From Brachybacterium subflavum (GTDB taxonomy: Bacteria; Actinomycetota; Actinomycetes; Actinomycetales; Dermabacteraceae): 64,000 nt of DNA. The stretch lies in assembly GCF_009299795.1 (NCBI RefSeq), contig NZ_VIGP01000001.1:124001-188000 (forward strand). The letters run 5' to 3'. The translations under genes were made by a program, and so were the position numbers. The notes under the pieces were generated by a model that was given only the letters and a program-made list of their open reading frames with translations, was not told the origin of the DNA and made no database searches. Of this stretch, positions 1-64,000 are shown piece after piece (position 1 is the first letter of the stretch; every line of letters starts with the position of its first letter).

Positions 1-2710
1 TGCCCGGGCCGCGGTGCTCGTCCGCGGTGCGGGGGCCGAGCGGCAGGTCGGTCATGGCCAGCGGGCTGCGAAGGCCACGGCGGGTGGCAGGGTCTGCGGC
101 CTCCCCGGCCTCCCCGGCCCCGTCGATCGCCGTGGTGCGCACTCGCGCGGGCAGATCGCCGTGGCCGGAGACGTGGATGACCTCGGTCCCGTCCTGCCAG
201 GAGAGCAGGGGCGCCTCGCCTTCGACGAGCGCGTCGAGAGCCGACCCGGTGCCGTCGCCGCTGAGCACGGTGACATCGGCCGCGCGGGTGAGCGCCACGT
301 ACTGCAGACGCCCCGCCTCCTCGCGCTCCTTGCGGGCGGCGCGCCGAGGATGCTCGGCCTCGGCGAGCTTCTCCTGCAGGGGCGCGTAGCTGTCGAGCAC
401 GCGCGGCCAGTAGCGCAGGGAGCGGCCGTCCAGGGGGCGCAGCACGTCGAGGTCCGCGGCGGGCACCACGAACACGCCGCCGGTGTGGGCGCGCTCGGTC
501 GCCTTCGCCGGGAGCATCACGACCACGCGCGACCACTCGAGTCCCTTCGCGCCGTGGATCGTGCCCACCCACACGGTGTCGGGGATTCCGGTGAGGTCGG
601 GGCCCGCCGCTGTCTCGTCGAGCACGGCACGCAGCCCCGTGAGGGTGGTGGGCACCGAGGCCGAGCGCGCCTGGTCGGCGTAGTCGGCCGCGAGACGGCG
701 CAGAGCGTCCAGGGTGCGCAGGCGCTGCTCGGGCAGGGGCCAGGAGCGCAGCCGCTCGGGAAGGTCGAGGGCGTCGATGACGGCGGCGATCATCTCCACG
801 GGGCTGAGGCCGATGCACTCCTCCCGCAGTGCGCGCAGTCCGGCGAGGGAATCGTCCTCCCACCAGGACTGCAGCACCTCCCGCCGCCCGTCGCGATCCT
901 GCGGTGCAGTGAGGTCCCGGAACCAGCTCGCGTTCGCGCCGTGGTCCGGCAGCAGGTCCACGAGCTCGGTGAGCGCGAGGGAATCGGAGACGTCGAGGGT
1001 GATCGCGAGCGCGGCCCGCACCAGGCGGCCTTCACGGGTGCCCAGGATCGGGCCGCCCTGCCCGGAGGCGGGGACACCGCGCAACTGGAGGGCGGAGACG
1101 ACCTCGGCGGCCTGCGCGTTGCTGCGCACCAGCACGGCCACGTCCCCGGGGCCGGCGCCGTCCTCGGCGAGCATGCGCACCACGCCGTCGGCGATGCCGG
1201 CGGCGTGCTCGGGGGCGCTCCTGTAGCGGTTGCTGAAGTCGGGGATCCAGGCCTCGATGCGGCCGTCGGTCCGGCCCTGCTCGGCCCGGCGCGCGGCCGC
1301 CTCGGGGGCCGCCGTGAGCACCACGCGCTCGCGCGGCAGATGGGGGAAGACCTGTGGGAAGACGGCGCTGACCAGCTCCAGGACCTGCTCCTGGGAGCGC
1401 CACGAGTGCTCGAGGTCGCGGATGGTCCCCTCGCCGAGGTCTGTCGTGCCCCCGCTCACCGTGTCGAGCACGCCGAGCATGAGGTCGGGGTCGGCGTCGC
1501 GGAACCCGTAGATGGCCTGCTTGGGGTCGCCCACCCAGATCAGGTCCTCAATCTGGCGGCCGAGCTCGAGGAACAGGGCCAGCTGGATGGGGGAGGTGTC
1601 CTGGAACTCGTCGACCGCGAGAAGGCGGAAGCGGGCGCCGATCGCGTAGCGGGCGCGCTCGCTCGTGCGCAGCAGGTGCAGGGCGAGCACCTCCTGGTCG
1701 ATGAAGTCCATCAGGGCGAGCTCGTTCTTGAACTGGGCGTAGGCCTCGAGCGAATCCGCGGCGGTGGTGACGACGAGCTCGATGAGAGCGCGGATGTCGC
1801 GCTGCAGGACGGGACTGGCCGGCAGCTCCTCGGCGATCTCGATGGCGAGGCCGACGAGGGCGGTGTCCACGTCCTTGCTGTACACGTACTTGCCGGTGCC
1901 ATCCGGGTCGCCGGCCTTGCCCGCGGCGACGCGAGCGAGCTTCGCCCAGGCCGACCACGGCGTGCGGGCGCCCTGGCCGAGGGTGCGGCGCAGCTGGTGC
2001 AGGGTCTCGAGGCGCTTGGCGATGACGCCCGCGGCCTTCTCCTCCTGCGGCGTCCCGCCGGCGGCTCCGTCGACCTGTGCCTGGAGTCCGTCCAGCACGG
2101 TGTCGAGGTGTCCGAGCCAGGCGCGGCGGTGGTCCTCGGCGCCGGGCTCGGGCAGCGCCGCGGCGCGGAAGTCCTCCCAGGAGTCCTCGGTGCTCCCGCG
2201 CAGCTGATCGGCGCCCACGTCGTTGGTGCGGGCACGGACGGCGAGGGCCTGCACGTGATCGCGCCAGAACGAGGACGGGGCGAACGGGTTGGCGGCGCTC
2301 TTCTCGCTGTCGTGCTCGGTGCGCGCGAGCAGGTCGCTCGCACGGTCGCCCGCGCGTGCGACGGCCTCGTCGATCGCGGCGTCGAAGGACGCGGAGGCGC
2401 GCTCCTGGTCGAGGACCTGCACCTCGGGCGAGATGCCTGCGTCCAGTGCGAACTCGCGCACGAGCTCGCCCGCCACGGCGTTGACGGTGCCGATCAGGGC
2501 GCTGTCGATGCCGCGGGCGGCCTCGGTCTGCCCGCGCTCGAGCAGCGTGCGGCGCACGCGGTCGGAGAGCTCGTCGGCCGCCTTCACGGTGAAGGTGGTC
2601 GCGATGAGCTGGGAGGGCTCGAGACCCGCGCTCATCCGGTCGGCGATCTCCTGGGTGAGCGTATGGGTCTTCCCGGAGCCCGCGGAGGCGTTGATCAGGG
2701 TGAAGCTCAT
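1..2710 (-). CDS. UvrD/RecB-type ATP-dependent DNA helicase (AddA-like), 3' end outside window
   Basis: Superfamily 1 helicase expected to unwind DNA in a helicase-nuclease complex used in double-strand-break processing. About 903 codons are visible and the C-terminus lies beyond base 1. Seen: Walker A SAGSGKT at residues ~8-14, motif II VDEFQDTS, motif V TIHGAKGLEW, and motif VI YVALTRA. The ATG at 2710 overlaps the stop of the upstream nuclease gene by one base (TGATG), so the two are probably translationally coupled. The order nuclease then helicase resembles addB-addA. It is not the AdnA layout, because no nuclease domain is seen in the visible part, although a C-terminal domain could lie off the edge. 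Confidence 0.9.
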   Translation of the reverse strand, partial: MSFTLINASAGSGKTHTLTQEIADRMSAGLEPSQLIATTFTVKAADELSDRVRRTLLERGQTEAARGIDSALIGTVNAVAGELVREFALDAGISPEVQVLDQERASASFDAAIDEAVARAGDRASDLLARTEHDSEKSAANPFAPSSFWRDHVQALAVRARTNDVGADQLRGSTEDSWEDFRAAALPEPGAEDHRRAWLGHLDTVLDGLQAQVDGAAGGTPQEEKAAGVIAKRLETLHQLRRTLGQGARTPWSAWAKLARVAAGKAGDPDGTGKYVYSKDVDTALVGLAIEIAEELPASPVLQRDIRALIELVVTTAADSLEAYAQFKNELALMDFIDQEVLALHLLRTSERARYAIGARFRLLAVDEFQDTSPIQLALFLELGRQIEDLIWVGDPKQAIYGFRDADPDLMLGVLDTVSGGTTDLGEGTIRDLEHSWRSQEQVLELVSAVFPQVFPHLPRERVVLTAAPEAAARRAEQGRTDGRIEAWIPDFSNRYRSAPEHAAGIADGVVRMLAEDGAGPGDVAVLVRSNAQAAEVVSALQLRGVPASGQGGPILGTREGRLVRAALAITLDVSDSLALTELVDLLPDHGANASWFRDLTAPQDRDGRREVLQSWWEDDSLAGLRALREECIGLSPVEMIAAVIDALDLPERLRSWPLPEQRLRTLDALRRLAADYADQARSASVPTTLTGLRAVLDETAAGPDLTGIPDTVWVGTIHGAKGLEWSRVVVMLPAKATERAHTGGVFVVPAADLDVLRPLDGRSLRYWPRVLDSYAPLQEKLAEAEHPRRAARKEREEAGRLQYVALTRAADVTVLSGDGTGSALDALVEGEAPLLSWQDGTEVIHVSGHGDLPARVRTTAIDGAGEAGEAADPATRRGLRSPLAMTDLPLGPRTADEHRGPG

Positions 2711-5661
2711 CAGTTCCCTCCCGTGAGCATGCACAGCTGGGCGTAGTCGCTGCGGCCGCAGTGGTCCTCGATGAGGATCCGGCCGTCGGCCCGGGCGAGA
2801 TCGCGCTGGGCGGCCACGGCCTTCTGCCGCGCCCGGTATGGGGCGTCGACGGGGATGCCGGTGTCCTCGAGGAGCTGCCGGCAGCCCAGGGCGACGGTGC
2901 CGGCCGCGATCTCGTCGAGTCGGGCCTGCACGCCCTCGACGAGCCGGCGCCATGCGTCGCCCACGTCCATCGGGCTGCGGCGGTGGGCGTCCAGGGCGCG
3001 GTTCGCGCTGATGAACTCGCCGCTGCGCAGCAGGAAGTAGCCGACGTCGGCCGGGTGCTGAGCATCGGCCGGGGAACCGGGGTCCTCGGCGAGCGACCAG
3101 GCGTAGGACGCCAGCTGGACGGCCGCGCTTGTGTCGAACAGATCGCCGTAGCGGGTGCGGGAGAACGACCACTTGAGGTCGATGACGGTGGGGCTGCCGT
3201 CCGCGTCCTCGGCGTCGAGATCACGGCTGCCGACGAAGGAGACCCCGCGCGGTCCGCTGGCCAGCTGCAGCGTCAGCGGTCGCTCGAATCCGGATTCGGT
3301 GCCGGTGACACGCAGGCCGGCGTCGGCGAGGCCGGCGAAGAGCTCGCGCAGGCTGCGCACCGCCCGGTCCCGGACCTCGGTGCGCTCGAAGGCGCGGCCG
3401 GGCAGGTCCAGCTCGGAGGCGAGCTGGGGGACCAGGGAGTCGAACACCTCGCCGATGCGGCGCGGGTCCGGCGGCTCGAGCGGCGCGCCGCCGAGGCCGG
3501 AGTCCATGCGCTCGTCCACGAGGGCCTCGACGACCGCGTGGACGAGGGTGCCGATCATCCGGGGGCCGGTGGGCAGGGAGGCGACGTGCGCGGGGCGGAT
3601 GCCCAGCGCGTACTCGAGCACCCAGTGGTGCGGGCATTCCAGGAGCGTCTGGGCCTGGGTGAACGACAGCCTCTCGGGAAGCAGGTGGTCCAGGCGGTGA
3701 CCCGCACTGCGGCGGGTGGTGGGCTCGGTGGACAGGTCCTGCAGGTCGGGGGTGCGCACGGAGAGCGTGCGGCCGGCGAGGGACCAGGAGACCCCGTCGA
3801 CCAGCTGCGCGGGGGTGAGGCGGTCCCGCGCCGAGCGCCCCGCCCCGGCCTCGAGGTGGGTGAGCAGACCGCTGGGGGTCGGCTCCTTCTCGAGGCGGCG
3901 TCCGGGCAGCACGGCGATCAGGCGGCTCGCGCCGCGCAGCGCCCGCAGGGCCGCGCCGACATGCAGCGCCGACTCCTGCGCGGGCGGCAGCAGGCGGGCG
4001 CCGAACTCCTCGAGCGTCTGCACTTCGTCCGGGTCCCAGAGCATCGGGGAGGGTAGGGCGTCCTCGGCGGGTCCCCACCACAGCACGGTGCCGCCCTCGG
4101 CATGCAGCTGCGCGGGCCGCGTGGCGACCGACCACAGTGCGACCTCGGCGCGCGCGAGCGGGGAGCGGCCGGCGCCGCCGCAGGCGTCGATGATCTGCTG
4201 GAGGGTGCGGCGGCTCAGCGGGACGCCCGGCTCGAGCATCCCCAGCACCGTGCGCAGCGACGTCACCTGGGACAGGCTCGCGAGCAGATCGCCCTCGCCG
4301 CGGGCGACGGCGCGCAGGCGCTCTGTGAGCAGACCGAGCCGCTCGCCGAGCGCGCCGGGGAGCAGGGCGTCGGCCGACAGCGGGTCGCTGACCAGCCGAT
4401 CGATCCCGCGGGCCGCCTCGAGCGCTCGGCGCTCCCGGTCGCGGGACTCCGCAGGGGCGGTCGCCGCCCTCTCCTCCAGACGCGCGAGGGCGTCCCGCCA
4501 GGCGGGGCCGATGCCGGGCTCGCGGGTGAGGGCGCGCAGCAGCTCGCGGCGCGCGGCGGCGGGGACCAGTCCGATCGGCTCGTCGTCCCGGTGCATCCCC
4601 GGCAGCACGCGCAGGTCCAGCAGGGCCGCGAGCTGATGGACGTCCACCGGTGCGGTCGCGACGTCGAGGAAGAGCCCGAGCACCTGATGATGGGCGCGGT
4701 CCGTCGAGGGATCGACGGCACCGATCGCGGGCATGCCCCGCCGGTGCAGGGCGCGGTCCAGCACGGTGGTGTCGGTCGTGGCGAGGACGCTCAGCGGCCG
4801 GTCGCCGGCTCCCACGGGATCGGCGGCATCGGTCCCGGGGTCCGCGGGAGCGCTGAGGAAGCGGGCGGCGACGTCCGCGGCGCTCCACTCGTCCAGGCAC
4901 TGCACGACCTCGAGGTCGGGCGCCTCCTGAGGGCCGGTGCCTGCGTGGCGCAGGCGCACCCCTGCGGCGTCGAGGAGCTCGAACAGCCGCGGCCACAGTC
5001 CCGGCAGCGCGGTCGGGTACTCGGCGAGGGTGATGACGTCGATCCCCAGCGGCCACGAGGCGTCCAGGGAGTCGAGCTCGGTGAGGGTGTCGACGACCTC
5101 GCGCAGGTCATCGGCGGGTCCGGGGGAGAGGGTTGAGGCACGACCGCCGGGGCCGCTGGTCCCGGGCAAGCCGACGACCGCACGGTGCTCGAGGTCCCGC
5201 ACCGCCGCGAGGCGCTCGGGCAGACGGTGGATCGGCTCCGGCGCGCTCCAGCCGGCCTCGATGCTCGCATCGCGCAGTCGCAGGAGGTGCGCGGCCGTGC
5301 TCCAGGGGTCGACGGCGAAGGAGGGCTCGGGCCAGAATCTGCTGCTGCCGCCGCCGCGATCGGTGCCCCCGGTCGCCCGCTCGGCGATGATCTCCCCGAT
5401 CAGGCGCATGGTCTGGGCGATGCGCACGGCGTGCTCGACGGGGGGATGCGTGAGTGCGAGACGCCCCTGCAGCAGCGCGACGAGACCCCGCGGGCCCAGA
5501 CGCGCATCCGGTGCACCGCCGTCGCGACCCGCGGCGTCGCGGTCGTCCGCCGGGGTGTCGACGCCGCCTGCCGGGCAGCCGGTCGACGTGCCCCCCGCGC
5601 GCCGCGCGGATGCGCTGGCCCAGTCCGCGCCGTCGGCCGTCCATCCGAACTCGATCTCCAT
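2710..5661 (-). CDS. PD-(D/E)XK nuclease family protein (AddB/RecB-like), 983 aa
   Basis: Probable partner of the downstream helicase. The C-terminal third carries a RecB-type nuclease: a lead Cys in LLECPHHW, the histidine segment GTLVHAVVEAL, the core VIDLKWSFS and the helix QLASYAW. Cys residues in LLEC, LGCRQ, DHCGRS and QLCML could form the iron-sulfur staple typical of AddB-type nucleases (inference). The N-terminal two thirds look like an inactive helicase-like scaffold with no Walker A. The ATG at 5661 follows a purine-rich GGAAGGGGG; a -10-like TACTGT lies about 27 bases upstream. It is first in the operon and its stop overlaps the helicase start. Confidence 0.88.
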   Translation of the reverse strand: MEIEFGWTADGADWASASARRAGGTSTGCPAGGVDTPADDRDAAGRDGGAPDARLGPRGLVALLQGRLALTHPPVEHAVRIAQTMRLIGEIIAERATGGTDRGGGSSRFWPEPSFAVDPWSTAAHLLRLRDASIEAGWSAPEPIHRLPERLAAVRDLEHRAVVGLPGTSGPGGRASTLSPGPADDLREVVDTLTELDSLDASWPLGIDVITLAEYPTALPGLWPRLFELLDAAGVRLRHAGTGPQEAPDLEVVQCLDEWSAADVAARFLSAPADPGTDAADPVGAGDRPLSVLATTDTTVLDRALHRRGMPAIGAVDPSTDRAHHQVLGLFLDVATAPVDVHQLAALLDLRVLPGMHRDDEPIGLVPAAARRELLRALTREPGIGPAWRDALARLEERAATAPAESRDRERRALEAARGIDRLVSDPLSADALLPGALGERLGLLTERLRAVARGEGDLLASLSQVTSLRTVLGMLEPGVPLSRRTLQQIIDACGGAGRSPLARAEVALWSVATRPAQLHAEGGTVLWWGPAEDALPSPMLWDPDEVQTLEEFGARLLPPAQESALHVGAALRALRGASRLIAVLPGRRLEKEPTPSGLLTHLEAGAGRSARDRLTPAQLVDGVSWSLAGRTLSVRTPDLQDLSTEPTTRRSAGHRLDHLLPERLSFTQAQTLLECPHHWVLEYALGIRPAHVASLPTGPRMIGTLVHAVVEALVDERMDSGLGGAPLEPPDPRRIGEVFDSLVPQLASELDLPGRAFERTEVRDRAVRSLRELFAGLADAGLRVTGTESGFERPLTLQLASGPRGVSFVGSRDLDAEDADGSPTVIDLKWSFSRTRYGDLFDTSAAVQLASYAWSLAEDPGSPADAQHPADVGYFLLRSGEFISANRALDAHRRSPMDVGDAWRRLVEGVQARLDEIAAGTVALGCRQLLEDTGIPVDAPYRARQKAVAAQRDLARADGRILIEDHCGRSDYAQLCMLTGGN

Positions 5662-5808
5662 GTGCGCCCCCTTCCGCTCACACAGTAGGGGAGCAGGCCG
5701 ACAATCCGTGCCGCCATGTGCACGAACGAGATGTGGGGAGGACCGGTGACGGCGCGCCCGGCCTCGTCAGCCGCTCGGGGGACTCCTCCCGCCGCTGCGT
5801 CCGTGCCG

Positions 5809-7362
5809 TCACAGCCGCGCGAACTCCTGCACCCAGCTCGCCTCGGACTGCGGGGCGCGCCCGGGGACGAGGCGCCCGTCCTCGACGTACCCCTCCTCCC
5901 GGTCCGTGAGGGCCGTGACCAGCAGCCGGCGGTGCCGGGAGAGCTCGTCGGCATGGGAGGGGTCCGCGGCGAGGTCGGTGAGCTCGTGCGGGTCGGCATC
6001 GAGGTCGAAGAGCTGCTCGTGGCCGTCGCCGGAGAACCAGATGTACTTGAAGCGCGGCGTGCGGATCCACTGCATCGAATGGCGCCCGAGGGCACTGATC
6101 ACGTGCTCGCCGTGCAGGTGATCGCGCACGCGCGGTACGGCCGCGGCAGCGCTCGACGGCGCGCCGTCCCCGTCGTCGGCCCCGTCCTCGGTCCCTGCCC
6201 GCAGGGACGGCAGCAGGCTCGCGCCGTCGACGTCCTCGGGGATCGGGACGCCCGCGAGGTCCAGCAGCGTGGGCATCAGGTCGCGCAGCTCGACGATCTC
6301 GTCGACCTCGCGCGGGGCTCCCGTGCCCTCGCGCAGGGATGCCGGCAGGTGCAGCAGGAAGGGGATGTGCGACGAGCCCTCGTACGCGACGGACTTGCGG
6401 TACATGTCGTGGTCGCCGAGCATCTCGCCGTGGTCGGACACGAAGGCGACCACCGTGTTCTCCAGCAGACGCAGATCGTGGAGGGTCTCCTGGAGCCTGT
6501 TCATCTGCAGGTCGATGAACTCGATGCTCCCGTAGTAGCCCGCGCGGACGTCGTGGTGCACCGACTCCTTGCGCGCGCCGAACTCGGCCTCGACCTCATG
6601 GTCGCGGCGGAAGCCGTCGAAGCGCGAGACCCAGGTGCCCATGGGCCGCTGCGCGTGCGGCTGGGCGCGGTACTTGTCCCACAGCCAGCCGGGCGGATCG
6701 AAGGGCGCATGCGGCCGGTGGAAGGACATGTAGAGGAAGAAGGGACGGGTGGGGTCGCGGCGCTGGAGGAAGCGGAAGGACTCGTCGGCGACCCAGCGCG
6801 TGGGGTGCAGCCGCTCCTCGCGCTCCCACGGGCGGGCCGTCATCGCGTTGCAGCCGATGCCGGTCTCCTGGTGGTCGGCGCGCGGATCGCCGGTCTCCCG
6901 GCGCAGCCAGTCGACGTAGTCGTCGCTCGCGCCCGAGGCACCGCCGGTGGCGCGCCGCGAGACGTGCAGGAAGCCGTCGTGCAGGAGCACGTCGTCGAAT
7001 CCGCAGCGGGCCCGGTCGGGGAACACGTGCATCTTGCCCACGCCGAACGTCTGGTAGCCGGCCCCGCGCAGCGTCGAGGGCAGGGTCACGGGGTAGGCGG
7101 CGGGGAAGTCGATGCCCTCGCGGTATCCGTAGCGCCCGTGGGCCTCCTGGCTCTTCCCCGTCAGCAGGGCGACGCGGGCCGGGACGCAGGTGGGCGTCGC
7201 CGAGTAGGCCTTCGTGAAGCGGAAGCCGTCGCGCGCGAGCCGATCGAGGTACGGGGTGTCGATGTGCTCGTTCCCCGAGATGCCCAGGGCATCCGCGCGC
7301 ATCTGATCGACGCACACCACGATGAGGTTCGGGCGGGAGGGGGAGGAGGACGTCGCTGTCAT
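5809..7362 (-). CDS. Sulfatase family hydrolase, 517 aa
   Basis: Arylsulfatase/alkaline-phosphatase superfamily enzyme that hydrolyses sulfate (or related) esters. The N-terminal PNLIVVCVDQMR supplies the first metal-binding Asp. The motif CVPAR (Cys59 to Arg63) followed by LLTGK is the sulfatase signature in which Cys is converted to formylglycine. FVSDHGEMLGDH is the later metal-binding block. No signal peptide is seen, so it is probably cytoplasmic. The ATG at 7362 is preceded by CACAAT six bases upstream, consistent with a leaderless transcript. It stands alone, with no sulfatase-maturing enzyme in the window. The true substrate cannot be read from the sequence. Confidence 0.9.
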   Translation of the reverse strand: MTATSSSPSRPNLIVVCVDQMRADALGISGNEHIDTPYLDRLARDGFRFTKAYSATPTCVPARVALLTGKSQEAHGRYGYREGIDFPAAYPVTLPSTLRGAGYQTFGVGKMHVFPDRARCGFDDVLLHDGFLHVSRRATGGASGASDDYVDWLRRETGDPRADHQETGIGCNAMTARPWEREERLHPTRWVADESFRFLQRRDPTRPFFLYMSFHRPHAPFDPPGWLWDKYRAQPHAQRPMGTWVSRFDGFRRDHEVEAEFGARKESVHHDVRAGYYGSIEFIDLQMNRLQETLHDLRLLENTVVAFVSDHGEMLGDHDMYRKSVAYEGSSHIPFLLHLPASLREGTGAPREVDEIVELRDLMPTLLDLAGVPIPEDVDGASLLPSLRAGTEDGADDGDGAPSSAAAAVPRVRDHLHGEHVISALGRHSMQWIRTPRFKYIWFSGDGHEQLFDLDADPHELTDLAADPSHADELSRHRRLLVTALTDREEGYVEDGRLVPGRAPQSEASWVQEFARL

Positions 7363-7385
7363 GTCTCCATTGTGTCGTGCAGGAA

Positions 7386-7443
7386 AAGATATGAGGGTGG
7401 CGAGCCGAGATCCTGCGATCTCTGTTCGCCACCCTCACATCTT
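7386..7443. terminator. Nested stem-loop between band-7 gene and sulfatase
   Basis: Arms of about 19 bases (AAGATATGAGGGTGGCGA on the left, its near-exact complement on the right, two mismatches) enclose a second perfect hairpin, GAGATC-CTGC-GATCTC. The structure lies 39 bases beyond the stop of the band-7 gene, so it probably acts as its terminator. It is also upstream of the sulfatase start and could influence that promoter. Confidence 0.6.
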
Positions 7444-7481
7444 CGAGGCGTTCGGCCCGCCCGGGCGGGCCGCCCGCGGGG

Positions 7482-8624
7482 TCAGCCCTGCTGACCGGGG
7501 TGGGCCCACGGCGGCTGCTGGCCGCCGCCCTGGCCCTGCTGGCCCTGCGCCTGGTCGCGTGCCCGCTGGGCACCGCGCTCGGCGTCGGCCTTGGCCTCCT
7601 GAGCGCGCTGAGCGGCGGCGCGGCGCGCGGCCTCGGCCCGCTGGCGGCGGCTCTCGTCGGCCTGTGCGGCGTCCGCGCCGTCGCCCGCATCGGACGCCTC
7701 CTGGGCGGCCTGCGCCTGGAGCATCGCGGTGCGGATCTCCTCGCCCATCGAGCCGACGGTGCCGGGGTTCGAGGGCAGGAACAGCACGTTGGAGCGGCCG
7801 TTGCGGGCCACGTCCTGCATCGTGTCGAAGTACTGCGTCATCAGCAGCAGCTGCTCGGCGCTGGACTCGATGCCCACCTTGCGCAGCATCTCGTACTGCT
7901 CGGCGATGCCCATGGCGATCGCCTTGCGCTGCGCTGCCACGCCCTCGCCCTGCAGGCGCTTGGACTCGGCCTCCGCCTCGGCCTGGGTGACGCGCTTGAT
8001 CTTGTCGGCCTCGGCGAGGGACTGCGCGGCGACGCGGTCGCGCTGGGCGGCGTTGATCGAGTTCATCGAGTCGCGCACGCGCTGGTCCGGGGAGATGTCC
8101 TGGACCAGGGTGTTGACGATGTTGAAGCCGAACTCGCGCATGCGCTCGCTCAGCGTGTTCTCGACGCTGCGGGCGATGTCGTCCTTCGACTCGAACGCCT
8201 CGTCGAGCTCGAGGCCCGACAGCGCCGAGCGCACCGTGTCGAAGACGTAGGAGCGGATCTGGTTCTCAGGGTTCGACAGCCGGTAGTAGGCGTCGACGAC
8301 CTGGTCCTCCTTGATGACGTACTGCACCGCGACCGGCACCGTGACGAACACGTTGTCCTTGGTCTTGGACTCGATGTTGACCTCGAGCTGCTGGATGCGC
8401 AGCGAGATCGGACGCGTGGTGCTGTCCACGAACGGCGCCTTGACGTTCAGGCCGGGCGTGGCGACGCGCTTGAACTTCCCAAAGCGCTCGACGATCACGT
8501 TCTCCTGCGTGTGCACCGTGAACATGATGCTGGTGCGCAGGCCCCCGAACAGAAGCGCCGCCAGGATGGCCAGGACGACCACCAGGACGACGATCACGAT
8601 GAGGACGGCGATGGCCCCCTCCAT
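7482..8624 (-). CDS. SPFH/band-7 (stomatin/QmcA-like) membrane protein, 380 aa
   Basis: Membrane-anchored scaffold of the stomatin/prohibitin/flotillin family; such proteins form large oligomers in membrane microdomains. Residues ~4-28 form one hydrophobic helix, then the band-7 domain follows (QENVIVERFGKFKRV, then PFVDSTTRPISLR). A long charged coiled-coil region rich in Ala/Glu/Gln/Arg ends in a Gly/Gln/Pro tail. The ATG at 8624 has GAGAGGGG upstream. No NfeD-type partner is adjacent. A second, different SPFH protein occurs at 61755. The specific role is unknown. Confidence 0.88.
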   Translation of the reverse strand: MEGAIAVLIVIVVLVVVLAILAALLFGGLRTSIMFTVHTQENVIVERFGKFKRVATPGLNVKAPFVDSTTRPISLRIQQLEVNIESKTKDNVFVTVPVAVQYVIKEDQVVDAYYRLSNPENQIRSYVFDTVRSALSGLELDEAFESKDDIARSVENTLSERMREFGFNIVNTLVQDISPDQRVRDSMNSINAAQRDRVAAQSLAEADKIKRVTQAEAEAESKRLQGEGVAAQRKAIAMGIAEQYEMLRKVGIESSAEQLLLMTQYFDTMQDVARNGRSNVLFLPSNPGTVGSMGEEIRTAMLQAQAAQEASDAGDGADAAQADESRRQRAEAARRAAAQRAQEAKADAERGAQRARDQAQGQQGQGGGQQPPWAHPGQQG

Positions 8625-8783
8625 GGGATCCCCTCTCGTTGTGCGTGTGCATCCCTGTGCGGGCGCACGGGATGGGACTCAGGTCACGCTATCAGTGCGG
8701 AGGAGGTCGCCCCGGGGCGCGTCCGGGCCGGTCGGGAGCGGTACGGACGCCGCAGCGGGGGCGTGGGAGGCGCGCTCGCGGGC

Positions 8784-9311
8784 TCAGGCCGCGTCGGCCC
8801 CGAGCTCCTCGCGGACCCTGCGCTCGATGCGCGAGGGCGGCACGGGCGGCGCATAGCGCCGCAGCACCCGACCTTCGGGGGAGACCAGGAACTTCGTGAA
8901 GTTCCAGCTGATGCGGCCCCCGATGAGTCCGCCCTTCTGCGTCTGCAGCCACGACCACACGGGGTGCGCCTCGGGGCCGTTGACCTTCACGGCGGAGAAC
9001 ATCGGGAAGGTGACGTCGAAGTTGTCGGTGCAGAACTCTTCGATCTGCTCGTCCTCCTCGAGCTCCTGATGGAACTGGTCCGAGGGGAAGCCGAGGACGG
9101 AGAAGCCCTGGTGGTGGTACCTGCGGTGCAGGTCCTCGAGGTCCTGCAGCTGCCGGGTGAACAGGCAGCGCGAGGCCGTGTTGACCACGAGCACGAGCTG
9201 CCCGCGGAACTGGTCGAGGGAGACCTCGTCGCCGGTGATCGAGGTGGCGGTGAAGTCGTGCAGGGTGAGGGTGCGCGGGGACGACGCATGGAGGTCGGGC
9301 TGTGTCGCCAT
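8784..9311 (-). CDS. Glutathione peroxidase-family (thiol) peroxidase, 175 aa
   Basis: Reduces hydroperoxides using a redox cysteine. The tetrad expected of the family is present: Cys49 (NTASRCLFT), Gln79 (FPSDQF), Trp136 and Asn137 (WNFTKF). In actinobacteria, which lack glutathione, such enzymes usually use thioredoxin or mycothiol (family knowledge). The usual FPCNQF is FPSDQF here, so the common extra Cys is absent. I chose the ATG at 9311 because GGAGGA lies about six bases upstream; a longer open frame exists but has no supporting signal. Confidence 0.9.
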   Translation of the reverse strand: MATQPDLHASSPRTLTLHDFTATSITGDEVSLDQFRGQLVLVVNTASRCLFTRQLQDLEDLHRRYHHQGFSVLGFPSDQFHQELEEDEQIEEFCTDNFDVTFPMFSAVKVNGPEAHPVWSWLQTQKGGLIGGRISWNFTKFLVSPEGRVLRRYAPPVPPSRIERRVREELGADAA

Positions 9312-9609
9312 GAATGCTCCTCCTCGATGGCGTGGTGGGGCGATAGCTCGGTGGGCGGGCCGATGGTGCGTCCGCGGCGGCGGGCGCCGCGTCGGCGCGC
9401 GAGGGCCGACGACGCGAGGGCGCCGCGGAGGATGTCGAAGGTGGGGGCTGCCGACGCGTGCGTCCGCGATCGGGCTACGCCATCGTAACGTGTCCCACTC
9501 CACAGATCCTGAGTGCGTCCGGCGGGCGGGACCGCGGATCGGCCGACGCGCTCAGCCGGGATCGCTCTGCCCACTCGCGCGCCCACTCGCACGCCCGCTC
9601 GCGCGAGGC
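9312..9609. other. Intergenic region with short tandem repeat
   Basis: No gene is seen in these 298 bases. Next to the kinase stop (9570-9605) lie three imperfect 12-base tandem copies of CCCACTCGCGCG. A TACGAT sequence on the minus strand near 9489 could be the -10 box for the peroxidase gene, which would give a leader of about 165 bases. Confidence 0.4.
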
Positions 9610-10521
9610 TCACGCGAGGAAGGCGTCGACCTCCGCGCGGGTGGGGGCGGTCACGGGGCCGCGCCGGGTCACCTTGATCGCGGCGGCCGCGTTCGCGCGG
9701 GTCGCGGCGGTCTCCCAGTCCGCGCCGAGGGCCCGCTCCGCGAGCAGCACGCCGGTGTGGGTGTCGCCCGCGCCGTTGGTGTCGACGGCGGTCTGGGGGA
9801 AGCCCGGCAGCGAGGTGCCGCGGCCGTGGTGGAAGACGGTGCAGCCGCGCTCGCCGTCGCGCACGATCACGACGCCACCCGGGCGGATCCGCCGGTGGAG
9901 GGCCTCCGGGGTGTCCTCCAGGCCGTCGCGGTCGGTGAGCGCGAGCGCCTCATCGGCGTTCGAGGTCCACACGGTCACCCGGCGGAGCACGCGCTCGCGC
10001 AGCTCCTCGTCGAAGGTCGCGAACGGCGCCCCGGGATCGAGCACCACCTCGACGCCGTCGGCCACCTGCTCCAGCCATGCCAGGAGCGGGTCCCGGGTGG
10101 GCTCGAAGAAGCTGTAACCCGAGAGGCACAGCAGATCTCCGGGCCGGGGGTCCAGGCGGGAGAGCGAGTCGACGCTGATCCGGCGTTCGGCGCCGTACCC
10201 GGTGACGAAGGTGCGCTCGGCGCTCGGCTCGACCAGGACGATGCACTCGGCGGTGTCCTCGTCCGCGATCGGCTCGGTCGCGAGAGCGACCCCGTCGCCC
10301 GCGAGGGCCTCGCGCACCAGGTCCCCGTTCGGCCCGGTGCCGTGGGCGCCGCCGTGGACGGCCTCGGCGCCGGCGCGGGCGGCGGCGACCAGGATGTTCA
10401 CGGCGCCGCCGGCGAAGCGGCGGGAGTCGGCGGCGTTCACGTTGCCGCCGCGCGGAGGCAGCGCGGGCACCTCGACGACGAGGTCCACGAGGGCCTGGGC
10501 GGTGTGCAGCACACGGGGCAT
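9610..10521 (-). CDS. PfkB-family sugar kinase, 303 aa
   Basis: Ribokinase-fold kinase phosphorylating a sugar or nucleoside with ATP. The N-terminal glycine motif GGNVNAADSRRFAGGAVN and the C-terminal ATP/anion-hole motif NGAGDTHTG, with catalytic Asp253, are both intact. Length is normal for the family. The ATG at 10521 is six bases from TAGACT, so the mRNA is probably leaderless. No transporter or pathway gene adjoins it, so substrate cannot be assigned. Confidence 0.88.
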   Translation of the reverse strand: MPRVLHTAQALVDLVVEVPALPPRGGNVNAADSRRFAGGAVNILVAAARAGAEAVHGGAHGTGPNGDLVREALAGDGVALATEPIADEDTAECIVLVEPSAERTFVTGYGAERRISVDSLSRLDPRPGDLLCLSGYSFFEPTRDPLLAWLEQVADGVEVVLDPGAPFATFDEELRERVLRRVTVWTSNADEALALTDRDGLEDTPEALHRRIRPGGVVIVRDGERGCTVFHHGRGTSLPGFPQTAVDTNGAGDTHTGVLLAERALGADWETAATRANAAAAIKVTRRGPVTAPTRAEVDAFLA

Positions 10522-10527
10522 GGCCCG

Positions 10528-10533
10528 AGTCTA
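10528..10533 (-). promoter_or_regulatory. -10 box of leaderless PfkB-kinase promoter
   Basis: TAGACT on the minus strand, six bases before the ATG at 10521, with no Shine-Dalgarno between them. Confidence 0.55.
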
Positions 10534-10568
10534 GGGCGAGGGCCCCACGGGTGAGGGAAGAGCGCTCG

Positions 10569-11252
10569 CTAGCGGCGAGGGCCCGGGGTGATCTGCCGCA
10601 GGTGCGGCGGAGGAGGTATCAGGCCGAGGATCGTGAGCTCGTGGGAGAAGGCGATCATCAGCAATCGGCACATGATCGGCACCGCGAACGCGAGCCCCAT
10701 CAGGACGAGCAGCATCGAGTTGGTCGCCGTCCCGGGGCCGAGCACCGGTGCGGGCACCAGGGAGAGGAGCCCGAGGACGGGAGTCGTGACGATCCCGCAG
10801 GCGCCGAGCAGGGCGAACAGCAGCCGGCGGCCTCCGCGCACCACGGCTCCGAGGCGTCCGGTGGTCAGTTCGAGGGAGCGCACCGCGACCAGGATGTCGA
10901 GCACGAGCGCCGCGATCGCGAGGAGAGCCGCGAGGACCAGGGCCAGCAGGTTCACGGCGACCCAGCCGAGGAGCACGTCGAATCCGTCGTAGGCCGATCC
11001 GGTGGAGTCTCCGGACAGCCGATCACCCCAGATGTCGAGCACGAGGGTCGCGGCCACAGGCACCGCGAGGACGAGGGTGAGCGCGATCCCCACCAGCGCG
11101 TCGGCCAGCACCAGCCGGCGGGTCCCGACGATCGCGCGCGCCGCCACCGCCGCGGGCGCTGCCCCGGCGGCGCCCGGCCCCGCCGTCGCGCGGCCGGCGG
11201 GCCCGGAAATCGGGCGGCCGGCGGGCCCGAGGGGCGGCAGGTGGTCGCTCAC
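10569..11252 (-). CDS. Hypothetical multi-pass membrane protein, 227 aa
   Basis: I do not recognise a family. A Pro/Gly/Ala-rich cytoplasmic N-terminus (~45 aa) is followed by about four hydrophobic segments (starting VLADALVGIALTLVL, VAVNLLALVLAALL, LLFALLGACGIVT, and MLLVLMGLAFAVP). The start is GTG at 11252, six bases from TAGGTT on the minus strand, consistent with leaderless transcription. It is divergent from the penicillin-binding protein gene. Confidence 0.65.
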   Translation of the reverse strand: MSDHLPPLGPAGRPISGPAGRATAGPGAAGAAPAAVAARAIVGTRRLVLADALVGIALTLVLAVPVAATLVLDIWGDRLSGDSTGSAYDGFDVLLGWVAVNLLALVLAALLAIAALVLDILVAVRSLELTTGRLGAVVRGGRRLLFALLGACGIVTTPVLGLLSLVPAPVLGPGTATNSMLLVLMGLAFAVPIMCRLLMIAFSHELTILGLIPPPPHLRQITPGPRR

Positions 11253-11332
11253 GCCCCCAACCTATCCGCCGGACCGTGCAGGTCCTGTGCATCTGTGGAC
11301 GGATCCCAGCAGGGTGCAGGACGATGGGGCGC

Positions 11333-13297
11333 ATGGCGCCTGCTTCCTCCCCCTCCGACCCCACCCGCACCCGACGTCGTCGCGGGCCGATCATCGCGGG
11401 GATCTCCGCCGTGGTGGTCCTCGCCCTGATCGCCGCCTTCTTCGTCATCCGCGATCGCGCGGGCGACGGTGGGAGGGAGGCGAAGGCGCTGGCCGCGGCC
11501 CTCGCGAGCGGCGACTTCAGCGGCGTGACGCTGACGGGCACCGATGCCGCGGCGGCGAAGAAGGAGCGCGAGAAGGCCCTCGGCGACCTCCAGGACGCCT
11601 CCGGGAAGGCGCCCAGCGTGGAGGTCGCGAAGGTCGAGAAGGCGGACGACGGCACGCGCACGGCGACCCTCGACTGGAGCTGGGCCCTCCCGCACGACGC
11701 CGGGATTTGGGACTACACCACCACCGCGTCCCTCACGAAGGACGGCGACACCTGGGCCGCGGAGCTCGACCCCGCCGAGCTCGCCCCGGACCTCACGGCC
11801 GACGAGACCGTCTCCCTGCGCACCGTGCAGGGGGACCTCGGCTCGATCACCGACCGCGACGGCGACGACCTCTACGGCCCGCGCGAGGTGCGCGTGCTCG
11901 GCATCGACAAGACGCAGGTCGACGCCGACCAGCAGCAGGACGCCGCGAGGAAGCTCGCCGACCTCCTCGGCATCGACGCCGACACCTTCGCCGACTCCGT
12001 GAAGAGCGCGGGGGAGAAGGCCTTCGTCCCCGCGCTCACGATCCGCGAGAGCGCGATCGACGACTACCCGCTCGACAAGGCGGCCGACGTCCCCGGGTAC
12101 CACGAGCAGAAGGAGACCCAGCCGCTCGCGGTCACGAAGGACTTCGCCCCCGGCGTCCTCGGCTCCCTGCGCGAGGCGACCGCAGAGGACATCGAGAAGT
12201 CCGACGGGGACGTCGTCGAGGGGGACATGGTGGGCAGCGGCGGGGTCGCCGCCGCCGAGCGCGACACCCTGGTGGGCACCCCGGGCGTGCAGGTCGTCGC
12301 CTCGGACGCGAAGACCGGCAAGGAGCGCACCCTGCACGAGACCGACGCGACCGGCGGCAAGGACGTGGAGACCACGCTCGACACGGCCCTGCAGAAGAAG
12401 GCCACCGCGGCCATCGCCGACCAGGACTCCGCGAGCGCCGTCATGGTCATGCAGCCCTCGACCGGGGACGTCCTGGCCTCCGCGCTCGGGCCGACGGGCC
12501 AGTCCTACCCGGTGGGCCTCGTGGGCCAGTACGCGCCCGGGTCGACCTTCAAGACCGTGACCGCGCTGTCGCTGCTGCGCGCGGGCGACACCCCCGACAC
12601 GAGCGTGGAGTGCCCGGCGACCGCGAGCGTCGAGGGCCGCTCCTTCAAGAACGCCGACTCGATGGACAAGAGCCTGTTCGGGAAGATGTCCCTGGCCACC
12701 GCGATCGCGCACTCCTGCAACACCGCGATGCTGCTGCAGTACGACACGGTCTCCCAGAAGAAGCTGGCCGACGCCGCGACCACGCTGGGCATCGGCCAGG
12801 ACGCCCCCGAGGGCCTCAGCAGCGCCTTCATGGGGACCGTCGACCCCGACGACTCGGGCGTCGAGCACGCCGCGGACATGATGGGCCAGGGCCGCGTCCT
12901 CACCTCGCCCCTGAGCATGGCGACCGTGCTCTCGAGCATCCAGAACGGCTCGACCGTGCGGCCCCGGATCCTCGCCGACGACGACTCGAAGGCCCCAGAG
13001 GCCGACAGCCCGCTGACCGAGGACGAGACCTCCCAGCTCCAGAGCATGCTCCACGGCGTGGTCACCGAGGGCACGCTGAAGAGCACCTTCGGGGACGTCG
13101 GCGGCGACGAGATCATCGGCAAGACCGGCACCGCCGAGTGGACCGACGAGAACGGGGACGACAAGCTCCACTCGTGGGTCGTCGTCGCCCAGGGCGATGT
13201 GGTCGTCGTGGCCTTCGTCGAGGACGGCGGCTACGGCGCGACGACCGCCGGGCCCATCGCCAAGGAGGTCCTGGCCGCCGCCCAGAAGGACGGCTGA
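11333..13297 (+). CDS. Penicillin-binding protein, transpeptidase with NTF2-like N-domain, about 654 aa
   Basis: Class B-type peptidoglycan transpeptidase acting outside the membrane. One N-terminal transmembrane anchor (IIAGISAVVVLALIAAFFVI) is followed by an NTF2-like MecA-N-type domain, a dimerisation domain, and the transpeptidase domain. All three catalytic motifs are present: STFK (Ser404), SCN (Ser461) and KTG (Lys597). Two near starts are possible, ATG 11324 and ATG 11333; I prefer 11333 because AGGA lies only two bases from 11324. The low-affinity MecA-like architecture alone does not prove beta-lactam resistance. It is monocistronic and convergent with the next gene. Confidence 0.9.
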   Translation: MAPASSPSDPTRTRRRRGPIIAGISAVVVLALIAAFFVIRDRAGDGGREAKALAAALASGDFSGVTLTGTDAAAAKKEREKALGDLQDASGKAPSVEVAKVEKADDGTRTATLDWSWALPHDAGIWDYTTTASLTKDGDTWAAELDPAELAPDLTADETVSLRTVQGDLGSITDRDGDDLYGPREVRVLGIDKTQVDADQQQDAARKLADLLGIDADTFADSVKSAGEKAFVPALTIRESAIDDYPLDKAADVPGYHEQKETQPLAVTKDFAPGVLGSLREATAEDIEKSDGDVVEGDMVGSGGVAAAERDTLVGTPGVQVVASDAKTGKERTLHETDATGGKDVETTLDTALQKKATAAIADQDSASAVMVMQPSTGDVLASALGPTGQSYPVGLVGQYAPGSTFKTVTALSLLRAGDTPDTSVECPATASVEGRSFKNADSMDKSLFGKMSLATAIAHSCNTAMLLQYDTVSQKKLADAATTLGIGQDAPEGLSSAFMGTVDPDDSGVEHAADMMGQGRVLTSPLSMATVLSSIQNGSTVRPRILADDDSKAPEADSPLTEDETSQLQSMLHGVVTEGTLKSTFGDVGGDEIIGKTGTAEWTDENGDDKLHSWVVVAQGDVVVVAFVEDGGYGATTAGPIAKEVLAAAQKDG

Positions 13298-13338
13298 GCG
13301 CTGAGACGCGGCGACGAGCCCGGCCGCCCGCTCAGCCG
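13291..13338. terminator. Inverted repeat joining two convergent stop codons
   Basis: Perfect 10-base arms, CGGCTGAGCG and CGCTCAGCCG, 28 bases apart. Each arm contains the TGA of one of the two convergent genes. It could be a bidirectional terminator stem, or simply two genes ending in the same Gly-stop context. Confidence 0.35.
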
Positions 13339-14471
13339 AGGTCGGCGACGACCGCGGCGAGGTTGTCCGGGGCGCCCGCCTCGAGCGTCCGACGGGCCAG
13401 GTCCTGGGCCGTCTGCTCGGGGGCGGAGCCGGCGAGCAGCGCCTCGCCGAGCTCCTCCGCGGTGAGGACAGCGTGGATGCCGTCGCTCGTGAGCACGAGC
13501 CGGTCGTCCGCGGCGAGCGTGCGCACGATGAGGTCCGGCGCCGTCGGCGCGCCGGCCGCGAGCGCGCGGTTGAGCACGGCGCGCCGGGGATCGGCGGCGG
13601 CCTCCTCCTCCGTGAGGCGGCCCGCCGCGACCAGCGAGGCGACGTGCGTGTGATCCCTGGTCAGCGGCTCCACGTGTCCCTCGCGCACGAGCAGGGCGCG
13701 GCCGTCCCCGAGGTGGGCGAGCACGAGACGCTCGCCCTCGAGGACCGCCGCGATCAGGGCCGCGCCGGAGGCACCGTCGGCCGGGAGCAGGTCCGGCAGC
13801 GCGGCCCACGCGGATTCGAGCGCGGTGAGGACATCGGGGTCGTCGCTCCCGCCGAGCGCCGTGCCGAGGCTCGTGCCGAGCGCGTCGAGCAGGCGGCCGG
13901 CGAGCTCGTCGTCGCGGCCGAAGCCGTCGGCGATCGCGAGCAGCATGCGCTCGCCCGGCAGGTCCATTACGCGGACGGCGTCCTGCTGGCTCGCGCGCAC
14001 GGCGCCCTGCTCGAGCACGTGCGCGACGCTCACGTGGCCGGATGCGGTCGACGTGTGGGTGGTGGGGTCGGTGGTCATGGGACTCTCCTTGGTCGGGAGC
14101 GTCCGGAGATCCGTGAGCAGTGAGGCCACCTCGGTGCTGCGGGTGCGGGCGTCGGCCTGCTCCTGCAGCCACCAGGAGCGCAGCTCCTGGCCGGCGGCGT
14201 CGGAGGGGAGGTCGCAGATCACGCGGATCCGCTCGAGCCCCATGCCGATCCCCCGCAGACGGGCGATGAGCAGGGCGCGCCCCACCTGGTCGGCGCCGTA
14301 GCGGCGGTACCCCGTGAAGGGGTCCACGTGCCGCGGCGGGATCAGGTCGGAGGCGTCGTAGAGGCGCAGCGCCTTCGGGCTGAGTCCGCTGCGGCGGGCC
14401 AGCTCTCCGATGCCGAGCATCTGCGCGGGCGCGGTGCGCCCGCGTGCGTCCTGTCCGTCGGTCCCGTCCAT
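13332..14471 (-). CDS. MerR-type regulator fused to PP2C phosphatase, 379 aa
   Basis: Residues ~18-85 are a MerR winged helix (MLGIGELARRSGLSPKALR, then PFTGYRRYG), followed by a short coiled coil. Residues ~132-379 are a PP2C-type Ser/Thr phosphatase. The metal-ligand positions are kept: QQD, ADGFG, LGDGRALL, LTSDGI and APDNLA. It may sense phosphorylation state and act on DNA (inference). The ATG at 14471 has GGAG seven bases upstream. A second strong ribosome site, AGGAGAG at 14083-14089, precedes the in-frame ATG at 14078, so a free phosphatase may also be made. No partner kinase is in the window. Confidence 0.85.
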   Translation of the reverse strand: MDGTDGQDARGRTAPAQMLGIGELARRSGLSPKALRLYDASDLIPPRHVDPFTGYRRYGADQVGRALLIARLRGIGMGLERIRVICDLPSDAAGQELRSWWLQEQADARTRSTEVASLLTDLRTLPTKESPMTTDPTTHTSTASGHVSVAHVLEQGAVRASQQDAVRVMDLPGERMLLAIADGFGRDDELAGRLLDALGTSLGTALGGSDDPDVLTALESAWAALPDLLPADGASGAALIAAVLEGERLVLAHLGDGRALLVREGHVEPLTRDHTHVASLVAAGRLTEEEAAADPRRAVLNRALAAGAPTAPDLIVRTLAADDRLVLTSDGIHAVLTAEELGEALLAGSAPEQTAQDLARRTLEAGAPDNLAAVVADLG

Positions 14472-14661
14472 CGTGCGACTCCTCGTCGTCCCGGGCGGTG
14501 CGCCCGAGCATGATGCCCCGGATTCTCCGGTGCGGGGATCTCCCGCACCCCGCACGCTGGTCCCTGCCCCGAGGGGAGGGTCAAGGCGCTGCCCGAGCGC
14601 GGGAGCGGCAGCGGTCGCGCCCGGGAATGGTGTCGCGCACGAGGCCCCCGCACGGAGCGTG

Positions 14662-14725
14662 CACTACGCGTAGCAGGAGGTCGGGTGACCTCCATATATG
14701 CACGCCGCCCGACCTCTGACTACGC
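14662..14725. repeat. Degenerate palindromic element sharing a 28-bp block with 54206-54233
   Basis: Bases 14662-14689 (containing CTACGCGTAGCAGGAGGTC) are identical to the reverse complement of 54206-54233. Here the right arm has diverged (CCCGACCTCTGACTA), so the hairpin is imperfect, and CTACGCGT reappears at its far edge. It abuts the TAG stop of the SDR gene (14720-14722), so it may terminate that transcript. Confidence 0.75.
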
Positions 14726-15556
14726 GTGGCGCACGGGGTCGCCTTCGCCGCCGCGGGCTTCGCCGCGCCGCATCATCCGGCCCACGGTGGTCGCGACCAG
14801 GCGGGTGGGCAGCACGCGGCGGGTCAGCTGCGCCATGGCCGTGTTCGCCATCCCGGGCACGACGGTCGAGGGCGGATTCCGCCGCTCCAGAGCCTTGAGG
14901 GCGGCTTCGACGACCTCGTCCGGCTCCATGCGCGGCAGGCCGGCCGCGGCCGCTTCTCCTGCGACCTCGAAGAACTCGGTCTTCGCGGGGCCGGGGCAGA
15001 GGGCGAGCACCCGCAGGCCGGCGGAGCGCGACTCCTCCCAGAGCGCCTGGGTGAAGTTCAGGACGAAGGCCTTGGAGGCGCCGTAGGCGGCGAGCCCGGG
15101 GTTGGGCTGGAAGGCGGCGAGGCTCGCGAGGTTCACGAGGATCCCGTTCCCGCTCGCGCGCAGGTCCGGGAGGAAGGTCGTGGTGAGGTCCACGAGCGCG
15201 TCGACGTTCAGGCGCACCATCTCCAGGGTGCGCTCGCGATCGACGTGGTGCAGGGCGCCGGAGTACCCGAAGCCCGCGTTGTTCACGAGCCCGGTGAGCG
15301 TGATGCCGCGCTCGCCGAGGTCGCGGCGCAGGGTCTCCGCGGCGCCCTCGCGGGCGAGGTCCATGGTCAGAGTGGTGACGGTGACGCCGTGGGCGGAGCC
15401 GATCTGCGAGGCGACCTCGGCGAGGCGGTCTGCCCGGCGGGCGACGAGCACGAGGTCGGCGCCGCGGGCGGCCAGCTGATGGGCGAACTCGACGCCCAGG
15501 CCGGAGCTCGCACCGGTCACCATCACGGTCGCGTTCTCGAGGTGCAGCGGGCGCAT
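14720..15556 (-). CDS. Short-chain dehydrogenase/reductase, 278 aa
   Basis: Classical SDR oxidoreductase. It has TGASSGLG near the N-terminus for NAD(P) binding, NNAGFG, the catalytic Ser in LVNLASLAA and the YGASK motif. Arg residues after the first glycine motif (LVARRADRL) favour NADPH. The start at 15556 has AGGA seven bases upstream. Substrate cannot be inferred. The stop codon lies inside the palindromic element described at 14662. Confidence 0.88.
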   Translation of the reverse strand: MRPLHLENATVMVTGASSGLGVEFAHQLAARGADLVLVARRADRLAEVASQIGSAHGVTVTTLTMDLAREGAAETLRRDLGERGITLTGLVNNAGFGYSGALHHVDRERTLEMVRLNVDALVDLTTTFLPDLRASGNGILVNLASLAAFQPNPGLAAYGASKAFVLNFTQALWEESRSAGLRVLALCPGPAKTEFFEVAGEAAAAGLPRMEPDEVVEAALKALERRNPPSTVVPGMANTAMAQLTRRVLPTRLVATTVGRMMRRGEARGGEGDPVRHA

Positions 15557-15695
15557 GGGCCGGTCCTTTCGGTGGGCGGGTGGAGAGGAGAGCGGTGGAG
15601 AGGGGAGCGGAGGAGAGGCGGAAGCGACGGAGAGGAGGAGGCGGAGGGCGGGGGCCACGGGCTCGACCGATCCGACGGGCGCGATGAACGCGTGG

Positions 15696-16517
15696 TCAGA
15701 GCAGTCCGAGCCGGTCCAGGGCGAGGGCGAAGCCGTTCCCGCTCGGCGGCGGGACCACGAGGTCGGCATGCTCGAGCAGGGCCGACGCGCCGCCGTCGAT
15801 CGCGACCGCGGTGCCGGCCGCCTCGAGCATGCCCAGGTCGTTCGTGCCGTCGCCCACGGCGATCGCGACGGAGACGTCGGCCCCCAGGTGCTCGAGGATC
15901 AGCCGCATGCCGTCGGCCTTGTCGACGTCGGCCAGCTGCAGCTCCCCGGCATGGGAGTCGTCGGTGGCCACGGAGTTCGGCAGGGGCCGCAGCGCGGGTC
16001 CGATCTCCGCGGCGAGGACCTCCATCGGCACGGGGCTGCCCCACACGGAGATCTTCGCGAAGCGGTGCGCGGTGAGGTCATCGGGGGTCTGCACGGAGGC
16101 GAGGATCTCGCGGGCGTTGCGCTCGGCGCGTCCGTCGTCGGAGAGCCGCGCGCGCATCACCTCCGCGGTGCGCGCGGTCGTGAAGATCGCGTCGGAGGCC
16201 TCCAGGGCGAAGCCGACGCCGTGGGCCAGCAGCACCTCGGCCGCGCGTCGGCCGACGTCCTCGGGCACCAGGTGGTCGCACAGGCGCTCACCGCCGACCT
16301 CCACGACGGCCCCGGCCCCGGTGATCGCGCCGTCGAACAGTTCGCGCACCGCGCGCGGCACCATGCAGATCGCGCGCCCCGTGCTCAGCAGCACCGTGTG
16401 CCCGTTCGCCTGGGCGCGCCGGGTCGCCTCGATGTGGGCCTCGGGCACGACGCCGTGGTCGGCGAAGGTGCCGTCGAAGTCGGTGAGGACGATCCGCGGG
16501 GAGGCGGCAGCGGGCAT
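15696..16517 (-). CDS. HAD-family (Cof-type) phosphatase, 273 aa
   Basis: Haloacid-dehalogenase-type phosphohydrolase, cytoplasmic. Motif I is LTDFDGTFAD, motif II LLSTGRA, a Lys follows in the cap-side segment FAKISVW, and motif IV is VGDGTNDLGML. A C2-type cap lies between motifs II and IV, as in Cof-like sugar-phosphate phosphatases. The start at 16517 has GAGGA about eight bases upstream. It is separated by about 140 bases from the SDR gene, and no functional link is evident. Confidence 0.85.
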   Translation of the reverse strand: MPAAASPRIVLTDFDGTFADHGVVPEAHIEATRRAQANGHTVLLSTGRAICMVPRAVRELFDGAITGAGAVVEVGGERLCDHLVPEDVGRRAAEVLLAHGVGFALEASDAIFTTARTAEVMRARLSDDGRAERNAREILASVQTPDDLTAHRFAKISVWGSPVPMEVLAAEIGPALRPLPNSVATDDSHAGELQLADVDKADGMRLILEHLGADVSVAIAVGDGTNDLGMLEAAGTAVAIDGGASALLEHADLVVPPPSGNGFALALDRLGLL

Positions 16518-16630
16518 GGCGTGGTTCCTCCACAGGATCAGGGACACGGCGCGGCGGCGCCGATCTGCACGGTAGCAAGAGGCGGGCGTGCCTGCCCGGG
16601 CACCACCGCGCGCCGGGCCCAACCGCGCGC

Positions 16631-18913
16631 TCAGAGCGCGGCGGCGGTCTCGACGGCCTGGCGGATGGCGCGCTCGGCGTCGAGCTCGGCGGCGACGTCG
16701 GCCCCGCCGATGACGTGCACGCGCGGCGCGTCCTCGCCCTGCAGGGCGAGCAGCTCGTCGGCGAGGGTGCGCTCGGAGACCTGGCCCGCGCAGATCACGA
16801 CGGCGTCCACGGCGATCACGCGCTCGCGGGCCTCCGGCTCCTGCCCTTCGGGCTGGTTCTCAGGCCGTCCCTCGGGCCGTCCCTCGGTGACGTGCAGGCC
16901 GCCGGCGTCGATGCTGCGATAAGCGACGCCGCGGTGCTCGATGATCCCGGCGTGGCGCAGCTCGGCGCGGTGCACCCAGCCGGTCGTGCGACCCAGGCCC
17001 TTCCCGATCTTCGAGCTCTTGCGCTGCAGCAGGTGCACCTCGCGGGGGCGGGCCGGTGCGGCGAGGGGACGGGTCGCGACGGAGGCGGAAGCCTCCGTCC
17101 CGGGGCGGTCCGCGACGGCGAGGGTCGACGGGGCACGCCCCGCGGACGAAGAGGACGGCGTCGATGCGGCCCACGCGGCGAGGCCGCCGCGGAACGCGGC
17201 CGGGTCGGCCACTCCCCAGCGCTCGCGCCAGGCGGGCGGGTCCTCGGTGAGAGACGGCTCGGGCGCGGTGAGGAACTCGGCGACGTCCACGCCGATGCCT
17301 CCGGCGCCGATGATGGCGACCCGCTCACCGACCGCCGCGAGGGCCTCGTGGCGAGGCATCGACAGCAGCTGGGCGTAGCTCAGCACCTGGGGGCCCTCGG
17401 CCCCGGCCTCGTTCGTCGACGTTCCGTCCGCGCTGTCGCGCGCCGCCGGCCCTTCCGCCGTCGCGAATCCGGGGAGATCCAGCACGCGCGGACGGACCCC
17501 GGTCGCGATGATCACGTCGTCGAAGCCGCGCAGAGTCTCCGCGTCGGGCCGCGTCTCGAGCTTCACGTCCACGCCCTCGGCGGCCAGCCGCGACTGCCAG
17601 GAGCGCAGCGCCTCGGCGTACGCCTCCTTGCCGGGGATGCGGGAGGCGAACAGGAACTGGCCCCCGAGCTGCGAGGACGCCTCGAACAGGGTGACCACGT
17701 GGCCGCGCTCGGCGGCGGCGACGGCGGCCTCGAGCCCTGCCGGTCCGCCGCCGACGACCGCCACCTTCCGGCGCCGCGGCACCGGCACGGGCAGCAGCGT
17801 CAGCTCGGTCTCGCGGGCGGCCCGGGGATTCACCAGGCAGCTCGCCCGCTCACCGGAGAACACCTTGTCCAGGCACGCCTGGTTGCAGGAGATGCAGGAG
17901 ACGATCTGCTCCTCCCGGCCGCTTGCGAGCTTCGCGGGCAGCTGCGGGTCGGCGAGCAGCTGGCGCGCCATGGAGACGAGGTCCGCGGTGCCGTCGGCGA
18001 TCACGGACTCGGCGAGGTGAGGATCGTGCAGACGGTTCGAGGCGACCACGGGCACCTCGACGCTCTCCCGCAGGCGCCGGCTGACGTCGACGAACGCGCC
18101 GGAGGGGACGGACGTCGCGATGGTGGGGACGCGCGCCTCGTGCCAGCCGATCCCGGTGGACAGCACGTCGACGCCGATCTCCTGGAGCCGGCGGGCGAGC
18201 GCGAGCGTCTCCTCCCAGTCCTGGCCCTCGGGCACGAGGTCCAGCAGGGAGATGCGGTAGGTGAGCAGGGCGTTCGGGCCGATCGCCTCCCGGACGGCGG
18301 CGGCGACGGCGAGCGGCACCGCGCGGCGGTCCTCGGCGGTGCGGCCGTACCCGTCGCGCCGACGGTTGGTGCGCGGGGCGAGGAACTGGTTGAGCAGATA
18401 GCCCTCGGACCCCATGATCTCGATGCCGTCGTACCCGGCCTCGACGCCCGCCCGCGCGGCCCGCGCGAAGTCGGCTATCGTGCGCCGCACCCCGGCGCGG
18501 GTGAGCCCGCGCGCGCGGAACGGGGTGATCGGGGACTTCCCGGCCGACGGTGCCGCCGCGAGCGGGTGGAAGGAGTACCGGCCCGCGTGCAGGAGCTGCA
18601 GGACGATGCGTCCGCCCGTCTCGTGGACGTCCCGGGTGACCAGGCGGTGCGCGTCCATCCGGCGCGGCCGGATCTGCGCCCCGTGCGGGGTCAGGCGCCC
18701 GCTGAGGTTCGGCGAGAAGCCGCCGGTGACGATCAGGCCCACGCCGCCGCGGGCCCGCTCGGCGAGATGCGCGGCGAGCTTCGGGGCGTCGCTCTCCTCG
18801 TCCTCGAGGCCGACGTGCATCGACCCCATGACCAGCCGATTCGGCACGGTGAACGGGCCCAGATCCAGGGGCGAGAGCAGATGCGGGAAGGAGCTCGGGG
18901 CGAGCTCGGGCAT
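16631..18913 (-). CDS. NADH:flavin oxidoreductase / 2,4-dienoyl-CoA reductase-type, 760 aa
   Basis: Old-yellow-enzyme TIM barrel with FMN (N-terminal ~340 aa), a 4Fe-4S cluster, and a C-terminal FAD/NAD(P)-binding half. Seen: PNRLVMGSMHVG, the cluster CISCNQACLDK followed by a Cys in RASCLVN, the dinucleotide motif VVGGGPAGLEAA, and a second at IIGAGGIGVDVA. This matches FadH-type dienoyl-CoA reductases of unsaturated fatty-acid beta-oxidation, but related demethylases share the plan. It is about 90 aa longer than E. coli FadH because of low-complexity insertions near residues 481-508, 579-624 and 674-702. GGAGGT lies just before the ATG at 18913. Confidence 0.85.
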   Translation of the reverse strand: MPELAPSSFPHLLSPLDLGPFTVPNRLVMGSMHVGLEDEESDAPKLAAHLAERARGGVGLIVTGGFSPNLSGRLTPHGAQIRPRRMDAHRLVTRDVHETGGRIVLQLLHAGRYSFHPLAAAPSAGKSPITPFRARGLTRAGVRRTIADFARAARAGVEAGYDGIEIMGSEGYLLNQFLAPRTNRRRDGYGRTAEDRRAVPLAVAAAVREAIGPNALLTYRISLLDLVPEGQDWEETLALARRLQEIGVDVLSTGIGWHEARVPTIATSVPSGAFVDVSRRLRESVEVPVVASNRLHDPHLAESVIADGTADLVSMARQLLADPQLPAKLASGREEQIVSCISCNQACLDKVFSGERASCLVNPRAARETELTLLPVPVPRRRKVAVVGGGPAGLEAAVAAAERGHVVTLFEASSQLGGQFLFASRIPGKEAYAEALRSWQSRLAAEGVDVKLETRPDAETLRGFDDVIIATGVRPRVLDLPGFATAEGPAARDSADGTSTNEAGAEGPQVLSYAQLLSMPRHEALAAVGERVAIIGAGGIGVDVAEFLTAPEPSLTEDPPAWRERWGVADPAAFRGGLAAWAASTPSSSSAGRAPSTLAVADRPGTEASASVATRPLAAPARPREVHLLQRKSSKIGKGLGRTTGWVHRAELRHAGIIEHRGVAYRSIDAGGLHVTEGRPEGRPENQPEGQEPEARERVIAVDAVVICAGQVSERTLADELLALQGEDAPRVHVIGGADVAAELDAERAIRQAVETAAAL

Positions 18914-19263
18914 AGGGACCTCCGGTGGGCCGGTGCGGAGCGACGTCCGATACAGGCTACGGGGACGACGAGACACCAGGGCACAAGCCTCCTTCGAGCT
19001 GGGGTCGATCCCGTCGGACCTGGGCATCTCAGCGCTTACCTTCGGCGGAGCCCGCCGAAGCCCGCGGCCTCCCGCCGGGCGACGGGATACAGACCGTCCG
19101 GTAAAGCGGCCGTGGGTGGGGCGCGCGTCCGACAGCGGTTCCCGCAACGTCCCTGAACATCCGGGATTTCGCACCGTCGCGACCCCCGGCTCTCCACGGA
19201 CGAGTGCGAGCTCGAGCAGCCCGGCCTTTACAGGCGGTGGACCCCTCCCCGTAGCGTGGTCGT
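18914..19263. promoter_or_regulatory. Divergent promoter region with a 9-bp hairpin
   Basis: 350 bases without a gene, between the divergent flavin reductase and aldehyde dehydrogenase genes. A perfect hairpin CTTCGGCGG-AGC-CCGCCGAAG lies at 19040-19060. For the dehydrogenase, TTTACA (19227-19232) and TAGCGT (19252-19257) could be -35 and -10, with an unusually long 19-base spacer, placing the start near the ATG at 19264. Confidence 0.4.
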
Positions 19264-20640
19264 ATGGCTGGATACACGACCACCAACCCGACAACGGGAC
19301 AGACGATCAGGGAATATGACGGCCTGGACGAGGCAGGGGTGGAGAGGACCTTGTCGCAGTCGTCCGACGCATACCCGGAATGGCGGGATAAGGGGGCGTC
19401 AGAGCGCGCCGCAATCCTCGAGCGTGCCGCCGATGCCTACGACGAGCGGCAGGAGGAGCTCGGTCGGCTGATCGCCCAAGAGATGGGCAAGCCGCTCGCC
19501 CAGGGTATCGGCGAGGCGCAGCTCGCGGGTTCGATCTACCGTTGGTACGCGACGCACGGTCCCGAGATCCTCCGGAGCGAACAGCTCGACCCCCAGGGGG
19601 CACAGGAGTCGCTGGTCCAGACGGAGCCGATCGGCCCTCTCATCGGGGTGATGCCGTGGAACTTCCCCTACTACCAGGTCGCGCGCTTCGCGGCCCCGAA
19701 TCTGGTCGCGGGGAACACGATCATCCTCAAACATGCCGAGATCTGTGCGGCATCGTCGTCGGTGATGGCGGACATCCTTCACCAAGCGGGCGCCGCCGCC
19801 GGTGTCTATGCGAATGTCTTCGCCGGTCATGAGCAGATCGCTGGCATGATTGCCGACCCGCGGGTGCGTGGGGTCTCTCTCACGGGGAGCGAGCGCGCCG
19901 GCGCTTCGATCGCCGAGACAGCCGGGAAGAACCTCAAGAAGGTCGTGCTGGAGCTGGGGGGCTCCGACCCCCTCATCGTCCTCGAGGACGCGAACATCGA
20001 CGAGGTCGCCCGCACCGCCGCCACGGCTCGGCTCTCCAATGCCGGGCAGGCCTGCAACTCGCCCAAGCGAATGATCGTGGCCCATCACCAGGCGCAACAG
20101 TTCACCTCGAGGGTCATCGCGTCGTTCGAACAGGCTGTCGTGGGCGATCCGACCCATGAGGGCGTCGACGTGGGTCCGCTGTCCTCGGTCGGCGCGCGGG
20201 ATACCGTCGTCGAGCAGGTGTCGCGTGCCGTGGAGCAGGGCGCGCACCTGCATGTCGGGGGCGAGGCGATCGAGGGTGACGGCGCGTTCATGCGTCCAGC
20301 CGTCCTTTCGGGCGTGACGCCGGAGATGGACGCCTATTCCGAGGAGATCTTCGGCCCCGTCGCCGTGATCCACGAGTACGAATCCATCGACCAGGCAGTG
20401 CAGCTGGCGAACGACGTGCCGTTCGGCCTGAGCGGATCCGTGTGGGGTGCCGACCTCGAGCGCGCGAAGGAGGTCGCAGACGGACTGCAGGTCGGTATGG
20501 CCTACATCAACGAGCACGGTACGACCCTTGCGGGGCTCCCGTTCGGTGGGGTCAAGCGCTCCGGGTTCGGCCGGGAACTGGGGCGCTGGGGCATGGGGGA
20601 GTTCGTCAATACTCGCCTGCGGCGCACCTCCGCTGCCTGA
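19264..20640 (+). CDS. NAD(P)-dependent aldehyde dehydrogenase (succinate-semialdehyde-type), 458 aa
   Basis: Oxidises an aldehyde to an acid, most like succinate-semialdehyde dehydrogenases. Seen: MPWNFPYYQ, the Lys of IILKHAE, LTGSERAG, the glutamate motif LELGGSDP and the nucleophile Cys264 in NAGQACNSPKR. It belongs to the short GabD/Sad-like group. Codon usage differs from neighbours, with many A- or T-ending codons (GGA, ACA, GAA, TAT, GCA), suggesting later acquisition. The ATG has no ribosome site and a TAGCGT six bases upstream. Confidence 0.88.
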   Translation: MAGYTTTNPTTGQTIREYDGLDEAGVERTLSQSSDAYPEWRDKGASERAAILERAADAYDERQEELGRLIAQEMGKPLAQGIGEAQLAGSIYRWYATHGPEILRSEQLDPQGAQESLVQTEPIGPLIGVMPWNFPYYQVARFAAPNLVAGNTIILKHAEICAASSSVMADILHQAGAAAGVYANVFAGHEQIAGMIADPRVRGVSLTGSERAGASIAETAGKNLKKVVLELGGSDPLIVLEDANIDEVARTAATARLSNAGQACNSPKRMIVAHHQAQQFTSRVIASFEQAVVGDPTHEGVDVGPLSSVGARDTVVEQVSRAVEQGAHLHVGGEAIEGDGAFMRPAVLSGVTPEMDAYSEEIFGPVAVIHEYESIDQAVQLANDVPFGLSGSVWGADLERAKEVADGLQVGMAYINEHGTTLAGLPFGGVKRSGFGRELGRWGMGEFVNTRLRRTSAA

Positions 20641-20711
20641 TCTTCGGCTCCGAGCGCCCGCCGCAGGTATATCTGTGGACGCCCTGCTCACCGCATGGTC
20701 GACTGGCTCGC

Positions 20712-21761
20712 ATGGAGATCACCGTGCGCCCGCTGAACGTCGACGAGCCCGGCATCCTCGAGCAGCTGAACTCCCTCGACGAGGCCTGCGATCGCGACCT
20801 GTTCGGCGCCGTCGAGAAGCACACCGTCGCCCAGCGCCGCGCGATCCTCGCCGACACCCCGTACTGGAAAGTGCAGCGGTGGATCGCGGAGGTCGAGCCG
20901 ATGGACGGCGGTGCGAGCGTCGTCGGCCTGTGCACGGTCCACCTGGCGCTCGAGGAGAACCTCGACGCCGTGGATCTGGGCCTCGCCGTCCATCCCGCGT
21001 ATCGCGGGCATGGCGTCGCGACCGCCATGATCGAGCGGGCGCTGCTGCCCGCCGTCGCGGACTCCGGCCGCCACCAGGTGTCGTACTGGGGCGAGATCCC
21101 CGCGAAGGGCGACCCCGATGATCCCGCGCTGCCCACCCGGCGCATCGCCGCGCGCATGGGTCTGGAGCGGCGGACGATGGGCGTGTGCCGCACCCTCGCC
21201 CTGCCGGTGCCCGAGGACCTCCTCGACGAGCTGGCCGCCGAGGCCGCTGAGAAGACCGACGGCTATGTGATCCGCCTGTGGGAGGACGCCGTCCCCGAGG
21301 AGCACCTCGAGTCCTTCGGCGTCGTGCTGCGCCAGCTCGACCTCGACGATCCCGACGAGGACTTCGAGTACGAGGCGCCGCAGTACACGCCCGAGCGGAT
21401 CCGCATCTTCGAGAAGCGCCGCGCCGACGCCGGCACCCGCGTGCTGATCGCGGTCGCCCTCGCGCCGGACGGCTCGATCGCCGCGCACAGCGAGATCCAC
21501 GTCCAGGGTTCCGCGGGGACGACCGTCGGCTGGCAGGAGAACACCCTGGTCATGCCCGGTCATCGCGGGCACCGCCTGGGCCTGGCCCTGAAGGTCGCGA
21601 ACCATCGCCGCCTCCCCCAGGCGTTCCCGGAGCTGCAGCGCCTGGTCACCTGGAACTCGCATGTGAACCCCTGGATGATCAGCATCAACGAGAAGCTCGG
21701 CTTCGAGGTCGCCTTCCGCGAGATCGGCTTCCAGGGCGAGGCGCGCGCCGACGGGGCCTGA
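20712..21761 (+). CDS. GNAT-family acetyltransferase, two tandem domains, 349 aa
   Basis: Acetyl-CoA-dependent N-acetyltransferase. The N-terminal domain has the acetyl-CoA motif VHPAYRGHGVATAMIE; the C-terminal domain has VMPGHRGHRLGLALKV, followed by TWNSHVNPWMISINEKLGF. Double-GNAT proteins of this length occur widely in actinobacteria, often of unknown substrate. I chose the ATG at 20712 because the domain begins there; a longer frame upstream lies inside the aldehyde dehydrogenase gene. TCGACT seven bases upstream is a weak -10 candidate. Confidence 0.82.
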   Translation: MEITVRPLNVDEPGILEQLNSLDEACDRDLFGAVEKHTVAQRRAILADTPYWKVQRWIAEVEPMDGGASVVGLCTVHLALEENLDAVDLGLAVHPAYRGHGVATAMIERALLPAVADSGRHQVSYWGEIPAKGDPDDPALPTRRIAARMGLERRTMGVCRTLALPVPEDLLDELAAEAAEKTDGYVIRLWEDAVPEEHLESFGVVLRQLDLDDPDEDFEYEAPQYTPERIRIFEKRRADAGTRVLIAVALAPDGSIAAHSEIHVQGSAGTTVGWQENTLVMPGHRGHRLGLALKVANHRRLPQAFPELQRLVTWNSHVNPWMISINEKLGFEVAFREIGFQGEARADGA

Positions 21762-21824
21762 TGCACAGGTGAACGGGCGGCGAACACGCTCGTCGGCCAC
21801 AGGTCCCGCCCGTACGATCACTGC

Positions 21825-22514
21825 GTGTCCCCCGCATCGCAGGCCCGCTCCCGCCGCGCTCGCCGAGACCGGTGCTCGCCGCTGGTCCTCGGCGCGCTGG
21901 GTTCGGTCGGGATCGTGGCGGGTGTCCTCGCGGCAGGGGAGGTGCTCTCCGCTCGCGCGGCCCGTGCGGAGCGTGCGCAGCTCGAGCGCATCCGGCCCGG
22001 CGTGGGGCCGACGGGCGAGTCCGCGGGCCTCCGCGAGGTCATCGTGGTGCTCGGCTACGGCAATCCCGGCAGGCGCATCAACGCGGTGAACCGCTGGCGG
22101 GTCGACGTGGGCCTGCGCTCCCGGGACCCGCAGGCCACGAGCAGCCTGCTCGTGATGGCCGGCGGGGCCGTGCACGGCGAGGTCTCCGAGGCCGAGCACA
22201 TGGCCCGCTTCGCCCGGTCCGAGCGCGGCTACGCCGGGCTCCTCGTCCTCGAGGACGAGAGCGTCACGACCTGGGAGAACGTGCGCAACGTGCTCCCGCT
22301 GCTCGAGGACGCCGATCGCATCGTGCTCGCGAGCGACCCCCTGCACTCGGTGCGCGCCGAGGGTTTCCTGCGCACCCTGCGCCCCGATCTCGCCGCCCGC
22401 CTCGCGCCCGCCGAGGGCAATCGGCTCGGCGAGCAGATCCTGCGCAAGCCCGCCTTCGTCGTGATGGGACTCGAGGGTCTGCGTCGCGCACGCCGCGACG
22501 GCCTCATCGTCTGA
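21825..22514 (+). CDS. YdcF/SanA-like (DUF218) membrane-anchored protein, 229 aa
   Basis: One N-terminal transmembrane helix (LVLGALGSVGIVAGVLAAG) is followed by a DUF218 domain: IVVLGYGNPG, LLVMAGGAVHGEVSEAEHM, then ESVTTWENVRNVLPLL and IVLASDPLHSVRAE. Members such as SanA and ElyC affect envelope integrity; the biochemical activity is unsettled. Translation starts at GTG 21825, seven bases after TACGAT, with no ribosome site. Confidence 0.82.
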   Translation: MSPASQARSRRARRDRCSPLVLGALGSVGIVAGVLAAGEVLSARAARAERAQLERIRPGVGPTGESAGLREVIVVLGYGNPGRRINAVNRWRVDVGLRSRDPQATSSLLVMAGGAVHGEVSEAEHMARFARSERGYAGLLVLEDESVTTWENVRNVLPLLEDADRIVLASDPLHSVRAEGFLRTLRPDLAARLAPAEGNRLGEQILRKPAFVVMGLEGLRRARRDGLIV

Positions 22515-22545
22515 AGCCCTCGTAGCCTGGAGCGCGGTCCGGGGA

Positions 22546-23460
22546 TCACGCCAGCACCTGATCCGCGAGCAGGCGCTGGAGGGTCGTGCGTCCCAGCTCG
22601 GCCATCGCAGGCAGCGTGCTCCGGTAGTACCAGACCAGACCCAGCGCCTGCTCGAGCGCCCACGCGGCTCCGCGCTCCCACTGCAGATCCGATGCCCCCA
22701 GCTGCTCACGCAGCACGGCCCGCCGGTCGGCGTCGAGCAGATGCCAGGCGACCACGAGGTCCAGCGCGGGATCGGCGGGGCCGAACCCGCCCGTGTCCAG
22801 CACGCCGACCAGGCGCGGCTCGACAGCGGCGCCATCGACGAGGAGGTTCGCGGGGATCAGATCTCCGTGGCACAGGCCGTCGGGATCCTCGCGCGGGAGC
22901 GAGCGGGCGCGCTCCCACATGCGTCGCAGATCGTCGACGGGGAGCAGGCCCTCGCTGCGATGGAGGCAGTGGGTGACCCAGTCGTCGTGATCGGGCAGGT
23001 GGCCGCCCCGTCCGGTGCCGGAGAACCGGCGCTCGCCGGCGTCCCCCTCCCGCAGCGTCCCGATCAGCGAGGCGAGCTGATGCGCGACGGACGCGGAGCG
23101 CTCGATCCCGCGCGGCGTCGTCGGGACTCCCGGCACCCAGGTCTGCAGGGACCAGGGGAGCGGGAACCCTGGCCCCGGCGCGCCGACCCCCTGCGGGACG
23201 GGGGCGGCCACGGGGGTCGCGAGGGCGAACTCGGCCATGGCGCGCTGCTCGTCCTCGAGGTCGCGGCGCACCTGCGCCGGGTCGGCCCGCCGGCGAGGGA
23301 ACCGCGCCGCGAGGGAATCGCCGATCCGCACGATGCGGCTGGTCGTCCCCGCGGCGGGCAGGACCCGGACGGAACATCCGGCGAGGTCGGGCCGCATGCC
23401 GACGATGCGCGCGGCGGCCACGTCGGCCGACAGCGGGATCTCGTCCTCGTGCATGCTCAT
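22546..23460 (-). CDS. Aminoglycoside phosphotransferase-like (APH) kinase, 304 aa
   Basis: Small-molecule kinase of the APH/choline-kinase fold. The catalytic loop CHGDLIPANLLV (His198, Asp200, Asn205) and the metal motif VLDTGGFGPADPALDL are intact. The N-terminal lobe has IVRIGDSLAARFPRR, where the usual Lys that holds ATP is not obvious. Similar proteins are annotated as macrolide or aminoglycoside kinases, but many are housekeeping. The ATG at 23460 lies seven bases from TAGCCT on the minus strand, so it is probably leaderless. Confidence 0.82.
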   Translation of the reverse strand: MSMHEDEIPLSADVAAARIVGMRPDLAGCSVRVLPAAGTTSRIVRIGDSLAARFPRRRADPAQVRRDLEDEQRAMAEFALATPVAAPVPQGVGAPGPGFPLPWSLQTWVPGVPTTPRGIERSASVAHQLASLIGTLREGDAGERRFSGTGRGGHLPDHDDWVTHCLHRSEGLLPVDDLRRMWERARSLPREDPDGLCHGDLIPANLLVDGAAVEPRLVGVLDTGGFGPADPALDLVVAWHLLDADRRAVLREQLGASDLQWERGAAWALEQALGLVWYYRSTLPAMAELGRTTLQRLLADQVLA

Positions 23461-23467
23461 CCCGCGG

Positions 23468-23473
23468 AGGCTA
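23468..23473 (-). promoter_or_regulatory. -10 box of leaderless APH-like promoter
   Basis: TAGCCT on the minus strand, seven bases before the ATG at 23460; no ribosome-binding site is present between them. Confidence 0.5.
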
Positions 23474-23634
23474 CGGGCCTGCACGGGGCCGGTCCATCGG
23501 TTATCCGGCCGCCGTCCCCACCCGCCGTCCTGGACTCCCGCGCCCCGCCGCGAGAGGATCACGGGGAGAGCGGAGGCGGGGCGCGAGGACGCGCAGCCCG
23601 CACGCGCCGAGCACCGATCCGCGAGGAGGCTCCG

Positions 23635-24159
23635 ATGATCCGGGACGGCAAGTGGGTCGACGGCGCCATCGAGGAGGCCATGGCCCGCGGGGACTTCGAT
23701 GATCTCCCCGGCAGCGGCAAGCCCCTCGAGCTGCCCACCCACCACGACCCCGACTGGTGGATCAAGCAGCGCATCGCCGAGGGCGAGGTCGATCCGTCGG
23801 CCCTGCTGCCCACGGTCGTGCTGCTGCGCCGCGAGTACGCCGCGCGCGACGAGACCCTCGCCGAGCTCCCCGACGAGGACGCCGTCCGCGCCTACGCCGA
23901 GGAGTTCACGCACCGGGTGATGGACGACCGTCTCGAGCACCCCATGGCCCGCATGATCTCCCCGACCCTCGAGACCGACGAGGCCCTCGCGCGCTGGCGC
24001 GAGCTGCGCGCCGCCCGCGCGGAGCAGGAGCGCGCGGACCTCGAGGCCGCCCGTGCCCAGACAGCCGCAGCGCCTCCGCGGACCTCCTGGTGGCGCAGGC
24101 TCCTGGGCCGGGGGGATGCGGGTCACGAGGCCTCTTCGGGGACGCCCGCCGAGCGGTAG
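23635..24159 (+). CDS. DUF1992 (DnaJ-homologue subfamily C member 28-like) protein, 174 aa
   Basis: The first ~75 residues match the DUF1992 domain: IEEAMARGDFDDLPGSGKPL, then WWIKQRIAEGE and LPTVVLLRREY. No J-domain is present, as is usual in bacteria. The C-terminus is charged, ends in a Trp-Trp-Arg-Arg segment, and may be peripheral to the membrane. Function is unknown. GAGGAGG lies five bases before the ATG. It ends 19 bases before the next gene. Confidence 0.8.
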   Translation: MIRDGKWVDGAIEEAMARGDFDDLPGSGKPLELPTHHDPDWWIKQRIAEGEVDPSALLPTVVLLRREYAARDETLAELPDEDAVRAYAEEFTHRVMDDRLEHPMARMISPTLETDEALARWRELRAARAEQERADLEAARAQTAAAPPRTSWWRRLLGRGDAGHEASSGTPAER

Positions 24160-24166
24160 CCGCCCG

Positions 24167-24172
24167 TAGACT
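24167..24172 (+). promoter_or_regulatory. -10 box of leaderless HAD-phosphatase promoter
   Basis: TAGACT six bases before ATG 24179; no ribosome-binding site. It gives the phosphatase its own promoter despite the close upstream gene. Confidence 0.55.
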
Positions 24173-24178
24173 CACGGT

Positions 24179-24991
24179 ATGTCCCCGGTCCGTCTGGTCG
24201 CCTCCGATCTGGATGGCACTCTGCTCGACGATGCGGGCGCCCTCACCGAGCGCACCGCCCGCACCTGGCGGGCCCTGTGGGACCACGACATCGAGACCGT
24301 TCTGGTCACGGCGCGCCCGCCGCGCTGGGTCGATGCCCTGGCCGGGATCACCGGAGCCCACGGCGTGGTGCTCTGCCTGAACGGGGCGTTCGTCTACGAC
24401 GCGGCGAACCGCCGGGTGCGCAGTCATCATGCGATCGCACCGGACACGGTGCGCGAGATCTCCGCGCGGCTGCGGCAGATCCCCGGCATCCGCTTCAGCG
24501 CGGAGCTCGCGGGAGGCGCCCACCGCGAGCCCGACTACCTGGGCGGCACCCCCGCCGGCGTGCTGCGCACCGAGGCGGCGTCCGTCGGCCCCATCGAGGA
24601 GGTGCCCGGGCCCGTCGGCAAGCTCCTGGCCCGCAGCGACGAGCTGGGGGAGCGGGAGTTCCTGGCGCGCGTGCGCGTGCTGCTCGGCGACATGGCGCTG
24701 CTGTCGACCTCGTGCGAGGGAGGTCTCGCCGAGATCGGCCCGTCGGGCGTGACCAAGGCGCGGGCCCTGGAGGCGTGGAGCGCGGACCTCGGCATCGCGG
24801 CAGGCGAGGTGTGGGCCTTCGGCGACATGCCCAACGACATCCCGATGCTGGAGTGGGCGGGCACCGGCTGGGCCGTCGCGAATGCTCACCCGGACGTGCT
24901 CGCGGTCGCCGACCGTGTGTGCGCCGAGAACAGCGCCGACGGCGTCGCCGAGGCCCTCGAGAGTCTGCTGCCCGAGCCCGCGGGGGCGTGA
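24179..24991 (+). CDS. HAD-family (Cof-type) phosphatase, 270 aa
   Basis: Phosphohydrolase with motif I ASDLDGTLLDD at residues ~8-18, motif II LVTARPP, a conserved Lys in SGVTKARAL, and the acidic motif FGDMPNDIPML. The cap is of the C2 type between motifs II and III. It is distinct from the paralogue at 15696. Sugar phosphates and flavin or pyridoxal phosphates are usual substrates; none can be assigned here. Confidence 0.87.
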   Translation: MSPVRLVASDLDGTLLDDAGALTERTARTWRALWDHDIETVLVTARPPRWVDALAGITGAHGVVLCLNGAFVYDAANRRVRSHHAIAPDTVREISARLRQIPGIRFSAELAGGAHREPDYLGGTPAGVLRTEAASVGPIEEVPGPVGKLLARSDELGEREFLARVRVLLGDMALLSTSCEGGLAEIGPSGVTKARALEAWSADLGIAAGEVWAFGDMPNDIPMLEWAGTGWAVANAHPDVLAVADRVCAENSADGVAEALESLLPEPAGA

Positions 24992-25006
24992 CGCTCTCGA
25001 GCGCGC

Positions 25007-25906
25007 TCAGTCCATGCCCTGGGCGACGCGCTCCCGCACCGCCCGCACGGCCGTCGCATCGCCCGTGAGCTCGACGCTCTGCGCGCCCTCCTCGAGGACG
25101 TCGAGCGCGCGCTCCCTGCCCCACAGCCAGAGGTAGAGCGCAGGGGCGAGACCGCTCGCGACCGCGCGCGGCAGGGCGCCGACGGCGTCCGACGACTCGC
25201 CCCCGCCCCCGCCGCCCTGGCCCTCGCCGGGCAGCGGGCGGGCGAGCAGCTGCGAGAGCTCCTCGCCGTCGCGCGGGCGGGTACCGTGCCAGCGTGCGAT
25301 CTCGACCTCGATGCCCGCGCGTGTCCCGTCGTTCTGGCCATCGCGCACCTGCAGGGTGAGCACGGCGAGCGACTCGACCTCCGCCCACTCGGGGATCCAG
25401 TCCCAGCTCGCGGCCCACATCACGCCGACCGCGTGATCGATGCCATCGGTCGCGACGTCCTCGCTGATCGCGGTGACCGGCACGTTCGCGGTGAGCTGCG
25501 CGTCGACGCGATGCACGGTCGCCTCGTGCACCTGCATGCGCCGGGTGAAGCCCACGGTCTGGTCGGCGGGGAACCAGGACCAGCAGGTCTCGGCGCCGCC
25601 GCGCGTGGTGAGCTGGGCGAGGAGCGCGGCGGTCGCCTGCTCGCGCCGTTCGACGAGCTGGTTGCGGGCGCCGGGGCCCTCGGGACGCGGGGCCTTCGCG
25701 GCGTCGATCGCCTCGGCGTCGGCGTCGGTGAGGGCGCCGCTGCCCAGCACGCCGGCCCAGAACTCGTGCACCTCGGTGAGGTGCCACAGCAGGTCGACGG
25801 AGGTCCAGTCGGGACAGGTGGGAACGGGGGCGGAGGGGTCCGGTCCGCGCAGGGCGTCGGCGAAGCGCTCGGCCTCCTCGGCGATGAGGTCTGTGGCCTG
25901 AGTCAT
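25007..25906 (-). CDS. Maleylpyruvate isomerase-family mycothiol-dependent enzyme homologue, 299 aa
   Basis: The N-terminal DinB-like domain carries CPDWTSVDLLWHLTEVHEFW, typical of the actinobacterial mycothiol-dependent group; metal-binding histidines are expected in and after this segment. The C-terminal part (MDP-type domain) has VHRVDAQLTA and a Gly-rich linker. The family presumes mycothiol, which supports an actinobacterial host. TTCACT six bases before the ATG at 25906 is a possible -10. The actual reaction is unknown. Confidence 0.82.
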   Translation of the reverse strand: MTQATDLIAEEAERFADALRGPDPSAPVPTCPDWTSVDLLWHLTEVHEFWAGVLGSGALTDADAEAIDAAKAPRPEGPGARNQLVERREQATAALLAQLTTRGGAETCWSWFPADQTVGFTRRMQVHEATVHRVDAQLTANVPVTAISEDVATDGIDHAVGVMWAASWDWIPEWAEVESLAVLTLQVRDGQNDGTRAGIEVEIARWHGTRPRDGEELSQLLARPLPGEGQGGGGGGESSDAVGALPRAVASGLAPALYLWLWGRERALDVLEEGAQSVELTGDATAVRAVRERVAQGMD

Positions 25907-25976
25907 GCCACCAGTGAATCACTCCGCGGAACGGCGGGCAACGGAGATCCGGCCCGCCTCCCCGCGTGCCTGTCGA

Positions 25977-27338
25977 TCAGCTCTCGCGGAGCGAGTCGAG
26001 CGTGAGCAGGACGTTCGCTGCCGTCCAGGCGAGCGGTGCGACCGCGGCCGGTGAGCCGTCGGCGAGGACCTTCTCCGGCAGGGACCCGTCCGCCGTGCGG
26101 TGCTGATCGAGCCAGCCGAGCAGGTCGCGCGCGCCGTCGGCGTCCCCCGCGCGGGCGAGGCCGAGGGCGAGCAGGGACGTCGAGGGCGTCCAGCTGACCC
26201 CGTCGCGGCGCCACCGTGCACCGGGGGCGATGCCGCCCGCGGGACGTGCCAGGGATGTGCGCAGCGCGCGCAGCTGGTCGGCCCCGACGATGCCATGGCT
26301 GCCGGTCGCATCGAGGAAGGCGAGGGCGGAGTCGGCGCCGCCGCTGCGGGCTCGGCGCTGGAAGCCGTGAGGGCCGAAGGAGGTGACGAGGACGCGGCGG
26401 AAGGCCTCGGCCCCGTCCCTTACGGCTCCCTCCCCGTCGAGCCGCCCGGCGGCTTCGAGGCCCGCGAGGGTCGAGGCCATGATCCCGAGAGTCACCGCGC
26501 GCTCGCTGACCTCCCAGTAGTCGGGGGAGACCGGCGGCAGCAGGGTGCCGTGGTCGGTGGCGCGCAGCAGGGCGTCGCGACTGGTGGCGAGCAGGGGGCC
26601 GAGGCGACGGCGCGCCGACGCCCGGGCGCTCCCGGACCGCGTGCCGATCACCTCGGCGGCGGCCCAGAGAGCGAGGCCCGTGCCGTCGAACTGACGCGGG
26701 CGCTCGTCCGGGGCCTCGCCGGTGGTGGGGGAGTAGCGGGCCTCGAACCAGCCGTCGGCCGCCTGCAGCTCCTGCAGATGGGCGAGGTGGTCCAGGGCCG
26801 TGTCCACATGGCCGATGCGCGCGAGGGCGACCGCGCAGAAGGCGGTGTCGCGGGGCCAGATGAAGCGCCAGCTCCTCGACCAGCCGGCGACCGGGGCCGG
26901 CAGGCCGTCGCTGAGCGCCCACAGGTCCCAGACCGCGCTGCGCGCGAGTGCGGCGAAAGCGTCGGGAACCTCGGCGAGCCAGGTCGCGGCACCTTCCATG
27001 AATTCGTGGGCCCGGCGGGCGACGGGGGAGTCGGCGGGTGTCCCGGCGAGCAGCCGGGTGCCGGGCTCGAGGCGGGGTGAGGACGCGGCTGATCCGGCCG
27101 AGGGCGAGCCCGACGGCGGGGCGAGGAGGGTGCGCCGACCGTCTGCGTCGACGGCCACCGTGCTCGAGTACAGCGAGATCGTCGCGTTGCCCGGCAGATG
27201 CGCGCTGAGCAGGCGATGCGCCCCGGCCCCGAGTCCGCCGAGGGCGATCACGGCGCCCCCTGCGCCGAGGGTCTGCAGCGCGCGGCGGCGCGTGGGACGG
27301 GGTGTCGGGCTGTCCGGGAGCGCGGCGTCATGCGTCAT
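25977..27338 (-). CDS. Secreted glycoside hydrolase family 15-like (glucoamylase-type) protein, 453 aa
   Basis: A twin-arginine-type signal (TRRRALQTLGAGGAVIALGG, residues ~18-40) predicts Tat export. The (alpha/alpha)6-barrel features of GH15 follow: WRFIWPRDTAFCAVALA, LQAADGWFEARY, and YWEVSERAVTLG with a candidate catalytic Glu. Length is shorter than full glucoamylases because no N-terminal beta-sandwich domain is evident. GGAAGGGGG lies before the ATG at 27338, and TACTGT about 20 bases upstream could be the -10. Substrate is probably an alpha-glucan or similar (inference). Confidence 0.72.
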   Translation of the reverse strand: MTHDAALPDSPTPRPTRRRALQTLGAGGAVIALGGLGAGAHRLLSAHLPGNATISLYSSTVAVDADGRRTLLAPPSGSPSAGSAASSPRLEPGTRLLAGTPADSPVARRAHEFMEGAATWLAEVPDAFAALARSAVWDLWALSDGLPAPVAGWSRSWRFIWPRDTAFCAVALARIGHVDTALDHLAHLQELQAADGWFEARYSPTTGEAPDERPRQFDGTGLALWAAAEVIGTRSGSARASARRRLGPLLATSRDALLRATDHGTLLPPVSPDYWEVSERAVTLGIMASTLAGLEAAGRLDGEGAVRDGAEAFRRVLVTSFGPHGFQRRARSGGADSALAFLDATGSHGIVGADQLRALRTSLARPAGGIAPGARWRRDGVSWTPSTSLLALGLARAGDADGARDLLGWLDQHRTADGSLPEKVLADGSPAAVAPLAWTAANVLLTLDSLRES

Positions 27339-27456
27339 CGAGCCCCCTTCCCTGCTCGGGACAGTATGCCCGAGAGCCGTGGTCCGCGCGTGTCGAGAGG
27401 ACGGGGGATGTCCGCGGTCGGTGTCCGACGGACGTCGGGACGTACCGTAGGACCGC

Positions 27457-28140
27457 ATGGGCATCCGCGATCATCTCGACTCCCGCCTCGGCACCGCTGC
27501 GTCGCGGGCGATGCACGACCTGAACGCCCGGCACCCGTGGAGCCACAACGACCACTTCCACAGCTGGATCCTGCACGAGCTGCCGGAGCGTCGGCGCGCG
27601 GCGCTCGACGTCGGCTGCGGGCGCGGCGGGCTGCTCGCCGAGCTCGCGCCCTGGTTCGATCGCGTCGCAGGCATCGACCGCGACGCCGGGATGCGAGAGG
27701 CCGCCGCGCGGCGCACGGCGGACCTTCCGCAGGTGGACGTCCTGGACACGCGCCTCCAGGACCTCGAGGGGCCCTTCGACCTGATCACGATGATCGCGGT
27801 GCTGCATCACCTGGACCTCGAGCAGGCGCTGACTCGGGTGCGGGAACTCCTCGCACCCGGCGGACGCTTCCTCTGCGTCGGCCTCGCACCGCCCGTCTCG
27901 GTGCGCGACCACGCCTGGGACATGACGTCGATGGTGACGAATCCGCTGATCGGCGCCGTGAAGCACCCCTGGCCCGCGCGGCACGATCCTGACGTCGCGG
28001 CGCGGACCGCGATCCCGGTCAGGGACCCCAGCATCCCGCTCGACGAGCTCGTGCGCCGGGCCGCCCCGATCCTCCCGGGGCTGAGGGCGCGACGCCGCTT
28101 GGCCTTCCGCCACACCCTCGAATGGACCCGAACCGTGTGA
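27457..28140 (+). CDS. Class I SAM-dependent methyltransferase, 227 aa
   Basis: Methyltransferase fold with the SAM-binding motif LDVGCGRGGLLAEL, an acidic residue at the end of beta-2 (GIDRDAG), the motif DLITMIAVLHHLDLEQAL and LAPGGRFLCVG. The target is unknown. The ATG at 27457 lies eight bases after TACCGT with no ribosome site. It is divergent from the GH15-like gene. Confidence 0.86.
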   Translation: MGIRDHLDSRLGTAASRAMHDLNARHPWSHNDHFHSWILHELPERRRAALDVGCGRGGLLAELAPWFDRVAGIDRDAGMREAAARRTADLPQVDVLDTRLQDLEGPFDLITMIAVLHHLDLEQALTRVRELLAPGGRFLCVGLAPPVSVRDHAWDMTSMVTNPLIGAVKHPWPARHDPDVAARTAIPVRDPSIPLDELVRRAAPILPGLRARRRLAFRHTLEWTRTV

Positions 28141-28185
28141 ACCCTGTGCCATCGGGTCCTGCACCACGCGGCCGTGCCGCGGGCA

Positions 28186-28191
28186 TAGCCT
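28186..28191 (+). promoter_or_regulatory. -10 box of leaderless DoxX-like promoter
   Basis: TAGCCT six bases before ATG 28198, with no ribosome-binding site. Confidence 0.55.
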
Positions 28192-28197
28192 GGGGCG

Positions 28198-28581
28198 ATG
28201 AGCAACTCCTCGCGCACCCGCCGGTTCCTCACCGCCCTGCTCGCCGGGGCCGGGGTCATGCATTTCGCGAAGCCCGCGCCCTTCGACAGCATCGTGCCCC
28301 CCGCGCTGCCCGGCGGGGCGCGGGCCTACACCTACGCCTCGGGCGTCGCGGAGCTCGCGATCGCCGGGATGCTGGCGGCGCGCCCCACCCGGCGCCTGGG
28401 CGGGGCGGCGTCCGTCGCGCTGTTCGTGGCGGTGTTCCCCGCGAACGTGCAGATGGCGTGGGACTCCCGGCACGGATCCCCGGTGCGGAAGGCGATCGCC
28501 TACGGGCGCCTGCCCCTGCAGGGCGTGCTCATCGCCCAGGGGATCAGCGTCGCGCGGGACGGCGCTCCCGCATCGCGATGA
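28198..28581 (+). CDS. DoxX-like small membrane protein, 127 aa
   Basis: Four-helix membrane protein resembling the DoxX family: FLTALLAGAGVMHFAKPAPF, ASGVAELAIAGMLAARP, ASVALFVAVFPANVQMAW and a C-terminal helix. Its 3' end overlaps the convergent efflux-pump gene by 38 bases, so the last ~12 codons are read in both directions. Confidence 0.78.
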   Translation: MSNSSRTRRFLTALLAGAGVMHFAKPAPFDSIVPPALPGGARAYTYASGVAELAIAGMLAARPTRRLGGAASVALFVAVFPANVQMAWDSRHGSPVRKAIAYGRLPLQGVLIAQGISVARDGAPASR

Positions 28582-30079
28582 GCACCATCGCCGCGGCGGC
28601 CACCATCAGCACGACGCCCACTCCCGCCGTATAGGCGACGCCGGAGTCGAAGGCCTCCCTGGCCGAGTTCAGCAGCGCCTCGCCCGTCTCGCCGCCCATC
28701 GAGCGGGCCGCATCGGTCGCGCCGCCCAGGGTCTGCCCGGCGGCGTCGGCCGCTGCGCCGCTCAGTGCCGTCGGCACCTCGACATGCGCGCGGAAGGCCG
28801 CATTGAGGATCGAGCCGAGGATCGCGGTGCCCAGCACCGCACCGGTCTCGTAGGCGGTCTCCGAGATCGCGGACGCGGCGCCGGCCCTGCGGGCGGGCAC
28901 GGCACCGAGGATCTCGTCGTTCGAGATGGTCTCGGCGGTGCCGACGCCCGCACCGACCACGGCGAAGGCGAGCACGAGCGCCCCGTCGGACCCGGCCGTG
29001 CCGGTGACCAGCACGATCCCGTAGCCGACGGCGTTCATGAGCAGCCCCGCCGCCATCGCGTGCGCGGGCCGGACCCGCGGCACCACGCGCACCACGAGCA
29101 GTCCGGTCACGATCGTCACCACGAGCCCCGGCAGCAGGAGCAGACCGGCCTGCATGGGGGAGCGGCCGCTCACGAGCTGCAGGTGCTGGGAGAGGAAGTA
29201 CAGGAACCCGACCAGCGAGAACACGCTCAGCAGGTTCGCCGTGACCGAGGCGCTGAAGGCGGGGATGGTGAACAGGCGCACGTCGAGCATGGGCTCCTCG
29301 CGCGTGACCTGGCGGCGCACGAAGGCGACGCCCGCGAGGACCGCGACGCCCGCGGCGAGGACGACGGGGGTGGAGACGCCCGCGTCGGCCGCGGTCTTGA
29401 TCGCCCAGACGAACGGGGTCATGGTCGCCATCACCAGCACGATGCTCAGCGGGTCGACGGGCCCCGGCTGCGGGTCGCGCGACTCGGGGACGAGGATCGG
29501 TGCGAGCGCGAGCAGCGGCACCAGCATCGGCAGGGCCAGCAGGAACACGGAGCCCCACCAGAGGTGCTCGAGCAGGAAGCCGCCCAGGATCGGGCCGAGG
29601 GCCGCTCCCCCCGAGAACGCTGCGGCCCACAGGGCGATCGCGGTGCGGCGCTCGCGCGGGTCCTCGAAGATGTTGCGGATCAGCGAGAGCGTCGCGGGCA
29701 TGAGCATCGAGCCGAACAGGCCCATCGCCGCGCGCAGGCCGATGAGGGCGAGGGCGCTGGGTGCGAAGGCCGCGAGCGCGGAGACGGCCGCGAAGCCGGC
29801 GGCGCCGATCAGCAGCAGCCGGCGCCGGCCGATGCGGTCGCCGAGGCTCCCCATCGGCACCAGCAGGCCGGCCAGCAGCAGCGGATAGATGTCGACGATC
29901 CACAGCAGATCCGTGCCCGAGGGGCGCAGCGCCTCCGAGATCGAGGGCAGTGCGAAGGACAGCACGGTGTTGTCGACCGACACCAGCAGCACGGGGAGCA
30001 TCAGCACCGCGAGGGCGGCCCAGCGGCGCCGCGGCGAGGTCGACGTGCCGATCACCGGGATGGGGCTCGTGATGGTCAT
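28544..30079 (-). CDS. MFS multidrug efflux transporter, DHA2 (14-TM) family, 511 aa
   Basis: Proton-driven exporter of the EmrB/QacA/SmvA type. Seen: the DHA2 motif VSVDNTVLSFALPSI, motif A MGSLGDRIGRRRLLLIG, and motif C ALGPILGGFLLEHLWW. About 14 hydrophobic segments are countable. The divergent TetR gene and an operator within its own promoter indicate drug-inducible control. GGAGGA precedes the ATG. QacA-like pumps export cationic biocides; substrate is inferred only. Confidence 0.9.
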   Translation of the reverse strand: MTITSPIPVIGTSTSPRRRWAALAVLMLPVLLVSVDNTVLSFALPSISEALRPSGTDLLWIVDIYPLLLAGLLVPMGSLGDRIGRRRLLLIGAAGFAAVSALAAFAPSALALIGLRAAMGLFGSMLMPATLSLIRNIFEDPRERRTAIALWAAAFSGGAALGPILGGFLLEHLWWGSVFLLALPMLVPLLALAPILVPESRDPQPGPVDPLSIVLVMATMTPFVWAIKTAADAGVSTPVVLAAGVAVLAGVAFVRRQVTREEPMLDVRLFTIPAFSASVTANLLSVFSLVGFLYFLSQHLQLVSGRSPMQAGLLLLPGLVVTIVTGLLVVRVVPRVRPAHAMAAGLLMNAVGYGIVLVTGTAGSDGALVLAFAVVGAGVGTAETISNDEILGAVPARRAGAASAISETAYETGAVLGTAILGSILNAAFRAHVEVPTALSGAAADAAGQTLGGATDAARSMGGETGEALLNSAREAFDSGVAYTAGVGVVLMVAAAAMVLIAMRERRPARR

Positions 30080-30215
30080 GGTCTTCCTCCTTCGATGCGG
30101 TGGATGCGCGGGACGCGCTGGGTGTGCGGCCAGGTCTGGATGCCCGGGGCGCGGGATGGGGGCGGAAGCGGATGCGGGGCCGACGGGCGCGGAGCGCCTC
30201 GCGTCGACCCGTCCA

Positions 30216-30244
30216 AGACTAAACCGTCCAGACGGTACAGTAAA
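30216..30244 (-). promoter_or_regulatory. Efflux-pump promoter with TetR operator in the spacer
   Basis: On the minus strand, TTTACT (30244-30239) and TAGTCT (30221-30216) are separated by exactly 17 bases. The spacer contains the palindrome ACCGTCTGGACGGT (30223-30236). A repressor bound here would cover the promoter. The obvious candidate is the divergent TetR protein. Confidence 0.7.
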
Positions 30245-30267
30245 CAGCGGGGCCTATGGTGTGGGTC

Positions 30268-30807
30268 ATGTCCGCACGTGAAGACGTCCTCGACGCCCTC
30301 GAGCAGATCCTCATCCGCGACGGGGGGCGCGCCGCGACCCTCGACGCCGTCGCCGCCCAGGCAGGGGTCTCCAAGGGCGGGCTGCTCTACCACTTCGGCT
30401 CCCAGCGGGCCCTCGTGGAGGGTCTCGCCGAGCGGATGCGCGAGCGCGCCGCGCAGGATGTCGAGCTCATGGCCGAGGCGCCCGACGGACCCTCCGCCTA
30501 CTTCGTGCGCACCTCCGTCTTCGAGGACACACCCTTCGACCGCACGCTCGTGGCCGCGACCCGCCTCTCCGGCAGGGACGATGCGCCCGTGCACCAGGCC
30601 TTCGCCGACATGCGCGAGGGATGGCTCGCGCTGATCCGCGAGGAGGTCGGCGACGACGCCCGGGCCGAGGCGATCATGCTGATCGGCGACGGGCTCTACT
30701 ACAACGCCGTGCTCGATCCCGCCTTCCAGGCGGGTGACGTGGTGCGGGCGAAGGCCATGGAGGGGCTGCTCGGCGTGGTCGCGCAGCTGCGGGACGGCAG
30801 CGCGTGA
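30268..30807 (+). CDS. TetR-family transcriptional regulator, 179 aa
   Basis: N-terminal helix-turn-helix: ATLDAVAAQAGVSKGGLLYHF. The C-terminal ligand domain is TetR_C-like. It is divergent from the DHA2 pump and probably represses it and possibly itself. I chose ATG 30268 because TATGGT ends seven bases before it; a GTG four codons earlier is also in frame. Its last codons overlap the next small gene (GTGA). Confidence 0.85.
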   Translation: MSAREDVLDALEQILIRDGGRAATLDAVAAQAGVSKGGLLYHFGSQRALVEGLAERMRERAAQDVELMAEAPDGPSAYFVRTSVFEDTPFDRTLVAATRLSGRDDAPVHQAFADMREGWLALIREEVGDDARAEAIMLIGDGLYYNAVLDPAFQAGDVVRAKAMEGLLGVVAQLRDGSA

Positions 30808-31223
30808 GGGCGCGTCCGTGTGGTGAGCGCGGGGCCCGGGTGACGGCCGCCGAGCCGCCGGGAGCGGGCCGCCGGCACGGCGCCGCGCTGCTGCTGTCCT
30901 CGCTCGCGCTGGTCCTGCTGCTCGCCTCGACCTGGATCCTCGTTGCCGTCGCGCTGCAGGATGCGCCGGTCCCGCTCGTCTCCGCGGGCCGCAGCATCTT
31001 CGTCGTGATGGGGCTCGGCGTCCTCGCGGCCCTCGCCTCCCGCGGTCAGAGGGCCGACGGCGATCCGTCGTCCGCGGCGACGGCCGGCGATGGGCCTCGT
31101 CGTCATCTCGCGGACCCGCGCATCCGGCTGATCGGGGCCGCCGGACGACCTCAGGACTGCATGCCCTGCACCGAACTGAGGATCGCCTGGGCGGCGTCCT
31201 CGAGGGACTGGCTGCCGAAGTAG
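30804..31223 (+). CDS. Hypothetical small membrane protein, 139 aa
   Basis: Not recognised. Starts at GTG overlapping the regulator stop (GTGA); an in-frame GTG at 30840 is an alternative. Two hydrophobic segments are visible, AALLLSSLALVLLLASTWIL and SIFVVMGLGVLAALA, then a polar tail. The final 73 bases overlap the convergent sugar-binding protein gene. Coupling with the TetR gene suggests co-expression with the efflux circuit. Confidence 0.5.
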   Translation: MRARPCGERGARVTAAEPPGAGRRHGAALLLSSLALVLLLASTWILVAVALQDAPVPLVSAGRSIFVVMGLGVLAALASRGQRADGDPSSAATAGDGPRRHLADPRIRLIGAAGRPQDCMPCTELRIAWAASSRDWLPK

Positions 31224-32461
31224 TAGGCCTGCGACAGCCGGGTGAAGTCGTCGGAGAAGCCGACGCCGGAGGTGGGCGTGACCCGCGGGGTGGGGGCGAC
31301 CTCCTTCTGCATGTCCCGCGCGAAGTCCAGGCAGACGGTCTCGATCTCGTCGAGGTCCGGCTCGATCTCGTCCTGCACCTCGGGGAATCCCGTCACGCCG
31401 CGCTCGATCTTCAGCGCCTTGGCGGCGCCGGGGTCGGTGAGCAGGAAGTCCATGAGCACTCCCGCGTTCTGCGCCGATCGGGACCTCGAGGAGATCGACC
31501 AGTACATCGATGCCTTGTTCACCATGTGATGCCGGCCGCTGGTGAGGGCCGGCAGCCGCCACAGGGTCATATGCGCCTTGGACGACGTCTGGAACGTCTG
31601 GATCTGCGTGTGGAACTGCAGGTGGAATGCTGATCGGCCGGTGCCGAACAGGCCCTGCTCCACACCTGCAGCAGTGTCCTCGATCTGCGCCGAGACGGAG
31701 GGGACTGCTCCGGCGTCCACGAGCTTCTTCGAGTAGTCCAGGAAGGATGCGATCGTGTCCAGGCTGACCAGGGTCTCGTCCGACCGCGGGAACACCTGCT
31801 CGCCCGACTGGCGCGCCCACGCCGCGAGCTGGTCGCCGCCCTGTCCGAAGCCGTCCAGGCCCACGATGTCCCTGCCCTCCTCGGCCGCCCACTCGCTGAT
31901 CCCGGCGGCGGTCCGCTGGAGGTCATCCCACGTCCACGAGGTGTCATGGGGTGCGTCGACCCCCGACTCCTCGAGGATGTCGGAGTTCACCCCGACCGAC
32001 AGGATGCCCGTGCCCAGAGGCGCGCCGACGAGCGTGCCGTTCTCGAGGCGGCCCGTATCCAGCAGGCTCTTCTCCATGCCGGAGAGATCCAGGACGTCCC
32101 CGAGCGTCTCCAGGTCGAGCAGGGCGCCGCGGGTCCCGTAGGAGTCGATGTACTTCTCGTCCATCTGCAGGAGGTCCGGCATGCTCCCGCCCGAGGTCTG
32201 GGTCGCGAGCTTGTCCCAGTACCCGGTCCACTCGCTGTACTCGGGCGTGACCGTGATGCCGCTGTGGGAGCCCTTGAAGAGGTCGAACGCCTGCTGCGTC
32301 AGCTCATGGCGCAGATCGCCGCCCCACCAGTAGGTGCGCACCGTGTCCGGATCGCTGTTCGACCTCGACGGGAGGTTCGGGCCGCAGGCGCTCAAAGCCG
32401 ATGCCGAGCCCAGGGAGCCCAGGAAGGCCAGGACGAGCAGGGTCTGGCGGCGGCTGAGCAT
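31151..32461 (-). CDS. Sugar ABC transporter substrate-binding lipoprotein, 436 aa
   Basis: Extracytoplasmic solute-binding protein of the sugar (MalE-like) family. A signal peptide ends in the lipobox LSAC with Cys26 for lipidation. The body carries the typical pattern TVRTYWWGGDL, then ITVTPEYSEWTGYWDKLATQ and MPDLLQMDEKY. CGGAG precedes the ATG at 32461. No permease or ATPase gene adjoins it, so it is an orphan; it may feed a permease elsewhere. Confidence 0.85.
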   Translation of the reverse strand: MLSRRQTLLVLAFLGSLGSASALSACGPNLPSRSNSDPDTVRTYWWGGDLRHELTQQAFDLFKGSHSGITVTPEYSEWTGYWDKLATQTSGGSMPDLLQMDEKYIDSYGTRGALLDLETLGDVLDLSGMEKSLLDTGRLENGTLVGAPLGTGILSVGVNSDILEESGVDAPHDTSWTWDDLQRTAAGISEWAAEEGRDIVGLDGFGQGGDQLAAWARQSGEQVFPRSDETLVSLDTIASFLDYSKKLVDAGAVPSVSAQIEDTAAGVEQGLFGTGRSAFHLQFHTQIQTFQTSSKAHMTLWRLPALTSGRHHMVNKASMYWSISSRSRSAQNAGVLMDFLLTDPGAAKALKIERGVTGFPEVQDEIEPDLDEIETVCLDFARDMQKEVAPTPRVTPTSGVGFSDDFTRLSQAYYFGSQSLEDAAQAILSSVQGMQS

Positions 32462-32604
32462 GCGGGGCTCCGTTCCGAAGATGTCGCTGCCGGCGGCGGT
32501 GCCGGAGTCGTCTCGATCATGCGGCGCCCGTCGTGGCGGACCCGCGGGTGAGGAGCCGTCGGCGCGTCCTCATGGGACGAGCATGGTCGTCGGCCCGCGC
32601 ATCA

Positions 32605-34566
32605 TCAAGGACGGCCCGAGTCCTGGGCGGCGGACCGCGCCGCCTCGCGGCGGCTGCCGGATGACGGATTCTCCGAAAGTGCGCTGGAGTCTCGGACCCC
32701 GGCCCTCCTGCCCGGGATCAGGCGCGCGGAGTTCAGGATGAAGGCCGTCTCGCTGCCCACGTGCACGAGCGCTGCGGCCAGCGGATTCAGCACTCCGACG
32801 GCGGCCAGGACGATGCCCAGCAGGTCCACGGCGATCGTGCCCGCGAAGTTCGCCATCACGATGCGCCGCGCGCGCCGGGCGATGAGCAGGGTGCGCGCGA
32901 GGTCCTCCGGGTCGGAGCTGATCAGGACGACGCCCGCCGACTCCTGCGCCACGTCGGTGCCGCTGCCCATCGCGATGCCGACGTCGGCCCGCAGCAGCGC
33001 CGGAGCGTCGTTCACCCCGTCGCCGACCATCGCCAGTCGGTGCCCGGCGGCGATCTCCGCGTCGATCCGCGCGAGCTTCTGCTCGGGGAGCAGCCCGGCC
33101 TCCACGTTCTCGATGCCCAGCTCCCGTCCGATCGCGTGGGCAGTCGCCGGGGCGTCGCCCGTCAGCATGAGCACGCGCAGCCCGCGGGTGCGCAGGGCGC
33201 TGATCGCGCCGGCCGAGCCGGGGCGCACCGTGTCCGCGAGCTGGACCGATCCGATCCTCTCGCCGTCGGTCCGCACCTGGATCCGGGAGTCCCCGCCGCC
33301 GCCGATCTCCACGAGAGCACCGGCCACCCGGGCGCGGATCCCTCGACCGGGCAGAGCGGCGAAGTCCGTCGGCGCCTCGAGGGGGATTCCCATCTCGCGC
33401 GCCCTGCGGACCAGGGCGCGGCCCGCGGGGTGCTCGGAGTAGAGCTCGGCGCTGCCGGCGAGGCGCAGCAGCCGAGTGACCGACATCCCGTCGGCCGGGC
33501 AGACGGAGACGACCTGCAGGTCCCCGCTGGTGAGCGTCCCGGTCTTGTCGAACACGACCGTGTCCACCGCCGAGAGCGCCTCGAGCTGCGCGCCTCCCTT
33601 CACGAAGGCGCCCGTGCGCGCGGTCCGCGCGATCGCGGCGAGCACCGCGAGCGGCGTGCCGGCGGCGATCCCGCAGGCGCCGGCCACGAGGATCACGGAG
33701 ATCGTCGCCGTGAGGTCGCGCGTGAGCAGGAAGGTGACCGCGGCGCCCGCGAGCGCGATGTAGACGAGCCAGGCGGCGAGGCGGTCGGCCAGACGCTGTG
33801 CGGGGGCCTCGGTCGACTGGGCCTCGCGCACCGCGCGCACGATCCTCCCGTACGAGGAGTCCTCGCCCACGCGCTCGGCGCGCACTTCGAGCGCACCCAT
33901 CTGGTTCACCGATCCGGCGTGCACGCCGTCGCCGGGGCCGACGTCCACCGGCAGCGACTCCCCGGTGATGCGCGAGGCGTCCACGGCGGAAGCGCCTGCG
34001 ATCACGGCGCCGTCCACGGGAACGCGGCCACCGGGAGGGACCAGCACCGTGTCACCGACGCGGACCTCCGCGAGCGGCACGTCCCGGAAGTCCGCCGGGG
34101 CGTCGACCACGGTGCTCGCTCCGCCGCCCGGTCGTGCGGCTGCGCCGTCCGCAGTGCCGTCCTCCTCCGCTGCTCCAGTGCGCCGCACCTGCACGGACTC
34201 GGGCAGGAAGGACATCAGGTCCGTGAGAGCCTCGCGCCCGCGATCCATGGAGAGGTCCTCGAGGATCTCGGCGGCGAGCACGAAGGCCGCGATGATCAGC
34301 GCCGTCACCCATTCGCCGATGGCTGCGGCAGCCGCGATCGCGAGCAGCATCGACAGCTCCATGCTCATCCGCCGCGCACGCACGTCCTCGAACGCCTCGC
34401 GCAGGATCGGCCAGAGCCCCACCACCAGGCCGACGAGCGCGATCAGGGGCATCCGCTCGAGCGGCCACGCGGGCAGCAGAGCCGTCGCGATTGCGCACGC
34501 CGCGACCACCGCGATGCGCGCGAGATCGGTGCGATCGATCCGCGCGAGCAGGGAGTCCGCGCTCAT
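32605..34566 (-). CDS. Heavy-metal P1B-type ATPase with atypical CPC site, 653 aa
   Basis: Metal-pumping P-type ATPase in the cytoplasmic membrane. Seen: TGES phosphatase motif, the phosphorylated Asp at ~340 in DKTGTLT, the HP motif SEHPAGRA, MLTGDAP, and VGDGVNDAPALL. The transmembrane metal site normally CPC is GACGIAAGTP here (Cys ~298), so one Cys remains and Pro is absent. There is no N-terminal CxxC or His-rich metal-binding domain. ATG 34566 overlaps the arsR stop (ATGA). The motif variant prevents confident assignment to Cu, Zn/Cd or Co. Confidence 0.9.
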   Translation of the reverse strand: MSADSLLARIDRTDLARIAVVAACAIATALLPAWPLERMPLIALVGLVVGLWPILREAFEDVRARRMSMELSMLLAIAAAAAIGEWVTALIIAAFVLAAEILEDLSMDRGREALTDLMSFLPESVQVRRTGAAEEDGTADGAAARPGGGASTVVDAPADFRDVPLAEVRVGDTVLVPPGGRVPVDGAVIAGASAVDASRITGESLPVDVGPGDGVHAGSVNQMGALEVRAERVGEDSSYGRIVRAVREAQSTEAPAQRLADRLAAWLVYIALAGAAVTFLLTRDLTATISVILVAGACGIAAGTPLAVLAAIARTARTGAFVKGGAQLEALSAVDTVVFDKTGTLTSGDLQVVSVCPADGMSVTRLLRLAGSAELYSEHPAGRALVRRAREMGIPLEAPTDFAALPGRGIRARVAGALVEIGGGGDSRIQVRTDGERIGSVQLADTVRPGSAGAISALRTRGLRVLMLTGDAPATAHAIGRELGIENVEAGLLPEQKLARIDAEIAAGHRLAMVGDGVNDAPALLRADVGIAMGSGTDVAQESAGVVLISSDPEDLARTLLIARRARRIVMANFAGTIAVDLLGIVLAAVGVLNPLAAALVHVGSETAFILNSARLIPGRRAGVRDSSALSENPSSGSRREAARSAAQDSGRP

Positions 34567-34952
34567 GCGCTCGTCCCTCGGTCCCGCGGGCAGCCGGCCT
34601 CGAGATCGTCCCGGTGATGCTCCGGAACCCCGCCCACCACGTGCTGCGCCTGCATGACGGCCTGGGTGACGAGCTGGCGCGCATGCTCGTCGATGAGGCT
34701 GTAGTAGGCGCGGGTGCCCTCCTGGCGGGCCTGCACGACCTTCCCCCAGCGCAGCTTCGCGAGGTGCTGCGAGATGTTCGTGGGCGACTTGCCGACGCGA
34801 TCGGCGAGGTCGTTGACGGTGAGCTCGCCGCCGCGCAGCGCGAGGATGATCCGCACCCGAGTGGCGTCCGCGAGCAGAGAGAAGACCTCCGCCGCGAGGT
34901 CCGCGTACTGGCTGTGCTCGTCGAACGTGCATTTCTTCGTATCTTCGCGCAT
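34563..34952 (-). CDS. ArsR/SmtB-family metal-responsive repressor, 129 aa
   Basis: Winged-helix repressor. The HTH region is LTVNDLADRVGKSPTNISQHL, preceded by EVFSLLADATRVRIILAL. Possible metal ligands: Cys8 and the following DEH near the N-terminus, and His/Cys residues in the C-terminal helix and tail (EHHRDD, EAGC). It is the first gene of an arsR-ATPase operon, with ATGA overlap. The promoter and operator overlap its own start codon, so autorepression relieved by metal is likely. Confidence 0.88.
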   Translation of the reverse strand: MREDTKKCTFDEHSQYADLAAEVFSLLADATRVRIILALRGGELTVNDLADRVGKSPTNISQHLAKLRWGKVVQARQEGTRAYYSLIDEHARQLVTQAVMQAQHVVGGVPEHHRDDLEAGCPRDRGTSA

Positions 34953-34987
34953 ACGAAGATAATAAGGCCCCAGCGACCTGGTGTCGA
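34940..34987 (-). promoter_or_regulatory. arsR promoter and 22-bp palindromic operator over the start codon
   Basis: On the minus strand TCGACA (-35, 34987-34982), a 17-base spacer, TATTAT (-10, 34964-34959), six bases, then ATG 34952. The inverted repeat TATCTTCG-N6-CGAAGATA (34940-34961) has the start codon in its centre and overlaps the -10. A leaderless transcript whose repressor site covers the start is predicted. Confidence 0.75.
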
Positions 34988-35015
34988 GGGATGTCCGTAG
35001 GGGAGCGCCCGCACC

Positions 35016-36044
35016 TCATCCCCGCCGCTCCATGGCCTCCGTCCACCACTCCTCGGCGTTCGCGCCCCGCGGATCGGCGCCGTGGGCGCGCAGCCAGGTG
35101 CACACGTTCTCGCAGTCGCGGCGCAGGAAGTCGGGCCCGTTGGGGTTCGCGATCAGGTCGATCACCTGGGGGACGTCGATCACCACCAGGCGCTCGTCGG
35201 CGCTGCGCGGATCGACCAGCACGTTGTACGCCGAGAGATCGCCGTGGACGAGCCCCATCTCGGCGAGGCGCAGCACGAAGCCGCGCAGCTCACGGGTCCA
35301 TTGCGCGGCCCGCTCGGCCGACGGCCGGCGCTCGTGCAGCCGGGGCCCGGCGACGGGCGTGGCGGGTGCCCCGTGCTCGCCCGGCTTCCGCACCGGGCCG
35401 GGTCCGCTGGAGGAGTCGGGACCGCTGGCCGCGTCGGCCCCGCCGACCACGTCGAGTCCGCTGCCCGCCCCGGGCCCGCCGACGCCGATGAACTCCATGC
35501 ACACCTCGGTGCCCTGGATCTGCACGGGGTAGGGCACGGCGAGGCCGGCGGCGTGCAGACGCGCGAGGGTGTCGAACTCGGCGCGCGCCCACTGCCCGGC
35601 GGCGGCCCGCTTGCCGAAGGCGCTGCCGCGCGCGATCGCTCGGCCCTCGCGGGAATCTGTCACCCGCCTGCCCTCGGTGTACTGCACGGAGCGGTGGAAG
35701 GAGGTGTGCTCATCGGTGCGATAGCGCTTGGCGACCATGAGCGCGGCCTCGCCGGGCGCGCCCGTGCGGAGGTCAGGAGGCAGGGCGCGCTCGATCAGGA
35801 AGGCGTCGGCCTCCTTGCCGGTCTTCAGCACACCGAGCTCGGTGTCGATCGCGCCCTCGTGCTGGACCACCCAGTCGGGGAACGGCTGCGGGCCGCGGTC
35901 CAGGGTGTGGGCGGTCTCGGGCCAGGTCGACCAGCGCTGATCGGGCCCGGGGCCATCGGGGTCGTGGGGGAGGTCGTCGTCGGTCACGCCGGCGGTGACC
36001 AGAGAGGTGGAGTAGAAGGTGTCCCAGTCGAAGGACGATGCCAT
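35016..36044 (-). CDS. RIO1-family serine protein kinase, 342 aa
   Basis: Atypical protein kinase. Seen: Lys in MVAKRYRT, catalytic loop HGDLSAYNVLV (His267, Asp269, Asn274) and metal motif IDVPQVIDL. Family members in archaea and eukaryotes act in small-subunit ribosome maturation; bacterial roles are unclear. A Gly/Ser/Pro-rich insertion (~residues 186-238) interrupts the catalytic domain between hinge and catalytic loop. GGGAGA precedes the ATG. Confidence 0.87.
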   Translation of the reverse strand: MASSFDWDTFYSTSLVTAGVTDDDLPHDPDGPGPDQRWSTWPETAHTLDRGPQPFPDWVVQHEGAIDTELGVLKTGKEADAFLIERALPPDLRTGAPGEAALMVAKRYRTDEHTSFHRSVQYTEGRRVTDSREGRAIARGSAFGKRAAAGQWARAEFDTLARLHAAGLAVPYPVQIQGTEVCMEFIGVGGPGAGSGLDVVGGADAASGPDSSSGPGPVRKPGEHGAPATPVAGPRLHERRPSAERAAQWTRELRGFVLRLAEMGLVHGDLSAYNVLVDPRSADERLVVIDVPQVIDLIANPNGPDFLRRDCENVCTWLRAHGADPRGANAEEWWTEAMERRG

Positions 36045-36446
36045 GAGGGGTTCTCCCGAGGTGGGGACCTGCGGCGCGGGAGCGCGGGCGCGCGATCGGC
36101 GCGGCGGCGGCCGTGGGGCCGACGGCGGTTCAGCAGGTCGGAGCGGAGCGGAGGACGGCAGGGGTCAGCGCAGTGGCAACCATCGGGTCCTCCTCACCTC
36201 GGGGTCGGCGCATGGCGGCCGACGCTCGGCAGCACCGTACGGCGCTCGGGGGAGCCGGGTCGAGCGATTTTTCGGAGGAGCCGGGGCGGGCGGGTCGGCG
36301 CGTTCGTCCCAGAGCGGAGAGCAGCCCGTTCCGTGGTTCGTATCAGCGCTGGTGAAGCGATTTACGCGTTGCCTGGCGCATGCCTTACCGTGGATCGTCG
36401 TCGGCCGTGTCCGCACGCGCCGGAACGACAGCACGAAGGAGTGGCA
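36045..36446. promoter_or_regulatory. Divergent intergenic region upstream of sugar ABC operon
   Basis: 402 bases with no convincing gene. A LacI-operator-like sequence, GTGAAGCGATTTACGC near 36352-36367, lies about 80 bases before the binding-protein start and may mediate sugar control. I could not assign -35/-10 boxes with confidence. Confidence 0.3.
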
Positions 36447-37739
36447 GTGACAAGCAGACGCACCGTGCTCGGAGCCGCAGGCGTCGCCGCGGCGGGAGGG
36501 GCGCTCGCGCTCTCCGGCTGCTCCTCGGGAGACGGCGGAGTCTCCCCGGAGCTCGGCGCGATGGCCGCCACGAGTGCGAAGGACTCGATCAGCTTCCAGA
36601 TCTGGGACGCCGCTCAGGCTCCCGCGATGCAGCAGATCATCGACGCCTTCCACGAGGACTACCCCGGCATCGAGGTGACGATGTCGGTCGCCGCGTACGG
36701 GAGCTACTTCGAGCGCCTGCGCATCCAGGCCACGGGCGACGACCTCCCCGACGTGTTCTGGATCAACGGCCCGAACTTCGAGCTCTACGCCTCCCACGGG
36801 CTTCTCCAGGACCTCAGCGATCTCGAGGGGTTCGATCCGAAGAACTATCCCGAGAACCTCGTCGATCTCTACACCTACGACGCGGAGCCCTGCGCGATTC
36901 CCAAGGATTTCGACACCATCGGCCTCTGGTACAACCGGGAGCTGCTGCACCGGGCAGGCGTCGATGCGCCCGACGGCTCGTGGAGCTGGCAGCAGTACCG
37001 CGACGCCTCCGAGCAGGTGACCCGGAAGCTCCGGTCCGACCGCATCTGGGGCAATCCCGGCGGCATCGAGACCCAGGCGTACATCTATCCGCTCGCGCTG
37101 CAGGCCGGCGGCTTCATCGTCTCCGAGGACAAGAAGACCTCCGGGTACGACGACCCCGGGACGCTCGAGGCCTTCGAGTTCCTCCGCGGGATGATCGACG
37201 ACGGCATCGCCCCCGACGTCCGCTACACCACCGAGAATCGTCCGCAGGATCTTTTCAGCGACGGCCGTGCGGCGCTCATGACCTCGGGCAACTGGCAGGC
37301 GGCCGTGCTCCAGGACTCCGTGGTCAAGGAGCAGATCGATGCCGCCCCGCTTCTCCATGGGAAGCAGGAGGGCAATGTCATCCACGGCATCGGCTACGCG
37401 ATGAGCGCCCACAGCGCGCACAAGCCCGCCGCCTCGGCGTTCCTCTCGTTCCTGGGGTCGGAGAAGGCGAACCGCATCCAGGGCGCCGCGGGGGCCGCGA
37501 ACCCGGCGTTCATCGGCACCAACGATAGCTTCTTCGACGCCCTCCCCGGGTTCGACCTCGAGCTCTTCGTGGACGCCGCGGAGAGCGCCCGCCCCTACCC
37601 CGTCTCGCAGAACACCTCGGCCTGGAACCAGCTCGAGGAGCTCCTGCTCCCCAAGATCGTCGGCGGCCCCGGTGACCTCGCGGAGACCGCGGGGGACCTC
37701 GCCGATCGGATGAACGGAGTGCTCGCCGATGAGTCATGA
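36447..37739 (+). CDS. Sugar ABC transporter substrate-binding lipoprotein, 430 aa
   Basis: Extracellular sugar-binding protein. The signal has a twin-arginine-like SRRTVLGAAG and lipobox LSGC (Cys25). The body begins ISFQIWDAAQAPAMQQIIDA and has TGDDLPDVFWINGP, typical of MalE-type proteins. GTG 36447 follows AAGGAG by five bases; a GTG two codons earlier is less well spaced. It is the first gene of a three-gene importer operon; the downstream permease start overlaps its end by 11 bases. Confidence 0.9.
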   Translation: MTSRRTVLGAAGVAAAGGALALSGCSSGDGGVSPELGAMAATSAKDSISFQIWDAAQAPAMQQIIDAFHEDYPGIEVTMSVAAYGSYFERLRIQATGDDLPDVFWINGPNFELYASHGLLQDLSDLEGFDPKNYPENLVDLYTYDAEPCAIPKDFDTIGLWYNRELLHRAGVDAPDGSWSWQQYRDASEQVTRKLRSDRIWGNPGGIETQAYIYPLALQAGGFIVSEDKKTSGYDDPGTLEAFEFLRGMIDDGIAPDVRYTTENRPQDLFSDGRAALMTSGNWQAAVLQDSVVKEQIDAAPLLHGKQEGNVIHGIGYAMSAHSAHKPAASAFLSFLGSEKANRIQGAAGAANPAFIGTNDSFFDALPGFDLELFVDAAESARPYPVSQNTSAWNQLEELLLPKIVGGPGDLAETAGDLADRMNGVLADES

Positions 37740-38643
37740 GACCACTGCGGCCGCGCCGCGCAGGAAAGGCCGAGGAGCAGACGGCTGGTGGCCGCTCGTC
37801 TTCCTCGGCCCGCTGCTCCTGGGCATCGCCGTCTTCTACTTCTGGCCGATCATCGCGACGGTCATCAACTCCTTCACCGTGTTCGGCCCCTTCGGCGGAC
37901 GCACCTTCAACGGGCTCGCGAACTACGCGCAGCTGCTGCAGGACTCCTTCATCCCGAGGGCAGTCCTCAACACGCTGATCTACACGCTGATCGTGCTCTG
38001 CGGGATCCCGCTCGCGGTGTGCATCGCCTCGCTGCTGAACCAGAAGGGCCTGCGCTTCGCCCGCTTCTACCAGGTGCTGTTCTTCCTGCCCGCGGTCTCC
38101 ATGCCGGTCGCGGTCTCGCTCGTGTGGCGGATGATCTTCAACAAGGAGTTCGGCCTGGTCAACTGGGTGCTCTCCCTCGTGGGCATCGACGGCCCGTACT
38201 GGGTGACCGCCCCCTGGTGGTCGCTGCTCGCGGTCTCGATCGTGGGCCTGTGGTCGAGCCTGCCGCTCGCGATCATCATCCTGGGGGCGGGGTTGCGCGG
38301 CATCCCCGCCGAGCTCTACGAGGCCGCGCAGCTCGACGGCGCCGGCACCGTGCGCCAGTTCTTCTCGGTGACCGTGCCGCTGCTGACCCCGAGCATCTTC
38401 TTCCTGAGCATCATCACCGCGATCAACGGCTTCCAGCTGTTCGACCTGCTCTTCGCGATGATGGGCCAGGCGAACCCCGCGATGGCCGACACCCAGTCCC
38501 TCGTGTACCTCTTCTACTCCGAGGCCTTCCGCCAGAACAACCAGGGGTACGCCTCCGTGATCGCCCTGCTGATCCTCGCGATCATCGGAGTGTTCACGCT
38601 GCTGCAGTTCCGCCTTCAGAGGAGGTGGGTCCACTATGAGTGA
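37729..38643 (+). CDS. Sugar ABC transporter permease (MalF/UgpA-type), 304 aa
   Basis: Inner-membrane permease with six to seven hydrophobic segments (first: WWPLVFLGPLLLGIAVFYF). The EAA loop YEAAQLDGAGTVRQFF, which contacts the ATPase, is intact. Overlaps the binding-protein gene by 11 bases and the next permease by 8, indicating coupled translation. No ATPase gene follows; in actinobacteria a shared MsiK-type ATPase commonly serves such importers (family knowledge). Confidence 0.92.
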   Translation: MSHETTAAAPRRKGRGADGWWPLVFLGPLLLGIAVFYFWPIIATVINSFTVFGPFGGRTFNGLANYAQLLQDSFIPRAVLNTLIYTLIVLCGIPLAVCIASLLNQKGLRFARFYQVLFFLPAVSMPVAVSLVWRMIFNKEFGLVNWVLSLVGIDGPYWVTAPWWSLLAVSIVGLWSSLPLAIIILGAGLRGIPAELYEAAQLDGAGTVRQFFSVTVPLLTPSIFFLSIITAINGFQLFDLLFAMMGQANPAMADTQSLVYLFYSEAFRQNNQGYASVIALLILAIIGVFTLLQFRLQRRWVHYE

Positions 38644-39523
38644 GACGCCCGCGCACGCACCTGCCACCACCCCCGCGACCCAGACGGCTGCCCGCGACCG
38701 TGCCCGCTCTCGTCGGCCCCGCTGGGCGACCCATGCGGTCCTGCTGATCGGCGGGATCCTGATGGTGTTCCCGTTCCTGTGGCAGATCAACATGTCGCTC
38801 TCCACGCAGGCGGAGGTCACCTCGGTCCCGCCCAGCTGGCTGCCCGCCTCGCCTCAGTGGCAGAACTATCCGGCGGTCTTCGCGCAGGTGCCGTTCCTGC
38901 ACCAGTTCGTGAACACGGCGCTGGTGACGATCGCCCGCGTGATCGGGCAACTGCTGCTGTGCGCCCTGGCCGGCTACGCCTTCGCGCGGATGAGGTTCCG
39001 CGGCAGGAACCTCGTGTTCGCGCTGGTGCTCTCGATCCTCATGGTCCCGTACCAGATCTACCTCATCCCGCAGTACGGCGTGATCCAGAACCTGGGCCTG
39101 CTCAACACCATCGCCGGCATCGCCGCACCAGGCGTCTTCAGCGCCTTCGGCACCTTCCTCATGCGCCAGCACTTCCTGTCGATGCCCGCCTCGCTCGAGG
39201 AGGCGGCGCGCCTGGACGGCGCGAACCCGTGGCAGACCTTCTGGCGGATCATGTTCCCGCTCTCCGGGCCGGCGCTCAGCGCGGTCGCGATCCTCACCGC
39301 CCTCGCCTCGTGGAACGACCTCATGTGGCCGCTGATCGCCGCCACCTACGACGAGAAGACGACCCTCGCCGTCGGCCTCACGTCCCTGCAGGGCCAGTTC
39401 ACGACGGACTACCCGGTGATGATGGCGGCGAGCTTCATGGCGATGCTGCCGCTGATGATCCTGTTCATCGTGCTGCAGCGCCGCGTCGTGGAGGGGCTCG
39501 CCCATTCGGGCATGAAGGGCTGA
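38636..39523 (+). CDS. Sugar ABC transporter permease (MalG/UgpE-type), 295 aa
   Basis: Second permease of the importer. The first helix is HAVLLIGGILMVFPFLWQINM and the EAA loop is LEEAARLDGANPWQTFWRIM. The periplasmic and helix pattern match MalG-type subunits. It ends the operon; no sugar-hydrolysing enzyme is co-transcribed, so the imported sugar is unknown. Confidence 0.92.
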   Translation: MSETPAHAPATTPATQTAARDRARSRRPRWATHAVLLIGGILMVFPFLWQINMSLSTQAEVTSVPPSWLPASPQWQNYPAVFAQVPFLHQFVNTALVTIARVIGQLLLCALAGYAFARMRFRGRNLVFALVLSILMVPYQIYLIPQYGVIQNLGLLNTIAGIAAPGVFSAFGTFLMRQHFLSMPASLEEAARLDGANPWQTFWRIMFPLSGPALSAVAILTALASWNDLMWPLIAATYDEKTTLAVGLTSLQGQFTTDYPVMMAASFMAMLPLMILFIVLQRRVVEGLAHSGMKG

Positions 39524-39551
39524 GCACTGGAATCGCGCGAGCACGGTGGTC

Positions 39552-39797
39552 TCAGCGGCCGAACCGCTGCTGCGCCGCCTGGCGGGTGGTGTCCAGGGCC
39601 GCACCGATCACGGTCCAGGAGATCCCTGTGTCCCGTGCGGTGGCGACAGCATCCCGCAGCTCCCGTTCTGCGCGCACCAGTCCCTCGCGCGCGGCGAGGA
39701 TCCGACGGAAGGGTTCTGCATCCTGCGACGGAGTCGTCAGGGGGTCCAGAGAGTCCAGGCCGTTCGCCGTCGTCCTGTGAGCGGGGTCGAATGCCAT
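39552..39797 (-). CDS. Small helix-turn-helix protein, putative antitoxin, 81 aa
   Basis: Charged N-terminal helix (REGLVRAERELRDAVATAR) followed by a compact HTH-like segment (ISWTVIGAALDTTRQAAQQR). This pattern of a short helical protein with a C-terminal HTH is common in actinobacterial antitoxin-like genes. It starts four bases after the stop of the upstream small gene, with GAGGTGA as ribosome site, so the two are co-translated. Confidence 0.62.
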   Translation of the reverse strand: MAFDPAHRTTANGLDSLDPLTTPSQDAEPFRRILAAREGLVRAERELRDAVATARDTGISWTVIGAALDTTRQAAQQRFGR

Positions 39798-39801
39798 GCG
39801 A

Positions 39802-40038
39802 TCACCTCAGGTAGTCGTAGAAGGTCGGGCGAAGTCGGTCTGCGTGGATGACGAGGGCCGGGGCGTCCGTGGGAAGCGCGACCATCTCGAGCAGCATCCC
39901 GTGGCGATCCGGGCCGATGACCAGGAGACGATCCTCTCCGCGGTACTCGTACTCGACGAGTCGTACTGCGTTCCGCCAGGCATGGCGTATGTCGTGGTCG
40001 TCGATTCCGTGTCGGCGGGCTGATGCCGTGATGTCCAC
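39802..40038 (-). CDS. Small protein, putative BrnT/DUF4258-like toxin, 78 aa
   Basis: The pattern [17 protein letters not shown], then [17 protein letters not shown] and [15 protein letters not shown] resembles small RelE/BrnT-superfamily toxins, in which the fold ends in such a His/Arg-rich strand. Activity is not demonstrated. The start is GTG 40038 with AGGAGA seven bases upstream. It is followed at four bases by the HTH gene, giving the toxin-first order seen in brnTA and higBA modules. Confidence 0.6.
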
Positions 40039-40041
40039 ACG

Positions 40042-40082
40042 AGTCTCCTGCCGACTGGACGAGCTGTCAAGGATGACTTGAC
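40042..40082 (-). promoter_or_regulatory. Promoter and inverted-repeat operator of the toxin-like pair
   Basis: A perfect TTGACA (40070-40065, minus strand) and GAGACT (40047-40042) are 17 bases apart. The inverted repeat GTCAAG-N5-CTTGAC (40066-40082) overlaps the -35, a usual arrangement for autoregulated toxin-antitoxin genes. The predicted transcription start falls close to the GTG, which is odd given the good ribosome site. Confidence 0.55.
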
Positions 40083-40319
40083 ATGGGGTGACGAGGCGGC
40101 TCGTCTCGAATGCCCAGGGTGCCCACGGTGTGCGCCCTGCAGCGCGACGATGTGGACGGCGGGGGTGTGGGGAGGGTTGGCGGGTCCATCGGTTCCGGAC
40201 TCTTCGAGGACTTTTCCGGCAAACCGCGCCACCCGCCGTCTCGTGCCCCCGACCCACCCTTCCCACGTGAGCATCCCGCGGTTACAGTGCAGATCCCCCA
40301 CCTCCCACAGGAGTCGATG

Positions 40320-42491
40320 ATGACCGTGGATCTGCCCCGCCCCGCCCTCTCCTCCCGCCCTGAGACGGCAGCGCCGACGCCCTCGACGTCCCGCTCGTTC
40401 ACCCGCCGCACGGCGCTGGCCGGCGGCATCGGTGCCGCGGGCGCCGCCGCTGCCCTCTCGATCAGCGCCCCGTCGGCCGTCGCGGCGGGCCCCGCCCCCG
40501 CCGGCGGGCACCACGGCGGCCACCCCGGCGGTGCGGCCCCCGCCGTCCACTGGGAGCGCAGGCGCCTCTTCCCAACCTTCGACCGCGCCGCGGGCACGGT
40601 GCGCGTGGGCGACATGCGCACGCTCGACGGCTTCGACCGCCTGCTGCTGGTCACCCTGCAGGGTCTCGTGAACCGCGAGCGCCCCGAGGTCTACCTCATC
40701 GCCGACGACGTCGACGAGACCTGGATCCCCGATCTCCCCGCGCGCACCCGGGTCGAGAAGAAACCGCTCGACCTCGTCGGCCGCTACCGCAGGCGGATCG
40801 CCGGCGCCGTCGTCTACGACATGGACGCCCCGGACACCATCAACCTCGCGACCACCATCGCCTCCCAGCGCGGCGCGGTCGTCGCGACCGCGCAGCAGGC
40901 CTCCGACCACCACCTGAAGGTCGTCGAGGACCTGCGCGGACGCTTCGAGGACGACCCCGCCGCGATCTACGAGTACGCCATCGACCACCTCTGGGAGAGG
41001 AGCACCCACAAGGTGCTCGTCGGCCTCCCGCCCACGCACACCGTCGAGGTCGAGGGCGTCGAATGGACCGAGCTGGCGCGCGAGAAGGAGCGGGTCACCG
41101 ACTCCTCGAACCTCGGCACCGTCACCGTGGACCTCACCGCCCACGTCGGCGACGGCGAGGTGTTCGTGCGCCTGTCCGACTCCTTCCCCGATGACGGCTG
41201 GGGGCCCTCGCTCCATCATGCGACCCTCACGGTCGACGGCGAGAAGACCGCCGACTTCGTGCCCGGCACCGACGACGAGGCGGAGTACCTCTTCGACGGC
41301 AGCGGTTCGCAGACCAAGGAGGGCCTGCGCTTCGCCGACGGCGGCTCCTCCTTCATCTATCGCTTCGAGGTCCCGGACGGCGCGAAGGCCGTGAGCGTCG
41401 ACCTCGAGCTGGAGAACGAGTACGCCGTCTCCGCCACGTCCGCCGCACCCACGCGCGTCGAGCCCTTCTCGTCCTTCCGCGACTTCGCGATCGCCACGAG
41501 CGCGCTGATCACCTGGCTCCCGCCTTCGGGCGCGAGCGGCAGCCAGTTCTCCGAGCTGCTGGAGAAGGTCGACCCCGGCACCGTCTACGCCGGCTGGTTC
41601 GCGAACGACGTCGACGGCGAATGGTCGGGCGTGGAGCTGTGCAGCACCCACGGCGTCATCGTCGTGGCCGCCGACTTCTACATGAACGCGAGCGTGCTCT
41701 CCGGCATCCCCGCCCCGACCCGCGCGAAGCCCACGAAGCCCTCGCGCGGCCGCGTCGAGGACCGCACGTACGTCACGCTCACCTTCGGCGAGGGCGACAA
41801 CATCCAGTTCTGCGAACGGCACATGCGCGAGCTCTGGGACGATCCCGCCCGCGGCTCCGTGCCGATGAACTGGACGATCACGCCGCTTCTCGAGGACATC
41901 GGCCCCGCCCTGCTGCACCACTTCCAGCACACCGCGACCGAGAACGACTTCCTGGTGTGCGGCCCCTCGGGCGCCGGCTACACCTACGGCGACTCCTGGC
42001 CGAAGGACCAGCTGGACGTCTTCACGAAGGCCTCGGGCCGCTACCAGTCCCGCACGGGGCTCGACGTGGTCTACGCCTACTCGACGCCCGAATCCGGCGA
42101 GCCCTCGCCGACCCTGCCCGACTGGGTGCTCGAGTCCTATGCGGACAACGTCGATCTGCGCGGCATCATGCAGACCGACGAGAAGGGCTCGATCAGCGAC
42201 CCCGGCGCGGCCGTCCCGCTGATCGGCACGTTCTATCCCGCCGGCGGCGTCGACACCTACCGCGAGCAGCTGCTCGCGAAGATCGAGGAGGCCCGCGGAA
42301 CGGGCGGGGGCGACGGCAGGGCCTCGTCCGGCGGCAACGGCTCGTCGGGAGGCCCTCTGTTCATCGCCGGGCTCATCAACGCCTGGAGCTGGACCCCGTC
42401 GGACGTGAAGGAGCTCGTCGAGAGCCTGCCGGAGGACGTCGAGGTCGTGCTGGCCGACGAGTTCTTCGACCTCTTCGCGCGCACCGCCTGA
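40320..42491 (+). CDS. Secreted GxGYxYP-domain protein (putative glycoside hydrolase), 723 aa
   Basis: A Tat-type signal (FTRRTALAGGIGAAGAAAAL) predicts export. The C-terminal half matches the GxGYxYP family by its signature GAGYTYG at residues 551-557 plus FLVCGPSG. The family is found near polysaccharide-use genes and is thought to be glycosidic; catalysis is unproven. Residues ~240-375 look like an inserted beta-rich carbohydrate-binding-type domain (TVTVDLTAHVGDGEVFVRLS). AGGAG precedes two adjacent ATGs (40317, 40320); spacing favours the second. Confidence 0.8.
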   Translation: MTVDLPRPALSSRPETAAPTPSTSRSFTRRTALAGGIGAAGAAAALSISAPSAVAAGPAPAGGHHGGHPGGAAPAVHWERRRLFPTFDRAAGTVRVGDMRTLDGFDRLLLVTLQGLVNRERPEVYLIADDVDETWIPDLPARTRVEKKPLDLVGRYRRRIAGAVVYDMDAPDTINLATTIASQRGAVVATAQQASDHHLKVVEDLRGRFEDDPAAIYEYAIDHLWERSTHKVLVGLPPTHTVEVEGVEWTELAREKERVTDSSNLGTVTVDLTAHVGDGEVFVRLSDSFPDDGWGPSLHHATLTVDGEKTADFVPGTDDEAEYLFDGSGSQTKEGLRFADGGSSFIYRFEVPDGAKAVSVDLELENEYAVSATSAAPTRVEPFSSFRDFAIATSALITWLPPSGASGSQFSELLEKVDPGTVYAGWFANDVDGEWSGVELCSTHGVIVVAADFYMNASVLSGIPAPTRAKPTKPSRGRVEDRTYVTLTFGEGDNIQFCERHMRELWDDPARGSVPMNWTITPLLEDIGPALLHHFQHTATENDFLVCGPSGAGYTYGDSWPKDQLDVFTKASGRYQSRTGLDVVYAYSTPESGEPSPTLPDWVLESYADNVDLRGIMQTDEKGSISDPGAAVPLIGTFYPAGGVDTYREQLLAKIEEARGTGGGDGRASSGGNGSSGGPLFIAGLINAWSWTPSDVKELVESLPEDVEVVLADEFFDLFARTA

Positions 42492-42505
42492 AGGCCCCAG
42501 CAGGG

Positions 42506-42542
42506 GCGGTCATGGCGGGCGTAGCCTGCCCGCCATGACCGC
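42506..42542. promoter_or_regulatory. 15-bp-arm inverted repeat holding -10 box and start codon
   Basis: GCGGTCATGGCGGGC (42506-42520) pairs perfectly with 42528-42542 around a seven-base loop, GTAGCCT. The loop contains TAGCCT, the probable -10 of the next gene, and the right arm contains its ATG (42535). It also lies 15 bases after the GxGYxYP stop, so it may serve as that gene's terminator. Confidence 0.65.
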
Positions 42543-43485
42543 TCCCGCAGACCGCCTCATCGACGTCCACGCCCACTTCGTCACCGACGACTACGTCGCG
42601 GCCGCACGCGGGGCCGGGATCGAGCATCCGGACGGCATGCCCGGCTGGCCGCAGTGGGACCTCGCCGCGCAGATCGAGGACATGGATCGCCGCGGCATCG
42701 AGCACGCGGTGCTCTCGATCTCCTCGCCCGGGGGCCACTTCGGGGACGACGCGGCGGCGGCATCGCTCGCCCGCGCGGTGAACGACGCCGCGGCCTCGTT
42801 CGTCGCCGAGCACCCGCAGCGCCTCTCCTTCTTCGCCTCGCTGCCCCTGCCCGATGTCGACGCTGCCCGCACCGAGGCCCGCCGCGCGCTCGCGCTGCCC
42901 GGGGCTCGTGGCGTGATCCTCGAGTCCAACGCGCACGGTCAGTACCTCGGCGACCAGGCGCTCGAGCCCCTGTGGGCGGATCTCGAGGCCGCGGGCGCGA
43001 TCGTGTTCGTGCATCCGACCTCGCCCGTCGGGGCCGACGGGACGGACCTCGGCCGGCCCCGCCCGATGCTCGAGTTCATGGCCGACTCGACCCGCAGCAT
43101 CGCCGACCTCGTGCTCGCAGGTGTCCTCGAGCGGCACCCCGGGCTGCGCGTGATCGTCCCGCACTCCGGGGCGTCCCTCGCCCTGCTGTCCGACCGGGTC
43201 TCCATGTTCCAGGGCGGGTTCGGCCTGGGCGGCGTGCCCTTCGCCGACGCGATGCGAGGGCTCTGGTTCGACCTCGCGGGCACGCCCTTCCCGCACGCGG
43301 CACCGCTGCTGGTGGACGTCGCCGGATCCCAGCACGTGCTCTACGGCAGCGACTCCTGCTGGACCCCGGCCCCGGCGGTCGACGCGCAGATCGCGAGCAT
43401 CGACCGTGCCCAGCCGCCCCTCGGGGCGACCAGCTGGCGGCGCCTGACCACTCGCAACGCGGAGACGCTGCTGGGCGAGATGTGA
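42535..43485 (+). CDS. Amidohydrolase/ACMSD-family metal-dependent hydrolase, 316 aa
   Basis: TIM-barrel enzyme of the amidohydrolase-2 family (decarboxylases such as ACMSD, and hydrolases). Metal-ligand motifs: DVHAHF near the N-terminus, VFVHPTSP, VIVPHSGAS, and YGSDSCW. Members typically act on aromatic or dicarboxylic compounds. It is probably leaderless. It converges with the isochorismatase-like gene with a 10-base gap; a shared pathway is possible but not shown. Confidence 0.85.
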   Translation: MTAPADRLIDVHAHFVTDDYVAAARGAGIEHPDGMPGWPQWDLAAQIEDMDRRGIEHAVLSISSPGGHFGDDAAAASLARAVNDAAASFVAEHPQRLSFFASLPLPDVDAARTEARRALALPGARGVILESNAHGQYLGDQALEPLWADLEAAGAIVFVHPTSPVGADGTDLGRPRPMLEFMADSTRSIADLVLAGVLERHPGLRVIVPHSGASLALLSDRVSMFQGGFGLGGVPFADAMRGLWFDLAGTPFPHAAPLLVDVAGSQHVLYGSDSCWTPAPAVDAQIASIDRAQPPLGATSWRRLTTRNAETLLGEM

Positions 43486-43495
43486 GGGCGCGTGC

Positions 43496-44104
43496 TCAGG
43501 CCCTGCCGATCCCGGCAGTCCACTCGCCGACGGTGGTCACCGTCGCCTGACGAGGGAACACCTTCTGCGTGAGCACCCGGTGCACCTCCTCGTCGGGGTC
43601 CGCGCAGGCGTCGGCGAGCACGGTGAGGCGGAAGTCCAGGTCTGCCGCCTGGCGCAGCGTCGAGAGCACCACGCCGCTCGTGGAGATCCCGGCGAGCACG
43701 AGCGACTCGGCCTGCAGGCCCCGCAGCAGCACCTCGAGGTCGCTGCCGGTGAACGCGCTGATCCGGCGCTTGACCACGACGGGCTCCTCCGGGCGCGGGG
43801 CGAGCGCCTCGTGGAGCGCGGTGGCGGGGGAGTCCTCGGTCATGCCCCTGTCGCCCGCGCGCTCGGCGATGCCGGCGAAACCCGAGGACGGAGCGATCTC
43901 GGGGTAGCCGGGACGGAATGCCACCCGCACCCAGAGGACCGGGATGCCGGCCGCGCGCGCCGCCTCGACCGCCTCGCGGGCGCGCTCGAGGACGCCGGTG
44001 CCGGTGAAGCGGTCGGCGATGCCGTGCTGGAAGTCCATGGCGAGCAGCACGGAGCGCGGGGCGAGGGCCGAGGCCTCGCGAGGAACGGTGGCGGATGAGG
44101 TCAT
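43496..44104 (-). CDS. Isochorismatase-family hydrolase lacking the catalytic Cys, 202 aa
   Basis: Cysteine-hydrolase fold with Asp in LLAMDFQHGI and Lys in VVKRRISAFTGSDL. The nucleophile position, usually Cys in a TxxCV motif, reads STSGVVLST, so Cys is replaced by Val. This variant recurs in the family (my recollection); such members cannot use the cysteine-amidase mechanism but might act like PhzD-type isochorismatases. ATG 44104 has AGGAG upstream. Divergent from the MarR gene across a palindrome. Confidence 0.82.
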   Translation of the reverse strand: MTSSATVPREASALAPRSVLLAMDFQHGIADRFTGTGVLERAREAVEAARAAGIPVLWVRVAFRPGYPEIAPSSGFAGIAERAGDRGMTEDSPATALHEALAPRPEEPVVVKRRISAFTGSDLEVLLRGLQAESLVLAGISTSGVVLSTLRQAADLDFRLTVLADACADPDEEVHRVLTQKVFPRQATVTTVGEWTAGIGRA

Positions 44105-44158
44105 GGGGGAGTGCTCCTCTGTCTGGACGGTGCGGGGCCGGGTCGGCCGACCCCTCAT

Positions 44159-44194
44159 TTGCTCAATCAACATTGATCAATGTACGTTGACGAT
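44159..44194 (+). promoter_or_regulatory. MarR promoter and palindromic operator
   Basis: TTGCTC (44159-44164), an 18-base spacer and TACGTT (44183-44188), six bases before ATG 44195. The perfect 12-base palindrome CATTGATCAATG (44171-44182) fills the spacer, with TCAA/TTGA flanks. It is AT-rich amid GC-rich DNA and is the natural site for the MarR protein, controlling both divergent units. Confidence 0.68.
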
Positions 44195-44638
44195 ATGGAT
44201 GCAGCAAATCGTCCGCCCTCCGCGGCGGAGGCCGCGCATGCCCTGCGCGGCGTCGTCGGCCGACTGCGGCGCCGCCTCCTCGCGGTCTCCGACAGCGACG
44301 CCCTCACGCCCGCGCAGGCCTCGGCCCTCACCCTCTTCGTGCGCGGCGACGCCGACTCGGGCACCTCGCTCGCCCGGGCCGAGCGCATCTCGCCCCAGGC
44401 CGCGGCCGTCACCGTGGCGGCCCTCGCGAAGGCCGGTCTCATCGAGCGCACGGCCGACCCGGCCGACGGCCGCCGCCAGATCATCGCCGTGACCGAGGCG
44501 GGCCTGGACTGCGTGCAGGGCGCGCGCGGGATGCGTCAGGCCTGGCTCGAGGAGGGCCTGGCCGAGGAGTACACCGAGGACGAGCGCGCGCAGATCATCG
44601 CGGCCGCCGCCCTCCTCGAGCGCCTGCTGGCGCGATGA
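44195..44638 (+). CDS. MarR-family transcriptional regulator, 147 aa
   Basis: Winged-helix regulator: TPAQASALTLFVRG, then RAERISPQAAAVTVAALAKA recognition region and the wing DPADGRRQIIAVT. Probably represses itself, the downstream MFS exporter and perhaps the divergent hydrolase. ATG 44195 is chosen because of the -10 spacing; an in-frame ATG lies five codons upstream within the -10/operator. Its stop overlaps the next start (ATGA). Confidence 0.85.
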   Translation: MDAANRPPSAAEAAHALRGVVGRLRRRLLAVSDSDALTPAQASALTLFVRGDADSGTSLARAERISPQAAAVTVAALAKAGLIERTADPADGRRQIIAVTEAGLDCVQGARGMRQAWLEEGLAEEYTEDERAQIIAAAALLERLLAR

Positions 44639-46011
44639 CGGCGATCGCCCGCCGCCCCGCACCCGCCGACCGCTTCGACCGGCGCCTGCTCTCCCCGATG
44701 ATGCTCGGGTCGATCCTGAACCCGATCAACTCCTCGATCATCGCCGTCGCGCTCGTGCCCATCGGCGTCGCCCTCGGCGCTCCCGCCCGGGAGACCACCT
44801 GGCTGATCACGGGGCTGTACCTCGCCACTGCCGTCGGCCAGCCGCTGATGGGTCGCCTCGTCGACGCCTACGGCGCCCGCCGCATGTTCCTCATCGGCTC
44901 CGCGCTGACCCTGCTCGCCGGCGTGATCGGCACCTTCGCGCCGAACATCTGGGTGCTCGTGGCCGCCCGCGTGGTGCTCGGCTTCGGCACCTGCGCCGGC
45001 TACCCCTCGGCGATGCGGCTGATCCGCGACGAGGGCGATCGGACCGGGGTGGACAGCCCCGCCGCCGTGCTCAGCGCGCTCAGCATCACCACCCAGACCA
45101 TCTCGGTGATCGGCCCCGTGCTCGGCGGCGTGCTCATCGACGTCGGAGGCTGGCGCAGCACGCTCGCGATCAACGTGCTGCTGGGCGCCGCGGGCCTCGT
45201 GCTGGGTCGGCTCTACCTGCCGCCGAGCCGTCGGCCCGTCGGCCGCGCGCGGATCGACGTGGCCGGGATCCTGCTGTTCACGGTCGCCCTGGTGAGCCTG
45301 CTGCTCCTGGTCATGGACCCGTCCGTCGGCCGGCTCTGGCTGCTCGTGCCTGTCCTCGCCGCCGGCGCCGGATTCTGGATCTGCGAACTGCGGCGCAGCG
45401 ACCCCTTCATCGACGTGCGCATGCTGCGGGCGAGCCCCGCCCTCGTGCGCACGTACCTGCGATCGGTGCTCGCGGCGCTCGTGAGCTACGGCTACATCTA
45501 CGGCTTCACCCAGTGGATGCAGGAGGCGCGCGACCTCAGCCCCTCGGTCTCCGGGCTCGTGCTGCTGCCCACCTTCGCCGTGGGCATCGCGGTGGTCGCC
45601 CTCACCGGGCGGCGCGAGGCGCTGCGCGGGAAGCTGATCGTCGGCTCCCTGGCGCAGATCCTCGCCTGCGCCCTGCTGCTCGCACTCGGCGACAGCTCGC
45701 CGCTCGCGCTGCTGCTCGCGATCGCCGTGGTGCTCGGCATCCCGCAGGGCCTGCTGAACCTCGCCAACCAGAACGCGGTCTACCGCCAGGCGCGCGGCGA
45801 CCAGATCGGGGCGGCGGCGGGGCTGCTGCGCACCTTCATGTACCTCGGCGCGATCGGCTCGTCCTCCGCGAGCGGCGTGCTCTTCGGCCGACGGGCCGAC
45901 ACCGCGGGCATGCATGACCTCGGTCTGGTGATGCTCGGCGCGGCCGTGCTGCTGCTCGTGCTCGCGGTGGCAGACAGGGCGCTCGGCGGGACGGCGGCCC
46001 GCCGCGATTGA
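44635..46011 (+). CDS. MFS transporter, DHA2-like, 458 aa
   Basis: Major-facilitator exporter. Seen: SSIIAVALVPIGVALG, motif A-like MGRLVDAYGARRMFLIG, and motif C-like SVIGPVLGGVLIDVGGW. About 13-14 hydrophobic segments are visible. Co-translated with marR through a 4-base overlap, which makes regulated drug or metabolite export the likely role. Confidence 0.88.
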   Translation: MTAIARRPAPADRFDRRLLSPMMLGSILNPINSSIIAVALVPIGVALGAPARETTWLITGLYLATAVGQPLMGRLVDAYGARRMFLIGSALTLLAGVIGTFAPNIWVLVAARVVLGFGTCAGYPSAMRLIRDEGDRTGVDSPAAVLSALSITTQTISVIGPVLGGVLIDVGGWRSTLAINVLLGAAGLVLGRLYLPPSRRPVGRARIDVAGILLFTVALVSLLLLVMDPSVGRLWLLVPVLAAGAGFWICELRRSDPFIDVRMLRASPALVRTYLRSVLAALVSYGYIYGFTQWMQEARDLSPSVSGLVLLPTFAVGIAVVALTGRREALRGKLIVGSLAQILACALLLALGDSSPLALLLAIAVVLGIPQGLLNLANQNAVYRQARGDQIGAAAGLLRTFMYLGAIGSSSASGVLFGRRADTAGMHDLGLVMLGAAVLLLVLAVADRALGGTAARRD

Positions 46012-46043
46012 TGCTGCGGGCCGGGCGCCCCACGGATCGGTCG

Positions 46044-46493
46044 TCAGCGCAGCTCGCGGTGCAGATCCGCGAAGCAGTCCACCCCCGACGTCCACTCCTT
46101 GTGCGCGCCGTCCCCGAAGTCGCCCAGACGCGCGACGGCGGTGCCGTCGCGCTGGGAGGGACGCGGGTGGATGCGCAGCGAGCCGTAGGTCAGCTCGAGG
46201 CGCAGCCCGATGCCCTGCTCCTCGTAGGTCTCCGTGACGTCCTGGCCGATCAGTGCGCGCAGGGCGCCCGCCCAGCGCTCGTCGTCATCGGAGACGATCG
46301 TGTGCCCCTTCAGCACGGTGGGCATCACCAGGCACTCCAGGAGCGGCTGCTCGCTCGAGCCGGCGGGGGACTCGAAGCGGATCCGCAGGCGCCCCAGCAC
46401 GAAGCCGATCTCGCGCACCCGGTAGCCCCGGAGCCTCGAGAGGTCGAGGGTGCGGGGCTGCGTCGCCGTGCTGATGTCCGCCGTGGTGTCCAT
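46044..46493 (-). CDS. Hypothetical protein, 149 aa
   Basis: Not recognised with confidence; possibly a DUF6188-like small beta-rich protein (alternating strands: VREIGFVLGRLRIRFES, LLECLVMPTVLKG, GLRLELTYGSLRIHP). No signal, membrane helix or catalytic motif is seen. AAGGAGAG lies before the ATG. Convergent with the MFS gene. Confidence 0.7.
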   Translation of the reverse strand: MDTTADISTATQPRTLDLSRLRGYRVREIGFVLGRLRIRFESPAGSSEQPLLECLVMPTVLKGHTIVSDDDERWAGALRALIGQDVTETYEEQGIGLRLELTYGSLRIHPRPSQRDGTAVARLGDFGDGAHKEWTSGVDCFADLHRELR

Positions 46494-46684
46494 GAGGGCA
46501 CTCTCCTTCCGGTCGTGGCTGCGATGCGGGCGGGCCGCCGCGGAGGGCGACCCGGGTCACAGTGCGGCACTGTAGACCCCTTGCCCGGAAGATGCCGACA
46601 TGGCGTGCACAGCGGACACGAGGAGCACGCCGGGGGTCGATGCCGCGGGGCCGGACGGTCCGTGCGGAGGGCAGAATGCGCACC

Positions 46685-47161
46685 ATGGACGAGACCCTGA
46701 CCGACGCCGCCGAGGCGGCCCCGCGCGTGGTGAGCACGAGCCGCGTGATCGCGGCCCACCCGGGCGTGATCTTCGAGCACATCGCCGATCCGGCCCTGCA
46801 GAGCGCATGGGACGGCAACGACAACCTCGCCGAGGCCGCCTCCGGCCAGCGCGTGCGCGGGATCGGGGACGTCTTCGCGACGACGCTGACCACCGGCGCC
46901 GTGCGCGAGAACCACGTGGTCGACTTCGACGAGGGCCTGCGCATCGCCTGGCTCCCCGCCCCCGAGGGCGAGCAGCCGCCCGGCCACCTGTGGCGCTGGG
47001 ACCTCGAACCGCTCGGCGACGGGCGCACCCGCGTCATCCACACCTACGACTGGACCGACCTCCACGACCCCGTGCGCGAGGAGCGGGCCCGCGCCACCAC
47101 TGCCGAGAGCCTGCAGTCCTCGATAGACCGGCTCGCGGCGCTCGTCGAGCGGGGCGCCTGA
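46685..47161 (+). CDS. SRPBCC/polyketide-cyclase-like protein, 158 aa
   Basis: START/Bet-v-I-fold protein: STSRVIAAHPGVIFEHIADP, WDGNDNLAEA, and the C-terminal helix ESLQSSIDRLAALVE. The fold binds hydrophobic ligands in a cavity; no catalytic claim can be made. CAGAAT seven bases before ATG 46685 is a candidate -10 for a leaderless transcript. Confidence 0.8.
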   Translation: MDETLTDAAEAAPRVVSTSRVIAAHPGVIFEHIADPALQSAWDGNDNLAEAASGQRVRGIGDVFATTLTTGAVRENHVVDFDEGLRIAWLPAPEGEQPPGHLWRWDLEPLGDGRTRVIHTYDWTDLHDPVREERARATTAESLQSSIDRLAALVERGA

Positions 47162-47203
47162 GCGCCCGTCACCCCCGGCCTTCGCGGGGGAGCCGGCCCG
47201 GCC

Positions 47204-48901
47204 TCAGCGGGTGAAGGCGACGCGCCCGTCGACGATCGTCGCGAGCGGCCGCACCTCGCGCAGGCGCGCGGCCGCCTCCCTCGCCGCAGCCTCGACGAAC
47301 AGGCCGTCGGCCCTTCGCGGCACGTCGGCGAAGAGCCCGTCGGCTCCCTGCGGCGCTGCGGCGACGAGTCCCGCATCCGCGCTGCCGTCGGCCCCGCGGA
47401 GATCGGTGCGGGCTCCTCCGGAGGGATCCAGGAGCACCAGGTCCGCGCGCCCGCCCGGCGCGGGCAGCACGCCGGCGCCGTCGGTCGAGGCGGCGAGCGC
47501 CTCGAGGGGCTGCACCTGCTGGGCGGGGAACCAGGACTCGCGCGCATCGGCGCTGCGATGCACCGCCACCGCCATGGCGAGCCAGGGATCCACGGGCGCG
47601 ACGGGGGAGTCGGAGCCCATCAGCAGGTCGACGCCCGCATCGAGGAGGTCGCGGAAGCGGTAGGAGCGCTGCGCGTCGGCCGGCCAGACCTCCTCCGTGG
47701 GATCGCGATCGTCGAGCAGGTGGGCGGGCTGCACCGAGGCACCCACTCCGAGCGCCGCCATCCGCGCCACGTCCTCGTCTGCCAGCAGCTGCGCGTGCTC
47801 GATCCGCGGTCGGAGCGCGGTCGCGCTGCTCCCGCTCCCGGCGCCGGCCTCCGCGAGCGCGTCCAGGACCACCGAGGCGGCGGCATCGCCGATCGCGTGG
47901 ACGGCGACCTGGAGGCCGCGCGCACCGGCCCGGGCGAGCAGCGCCGCGAGATCGTCGGCCATGTGGCTGAGCACCCCGTAGCCGCCGCCGAGCGGATGCG
48001 CCCCCGCCTCCCCGGAGAAGGCGTAGGGGTGGCGGCAGTAGGCCGAGCGGGAGCCCAGCGAGCCGTCGGCGATCACCTTGAGCGGCCCCATGGTGACGAG
48101 CCCCGAGGCGCCGATCGGCGTGCCCGTCGGCCCCGGGATCCCGTCGAGCCCGGAGGCGTAGGTCGCCGTGCGCACGCGGATCCGCGCCTCGCGGCGCGCC
48201 CACAGCGACGCGTTGTCGGCCCATTCCATGTCCGTGAGGCCGACGATCCCGCGCGCGAGGGCGTCCTCCTGCAGGCTCGTGACCCCGGCCTCGAGGTGCG
48301 CCGCGACGCCGGGCAGATCGTCGAGGTGGGCGACGGCATCGAACCACTCGTCCTCGGCGACGATGCCGCGCCGCGGAGGCAGCCCCAGGGCCCTCAGGGC
48401 GGCCGAGCTCATCCACGCGTGGTGCGCGTCGCCGCCGATCAGCACCACGGGCAGCTCCCCGGCGACGGCGTCGAGCCCGGCGACCGTCGGATCGCCGGCC
48501 ATGTCCACGAGGCGATGACCGAAGCCGATCAGCGCCTCGGCCCCGGCGGAGCCCGCGGCGCCGGCCTGCCGTGGGGCGCCGGAACGGTCGCCGGAACGGT
48601 CGGCGGGGCGGGCGGCGATCGCGGCGGCGACCTCGCGCAGCACCTCGTCGACCGAGGCGAGACCGGAGGTGTCCAGTCGCGAGTAGCCCTGGGCGGTCTG
48701 CCCCACGTGCACGTGGTGGTCCCAGAGCCCCGGGACCGCGAGCGCCCCGCCCGCCTCGAGGATCTCCTCGCCCGGGGCCGCTGCGAGGTCCGGCCCGACC
48801 TCCGTGATCATCCCGTCGCGCATCCGGACGCAGACGGGGGAGACAGGTGAGGCGGGGGATGCGGGGGAGGGCGGCAGCAGGCGCAGATCACGGACGAGCA
48901 C
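47204..48901 (-). CDS. YtcJ-like amidohydrolase, 565 aa
   Basis: Metal-dependent amidohydrolase of the AepA/YtcJ type. Seen: LAVPGLWDHHVHV (metal His pair), ADGSLGSRSAY, the His motifs VAVHAIGDAA and RIEHAQLL, and MGSDSPV near the C-terminus. A low-complexity Ala/Gly/Arg stretch (RPADRSGDRSGAPRQAGAAG) interrupts the sequence near residue 100. GTG start at 48901, six bases from TAGGCT; divergent from the membrane protein gene. Confidence 0.85.
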   Translation of the reverse strand: MLVRDLRLLPPSPASPASPVSPVCVRMRDGMITEVGPDLAAAPGEEILEAGGALAVPGLWDHHVHVGQTAQGYSRLDTSGLASVDEVLREVAAAIAARPADRSGDRSGAPRQAGAAGSAGAEALIGFGHRLVDMAGDPTVAGLDAVAGELPVVLIGGDAHHAWMSSAALRALGLPPRRGIVAEDEWFDAVAHLDDLPGVAAHLEAGVTSLQEDALARGIVGLTDMEWADNASLWARREARIRVRTATYASGLDGIPGPTGTPIGASGLVTMGPLKVIADGSLGSRSAYCRHPYAFSGEAGAHPLGGGYGVLSHMADDLAALLARAGARGLQVAVHAIGDAAASVVLDALAEAGAGSGSSATALRPRIEHAQLLADEDVARMAALGVGASVQPAHLLDDRDPTEEVWPADAQRSYRFRDLLDAGVDLLMGSDSPVAPVDPWLAMAVAVHRSADARESWFPAQQVQPLEALAASTDGAGVLPAPGGRADLVLLDPSGGARTDLRGADGSADAGLVAAAPQGADGLFADVPRRADGLFVEAAAREAAARLREVRPLATIVDGRVAFTR

Positions 48902-48907
48902 GCGGTG

Positions 48908-48936
48908 AGCCTATCCGCCCGCGCACGGGGGAGAAT
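48908..48936. promoter_or_regulatory. Divergent leaderless -10 boxes
   Basis: TAGGCT (48913-48908, minus strand) is six bases from GTG 48901, and GAGAAT (48931-48936, plus strand) is six bases from ATG 48943. Only 41 bases separate the two start codons, so the two promoters must overlap upstream of their -10 boxes. Confidence 0.55.
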
Positions 48937-48942
48937 CGAGGC

Positions 48943-50046
48943 ATGCGCGAGCAGTCCACCGCCCCCGACACCGCTCCCACCCCGGCTTCCCCGCGTGCCT
49001 CCGCGCCGTCCGCCGCCGCTCCGCAGGCCTCCCGCGACGAGACCGCCGCGCTGTGGTGCGCCGCGGGCGCGGCCGTCCTCGGCCTCGGTGTGGGCCTCGT
49101 GTCGCTCCGCGCGACCCTGCCCCTGTTCGGTCGCGGCTCGATCGGCGAGGTCGCGGCGTACGCGGGGATGGGCGCCGGCCTGCTCGGGTTCGTCCTGGCC
49201 GGTCTCACCATCACCCCGCGCTGCCAGCCCTGGCTGCGGGAGATCTCCCGTGTGCGCTGCGCGGCGAACATCCTCGCCCTCGGCGCGCTCCATGCGGTCT
49301 TCGCCTTCCTGCTGTGCAGCGCCCTGTACGGCGTGTTCTCCTCGGCCTTCCTGGGGCTCGCCCTGGATCGCTGGACAGGTGCCGTCTGGGTCGCCATCAC
49401 CGCTGCGGCCTGCGCCTACGCGTGCGTGGAGAGCGCGCTCGCCCTCACCAGCGAGTCGCTGTCCGCTCTGCTGGCCGCGTTCCTGGTCACCGGCGCGCTC
49501 GCGGCGGCGCTCAGCGCGAGCGACCCCCACTGGTGGCATCACCACTTCTCCGCGCTCGGCTCGGGCCGGGACGGATTCACCTTCAACCTCACCCTGCTGC
49601 TCGCGGGTCTCGCGCTCGCCGCGATCGGCGACTTCGTGGGGCACGACGTCGCCCTCTGGTGCCGCGCGACCGGTCAGACCCGCGCCCCGGCGACCATCGT
49701 GCGCCTGGCCCTCATCATCCTCGGGGTGCTCGTGATCGCCGTCGCCCTCATCCCCGTGGACGCCGAGCGCACCTGGCACGACGCTGCCGCCCAGAGCATC
49801 GTCCTGGTCTTCGCAGCGGCCCTCGTCGGCTTCCCGATGCTGTTCCGGCGCCTGCCGGGCAGCTTCCTGGCGGTCACCGTGGGCGTGATCATCGCACTGA
49901 TGGTCCAGCTCGTGCTCTGGAAGGGCGTGGGCTACCTGGGCCTCACGGCCTTCGAGATGGGGGCGGCCGCGACCGTCATGACCTGGCTCGTGCTGTTCGT
50001 GCGCACCGTGGCGGCCGCGGTGCGCAGCCTGCCCGCCGCCGACTGA
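48943..50046 (+). CDS. Multi-pass membrane protein (DUF998-like), 367 aa
   Basis: Pro/Ala-rich cytoplasmic N-terminus (~30 aa), then about 10 hydrophobic helices, for example LWCAAGAAVLGLGVGLVSLR and NILALGALHAVFAFLLCSAL. A His/Trp-rich loop (HWWHHHFSALG) lies mid-protein. It resembles DUF998/FAR-17a-type membrane proteins but I cannot name it. It lies 109 bases upstream of the ABC exporter. Confidence 0.65.
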   Translation: MREQSTAPDTAPTPASPRASAPSAAAPQASRDETAALWCAAGAAVLGLGVGLVSLRATLPLFGRGSIGEVAAYAGMGAGLLGFVLAGLTITPRCQPWLREISRVRCAANILALGALHAVFAFLLCSALYGVFSSAFLGLALDRWTGAVWVAITAAACAYACVESALALTSESLSALLAAFLVTGALAAALSASDPHWWHHHFSALGSGRDGFTFNLTLLLAGLALAAIGDFVGHDVALWCRATGQTRAPATIVRLALIILGVLVIAVALIPVDAERTWHDAAAQSIVLVFAAALVGFPMLFRRLPGSFLAVTVGVIIALMVQLVLWKGVGYLGLTAFEMGAAATVMTWLVLFVRTVAAAVRSLPAAD

Positions 50047-50083
50047 GGCTGCCCGCCGCGGACCGTGCCCTGCGCGGGCTCCA

Positions 50084-50095
50084 TGACAGCTGTCA
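50084..50095. promoter_or_regulatory. 12-bp palindrome, probable response-regulator operator
   Basis: TGACAGCTGTCA, a perfect palindrome 61 bases upstream of the ABC ATPase start. NarL-type regulators paired with ABC-2 exporters commonly bind ATGACA/TGTCAT-type repeats; the regulator encoded at 53386 is the obvious candidate (inference). Confidence 0.55.
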
Positions 50096-50155
50096 CGGGA
50101 GGGACGTGACGGCGCCCGATGGGTGCGCGGGCACGGCGCGGCGGAGGGTGGAGCC

Positions 50156-51082
50156 ATGAACGAGACGACTCCCGACCCCACCCGAGCATCCGATGTCGCG
50201 ATCGACTGCCGCAGCCTCACCAAGACCTTCGGCTCCCTCACCGCCGTCGACGACCTCGACCTCACCGTCCCGCGCGGACAGATCCTCGCGCTGCTGGGCC
50301 CCAACGGCGCCGGCAAGTCCACGACCACCGAGATGATGCTCGGGCTCGCGACCCCGGACGCCGGCGAGGTGCGCATCTGCGGCGCTGCGCCCACGGATGC
50401 GGCGCGCCGCGGCTTGGTCGGCGCGATGCTCCAGAACGGCGCCCTGCTCGAGGAGACCCCGGTGCGCGTGATGCTGAACCTCGTCGCCGGGGTCTGCGCG
50501 CATCCGCTGCCCATGGACGACGTCATCGAGCGGGCCGACATCTCCTCCCTGCTGCGCCGCAGCACCTCGAAGCTCTCCGGAGGCGAGGCCCAGCGGGTCC
50601 GCTTCGCGCTCGCGCTGCTGCCCGACCCCGAGGTCATCCTGCTGGACGAGCCCACGGTCGCCATGGACGTCGAGACCCGTCGGCGCTTCTGGGAGCGCAT
50701 GCGCCACGTCGCCGCCGACGGCCGCACCATCGTCTTCGCGTCCCACTACCTCGAGGAGGCCGACCAGCAGGCCGGCCGGGTCGTCGTGATGGACGCCGGG
50801 CGCATCGTCGCCGACGGCACGGGCGCCCAGATCCGGGCCCGCATCGGCGGACGCGCGATCACCCTGCGCGTGCCCGACCCCGCTGCCGCCGAGCCCTTCG
50901 CCCACCTCGAGGGCGTGACCAGCGTCGACATGCTCGACGACGGCCGCCTGCGGCTAGCCACCTCCGACTCCGACGCCACCCTGCGGGGCCTCTTCACCGG
51001 GGAGGGCCTGCCTCGGGCGCACGACGTCGAGGTCACCACCCCGAGCCTCGAGGACGCGTTCCTCGCCCTCACCTCCCACTGA
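50156..51082 (+). CDS. ABC-2-type exporter ATP-binding protein, 308 aa
   Basis: ATPase subunit of a drug/antibiotic- or lipid-type exporter. Walker A LLGPNGAGKSTTTEM, Q-loop LQNGALL, signature KLSGGEAQRV, Walker B VILLDEPTVAMD and switch His in FASHYLEEAD. The C-terminal ~80 residues follow the DrrA/CcmA-like pattern. GGAGGG and GGAG precede the ATG. First gene of the ABC-kinase-regulator cluster. Confidence 0.9.
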   Translation: MNETTPDPTRASDVAIDCRSLTKTFGSLTAVDDLDLTVPRGQILALLGPNGAGKSTTTEMMLGLATPDAGEVRICGAAPTDAARRGLVGAMLQNGALLEETPVRVMLNLVAGVCAHPLPMDDVIERADISSLLRRSTSKLSGGEAQRVRFALALLPDPEVILLDEPTVAMDVETRRRFWERMRHVAADGRTIVFASHYLEEADQQAGRVVVMDAGRIVADGTGAQIRARIGGRAITLRVPDPAAAEPFAHLEGVTSVDMLDDGRLRLATSDSDATLRGLFTGEGLPRAHDVEVTTPSLEDAFLALTSH

Positions 51083-51201
51083 GCGCGCCCGGTGCGCCGG
51101 GCCCATCAGCCCCGGCGGCACCCTCGCCCCCGCCCCACGCACTCCACCAGAGCCACCCCCACCAGTCCCGCAAGTCCCGCTCCCACCCGCCAGGAGACGT
51201 C

Positions 51202-52032
51202 ATGACCACCGCAGCAGCACTCACCACCACGGCCACCGCCGCCGCACCGGGCATCGGCCGCGGAGCCCCCGCGAGCCAGACGCGCCGCACCGTCCGCTTC
51301 GCGCTCTCGTCGACCTCGACGACCCTGCGCAAGGGCATGTTCCTGTTCTTCACGGTCGCCCTGCCGATCCTCATGTTCCTCATGTTCAACGAGATCTTCG
51401 GGAAGGAGGCCGTCGGCCAGGGCGGCGACACCGTGGGCACCTTGATCATGGTGCGCATGGCCGCCTACGGAGGGCTCGGCGCCGCGGTCAATGCGGGCGC
51501 GATCATCCAGCTCGAGCGCACGAACGGATGGCTGCGCCAGCTCATGGTCGCGGGCCTCACGCCGCGCAGCTTCGTGATCGGCAAGATGGTCGCCGCGATG
51601 GTGATCGTCCTGCCTGCGCTGATCGGCGTCTACCTCGCCGGTGCGCTCGTCGCCGGCATCCACCTGGACGCCCTGGAGGCGGTGCGCTCGCTGCTCGCCC
51701 TCTGGATCGGCATGCTGCCGCTGGTCCTGCTGGGCCTCGTCGTCGGGCTCGCCCTGAAGCCCAGCGCCGTCGGCGCCGCGACCACCATCGGCATGATGCT
51801 GCTCGCCGTCGCGGGCGGCCTCTGGTTCCCCTACGAGATGTTCCCGAGCTGGCTGCAGTCCATCTCGCGATTCACCCCGACCTACTGGGTGGGCGAGCTG
51901 GGCACCTGGGGCATCATCGGCGAGGACTTCCCTGTGCGCGGCGCGGTGACCCTCGCCGCCTGGACGCTCGGCCTCGCGGTGATCGCCGCCCTGCTGCTGG
52001 GCCGTGCCGCCCGCTCCGCCTCCCGACGCTGA
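51202..52032 (+). CDS. ABC-2-type transporter permease, 276 aa
   Basis: Six-helix permease of the ABC-2 type: LRKGMFLFFTVALPILMFLM, AAVNAGAIIQLERTNGWLRQ, MLPLVLLGLVVGLALK, and MLLAVAGGLWFPYEMFP. It pairs with the ATPase 119 bases upstream. AGGAGA precedes the ATG at 51202. The substrate is unknown; the adjacent two-component system suggests induction by an envelope stress or peptide. Confidence 0.9.
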   Translation: MTTAAALTTTATAAAPGIGRGAPASQTRRTVRFALSSTSTTLRKGMFLFFTVALPILMFLMFNEIFGKEAVGQGGDTVGTLIMVRMAAYGGLGAAVNAGAIIQLERTNGWLRQLMVAGLTPRSFVIGKMVAAMVIVLPALIGVYLAGALVAGIHLDALEAVRSLLALWIGMLPLVLLGLVVGLALKPSAVGAATTIGMMLLAVAGGLWFPYEMFPSWLQSISRFTPTYWVGELGTWGIIGEDFPVRGAVTLAAWTLGLAVIAALLLGRAARSASRR

Positions 52033-52043
52033 GCGGCCGCCGG

Positions 52044-52094
52044 CGGTCCCGATCGGTCGCGACCCACGGTCCCGATCGATCACGATCGGGACCG
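52044..52094. terminator. GGTCCCGATCG repeats and hairpin
   Basis: CGGTCCCGATCG (52067-52078) and CGATCGGGACCG (52083-52094) form a perfect 12-base stem with loop ATCA. A third, direct copy CGGTCCCGATCGG lies at 52044-52056. The hairpin starts 35 bases after the permease stop, so it is probably a terminator; the extra copy makes a protein-binding array possible. Confidence 0.55.
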
Positions 52095-52187
52095 TCGGAC
52101 CGGACGGGACCGGCGGACGGATGTCGGTGCGGAGGAACGAGGAATGCTGGAAGAATCGCTGAACAGCTCGCGAGGAGGGGGAGGACC

Positions 52188-53393
52188 ATGGCGCGGACAC
52201 GACTGACCGGCTTCGCACGCCGCGGGCCCGCCGGCGCCACCGCACCGCCTCTCGAGCGCTGCGACGAGCAGCATCCGCGGACCCTGCGCGGACTGCACCG
52301 GGCGGCGGTCGATTCCGGCGCGATGTTCTACACGGCGCCGTCCCTGCTGTTCATGCTGTTCGTCATCATCCCGGCGTTCGACGAGCCCAGCGTGCTGCGC
52401 ACGGTGGCCATCATCGTGCTCTCGCTCGCCTTCAGCGCGGTCTTCCTCTATCTCCCCGGGGTCAAGGCCTACGGGCCGAGCGTCGGGTACGCCTACATCG
52501 GCGTGGTCTGGGTGCTGGTCGCGCTGTTCGTCCCCGCGATCGGCGCGAACGTCCTGTACATGGTGATGTTCGTGCAGATCGCGCACACCATCGCGCTGCC
52601 CTGGCGCACCGCCCGCGTGGTGATCCTCCCGCTCACCCTCGCCGTGTGCCTCGTCGCGGTGCTCACCGGCGAGTACATCACGATCATCCTCGCGCTCGTC
52701 GGCCTCATGATCTCCCTGGGCGTGGGCTATGGGATCGAGCGCGAGATCCTCACCGAGCGCCTCGCCCGGGCCGAGCAGCGCAACGCCGTCCTCGCCGTCG
52801 CCGCCGAGCGCGAGCGCATCGGTCGGGACCTCCACGACATCCTGGGCCACTCGCTGACCACCATCACCGTCTCCTCGCAGCTCGCCCAGCGCCTGCTGGC
52901 CTCCGATCCGGAGGCCGCGCACGCCCAGATGGCCGAGGTCGAGCGGCTCTCCCGCCAGTCCCTGGCCGACGTCCGCGCGACCGTGAGCGGCATGCAGGAG
53001 GTGCGCGCGGCCACGGAGATCGCCTCGGCCCGCAGCGTGCTCGCGGCCGCCGGGATCGAGGCCGACGTCCCCGCGGCCCTGCCCGAGCTCGTCGACGAGC
53101 GCGCCGAGCTCTTCGGATACGTGATCCGCGAGGGCGTCACCAACGTGGTGCGCCACTCCCGCGCGACCCGCTGCACCATCCGTGTGGACGCCGGCAGCGC
53201 GAGCGTCGCCGATGACGGTGTGGGCATCCCGAGTGATCGCGCCCGCTCGGGCCTCGACGGCCTCGCGCGCCGCGTCGAGGAGGGCGGGGGAGAGCTCGAG
53301 ATCTCCTCCGACGGGGACGGTGCGGGGACCGTGATCACGGCGCGGCTCGCGCCCGCCCTGCGACCGCTCGACGAAGGAGCCCACCATGCTTGA
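52188..53393 (+). CDS. Two-component sensor histidine kinase, NarL/DesK group, 401 aa
   Basis: Membrane sensor kinase with about five or six N-terminal helices (residues ~45-180) and no large extracellular domain. HisKA_3 dimerisation motif ERIGRDLHDILGHSLTTI has the phospho-acceptor His216. The ATP-binding domain shows REGVTNVVRHSRAT (N box), VADDGVGIP and GLDGLARRVEEGGG. The ATG at 52188 follows GGGGAGGA. It overlaps the regulator by 8 bases. Confidence 0.92.
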   Translation: MARTRLTGFARRGPAGATAPPLERCDEQHPRTLRGLHRAAVDSGAMFYTAPSLLFMLFVIIPAFDEPSVLRTVAIIVLSLAFSAVFLYLPGVKAYGPSVGYAYIGVVWVLVALFVPAIGANVLYMVMFVQIAHTIALPWRTARVVILPLTLAVCLVAVLTGEYITIILALVGLMISLGVGYGIEREILTERLARAEQRNAVLAVAAERERIGRDLHDILGHSLTTITVSSQLAQRLLASDPEAAHAQMAEVERLSRQSLADVRATVSGMQEVRAATEIASARSVLAAAGIEADVPAALPELVDERAELFGYVIREGVTNVVRHSRATRCTIRVDAGSASVADDGVGIPSDRARSGLDGLARRVEEGGGELEISSDGDGAGTVITARLAPALRPLDEGAHHA

Positions 53394-54045
53394 CGCGTCC
53401 GCCGCACCTGCTGCGCCGATCCGCATCGCCCTGGCCGATGACCAGGCGATGCTGCGCTCGGGCCTCGCGGCGCTGCTGCGCCTGGAGGCCGACATCGAGG
53501 TGGTCGGGGAGGCCGCGGACGGCGCCGGAGCGCTCGCCGTCGTCTCCGAGCATCATCCCGACGTGCTGCTGCTGGACGTCCAGATGCCCGCGGGCATCGG
53601 CGCGGACGGCGCGAGCGGCCCGGCCGACGGGCTCGAGGTCGCCGAGCGCCTCCAGGGCTCCGGCACCCGGATCATCGTGCTCACGACCTTCGGCCGCGCC
53701 GGCTACCTGCGCCGCACCCTCGAGGCGGGGGCGGACGGCTTCATGGTCAAGGACGCCCCCGTGGAGCGGCTCGTCGACGCGATCCGCCGCGTCCACCGGG
53801 GACTGCGCGTGGTCGACCCCGAGCTCGCCGCGCAGTCGCTGGCCGCGGGACCGAACCCGCTCTCGGCGAAGGAGACGGATGTGCTGCGTGCCTGCGCCCG
53901 CGGAGGCTCGACGGCCGACGTCGCCGCGCGGGTGTTCCTCTCCGAGGGGACGGTGCGCAACCACGTCTCGAGCGCGATCGGGAAGCTCGGCGTCGGCAAC
54001 CGCGCAGAGGCCGTGCGCCGTGCCACCGACAACGGGTGGCTGTAG
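53386..54045 (+). CDS. NarL/LuxR-family response regulator, 219 aa
   Basis: Receiver domain with acidic pair ADDQ, phospho-acceptor Asp64 (LLLDVQMP), Thr in VLTTFG and Lys in MVKDAP. The C-terminal LuxR-type HTH is LSAKETDVLRACARGGSTAD through VRNHVSSAIGKLG. It likely controls the ABC exporter upstream. Start ATG 53386 overlaps the kinase end. Confidence 0.93.
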   Translation: MLDASAAPAAPIRIALADDQAMLRSGLAALLRLEADIEVVGEAADGAGALAVVSEHHPDVLLLDVQMPAGIGADGASGPADGLEVAERLQGSGTRIIVLTTFGRAGYLRRTLEAGADGFMVKDAPVERLVDAIRRVHRGLRVVDPELAAQSLAAGPNPLSAKETDVLRACARGGSTADVAARVFLSEGTVRNHVSSAIGKLGVGNRAEAVRRATDNGWL

Positions 54046-54171
54046 CGGGAGAAGAATCTCAGCGGCAGGGGAGCCGCCGCGAGCGAGCCGCAGCGGCAGG
54101 AGAGCCGCTATCGGGCGGGCTCCATCACCGTGGCAGATCCGAGGGGTCTCCCGCCAGCCCGTGCAGGCGAT

Positions 54172-54225
54172 GTAGCAGGAGGTCGGGTGACGTGCACATG
54201 TGCACGTCACCCGACCTCCTGCTAC
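54172..54225. repeat. Perfect 54-bp palindrome (27-bp arms, no loop)
   Basis: Both halves are exact reverse complements, beginning GTAGCAGGAGGTCGGGTGAC and centred on CACATGTG. It lies between convergent genes (stops at 54045 and 54265), as a bidirectional terminator would. Bases 54206-54233 match 14662-14689 on the opposite strand, so the element is repeated in the genome. CTACGCGTAG follows at 54222-54231. Confidence 0.85.
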
Positions 54226-54264
54226 GCGTAGTGTGCGGGGGCCGCGGAGCCCCGCCTCGGATCC

Positions 54265-55407
54265 TCAGATCGTGGACGCGAAGGGGTCGAAGTCGACGGG
54301 GACCGTCGGCACCTCGGAGACCGAGCTCTTGACGGTCACGAACTCCTCGCTCGCGGCGGACTCCTCGGCCGAGAGCATGACGTCCAGGACGTGGTAGCCC
54401 AGCTCGCCGCTCGCGACGTGCGGACGGTCCTCGGCGATCGCGCGGACCATGTCCAGCAGGCCCAGGCCGCGGCCGGTGACCGTGCCCTCCTGCGGGATCT
54501 CGATGCGCTCCTGCACGGGCGGCGCCTCGCCGAAGGACTCGAAGGGCTTCACGTAGGAGATCGCGCCCTCGAACATGTTCGGGTCCGGCAGGAAGATCGA
54601 GCCCTCGGTGCCGTGGATCTCGACGATGCCCTGGCGGGCGAGCGGCGAGTCGAAGCTGACCAGCGAGTTCGCCTGCTGCCCGGCCTCGAAGCTCGTGAGC
54701 AGCGAGAGCGTGGAGGGCACCTCGACGGGGAAGGTCTCGCCGGCGCGGTCACCCACCTGGATGGTGCGCTCGAGCTGGGCGCGCAGGCCCATCGCCGCGA
54801 CCTTGTCCACGGTGCCGAACAGGCTCACGAGCGCCGTGATGTAGTACGGGCCGATGTCCAGCAGCGGGCCCGCGCCCTTGGCGAAGAGGAAGCCGGGGTT
54901 CGGGTGGAAGACCTCGGGGCCCTGCCACTGCATGGAGGTCTGGGCGAACAGCGGGGTGCCGATGGTGCCCTTGAGGATCTCGCGCTTGGCGGTCTGGAAG
55001 CCCGGGCCCAGCACCGTGTCGGGTGCGCAGCCCACGCGCAGGCCCTTGGCCTCGGCGTCCTCGAGCAGCTGCGCGGTGGACTCGCGGTCCAGGCCCAGCG
55101 GCTTCTCGGTCCACACGTGCTTGCCGGCGGCGATCGCGCTCGCGGAGACCTCGGCGTGCACGGCCGGGATCGTCAGGTTGACGACGACCTGCACGCCCGG
55201 GTGGTCCAGGACGTCCTGGGCGGTGCCGGCGGCCGGGACGCCGTGCTTGGCGGCCTGGGACTTCGCGCGCTCCACGTCGAGGTCGCCGAGGATCAGGACC
55301 TCGACGTCGGGGAACGAGCCCAGGTTCTCCAGGTAGGTGTCGGAGATGACGCCGACGCCGATGAAGCCGACACCGATCGGGCTGCCGGTGGTGCTGGGGG
55401 TGGTCAT
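54265..55407 (-). CDS. Gfo/Idh/MocA-family oxidoreductase, 380 aa
   Basis: NAD(P)-dependent sugar or inositol dehydrogenase. Rossmann motif VGFIGVGVISDTYL, then the EKP motif (WTEKPLGLD) with the catalytic Lys, and a C-terminal domain with LLDIGPYYI containing the usual DxGxH-like region, here Tyr in place of His. ATGA overlap with the upstream isomerase gene marks an operon. Together they probably convert a sugar or polyol; which one is not visible. Confidence 0.9.
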   Translation of the reverse strand: MTTPSTTGSPIGVGFIGVGVISDTYLENLGSFPDVEVLILGDLDVERAKSQAAKHGVPAAGTAQDVLDHPGVQVVVNLTIPAVHAEVSASAIAAGKHVWTEKPLGLDRESTAQLLEDAEAKGLRVGCAPDTVLGPGFQTAKREILKGTIGTPLFAQTSMQWQGPEVFHPNPGFLFAKGAGPLLDIGPYYITALVSLFGTVDKVAAMGLRAQLERTIQVGDRAGETFPVEVPSTLSLLTSFEAGQQANSLVSFDSPLARQGIVEIHGTEGSIFLPDPNMFEGAISYVKPFESFGEAPPVQERIEIPQEGTVTGRGLGLLDMVRAIAEDRPHVASGELGYHVLDVMLSAEESAASEEFVTVKSSVSEVPTVPVDFDPFASTI

Positions 55408-56231
55408 GCGATGAAGCCTCCGTCGCGCAGGAACGCGTAGCTGGCGGCGACGTCCTCGAAGACGTCACCGGGGGTGTGGTCGTACTCGATGACGGCGTAC
55501 TTCAGGGAGTCGCCGGCGGCCTTCAGGGCGTCCTCGGTGGGCACCTCGCCCTCGCCGGGGTGACGCTGGTCGAGGCTCGCCGAGTCGAAGTCGGGGGCGT
55601 CGGGCGCGAAGGGGTTCCCCTGCGGCGGGACGCCGTCCTTCACGTGGACCGCGACGAGGCGATCGCCGAGCGACCCCACGAGCTCGGTCGGGTTCTGCCC
55701 GCCCACGATCGCCCAGAACAGGTCGAGCTCGATGACGACGCTCGGATCGAGCAGGGAGACCATGTACTCGTACGCGGTCTTGCCGTCGAAGCTCGCGAGG
55801 AACTCCTGCGCGTGGTTGTGGTAGCCGACGCTCAGCCCGAAGGTCTTCGCGGTCTCGGCGGCGGCGTTCAGGCGCTCGGCGATGTCCTTGACGCCGTCCT
55901 GCGTGAGCCAGCGCTCGACCGGCACGAACGGATCGATGACGGTGGTCATCCCGATCTCCGCGGCGGCCTCGAAGACGACCTCGTTGGCGGGGGTGGGGAT
56001 GGAGCCGTCCGGGGTCCACAGCTCGTCGGAGAGCAGCGGCGCGTGGCCGGTCGGGGAGGCGAGGCCGCTCGCGTCGAGCGCGGCGCGGATCTCGCGCGGC
56101 CGGCGCACGAAGTCGAAGGCCTCGACGTTCTTCAGGCCGATCGCGGCGAGCTTGTCGAGGGAGCCGCCCATGTCGTCGGAGAACTGCTGAGCGAGGGTGT
56201 ACAGCTGCACGGAGCCGAGGGGGAGAGCCAC
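55404..56231 (-). CDS. Sugar phosphate isomerase/epimerase (AP endonuclease-2/xylose-isomerase-like), 275 aa
   Basis: TIM-barrel isomerase: LYTLAQQFSDDMGGSLDKLA, VEAFDFV, VGYHNHAQEF with metal-binding His, VIELDLFW, AVHVKDG, and AVIEYDHTPGD. Metal-ligand Glu/Asp/His are present. GTG 56231 with an AAGAAGG upstream is chosen as start because the domain begins there. First gene of a two-gene operon divergent from a TetR regulator. Confidence 0.87.
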   Translation of the reverse strand: MALPLGSVQLYTLAQQFSDDMGGSLDKLAAIGLKNVEAFDFVRRPREIRAALDASGLASPTGHAPLLSDELWTPDGSIPTPANEVVFEAAAEIGMTTVIDPFVPVERWLTQDGVKDIAERLNAAAETAKTFGLSVGYHNHAQEFLASFDGKTAYEYMVSLLDPSVVIELDLFWAIVGGQNPTELVGSLGDRLVAVHVKDGVPPQGNPFAPDAPDFDSASLDQRHPGEGEVPTEDALKAAGDSLKYAVIEYDHTPGDVFEDVAASYAFLRDGGFIA

Positions 56232-56293
56232 GGTGCCCTTCTTTCCTGTTCGGTGATGGTCGGGTGCGTACGGAGTCACGCTAGCACGAAAAG

Positions 56294-56323
56294 TACCGCT
56301 TGGAGGTTTTGGGGCGGTAGGGT
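56294..56323 (+). promoter_or_regulatory. TetR operator half-sites and -10 in divergent region
   Basis: TACCGC (56294-56299) and GCGGTA (56314-56319) form an inverted repeat with 14 bases between. TAGGGT (56318-56323), seven bases before ATG 56331, is the likely -10 of the tetR gene and overlaps the right half-site. Autoregulation plus control of the divergent sugar operon is inferred. Confidence 0.5.
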
Positions 56324-56330
56324 GCGGGAC

Positions 56331-56966
56331 ATGATGACCACGGGGCACGACGAGGAGGCCGGGGCGCCGCTCGAGGACCAGGCGACCATCGGCCGGCCCG
56401 GTGCCTATGCCAAGGGCATGGCCCGACGGCGACAGATCCTGGACCGCGCCATCGAGGTCTTCCGCGAGCGCGGGGCCGACGGCACGTCGCTGCGCCGCAT
56501 CGCCGAGGCCATCGGCGTCTCGCACGCGGCGCTGCGCCACTACTTCGACTCCCTCGAGCAGCTGCTGGTGGCGGTCTACGCCCACGCGGAAGCCGCGCGC
56601 GACGACGACCCGGACCTGCCCGAGCCCTCGTCGGCCGTCGACGTCATGGTGCAGGCGGCCGTGCAGAACCTCGAGGTGCCCGGTCTCGTGCAGCTGTACT
56701 CGACGCTCGTCGCGGCCTCGCTCGAGGCGCGGTCGACCGAGGCCAAGGACTTCTTCACCTCGCGCTTCGAGCATCTGCGCGTCGCGCTCGAGGCGCGGGT
56801 GCGCGCGGAGCAGGAGGCGGGGGAGCTGCGTTCCGACGTCGATCCCGCGCAGATCGCGGCCCTGCTCGTCGCGGCGTCGGACGGCCTGCAGATCCAGTGG
56901 CTGCTGGAGCCCGGCATCGATCTCGAGGGCACGCTGAGCGCTTTCCGCACTCTGCTGCGTCCCTGA
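56331..56966 (+). CDS. TetR-family transcriptional regulator, 211 aa
   Basis: HTH region SLRRIAEAIGVSHAALRHYF preceded by ILDRAIEVFRERGADGT. The C-terminal domain is TetR_C_6-like (VPGLVQLYSTLVAASLEA). Two consecutive ATGs (56331, 56334); the first fits the -10 spacing. Divergent from the oxidoreductase/isomerase operon and probably its repressor. Confidence 0.87.
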   Translation: MMTTGHDEEAGAPLEDQATIGRPGAYAKGMARRRQILDRAIEVFRERGADGTSLRRIAEAIGVSHAALRHYFDSLEQLLVAVYAHAEAARDDDPDLPEPSSAVDVMVQAAVQNLEVPGLVQLYSTLVAASLEARSTEAKDFFTSRFEHLRVALEARVRAEQEAGELRSDVDPAQIAALLVAASDGLQIQWLLEPGIDLEGTLSAFRTLLRP

Positions 56967-57009
56967 GGGCCGGTCCCGGAGGCCCGTGCCGGTGGGAGGA
57001 TCCCCGCGG

Positions 57010-57095
57010 ATGCTCGGGATGCTCGGGATGCTCGGGATGCTCGGGATGCTCGGGATGCTCGGGGTGCCCGGATGGTCGGGGTGCCCGGATGCCCG
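57010..57095. repeat. 9-bp tandem repeat, six perfect copies plus degenerate tail
   Basis: ATGCTCGGG is repeated six times without change (57010-57063), then continues as degenerate units (GTGCCCGG, ATGGTCGGG, GTGCCCGG). It ends about 18 bases before the -10 of the transporter gene at 57125, so copy-number change would alter upstream promoter DNA. Confidence 0.85.
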
Positions 57096-57112
57096 CCAGG
57101 GTCCGCGAGGCC

Positions 57113-57118
57113 TAGGCT
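57113..57118 (+). promoter_or_regulatory. -10 box of leaderless BASS-like gene
   Basis: TAGGCT, six bases before GTG 57125, with no ribosome-binding site. Confidence 0.55.
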
Positions 57119-57124
57119 GATCGG

Positions 57125-58063
57125 GTGCTGAGCGCGATCGAGGATCTGCTGGAGCTCGTCATCTCCATCTCCGTGCCCGCCTTCGCGATCGCGAGCATGC
57201 TCTCCATGGGACTGCGCACCCCGCTGGACACCTTCGCACGCCAGCTGCGGGATCGCCGGAGCGTGATCGCCGTGCTGATGGCCAACTTCGTGGTGGTCCC
57301 CGCTGTCGGCACCCTCATCGTCTGGATGCTGAGCCCCTGGGTGCCGAGCGGCGTCTCCGAGGGATTCGTGATCGTGCTGTGCGCCGCGGGCGCACCGTTC
57401 GTGCTGCAGCTCGGCGCGATGGCCCGCATCCCCTTCGACGAGTCCGCGGGGCCGATGGCCGTGCTGCTCCTGGGCACGGTCGTGTACATGCCGATCGTCG
57501 TGCCGCTGCTTATGCGCGACGTCGAGGTCGATGCCCTCGCCGTCGCTGCCCTGCTCCTGGGGACGATGTTCGCTCCGATGATCCTCGGGGTCGCCGTCGC
57601 CCGTGCGATGCCGCGTCGGGCCGACTCGCTGGGACGCCTCGCCGGCGGAGTCGCCGCGGTCGCAGCAGTCCTCATGTTCCTCTCGGGCTTCGGTGCGAAC
57701 TCCGGGCTCGTCCTCGATCTGCTCGTCTCGCCCTCGCTGCTGGTCGCGATCGGGATCGTGGCCCTCGCCTTCGTCGCCGGCCGGATCGCCGGGGAGCAGG
57801 CGGGACCCACGCTGCGGGTTCCCGACGGGCCCGGGATCCTCACCAGTCAGCGCAACATCGCCGCCGCCCTGCTGGTCGCCCGCGGCGCCGAGCACCATGG
57901 AGAGATCGTCATCGCGATCCTGCTGACCAGCGCCGTCGGGTTCGCGATGCTCGTCCCCTACGCCTTCGCCACGGGGCTCGTGCGGCGTCGGCGCGCGGGG
58001 GAACGGACGACGCTCGGCCGATTGATCGGCACCAGCCGCTCCCCGGACGAACCCGGCGACTGA
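57125..58063 (+). CDS. Bile acid:sodium symporter (BASS)-like membrane transporter, 312 aa
   Basis: Nine to ten hydrophobic segments. The family hallmark is TSQRNIAAALLVARG; also NFVVVPAVGTLIVW and LCAAGAPFVLQLGAMARIP. BASS-type proteins co-transport Na+ with organic acids. GTG start, probably leaderless. Converges on the N-acetyltransferase gene with a 4-base gap. Confidence 0.82.
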   Translation: MLSAIEDLLELVISISVPAFAIASMLSMGLRTPLDTFARQLRDRRSVIAVLMANFVVVPAVGTLIVWMLSPWVPSGVSEGFVIVLCAAGAPFVLQLGAMARIPFDESAGPMAVLLLGTVVYMPIVVPLLMRDVEVDALAVAALLLGTMFAPMILGVAVARAMPRRADSLGRLAGGVAAVAAVLMFLSGFGANSGLVLDLLVSPSLLVAIGIVALAFVAGRIAGEQAGPTLRVPDGPGILTSQRNIAAALLVARGAEHHGEIVIAILLTSAVGFAMLVPYAFATGLVRRRRAGERTTLGRLIGTSRSPDEPGD

Positions 58064-58067
58064 CGGG

Positions 58068-58925
58068 TCACCGCGACGCCGCAGCCGCGTCTCCAGCGCG
58101 CGCCTCCAGCGTGCGCCGCAGCCGCGCGGCCCGGTCCGGGCTCAGGCGGACGCCGAGCTCCCGCACGGTCTCGACGGACTGCGCGGGCGTCAGCTCCCGG
58201 CGCTCCGTGGGGCGCCCCGCCCTGCGGATGGTCAGTGAGGTGTCCGCCAGGCTGCGGTGCCCCTCCGAGGTGAAGCGGGAGACGATGAGGCGGTGGGTGA
58301 ACGGGCCCGCGTCCGGGTCCGTCGACGTGATCACGTGCCCGCCCCGCACATCAGCCGGCACCACGGGCAGGGTGTCGATCACGTGGGCGGTCTCGCCTCC
58401 CCGGCGCAGCTCCCAGGTCTCGGCCCCGCCGGCCTCGCCCTGGTGCAGCGAGTACTCCCCATGCGCCTCGTGCCGCACGGCACCGTCGGACATCCGTAGC
58501 GGGCCGGTGATCGAGAGCCCGAAACCGGGATCGCAGAGCATCCTCGAGCCCTCGAGCTGCACCTCGACGGCCATGTGGGTGCGGGTGTTGACCGGGCTGT
58601 GCACGCGTCCCAGGCGCCGGACGACAGTGAATCCGAGCGACTCGCACGTCGCGGCGAACAGCTGGGCGTGCTCGAAGCAGTACCCGCCGGTGCGCTCGAC
58701 CAGCAGCCGGCGGGACATGGTCGCGGGCGCCACCCCCGGATGATCCCCCAGGAGCACATCCACGTTCGCGAACGGGAACGTGTGCACGTGCCGGCGATGG
58801 AGCTCGGCGAGCAGAGCGAGGTCCGGCTCCGAGCGCTCGAGCCCGAGGAGCTCGAGGTGGAGATCGACGTCGACGTCGGAGATATGCCAGGGATCGGGTG
58901 AAGACGTCATCGGACCGCGGGTCAT
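58068..58925 (-). CDS. Arylamine N-acetyltransferase, 285 aa
   Basis: Transfers an acetyl group from acetyl-CoA to arylamines or similar amines. Catalytic triad: Cys83 (RTGGYCFEHAQ), His117 (NTRTHMAVEV) and Asp132 (CDPGFG). Length matches the NAT family. In actinobacteria some NATs act in sterol or antibiotic metabolism (family knowledge). ATG 58925 is six bases from TAGGCT on the minus strand; a second in-frame ATG lies five codons later. Confidence 0.92.
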   Translation of the reverse strand: MTRGPMTSSPDPWHISDVDVDLHLELLGLERSEPDLALLAELHRRHVHTFPFANVDVLLGDHPGVAPATMSRRLLVERTGGYCFEHAQLFAATCESLGFTVVRRLGRVHSPVNTRTHMAVEVQLEGSRMLCDPGFGLSITGPLRMSDGAVRHEAHGEYSLHQGEAGGAETWELRRGGETAHVIDTLPVVPADVRGGHVITSTDPDAGPFTHRLIVSRFTSEGHRSLADTSLTIRRAGRPTERRELTPAQSVETVRELGVRLSPDRAARLRRTLEARAGDAAAASR

Positions 58926-58931
58926 GCGGCC

Positions 58932-58937
58932 AGCCTA
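58932..58937 (-). promoter_or_regulatory. -10 box of leaderless N-acetyltransferase promoter
   Basis: TAGGCT on the minus strand, six bases before the ATG at 58925. Confidence 0.55.
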
Positions 58938-59025
58938 GGGGCAGGGTGCGTGGACGACAGCATCCCGGCTTCGTCCGGAGCTTCGCTGGTAGCTGAGCGC
59001 CGGGCCCTCGGAGGAGCTCGGCACC

Positions 59026-59031
59026 TAGGCT
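59026..59031 (+). promoter_or_regulatory. -10 box of leaderless ABC-exporter promoter
   Basis: TAGGCT, six bases before GTG 59038, with no ribosome-binding site. It has the same hexamer and spacing as the N-acetyltransferase promoter about 100 bases away on the other strand. Confidence 0.55.
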
Positions 59032-59037
59032 GAACCG

Positions 59038-60858
59038 GTGTCGTCCCTCCTGCGCATCGTGCGCTTCACCCGTGAGCTGACCCCGCTCTATCTCCTCATC
59101 GTCCTCTGCTCGGTCGTCACCGCGCTGACCGGCCTCGCCGTCCCGTTCATCATCGGGCACGCGACCGACGTGGTCACCGGCGCCGTGGGCGGCAGCATCG
59201 ACGCCGGCTCCGCCACCCGCACGGTGCTGTGGCTCGCCTTCGCACTGCTGCTCGCGGAGCTCGCCAACACGCTGCTGTCCAACCTCGGCGGCTACTACGG
59301 CGACCGCATGAGCAACCGTCTGCGCACGATCCTCTCGGTGCGCTACTTCGACAAGCTGCTCGCCCTGCCCCAGCGCTGGTTCGACACCGAGCTGACCGGC
59401 ACGATCGTCTCGCGGCTGAACCGCTCGATCGCCGAGGTCTCGAACTTCGCGAAGACCTTCTCGAACTCGTTCGCGACGATGCTCATCACGACCTTCGCGG
59501 TCCTGGGCATCTCGGCCTTCTACTTCTGGCCGCTCGCGGTGCTGCTGCTCATCATCTTCCCCGTCTACGTGTGGCTGACCGCGCTGACGTCGAAGAAGTG
59601 GCAGAAGCTCGAGGGCGCCAAGAACGAGCAGGTCGATCTCGCGGGCGGACGCTTCGCCGAGGTCATCGGCCAGATCCGCGTCGTGAAGTCCTTCGTGCGC
59701 GAGCGCTCCGAGCTCGACGGCTTCCGCGGCCGCTTCGAGACGACGGACGATCTCACCACCCAGCAGTCCGCGCACTGGCACCGCATGGACGTGCTGCGCC
59801 GCGGCGTGCTGAACCTCATCTTCTTCGCGATCTACGCGATCATCTTCGTGCTCACCGCCCGCGGCCAGTTCTCCCTGGGGCAGATGGTCCTGCTCATCCA
59901 GCTCATGAACATGGCCCGCGACCCCGTGCAGTCGATGAGCTGGGTGATCGACTCGTCCCAGCGTGCGATCGCGGGCTCCCGCGACTACTTCCGCGTCATG
60001 GAGACGCCCGTGGATCCGCGCACCCCGCACGTGGCGGCCGCGCCCGGCGCCGACGGCCTCGAGGCGGAGGATCTTCCCGTGCCCGTCCTCGGCGCACCGA
60101 TGATCGCCTTCGACGACGTCCGCTTCGCCTATGAGAACGGCGAGGACGTCCTGCACGGGGTCTCCTTCGACGTCGCCCGCGGGGAGAAGGTCGCCCTGGT
60201 CGGCGAGTCCGGCGGCGGCAAGTCCACGATCGTGAACCTGCTGCTCGGCCTCTACGAGACCCGCACCGGAAGCGTCGACATCGCTGGGCACCCTCTCACG
60301 GACCTGCCGCTGGGGCAGCTGCGCCGCGAGGTCGGCGTCGTCTTCCAGGACGCCGCCCTGTTCTCCGGCACCATCCGCGAGAACATCGCCTACGGTCGGC
60401 CCGACGCGTCCGATGAGGAGATCCGCGAGGCCGCGCGCCGCGCGAACGCCGACCGCTTCATCGAGCACTTCCCCGGCGGCTACGACACCGTGATCGGCGA
60501 GCGGGGGCTTCGGCTCTCCGGCGGCCAGCGCCAGCGGATCGCGGTCGCCCGCGCGATGCTCAAGGACGCGCCGATCCTCGTGCTCGACGAGGCGACGTCG
60601 GCCCTGGACACCAAGGCAGAGAGGCAGGTGCAGGCGGGTCTCGAGGAGCTCATGTCCGGCCGCACCTCGCTGATCATCGCCCACCGCCTCTCGACGATCG
60701 CGAGCGTGGACCGCATCGTCACCCTGCGCGACGGACACGTCGACGAGATCGGCGCCCCGGAGGACCTCGCGGCATCCGGCGGCATCTACGCCGAGCTGCT
60801 CTCGCTGCAGGACTCGGGCCGGAAGAAGGACCTCGCGAGGTTCGGCTTCCGCGCCTAG
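59038..60858 (+). CDS. ABC transporter, fused permease and ATPase (half-exporter), 606 aa
   Basis: Type-IV ABC exporter subunit that works as a dimer. Six transmembrane helices (residues ~18-310) are followed by an ATPase domain: Walker A GESGGGKSTIVNLLLG, Q-loop VFQDAALFSG, signature LSGGQRQRIAVARAML, Walker B ILVLDEATSALD and switch His in IIAHRLSTIA. A short acidic linker joins the halves. It stands alone, so it is probably a homodimer. Starts at GTG. Confidence 0.92.
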   Translation: MSSLLRIVRFTRELTPLYLLIVLCSVVTALTGLAVPFIIGHATDVVTGAVGGSIDAGSATRTVLWLAFALLLAELANTLLSNLGGYYGDRMSNRLRTILSVRYFDKLLALPQRWFDTELTGTIVSRLNRSIAEVSNFAKTFSNSFATMLITTFAVLGISAFYFWPLAVLLLIIFPVYVWLTALTSKKWQKLEGAKNEQVDLAGGRFAEVIGQIRVVKSFVRERSELDGFRGRFETTDDLTTQQSAHWHRMDVLRRGVLNLIFFAIYAIIFVLTARGQFSLGQMVLLIQLMNMARDPVQSMSWVIDSSQRAIAGSRDYFRVMETPVDPRTPHVAAAPGADGLEAEDLPVPVLGAPMIAFDDVRFAYENGEDVLHGVSFDVARGEKVALVGESGGGKSTIVNLLLGLYETRTGSVDIAGHPLTDLPLGQLRREVGVVFQDAALFSGTIRENIAYGRPDASDEEIREAARRANADRFIEHFPGGYDTVIGERGLRLSGGQRQRIAVARAMLKDAPILVLDEATSALDTKAERQVQAGLEELMSGRTSLIIAHRLSTIASVDRIVTLRDGHVDEIGAPEDLAASGGIYAELLSLQDSGRKKDLARFGFRA

Positions 60859-60994
60859 GGCGAGGCGGACGGGGCCGTGCGGCGGTCCTGCAGCCGCCCG
60901 GACGCCCCCACCCAGGCCGACGGCCCGATCCGCTCCGGCCGCCCGCGCGCGAGAATGGACGCGACAGCAGACCGGAAGAAAAGGACCCAGCATC

Positions 60995-61594
60995 ATGACC
61001 AAGCGCATCCTCGTCGTCGGAGCCCGCGGGCTCATCGGATCGGAGGCGGCTTCCGCCCTCGAAGCTGCAGGCCATGAGGTCATCCGCGCCTCGCGCAGCA
61101 GCGGCGAGCACGTCGACCTCACCGCTCCCGCCTCGATCGAGGCCCTCTTCGAGCGCATCGGCGATGTCGACGCGGTCGTCGCGACCACCGGCGTCGTCGC
61201 CTTCAAGCCGTTCACCGAACTCACGCTCGACGACTTCCGGGACGGAGTGGCTGACAAGGCCCTCGGTCAGATCGCCCTCGTCACGCTCGGCGCGGCGCAT
61301 GTGCGCGATGGCGGGTCGTTCACCCTCACCAGCGGGGTCCTCTCCGCAGAGCCCATCGAGACCGGCGCCGCCGCGTCGGTCGCCAACGGCGCGCTCGACT
61401 CGTTCGCGATCGCCGCCGCCGTGGGCCTGCCCCGCGGCATCCGCATCAACACCGTGAGCCCCAGCGTCATCGCCGAGGCCACCGGCTACCACGCGAGCTT
61501 CCCCGGCTTCCCGCAGACCCCCGTCGCCGAGGCGGCCCGCGCGGTCGTGCGGTCGGTCGACGGCGTGGAGACGGGCCAGATCTTCTCGATCTGA
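60995..61594 (+). CDS. Short SDR-like protein with degenerate active site, 199 aa
   Basis: Rossmann-fold protein: nucleotide motif VVGARGLIGSEAA, basic residue in RASRSSG, and LTSGVLS with the Ser position. Where YxxxK is expected the sequence reads SVANGALDSF, so Tyr and Lys are replaced. Length is short for an SDR (usually ~250). AAGGA lies before the ATG. Either a non-canonical reductase or a binding protein. Confidence 0.82.
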   Translation: MTKRILVVGARGLIGSEAASALEAAGHEVIRASRSSGEHVDLTAPASIEALFERIGDVDAVVATTGVVAFKPFTELTLDDFRDGVADKALGQIALVTLGAAHVRDGGSFTLTSGVLSAEPIETGAAASVANGALDSFAIAAAVGLPRGIRINTVSPSVIAEATGYHASFPGFPQTPVAEAARAVVRSVDGVETGQIFSI

Positions 61595-61603
61595 TCCCAC
61601 GGA

Positions 61604-61640
61604 TGCGGGGCGCGCGCTGCCGGGCACCGGATGCCCCGCA
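61604..61640. terminator. Possible terminator stem after SDR-like gene
   Basis: TGCGGGGC (61604-61611) and GCCCCGCA (61633-61640) form an 8-base GC stem 9 bases after the stop. No T-run follows. Confidence 0.35.
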
Positions 61641-61754
61641 GCGCCGCCCCGCACAGCCCCTTCTTCGGGAACTCCACAGCTCCTCCTCAGGGCGGTCGAT
61701 AGCATGGCCGGCATCACATGACGACCGGCCTCCCGGGGGACGAAGGAGATCAGC

Positions 61755-63062
61755 ATGGGCTTCATCCAGGCATTCAAGGGCGCCATCGGCGGCATGTTCG
61801 CCGATCAGTGGAAGGACTTCCTCACGGTGCCCGACGGGCTCCCGGCGACGGCGGCCCTGTTCCCCGCGGTCCCGCGCGGCACCAACGCCGGCCGCGGCTC
61901 GAACGTGCGCGGCTCGCAGTCGATCATCACCAACGGCTCGCGGATCCTCGTGCCCGAGGGGTACGGGCTGGTCACCGTGCTCGACGGCAAGGCGACCGGC
62001 TTCATCACCGAGGCCGGCGGCTACGAGTTCCAGGGCGATGCGCCCGACTCGAAGTCCGTCTTCGCGGGCGACGACATCATGTCCTCGACCGTCGGCATGA
62101 GCTGGGAGCGCTTCAAGTTCGGCGGACGCCCCACCTCCCAGCAGCTCGCGTTCTTCGTGAACCTCAAGGAGATCCCCGACAACCGCTTCGGCACCCAGTC
62201 GGAGATCTACTGGGACGACGCCTACCTCAACGCCCAGGTCGGGGCGCTGGCCCGTGGCTCGTACACGATGCGGATCCTCGACCCGCTGCTGTTCGTGCAC
62301 AACTACGTTCCCGCCTCGTTCATCACCGAGAACGCCGGGGTCTTCGACTTCTCCGACCCTGACAACCCGGCCGGCAACCAGCTGTTCCGCGAGGTCGTGT
62401 CCTCGCTCGCCGCCGCGTTCTCCCGGTACACGAACGACCCCGACAAGGGGAACCGCATCACCCGGATCCAGTCCGACGCCGTCGGGTTCGCGCAATCCCT
62501 CGCGGCCGTCGTCGAGGAGGACTACCGCTGGTCGAGCGACCGCGGCCTCGCGATCGTCAAGGTCGCGATCGCCTCGATCGAGTACGACCAGAACACCCGT
62601 GCGCTGCTCAACGACGTCCAGAAGGCCGACGCCCTCTCCGGCAACCGCTCGCAGTCCTTCATGAACCAGGCCGTCGCCCGCGGCGTCCAGGGCGCCGGCG
62701 AGAACGGCGGCGGTCAGGGGATCGCGATGATGGGCATGGGCATGAACGCGACCGGCGGGATCGTGCAGCCCTCGCAGGCCCAGACCCCTCCCGGACTGAA
62801 CTTCGGGAACCAGCAGGGTCAGCAGCAGGGCCAGCAGAACCAGCAGCAGGGCCAGCAGAACGCCGGCCAGCCTGCACAGGACCAGGCCGCGGGAGCCCCG
62901 GCAGGCGCTTCCGGAGGGGCTCCGGCCGACGGGGCCTCCGGCTCCGCGCCGGCCGCGGACGACCCGGTCGCGAAGCTCGGCCAGTACAAGCAGATGCTGG
63001 ACCAGGGGCTGATCTCGCAGGAGGACTACGACGCGGCCAAGAAGAAGGCGCTGGGTCTCTGA
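61755..63062 (+). CDS. SPFH-domain protein with C-terminal SHOCT domain (YdjI-like), 435 aa
   Basis: The N-terminal SPFH/virion-core-like domain (about residues 1-290) has ILVPEGYGLVTVLDGKATGF and SSDRGLAIVKVAIASIEYD; no N-terminal membrane helix. A Gly/Met segment is followed by a Gln-rich repeat (QQGQQQGQQNQQQGQQ) and an Ala/Gly/Pro linker. The last ~32 residues are a SHOCT helical pair (LGQYKQMLDQGLISQEDY). AAGGAG precedes the ATG. The next gene encodes a zinc-ribbon protein, a pairing seen in other bacteria (my recollection). Confidence 0.87.
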   Translation: MGFIQAFKGAIGGMFADQWKDFLTVPDGLPATAALFPAVPRGTNAGRGSNVRGSQSIITNGSRILVPEGYGLVTVLDGKATGFITEAGGYEFQGDAPDSKSVFAGDDIMSSTVGMSWERFKFGGRPTSQQLAFFVNLKEIPDNRFGTQSEIYWDDAYLNAQVGALARGSYTMRILDPLLFVHNYVPASFITENAGVFDFSDPDNPAGNQLFREVVSSLAAAFSRYTNDPDKGNRITRIQSDAVGFAQSLAAVVEEDYRWSSDRGLAIVKVAIASIEYDQNTRALLNDVQKADALSGNRSQSFMNQAVARGVQGAGENGGGQGIAMMGMGMNATGGIVQPSQAQTPPGLNFGNQQGQQQGQQNQQQGQQNAGQPAQDQAAGAPAGASGGAPADGASGSAPAADDPVAKLGQYKQMLDQGLISQEDYDAAKKKALGL

Positions 63063-63113
63063 CCCGGCCGTCGGCCCCCTGGCACCTCGAAACCAGACCA
63101 CGGAAGACCCGCG

Positions 63114-64000
63114 ATGAGCCAGCAGCCCGGTGACCCCGCGCGTCCGACCGGACCCGCGGGACCTCCGCCTGCCCGGGGAACGCGGGGGACCCCGTCGGCC
63201 CCACCGCGCCCGGCGCAACAGCCCCAGGGGCGCACGCCCCAGATCCCCCAGCAGCCATCGGCCCCGCCCTCCGGGCCATCGGCCCCGCCGCAGTCCGTCC
63301 TGCCGGATCAGAGCGCCGGCCCCGCCGAGCAGATCCAGGATGCGATCGACGAGGCCACGTCGGGCGCCCGGGTCATCGACACCGATCGCGGCAAGAGCCA
63401 CGGCCTCGACAAATGCCCGCGATGCGGGTCCTCCGATGTGCACTACCGGATCGAGTCCCGTGCGCTCGTGTGCGACTACTGCCGCAACCAGTGGAACGAG
63501 GACAACGCCGAGAAGGCGTTCCACCTCGACACCCCGATCCAGGAGCTGCGCGGCGACCACGTCGCCTCCGGCGCCCAGGATGTCCAGGCCGGCGATTCGA
63601 TGGTCACCATCAAGTGCCAGGGCTGCGGCGCCGAGATCGTCGTGAAGTCCGACGAGACCCTGCAGGCCCGCTGCCACTGGTGCCGCCAGGTGCTCTCGAT
63701 CAACCATCAGATCCCCAACGGCGCCGTCCCGGACGCGGTGCTGCCCTTCACGCTCACGCGCGAGCAGGCGGTCGAACAGATCAAGAAGTTCGTCGACTCC
63801 CGGCGCACCTTCGCCAACCGCACCTTCGTCAAGGAGTTCGTGCCGGACAACGTCAAGGGCGTCTATATGCCCTACATGGTGGTGGACGGGAACCTGCACA
63901 CCGACCTGCGCGGCACCGGTGAGATCACCACCCGCACCTACACGGTCCAGCGCCGCGTCGGGAAGGACCAGACGGTCTCCGAGCGCTACTGGGACGCGAG
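63114..64000 (+). CDS. TFIIB-type zinc-ribbon protein, partial at window end
   Basis: At least 295 codons, C-terminus outside the window. The first ~75 residues are Pro/Gln/Gly-rich and disordered. Two zinc ribbons follow: CPRCGSSDVHY with VCDYC, and CQGCGAEIVVK with CHWC. Then comes a mixed alpha/beta domain (FVDSRRTFANRTFVKEFVPD, VKGVYMPYMVVDG). In related loci the C-terminus often carries membrane helices. It starts 52 bases after the SPFH-SHOCT gene and is probably co-transcribed. Confidence 0.8.
   Translation, partial: MSQQPGDPARPTGPAGPPPARGTRGTPSAPPRPAQQPQGRTPQIPQQPSAPPSGPSAPPQSVLPDQSAGPAEQIQDAIDEATSGARVIDTDRGKSHGLDKCPRCGSSDVHYRIESRALVCDYCRNQWNEDNAEKAFHLDTPIQELRGDHVASGAQDVQAGDSMVTIKCQGCGAEIVVKSDETLQARCHWCRQVLSINHQIPNGAVPDAVLPFTLTREQAVEQIKKFVDSRRTFANRTFVKEFVPDNVKGVYMPYMVVDGNLHTDLRGTGEITTRTYTVQRRVGKDQTVSERYWDA

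Follow-up and report, generated by a model that had tools for sequence, protein, structure and literature searches.

The window analysed here is a stretch of 64,000 nt from Brachybacterium subflavum (contig NZ_VIGP01000001.1, positions 124,001-188,000; assembly GCF_009299795.1, 3.99 Mb in 25 contigs, hereafter G000), and a repeat search recovered two strong copies of one palindromic element within it, E1 and E2. The core of E1 spans 78 bp (14658..14735) and consists of two 39-bp arms around an AT-rich centre, with 30 of the 39 arm positions complementary. Its neighbour, identified by gene calls and Pfam, is a short-chain dehydrogenase gene on the minus strand (PF00106; 14720..15769) whose TAG stop (14720..14722, minus strand), placed by gene calls and tail comparison, is supplied by the element. 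The 78-bp core of E2 (54160..54237) has 31 of 39 arm positions complementary and a perfectly complementary inner part. According to gene calls and Pfam, it lies between convergent genes, ~113 bp from the stop of a plus-strand LuxR-type response regulator on its left (PF00072, PF00196; 53386..54045) and ~26 bp from that of a minus-strand Gfo/Idh/MocA-type oxidoreductase on its right (PF01408; 54265..55407). From sequence and position-wise composition, E2 also carries an outer box at arm positions 48-54, GGTCTCC at 54145..54151 (plus strand), which on the other side reads GGAGCCC for a consensus GGAGACC (54246..54252, minus strand).

A first-pass annotation of this DNA had reported a 28-base block shared by the two places on opposite strands, and indeed 14662-14689 is the reverse complement of 54206-54233 at 28 of 28 bases; direct reading also confirmed that both places are intergenic palindromes. 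Its further description of them as lying just after a stop does not apply to E1, in which the dehydrogenase stop falls inside the element. The 20-base core of the block has three sites in the window (14670-14689 and 54172-54191 on the plus strand, 54206-54225 on the minus strand) and gave no match in 100 dinucleotide shuffles with up to 3 mismatches allowed; in a contig database, its single exact match was Brachybacterium halotolerans. E1 and E2 share one 69-base direct repeat (81% identity) and one 62-base inverted repeat (85%), and E1 is 89% identical to the family query across 80 bp. The right arm at 14662 had been taken as decayed, giving a direction of evolution. This arm carries GTAGTCAGAGG, which also occurs in E7, E12, E13, F6 and F9 (E, F and H denote copies from B. 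subflavum, B. halotolerans and genome G013, respectively), and is a regular arm type; since this type recurs and arms vary almost independently, as detailed below, the decay and its direction are unsupported. Elsewhere in the window, about seven 9-base units GGATGCTCG follow each other in a run at 56999-57070.

The whole genome of B. subflavum holds 14 copies, 13 found by a consensus-query search and one (C24:83628) by a single-arm pattern search. B. halotolerans (G011) holds 11, including one decayed second copy and one truncated by assembly junk, and G013, which like G005, G007 and G019 is a further genome of the genus, holds four, the family occupying in total ~18 distinct sites across the three genomes. 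All own copies adjoin at least one gene end under simple gene calling, E3 and E9 having no clear left neighbour. The first-pass reading of a dispersed family rather than independent terminators is thus supported by further copies in this genome and two relatives, beside unrelated genes, and by presence and absence between species. One pair extends well past the palindrome, as E9 (G000, L052 4449-4623) and F5 (G011, L071 4057-4231) share 175 bp at 88% identity although the orthologue of F5 in the own genome is E11, so a longer unit was copied at least once. At another B. halotolerans copy (C3:17255, L073 ~4256-4335), the assembly passes at mid-copy into G and C runs, leaving the right arm unreadable; the palindrome may have halted sequencing or assembly there.

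Among 38 genomes of the genus, clear copies were found in three (G000, G011, G013) and no match in 34, the remaining genome, G007, giving one weak match that was judged a different palindrome (K1, excluded by eye as shorter and without the outer arm). A sequence model built from 24 copies and run over 396 sampled genomes of the order matched strongly in the same three genomes only. Weak matches (E <= 0.01, best 2.8e-4) were obtained in 24 other genomes; in the 17 that were read, 18-24 of 39 arm positions match, against 27-31 of 39 in four family copies, and 16 of these 17 sit in long GC3-rich reading frames, so that they are taken as chance. As the model search scored at most 11 candidates per genome under stricter filters, and as the genus search overlooked E14, F10, F10a and H5, which were recovered later, these absences are those of an incomplete search. 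In the single-arm pattern search, a pair of oppositely oriented arms at a spacing of 35 bases was seen in every one of the 14 own copies, in 8 of 9 listed for B. halotolerans (in the ninth, F5, the second arm is too changed) and in 4 of 4 in G013; the G013 matches of the genus search, on 2 contigs, are likewise all two-armed. Pattern-match totals were near control counts, and unpaired arm matches are accordingly no more frequent than expected by chance. Searches of 50,697 phage records and 72,556 plasmid records gave no match to E2, against a phage or plasmid origin, and one 21-base pattern had none in viral contigs. Rfam, run on seven own loci (L047-L053), returned FMN and TPP riboswitches only, none overlapping the element.

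One initial member, H4 of G013, was removed from the family once its counterparts in G011 and G000 proved to have a different, terminator-like hairpin. This hairpin lies behind an unrelated gene in all three genomes (L079 4419-4499 in G013, L162 ~8007-8053 in G011, L169 ~8290-8340 in G000), with a core resembling GGAGGYCGGGTG and without the outer arms. The inner part of the family may descend from such a terminator.

Centred on their dyad, 24 copies align without gaps over 84 columns (an alignment leaving aside H4, K1, F7, which is assembly junk, and the later-found E14, F10, F10a and H5). From outside to centre, an arm comprises CGTGCACTWCGCGTAGYMRGAGGTCGGGTSAC, then about seven variable bases and the AT-rich middle, the element amounting to a single end sequence of ~39 bp that is present twice, in inverted orientation. 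The weaker outer box GGTCTCC, eight bases beyond the arm, is often present, each of its bases (positions 48-54) being found in 19-25 of 30 arms. E7, E8, F1, F2, F10, F10a, E14 and H5, at both of the gene-bracketing loci described below (L051, L068, L162, L163, L169), have in common the centre GTGCTCTATTCGTC, up to single changes, which is scarce elsewhere in the family. No clean target-site duplication was recognised: flanking triplets are identical at 6 of 15 loci against 4.7 expected, base-wise flank matching exceeds shuffles by only ~2 sd, and F4 has GGG on either side.

A palindrome of this kind could also form a strong hairpin in RNA that, at the end of a gene, terminates transcription or stabilises the mRNA. 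All four copies that were folded are far more stable than shuffles (z -3.2 to -9.4), the copies lie beside gene ends, and a terminator-like hairpin with a similar core occurs at the H4 site of three genomes. Hairpin selection predicts that the two arms of a copy change together, a prediction that can be compared with arms paired at random. With a single row taken for each locus and H4 excluded, 15 of the 25 rows remained, in which within-copy arm complementarity was 448 of 630 positions, against a mean of 445 (sd 9.9) when right arms were reassigned to other copies, and 797 of 2000 reassignments reached at least 448. Over the 24 copies, the paired share (79.3% vs 79.0% shuffled), pairs changed on both sides (13 vs 15.0) and further pair types (32 vs 38.0) did not exceed shuffles. 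Doubly changed cells (49 vs 42.7, reached by 63 of 500 shuffles) and a covariation score (0.151 vs 0.139, reached by 58 of 500) did so slightly, leaving two of five measures marginally raised and no pattern of compensatory base changes as in a structured RNA. The two innermost positions match within copies more often than shuffled (14 vs 7.6 and 9 vs 5.8), the chosen centre favouring them. A terminator scan of 54000-54400, covering E2 as the sole copy scanned, found no intrinsic terminator with a T-run, the hairpin itself being evident from the folding. Moreover, exact sequence and spacing are conserved, which a hairpin does not need. An RNA function as the main constraint is unsupported by the arm reassignment and pairing counts, and we hold this explanation to be decidedly improbable.

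The near-independence of the arms instead implies that the palindrome owes its existence chiefly to a consensus common to both arms, each of which resembles a protein-binding half-site. On these comparisons of sequence, it speaks for two putative protein half-sites and against hairpin selection, and argues that what preserves the inverted repeat may be its role as a pair of protein sites more than its folding into a hairpin. To our knowledge, this distinction has seldom been tested for REP- and ERIC-like families.

Whichever protein would bind these sites, their arms evolve slowly. Summed over seven of 12 orthologous pairs, one per locus, with flanks of 100 bases on each side, changes affect 27 of 448 arm positions and 221 of 1310 aligned positions in the flanks, the arms changing ~2.8 times more slowly; the flanks need 2-54 gap columns and the element none. 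The lone exception among the seven is F8/H3 (arms 6/64, flanks 17/199). In each of the five pairs outside the sum, the changed share is lower for the arms than for the flanks: E10/H2 (8/64 and 33/198), F3/H2 (8/64 and 40/184), E14/F10 (5/64 and 19/66), E14/H5 (9/64 and 54/179) and F10/H5 (6/64 and 40/187). Such slow divergence implies that copies were kept for some use after insertion, or protected, and suggests a host function beyond mobility that a mobile-element reading alone leaves unexplained. Together with the strict spacing and the common consensus of near-independent arms, it is in keeping with a site for a host protein (nucleoid-associated, domain-organising or regulatory) that would bind two large half-sites under selection. 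Against such a site, the element is clearly present in no more than 3 of the 38 genus genomes and is lacking at matching sites, and the near-identity of copies at unrelated loci, extending to 175 bp for E9/F5, indicates copying and not convergence. This explanation appears to us rather improbable.

At the matching site, E1 is absent in all three relatives examined (G011, G013 and G005). The alignment to G013 breaks off at 14600 and restarts at 14760, that to G011 restarting at 14751, and the G005 site is also element-free; the segment found in the own genome alone (14601..14759) comprises E1, ~57 bp on its left and a few bases on its right. E11/F5 is absent from G013, and so is F4, for which the alignment shows a gap of 81 columns bounded by GGG repeats, the flank being otherwise near-identical. 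The outer box is retained at this F4 site lacking the core, so that loss fits as well as gain, and G005, taken as outgroup, matches the far flank only. To the left of F4, 48 bases present in G011 (L070 ~4237-4285) are missing in G013 and look by eye like a tandem duplication. Conversely, the copy shared by G011 and G013 as F8/H3 is absent from the own genome, where comparison with these two places other sequence and no copy at 7381..7482. The site matching E3 was not found within the ~89 kb of G011 searched. E1, E11/F5, F4 and F8/H3 therefore provide both filled and empty sites, as in miniature inverted-repeat transposable elements (MITEs). The extra stretches at filled sites are of unequal length (81 columns for F4, ~145-159 for E1, ~178 for E11) and for this reason fit poorly to one fixed transposition unit.

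Some sites differ by whole genes. In G011, two direct copies, of which the left is decayed and which share 92% identity across 99 bp, enclose an esterase gene (PF00756), whereas G000 and G013 have a single copy and no esterase at this site; at E <= 1e-40, the esterase was found only in G011 and G019 among 38 genomes. A second bracketed gene, with a REase_MTES_1575/DUF559 nuclease domain, lies between E7 and E8 in G000, as one open frame (L051 4549-5526), and between F1 and F2 in G011, as two (L068 4311-5318). Entry of the gene along with a second copy and its loss through copy-copy recombination both fit the esterase site; as one copy is present in two of the three genomes, a gain in G011 would take fewer steps. 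The element also encodes the tail and stop of two unrelated genes. The dehydrogenase at E1 ends ..GDPVRHA*, its G011 and G013 versions ending ..GQER*, and the G011 esterase ends ..LRGPVHHA*, its G019 relative ending ..LGVVTGP*; the tails provided by the element are PVRHA* and PVHHA*, respectively.

Gene content was further compared with G013 at ten own sites (E1, E2, E3, E5, E6, E7/E8, E10, E11, E13, E14) and differs at four of them. The E2 site holds a glyoxalase gene in G011 and G013 and about ten bases in G005, the E5 site holds an APH-family gene in G011 and G013, and a GNAT gene lies at the E7/E8 site in G013; of the glyoxalase and APH-family genes, those of G013 were the ones run through Pfam. 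The E6 site has three contents: the element in the own genome (L050 ~4329-4459), a GrpB gene in G011 (L070 5120-5644) and another open frame in G013 (L125 ~1416-1993), acetyltransferase-like by eye. The background is high, since 309 kb contain 27 length differences of 300 bp or more, one of them being E7/E8; this is about one junction in ten assuming one gene per kb, and the excess of gene-content differences at element sites is therefore only suggestive.

These observations bear on a gene-cassette recombination site, at which a tyrosine or serine recombinase would bind the arms and exchange strands at the AT-rich centre, circles of one gene and one site integrating or leaving as in integrons, here at scattered double-stranded sites. 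The esterase between two elements in one genome and the lone element in two others, the rarity of this esterase (2 of 38 genomes at E up to 1e-40), the second bracketed gene and the content differences against G013 at 4 of 10 own sites, including the three contents of E6, speak for this proposal. Ordinary homologous recombination between the 99-bp repeats predicts the same picture, however, and the genes of the relatives at E2 and E5 have no flanking palindrome, nor does E6, where the best matches reach 21-22 of 39 arm positions. Considering as well that content differences are frequent anyway (the 27 in 309 kb noted above) and that no recombinase is linked to the palindrome, we regard such a cassette site as unlikely. 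A related proposal sees in the palindrome the site at which a so far undescribed actinobacterial system would capture genes by recombination. Single genes would be added or removed at scattered double-stranded sites at gene ends, every event leaving or taking one site, which would sometimes provide the last codons and stop of the gene; we consider this proposal distinctly doubtful.

The reading that we prefer, and to which we give an even chance of being correct, is a small non-autonomous mobile element of the MITE, ERIC or YPAL kind, so far found in one Brachybacterium clade. The family is a dispersed, short, non-coding repeat with terminal inverted repeats, in 14, 11 and 4 copies. Each arm would be the binding half-site of a trans-acting transposase or recombinase, and this putative enzyme would put copies in or just behind gene ends; the enclosed gene could then be added or removed when two copies recombine or when a gene enters together with a second copy. 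No autonomous partner with the same ends was noticed in these genomes, G000 and G011 being draft assemblies. The three carrier genomes supply matched sites with no element, one element, or an element on either side of a gene, which makes possible a direct test of whether such repeats merely decorate gene ends or also help to import genes.

The first-pass annotation had spoken of a REP/ERIC-like family and had suggested a check for a RAYT transposase; in its REP form, this would be a GTAG-superfamily REP moved by such an enzyme. The element shares with GTAG REPs and BIMEs their nature of extragenic palindromes near gene ends with a GTAG tetranucleotide beside the stem, as far as the available part of PMC3733652 describes them. 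Nevertheless, the Y1 (RAYT-type) transposase domain PF01797 had no match at E up to 1 in seven of seven genomes, i.e. the own genome and six relatives, the three carriers included, although 10 of 14 control genomes gave one. The Brachybacterium arms are also 39 bp long and the copies few, and GTAG lies inside the palindrome, opposite CTAC, whereas GTAG REPs have stems of 6-13 bp and a terminal, unpaired GTAG; Actinobacteria are not named among the phyla listed with GTAG repeats in the portion of that source available (PMC3733652). Unless every carrier has lost the transposase, a RAYT-dependent REP is consequently hardly credible for these genomes, and from the designation REP/ERIC-like we retain the resemblance to ERIC in kind, setting aside REP, for want of a RAYT and given the 39-bp arms, as well as membership in ERIC itself.

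Other known systems offer partial likenesses. In integrons, a gene lies between two near-palindromic attC sites, one site being left when the gene is missing; bracketing by two elements, with one where the gene is absent, recalls this arrangement, but the Brachybacterium sites are scattered singly and no cassette array was noticed. ERIC is an imperfect palindrome. ERIC/IRU/RU-1 sequences are, like the present element, intergenic, MITE-like and ~100 bp in size, but ERIC is 127 bp long, with TA ends and enterobacterial hosts, in the part of PMC2229807 available. The Brachybacterium element has no TA ends, is G+C-rich and comes from one clade, which sets it outside ERIC. A further parallel is YPAL/RU-2 of Yersinia, which, from the same partial source, is also palindromic, intergenic, without TA ends and not A+T-rich, with filled and empty sites between related species and no named mover (PMC2229807). 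It differs in its length (~168 bp vs 78-108 bp here), its unrelated host and its target duplications of 3-26 bp (PMC2229807), none being established for the Brachybacterium element. A literature search, with most subscription papers outside its coverage, returned no description for this actinobacterial lineage, and small palindromic mobile elements whose mover is not established are described from enterobacteria, Yersinia and Rickettsia in the available text of PMC2229807. We file the element as a new orphan family, a member of neither YPAL/RU-2 nor ERIC, nor of the RAYT-dependent REPs, and working in the manner of the first two.
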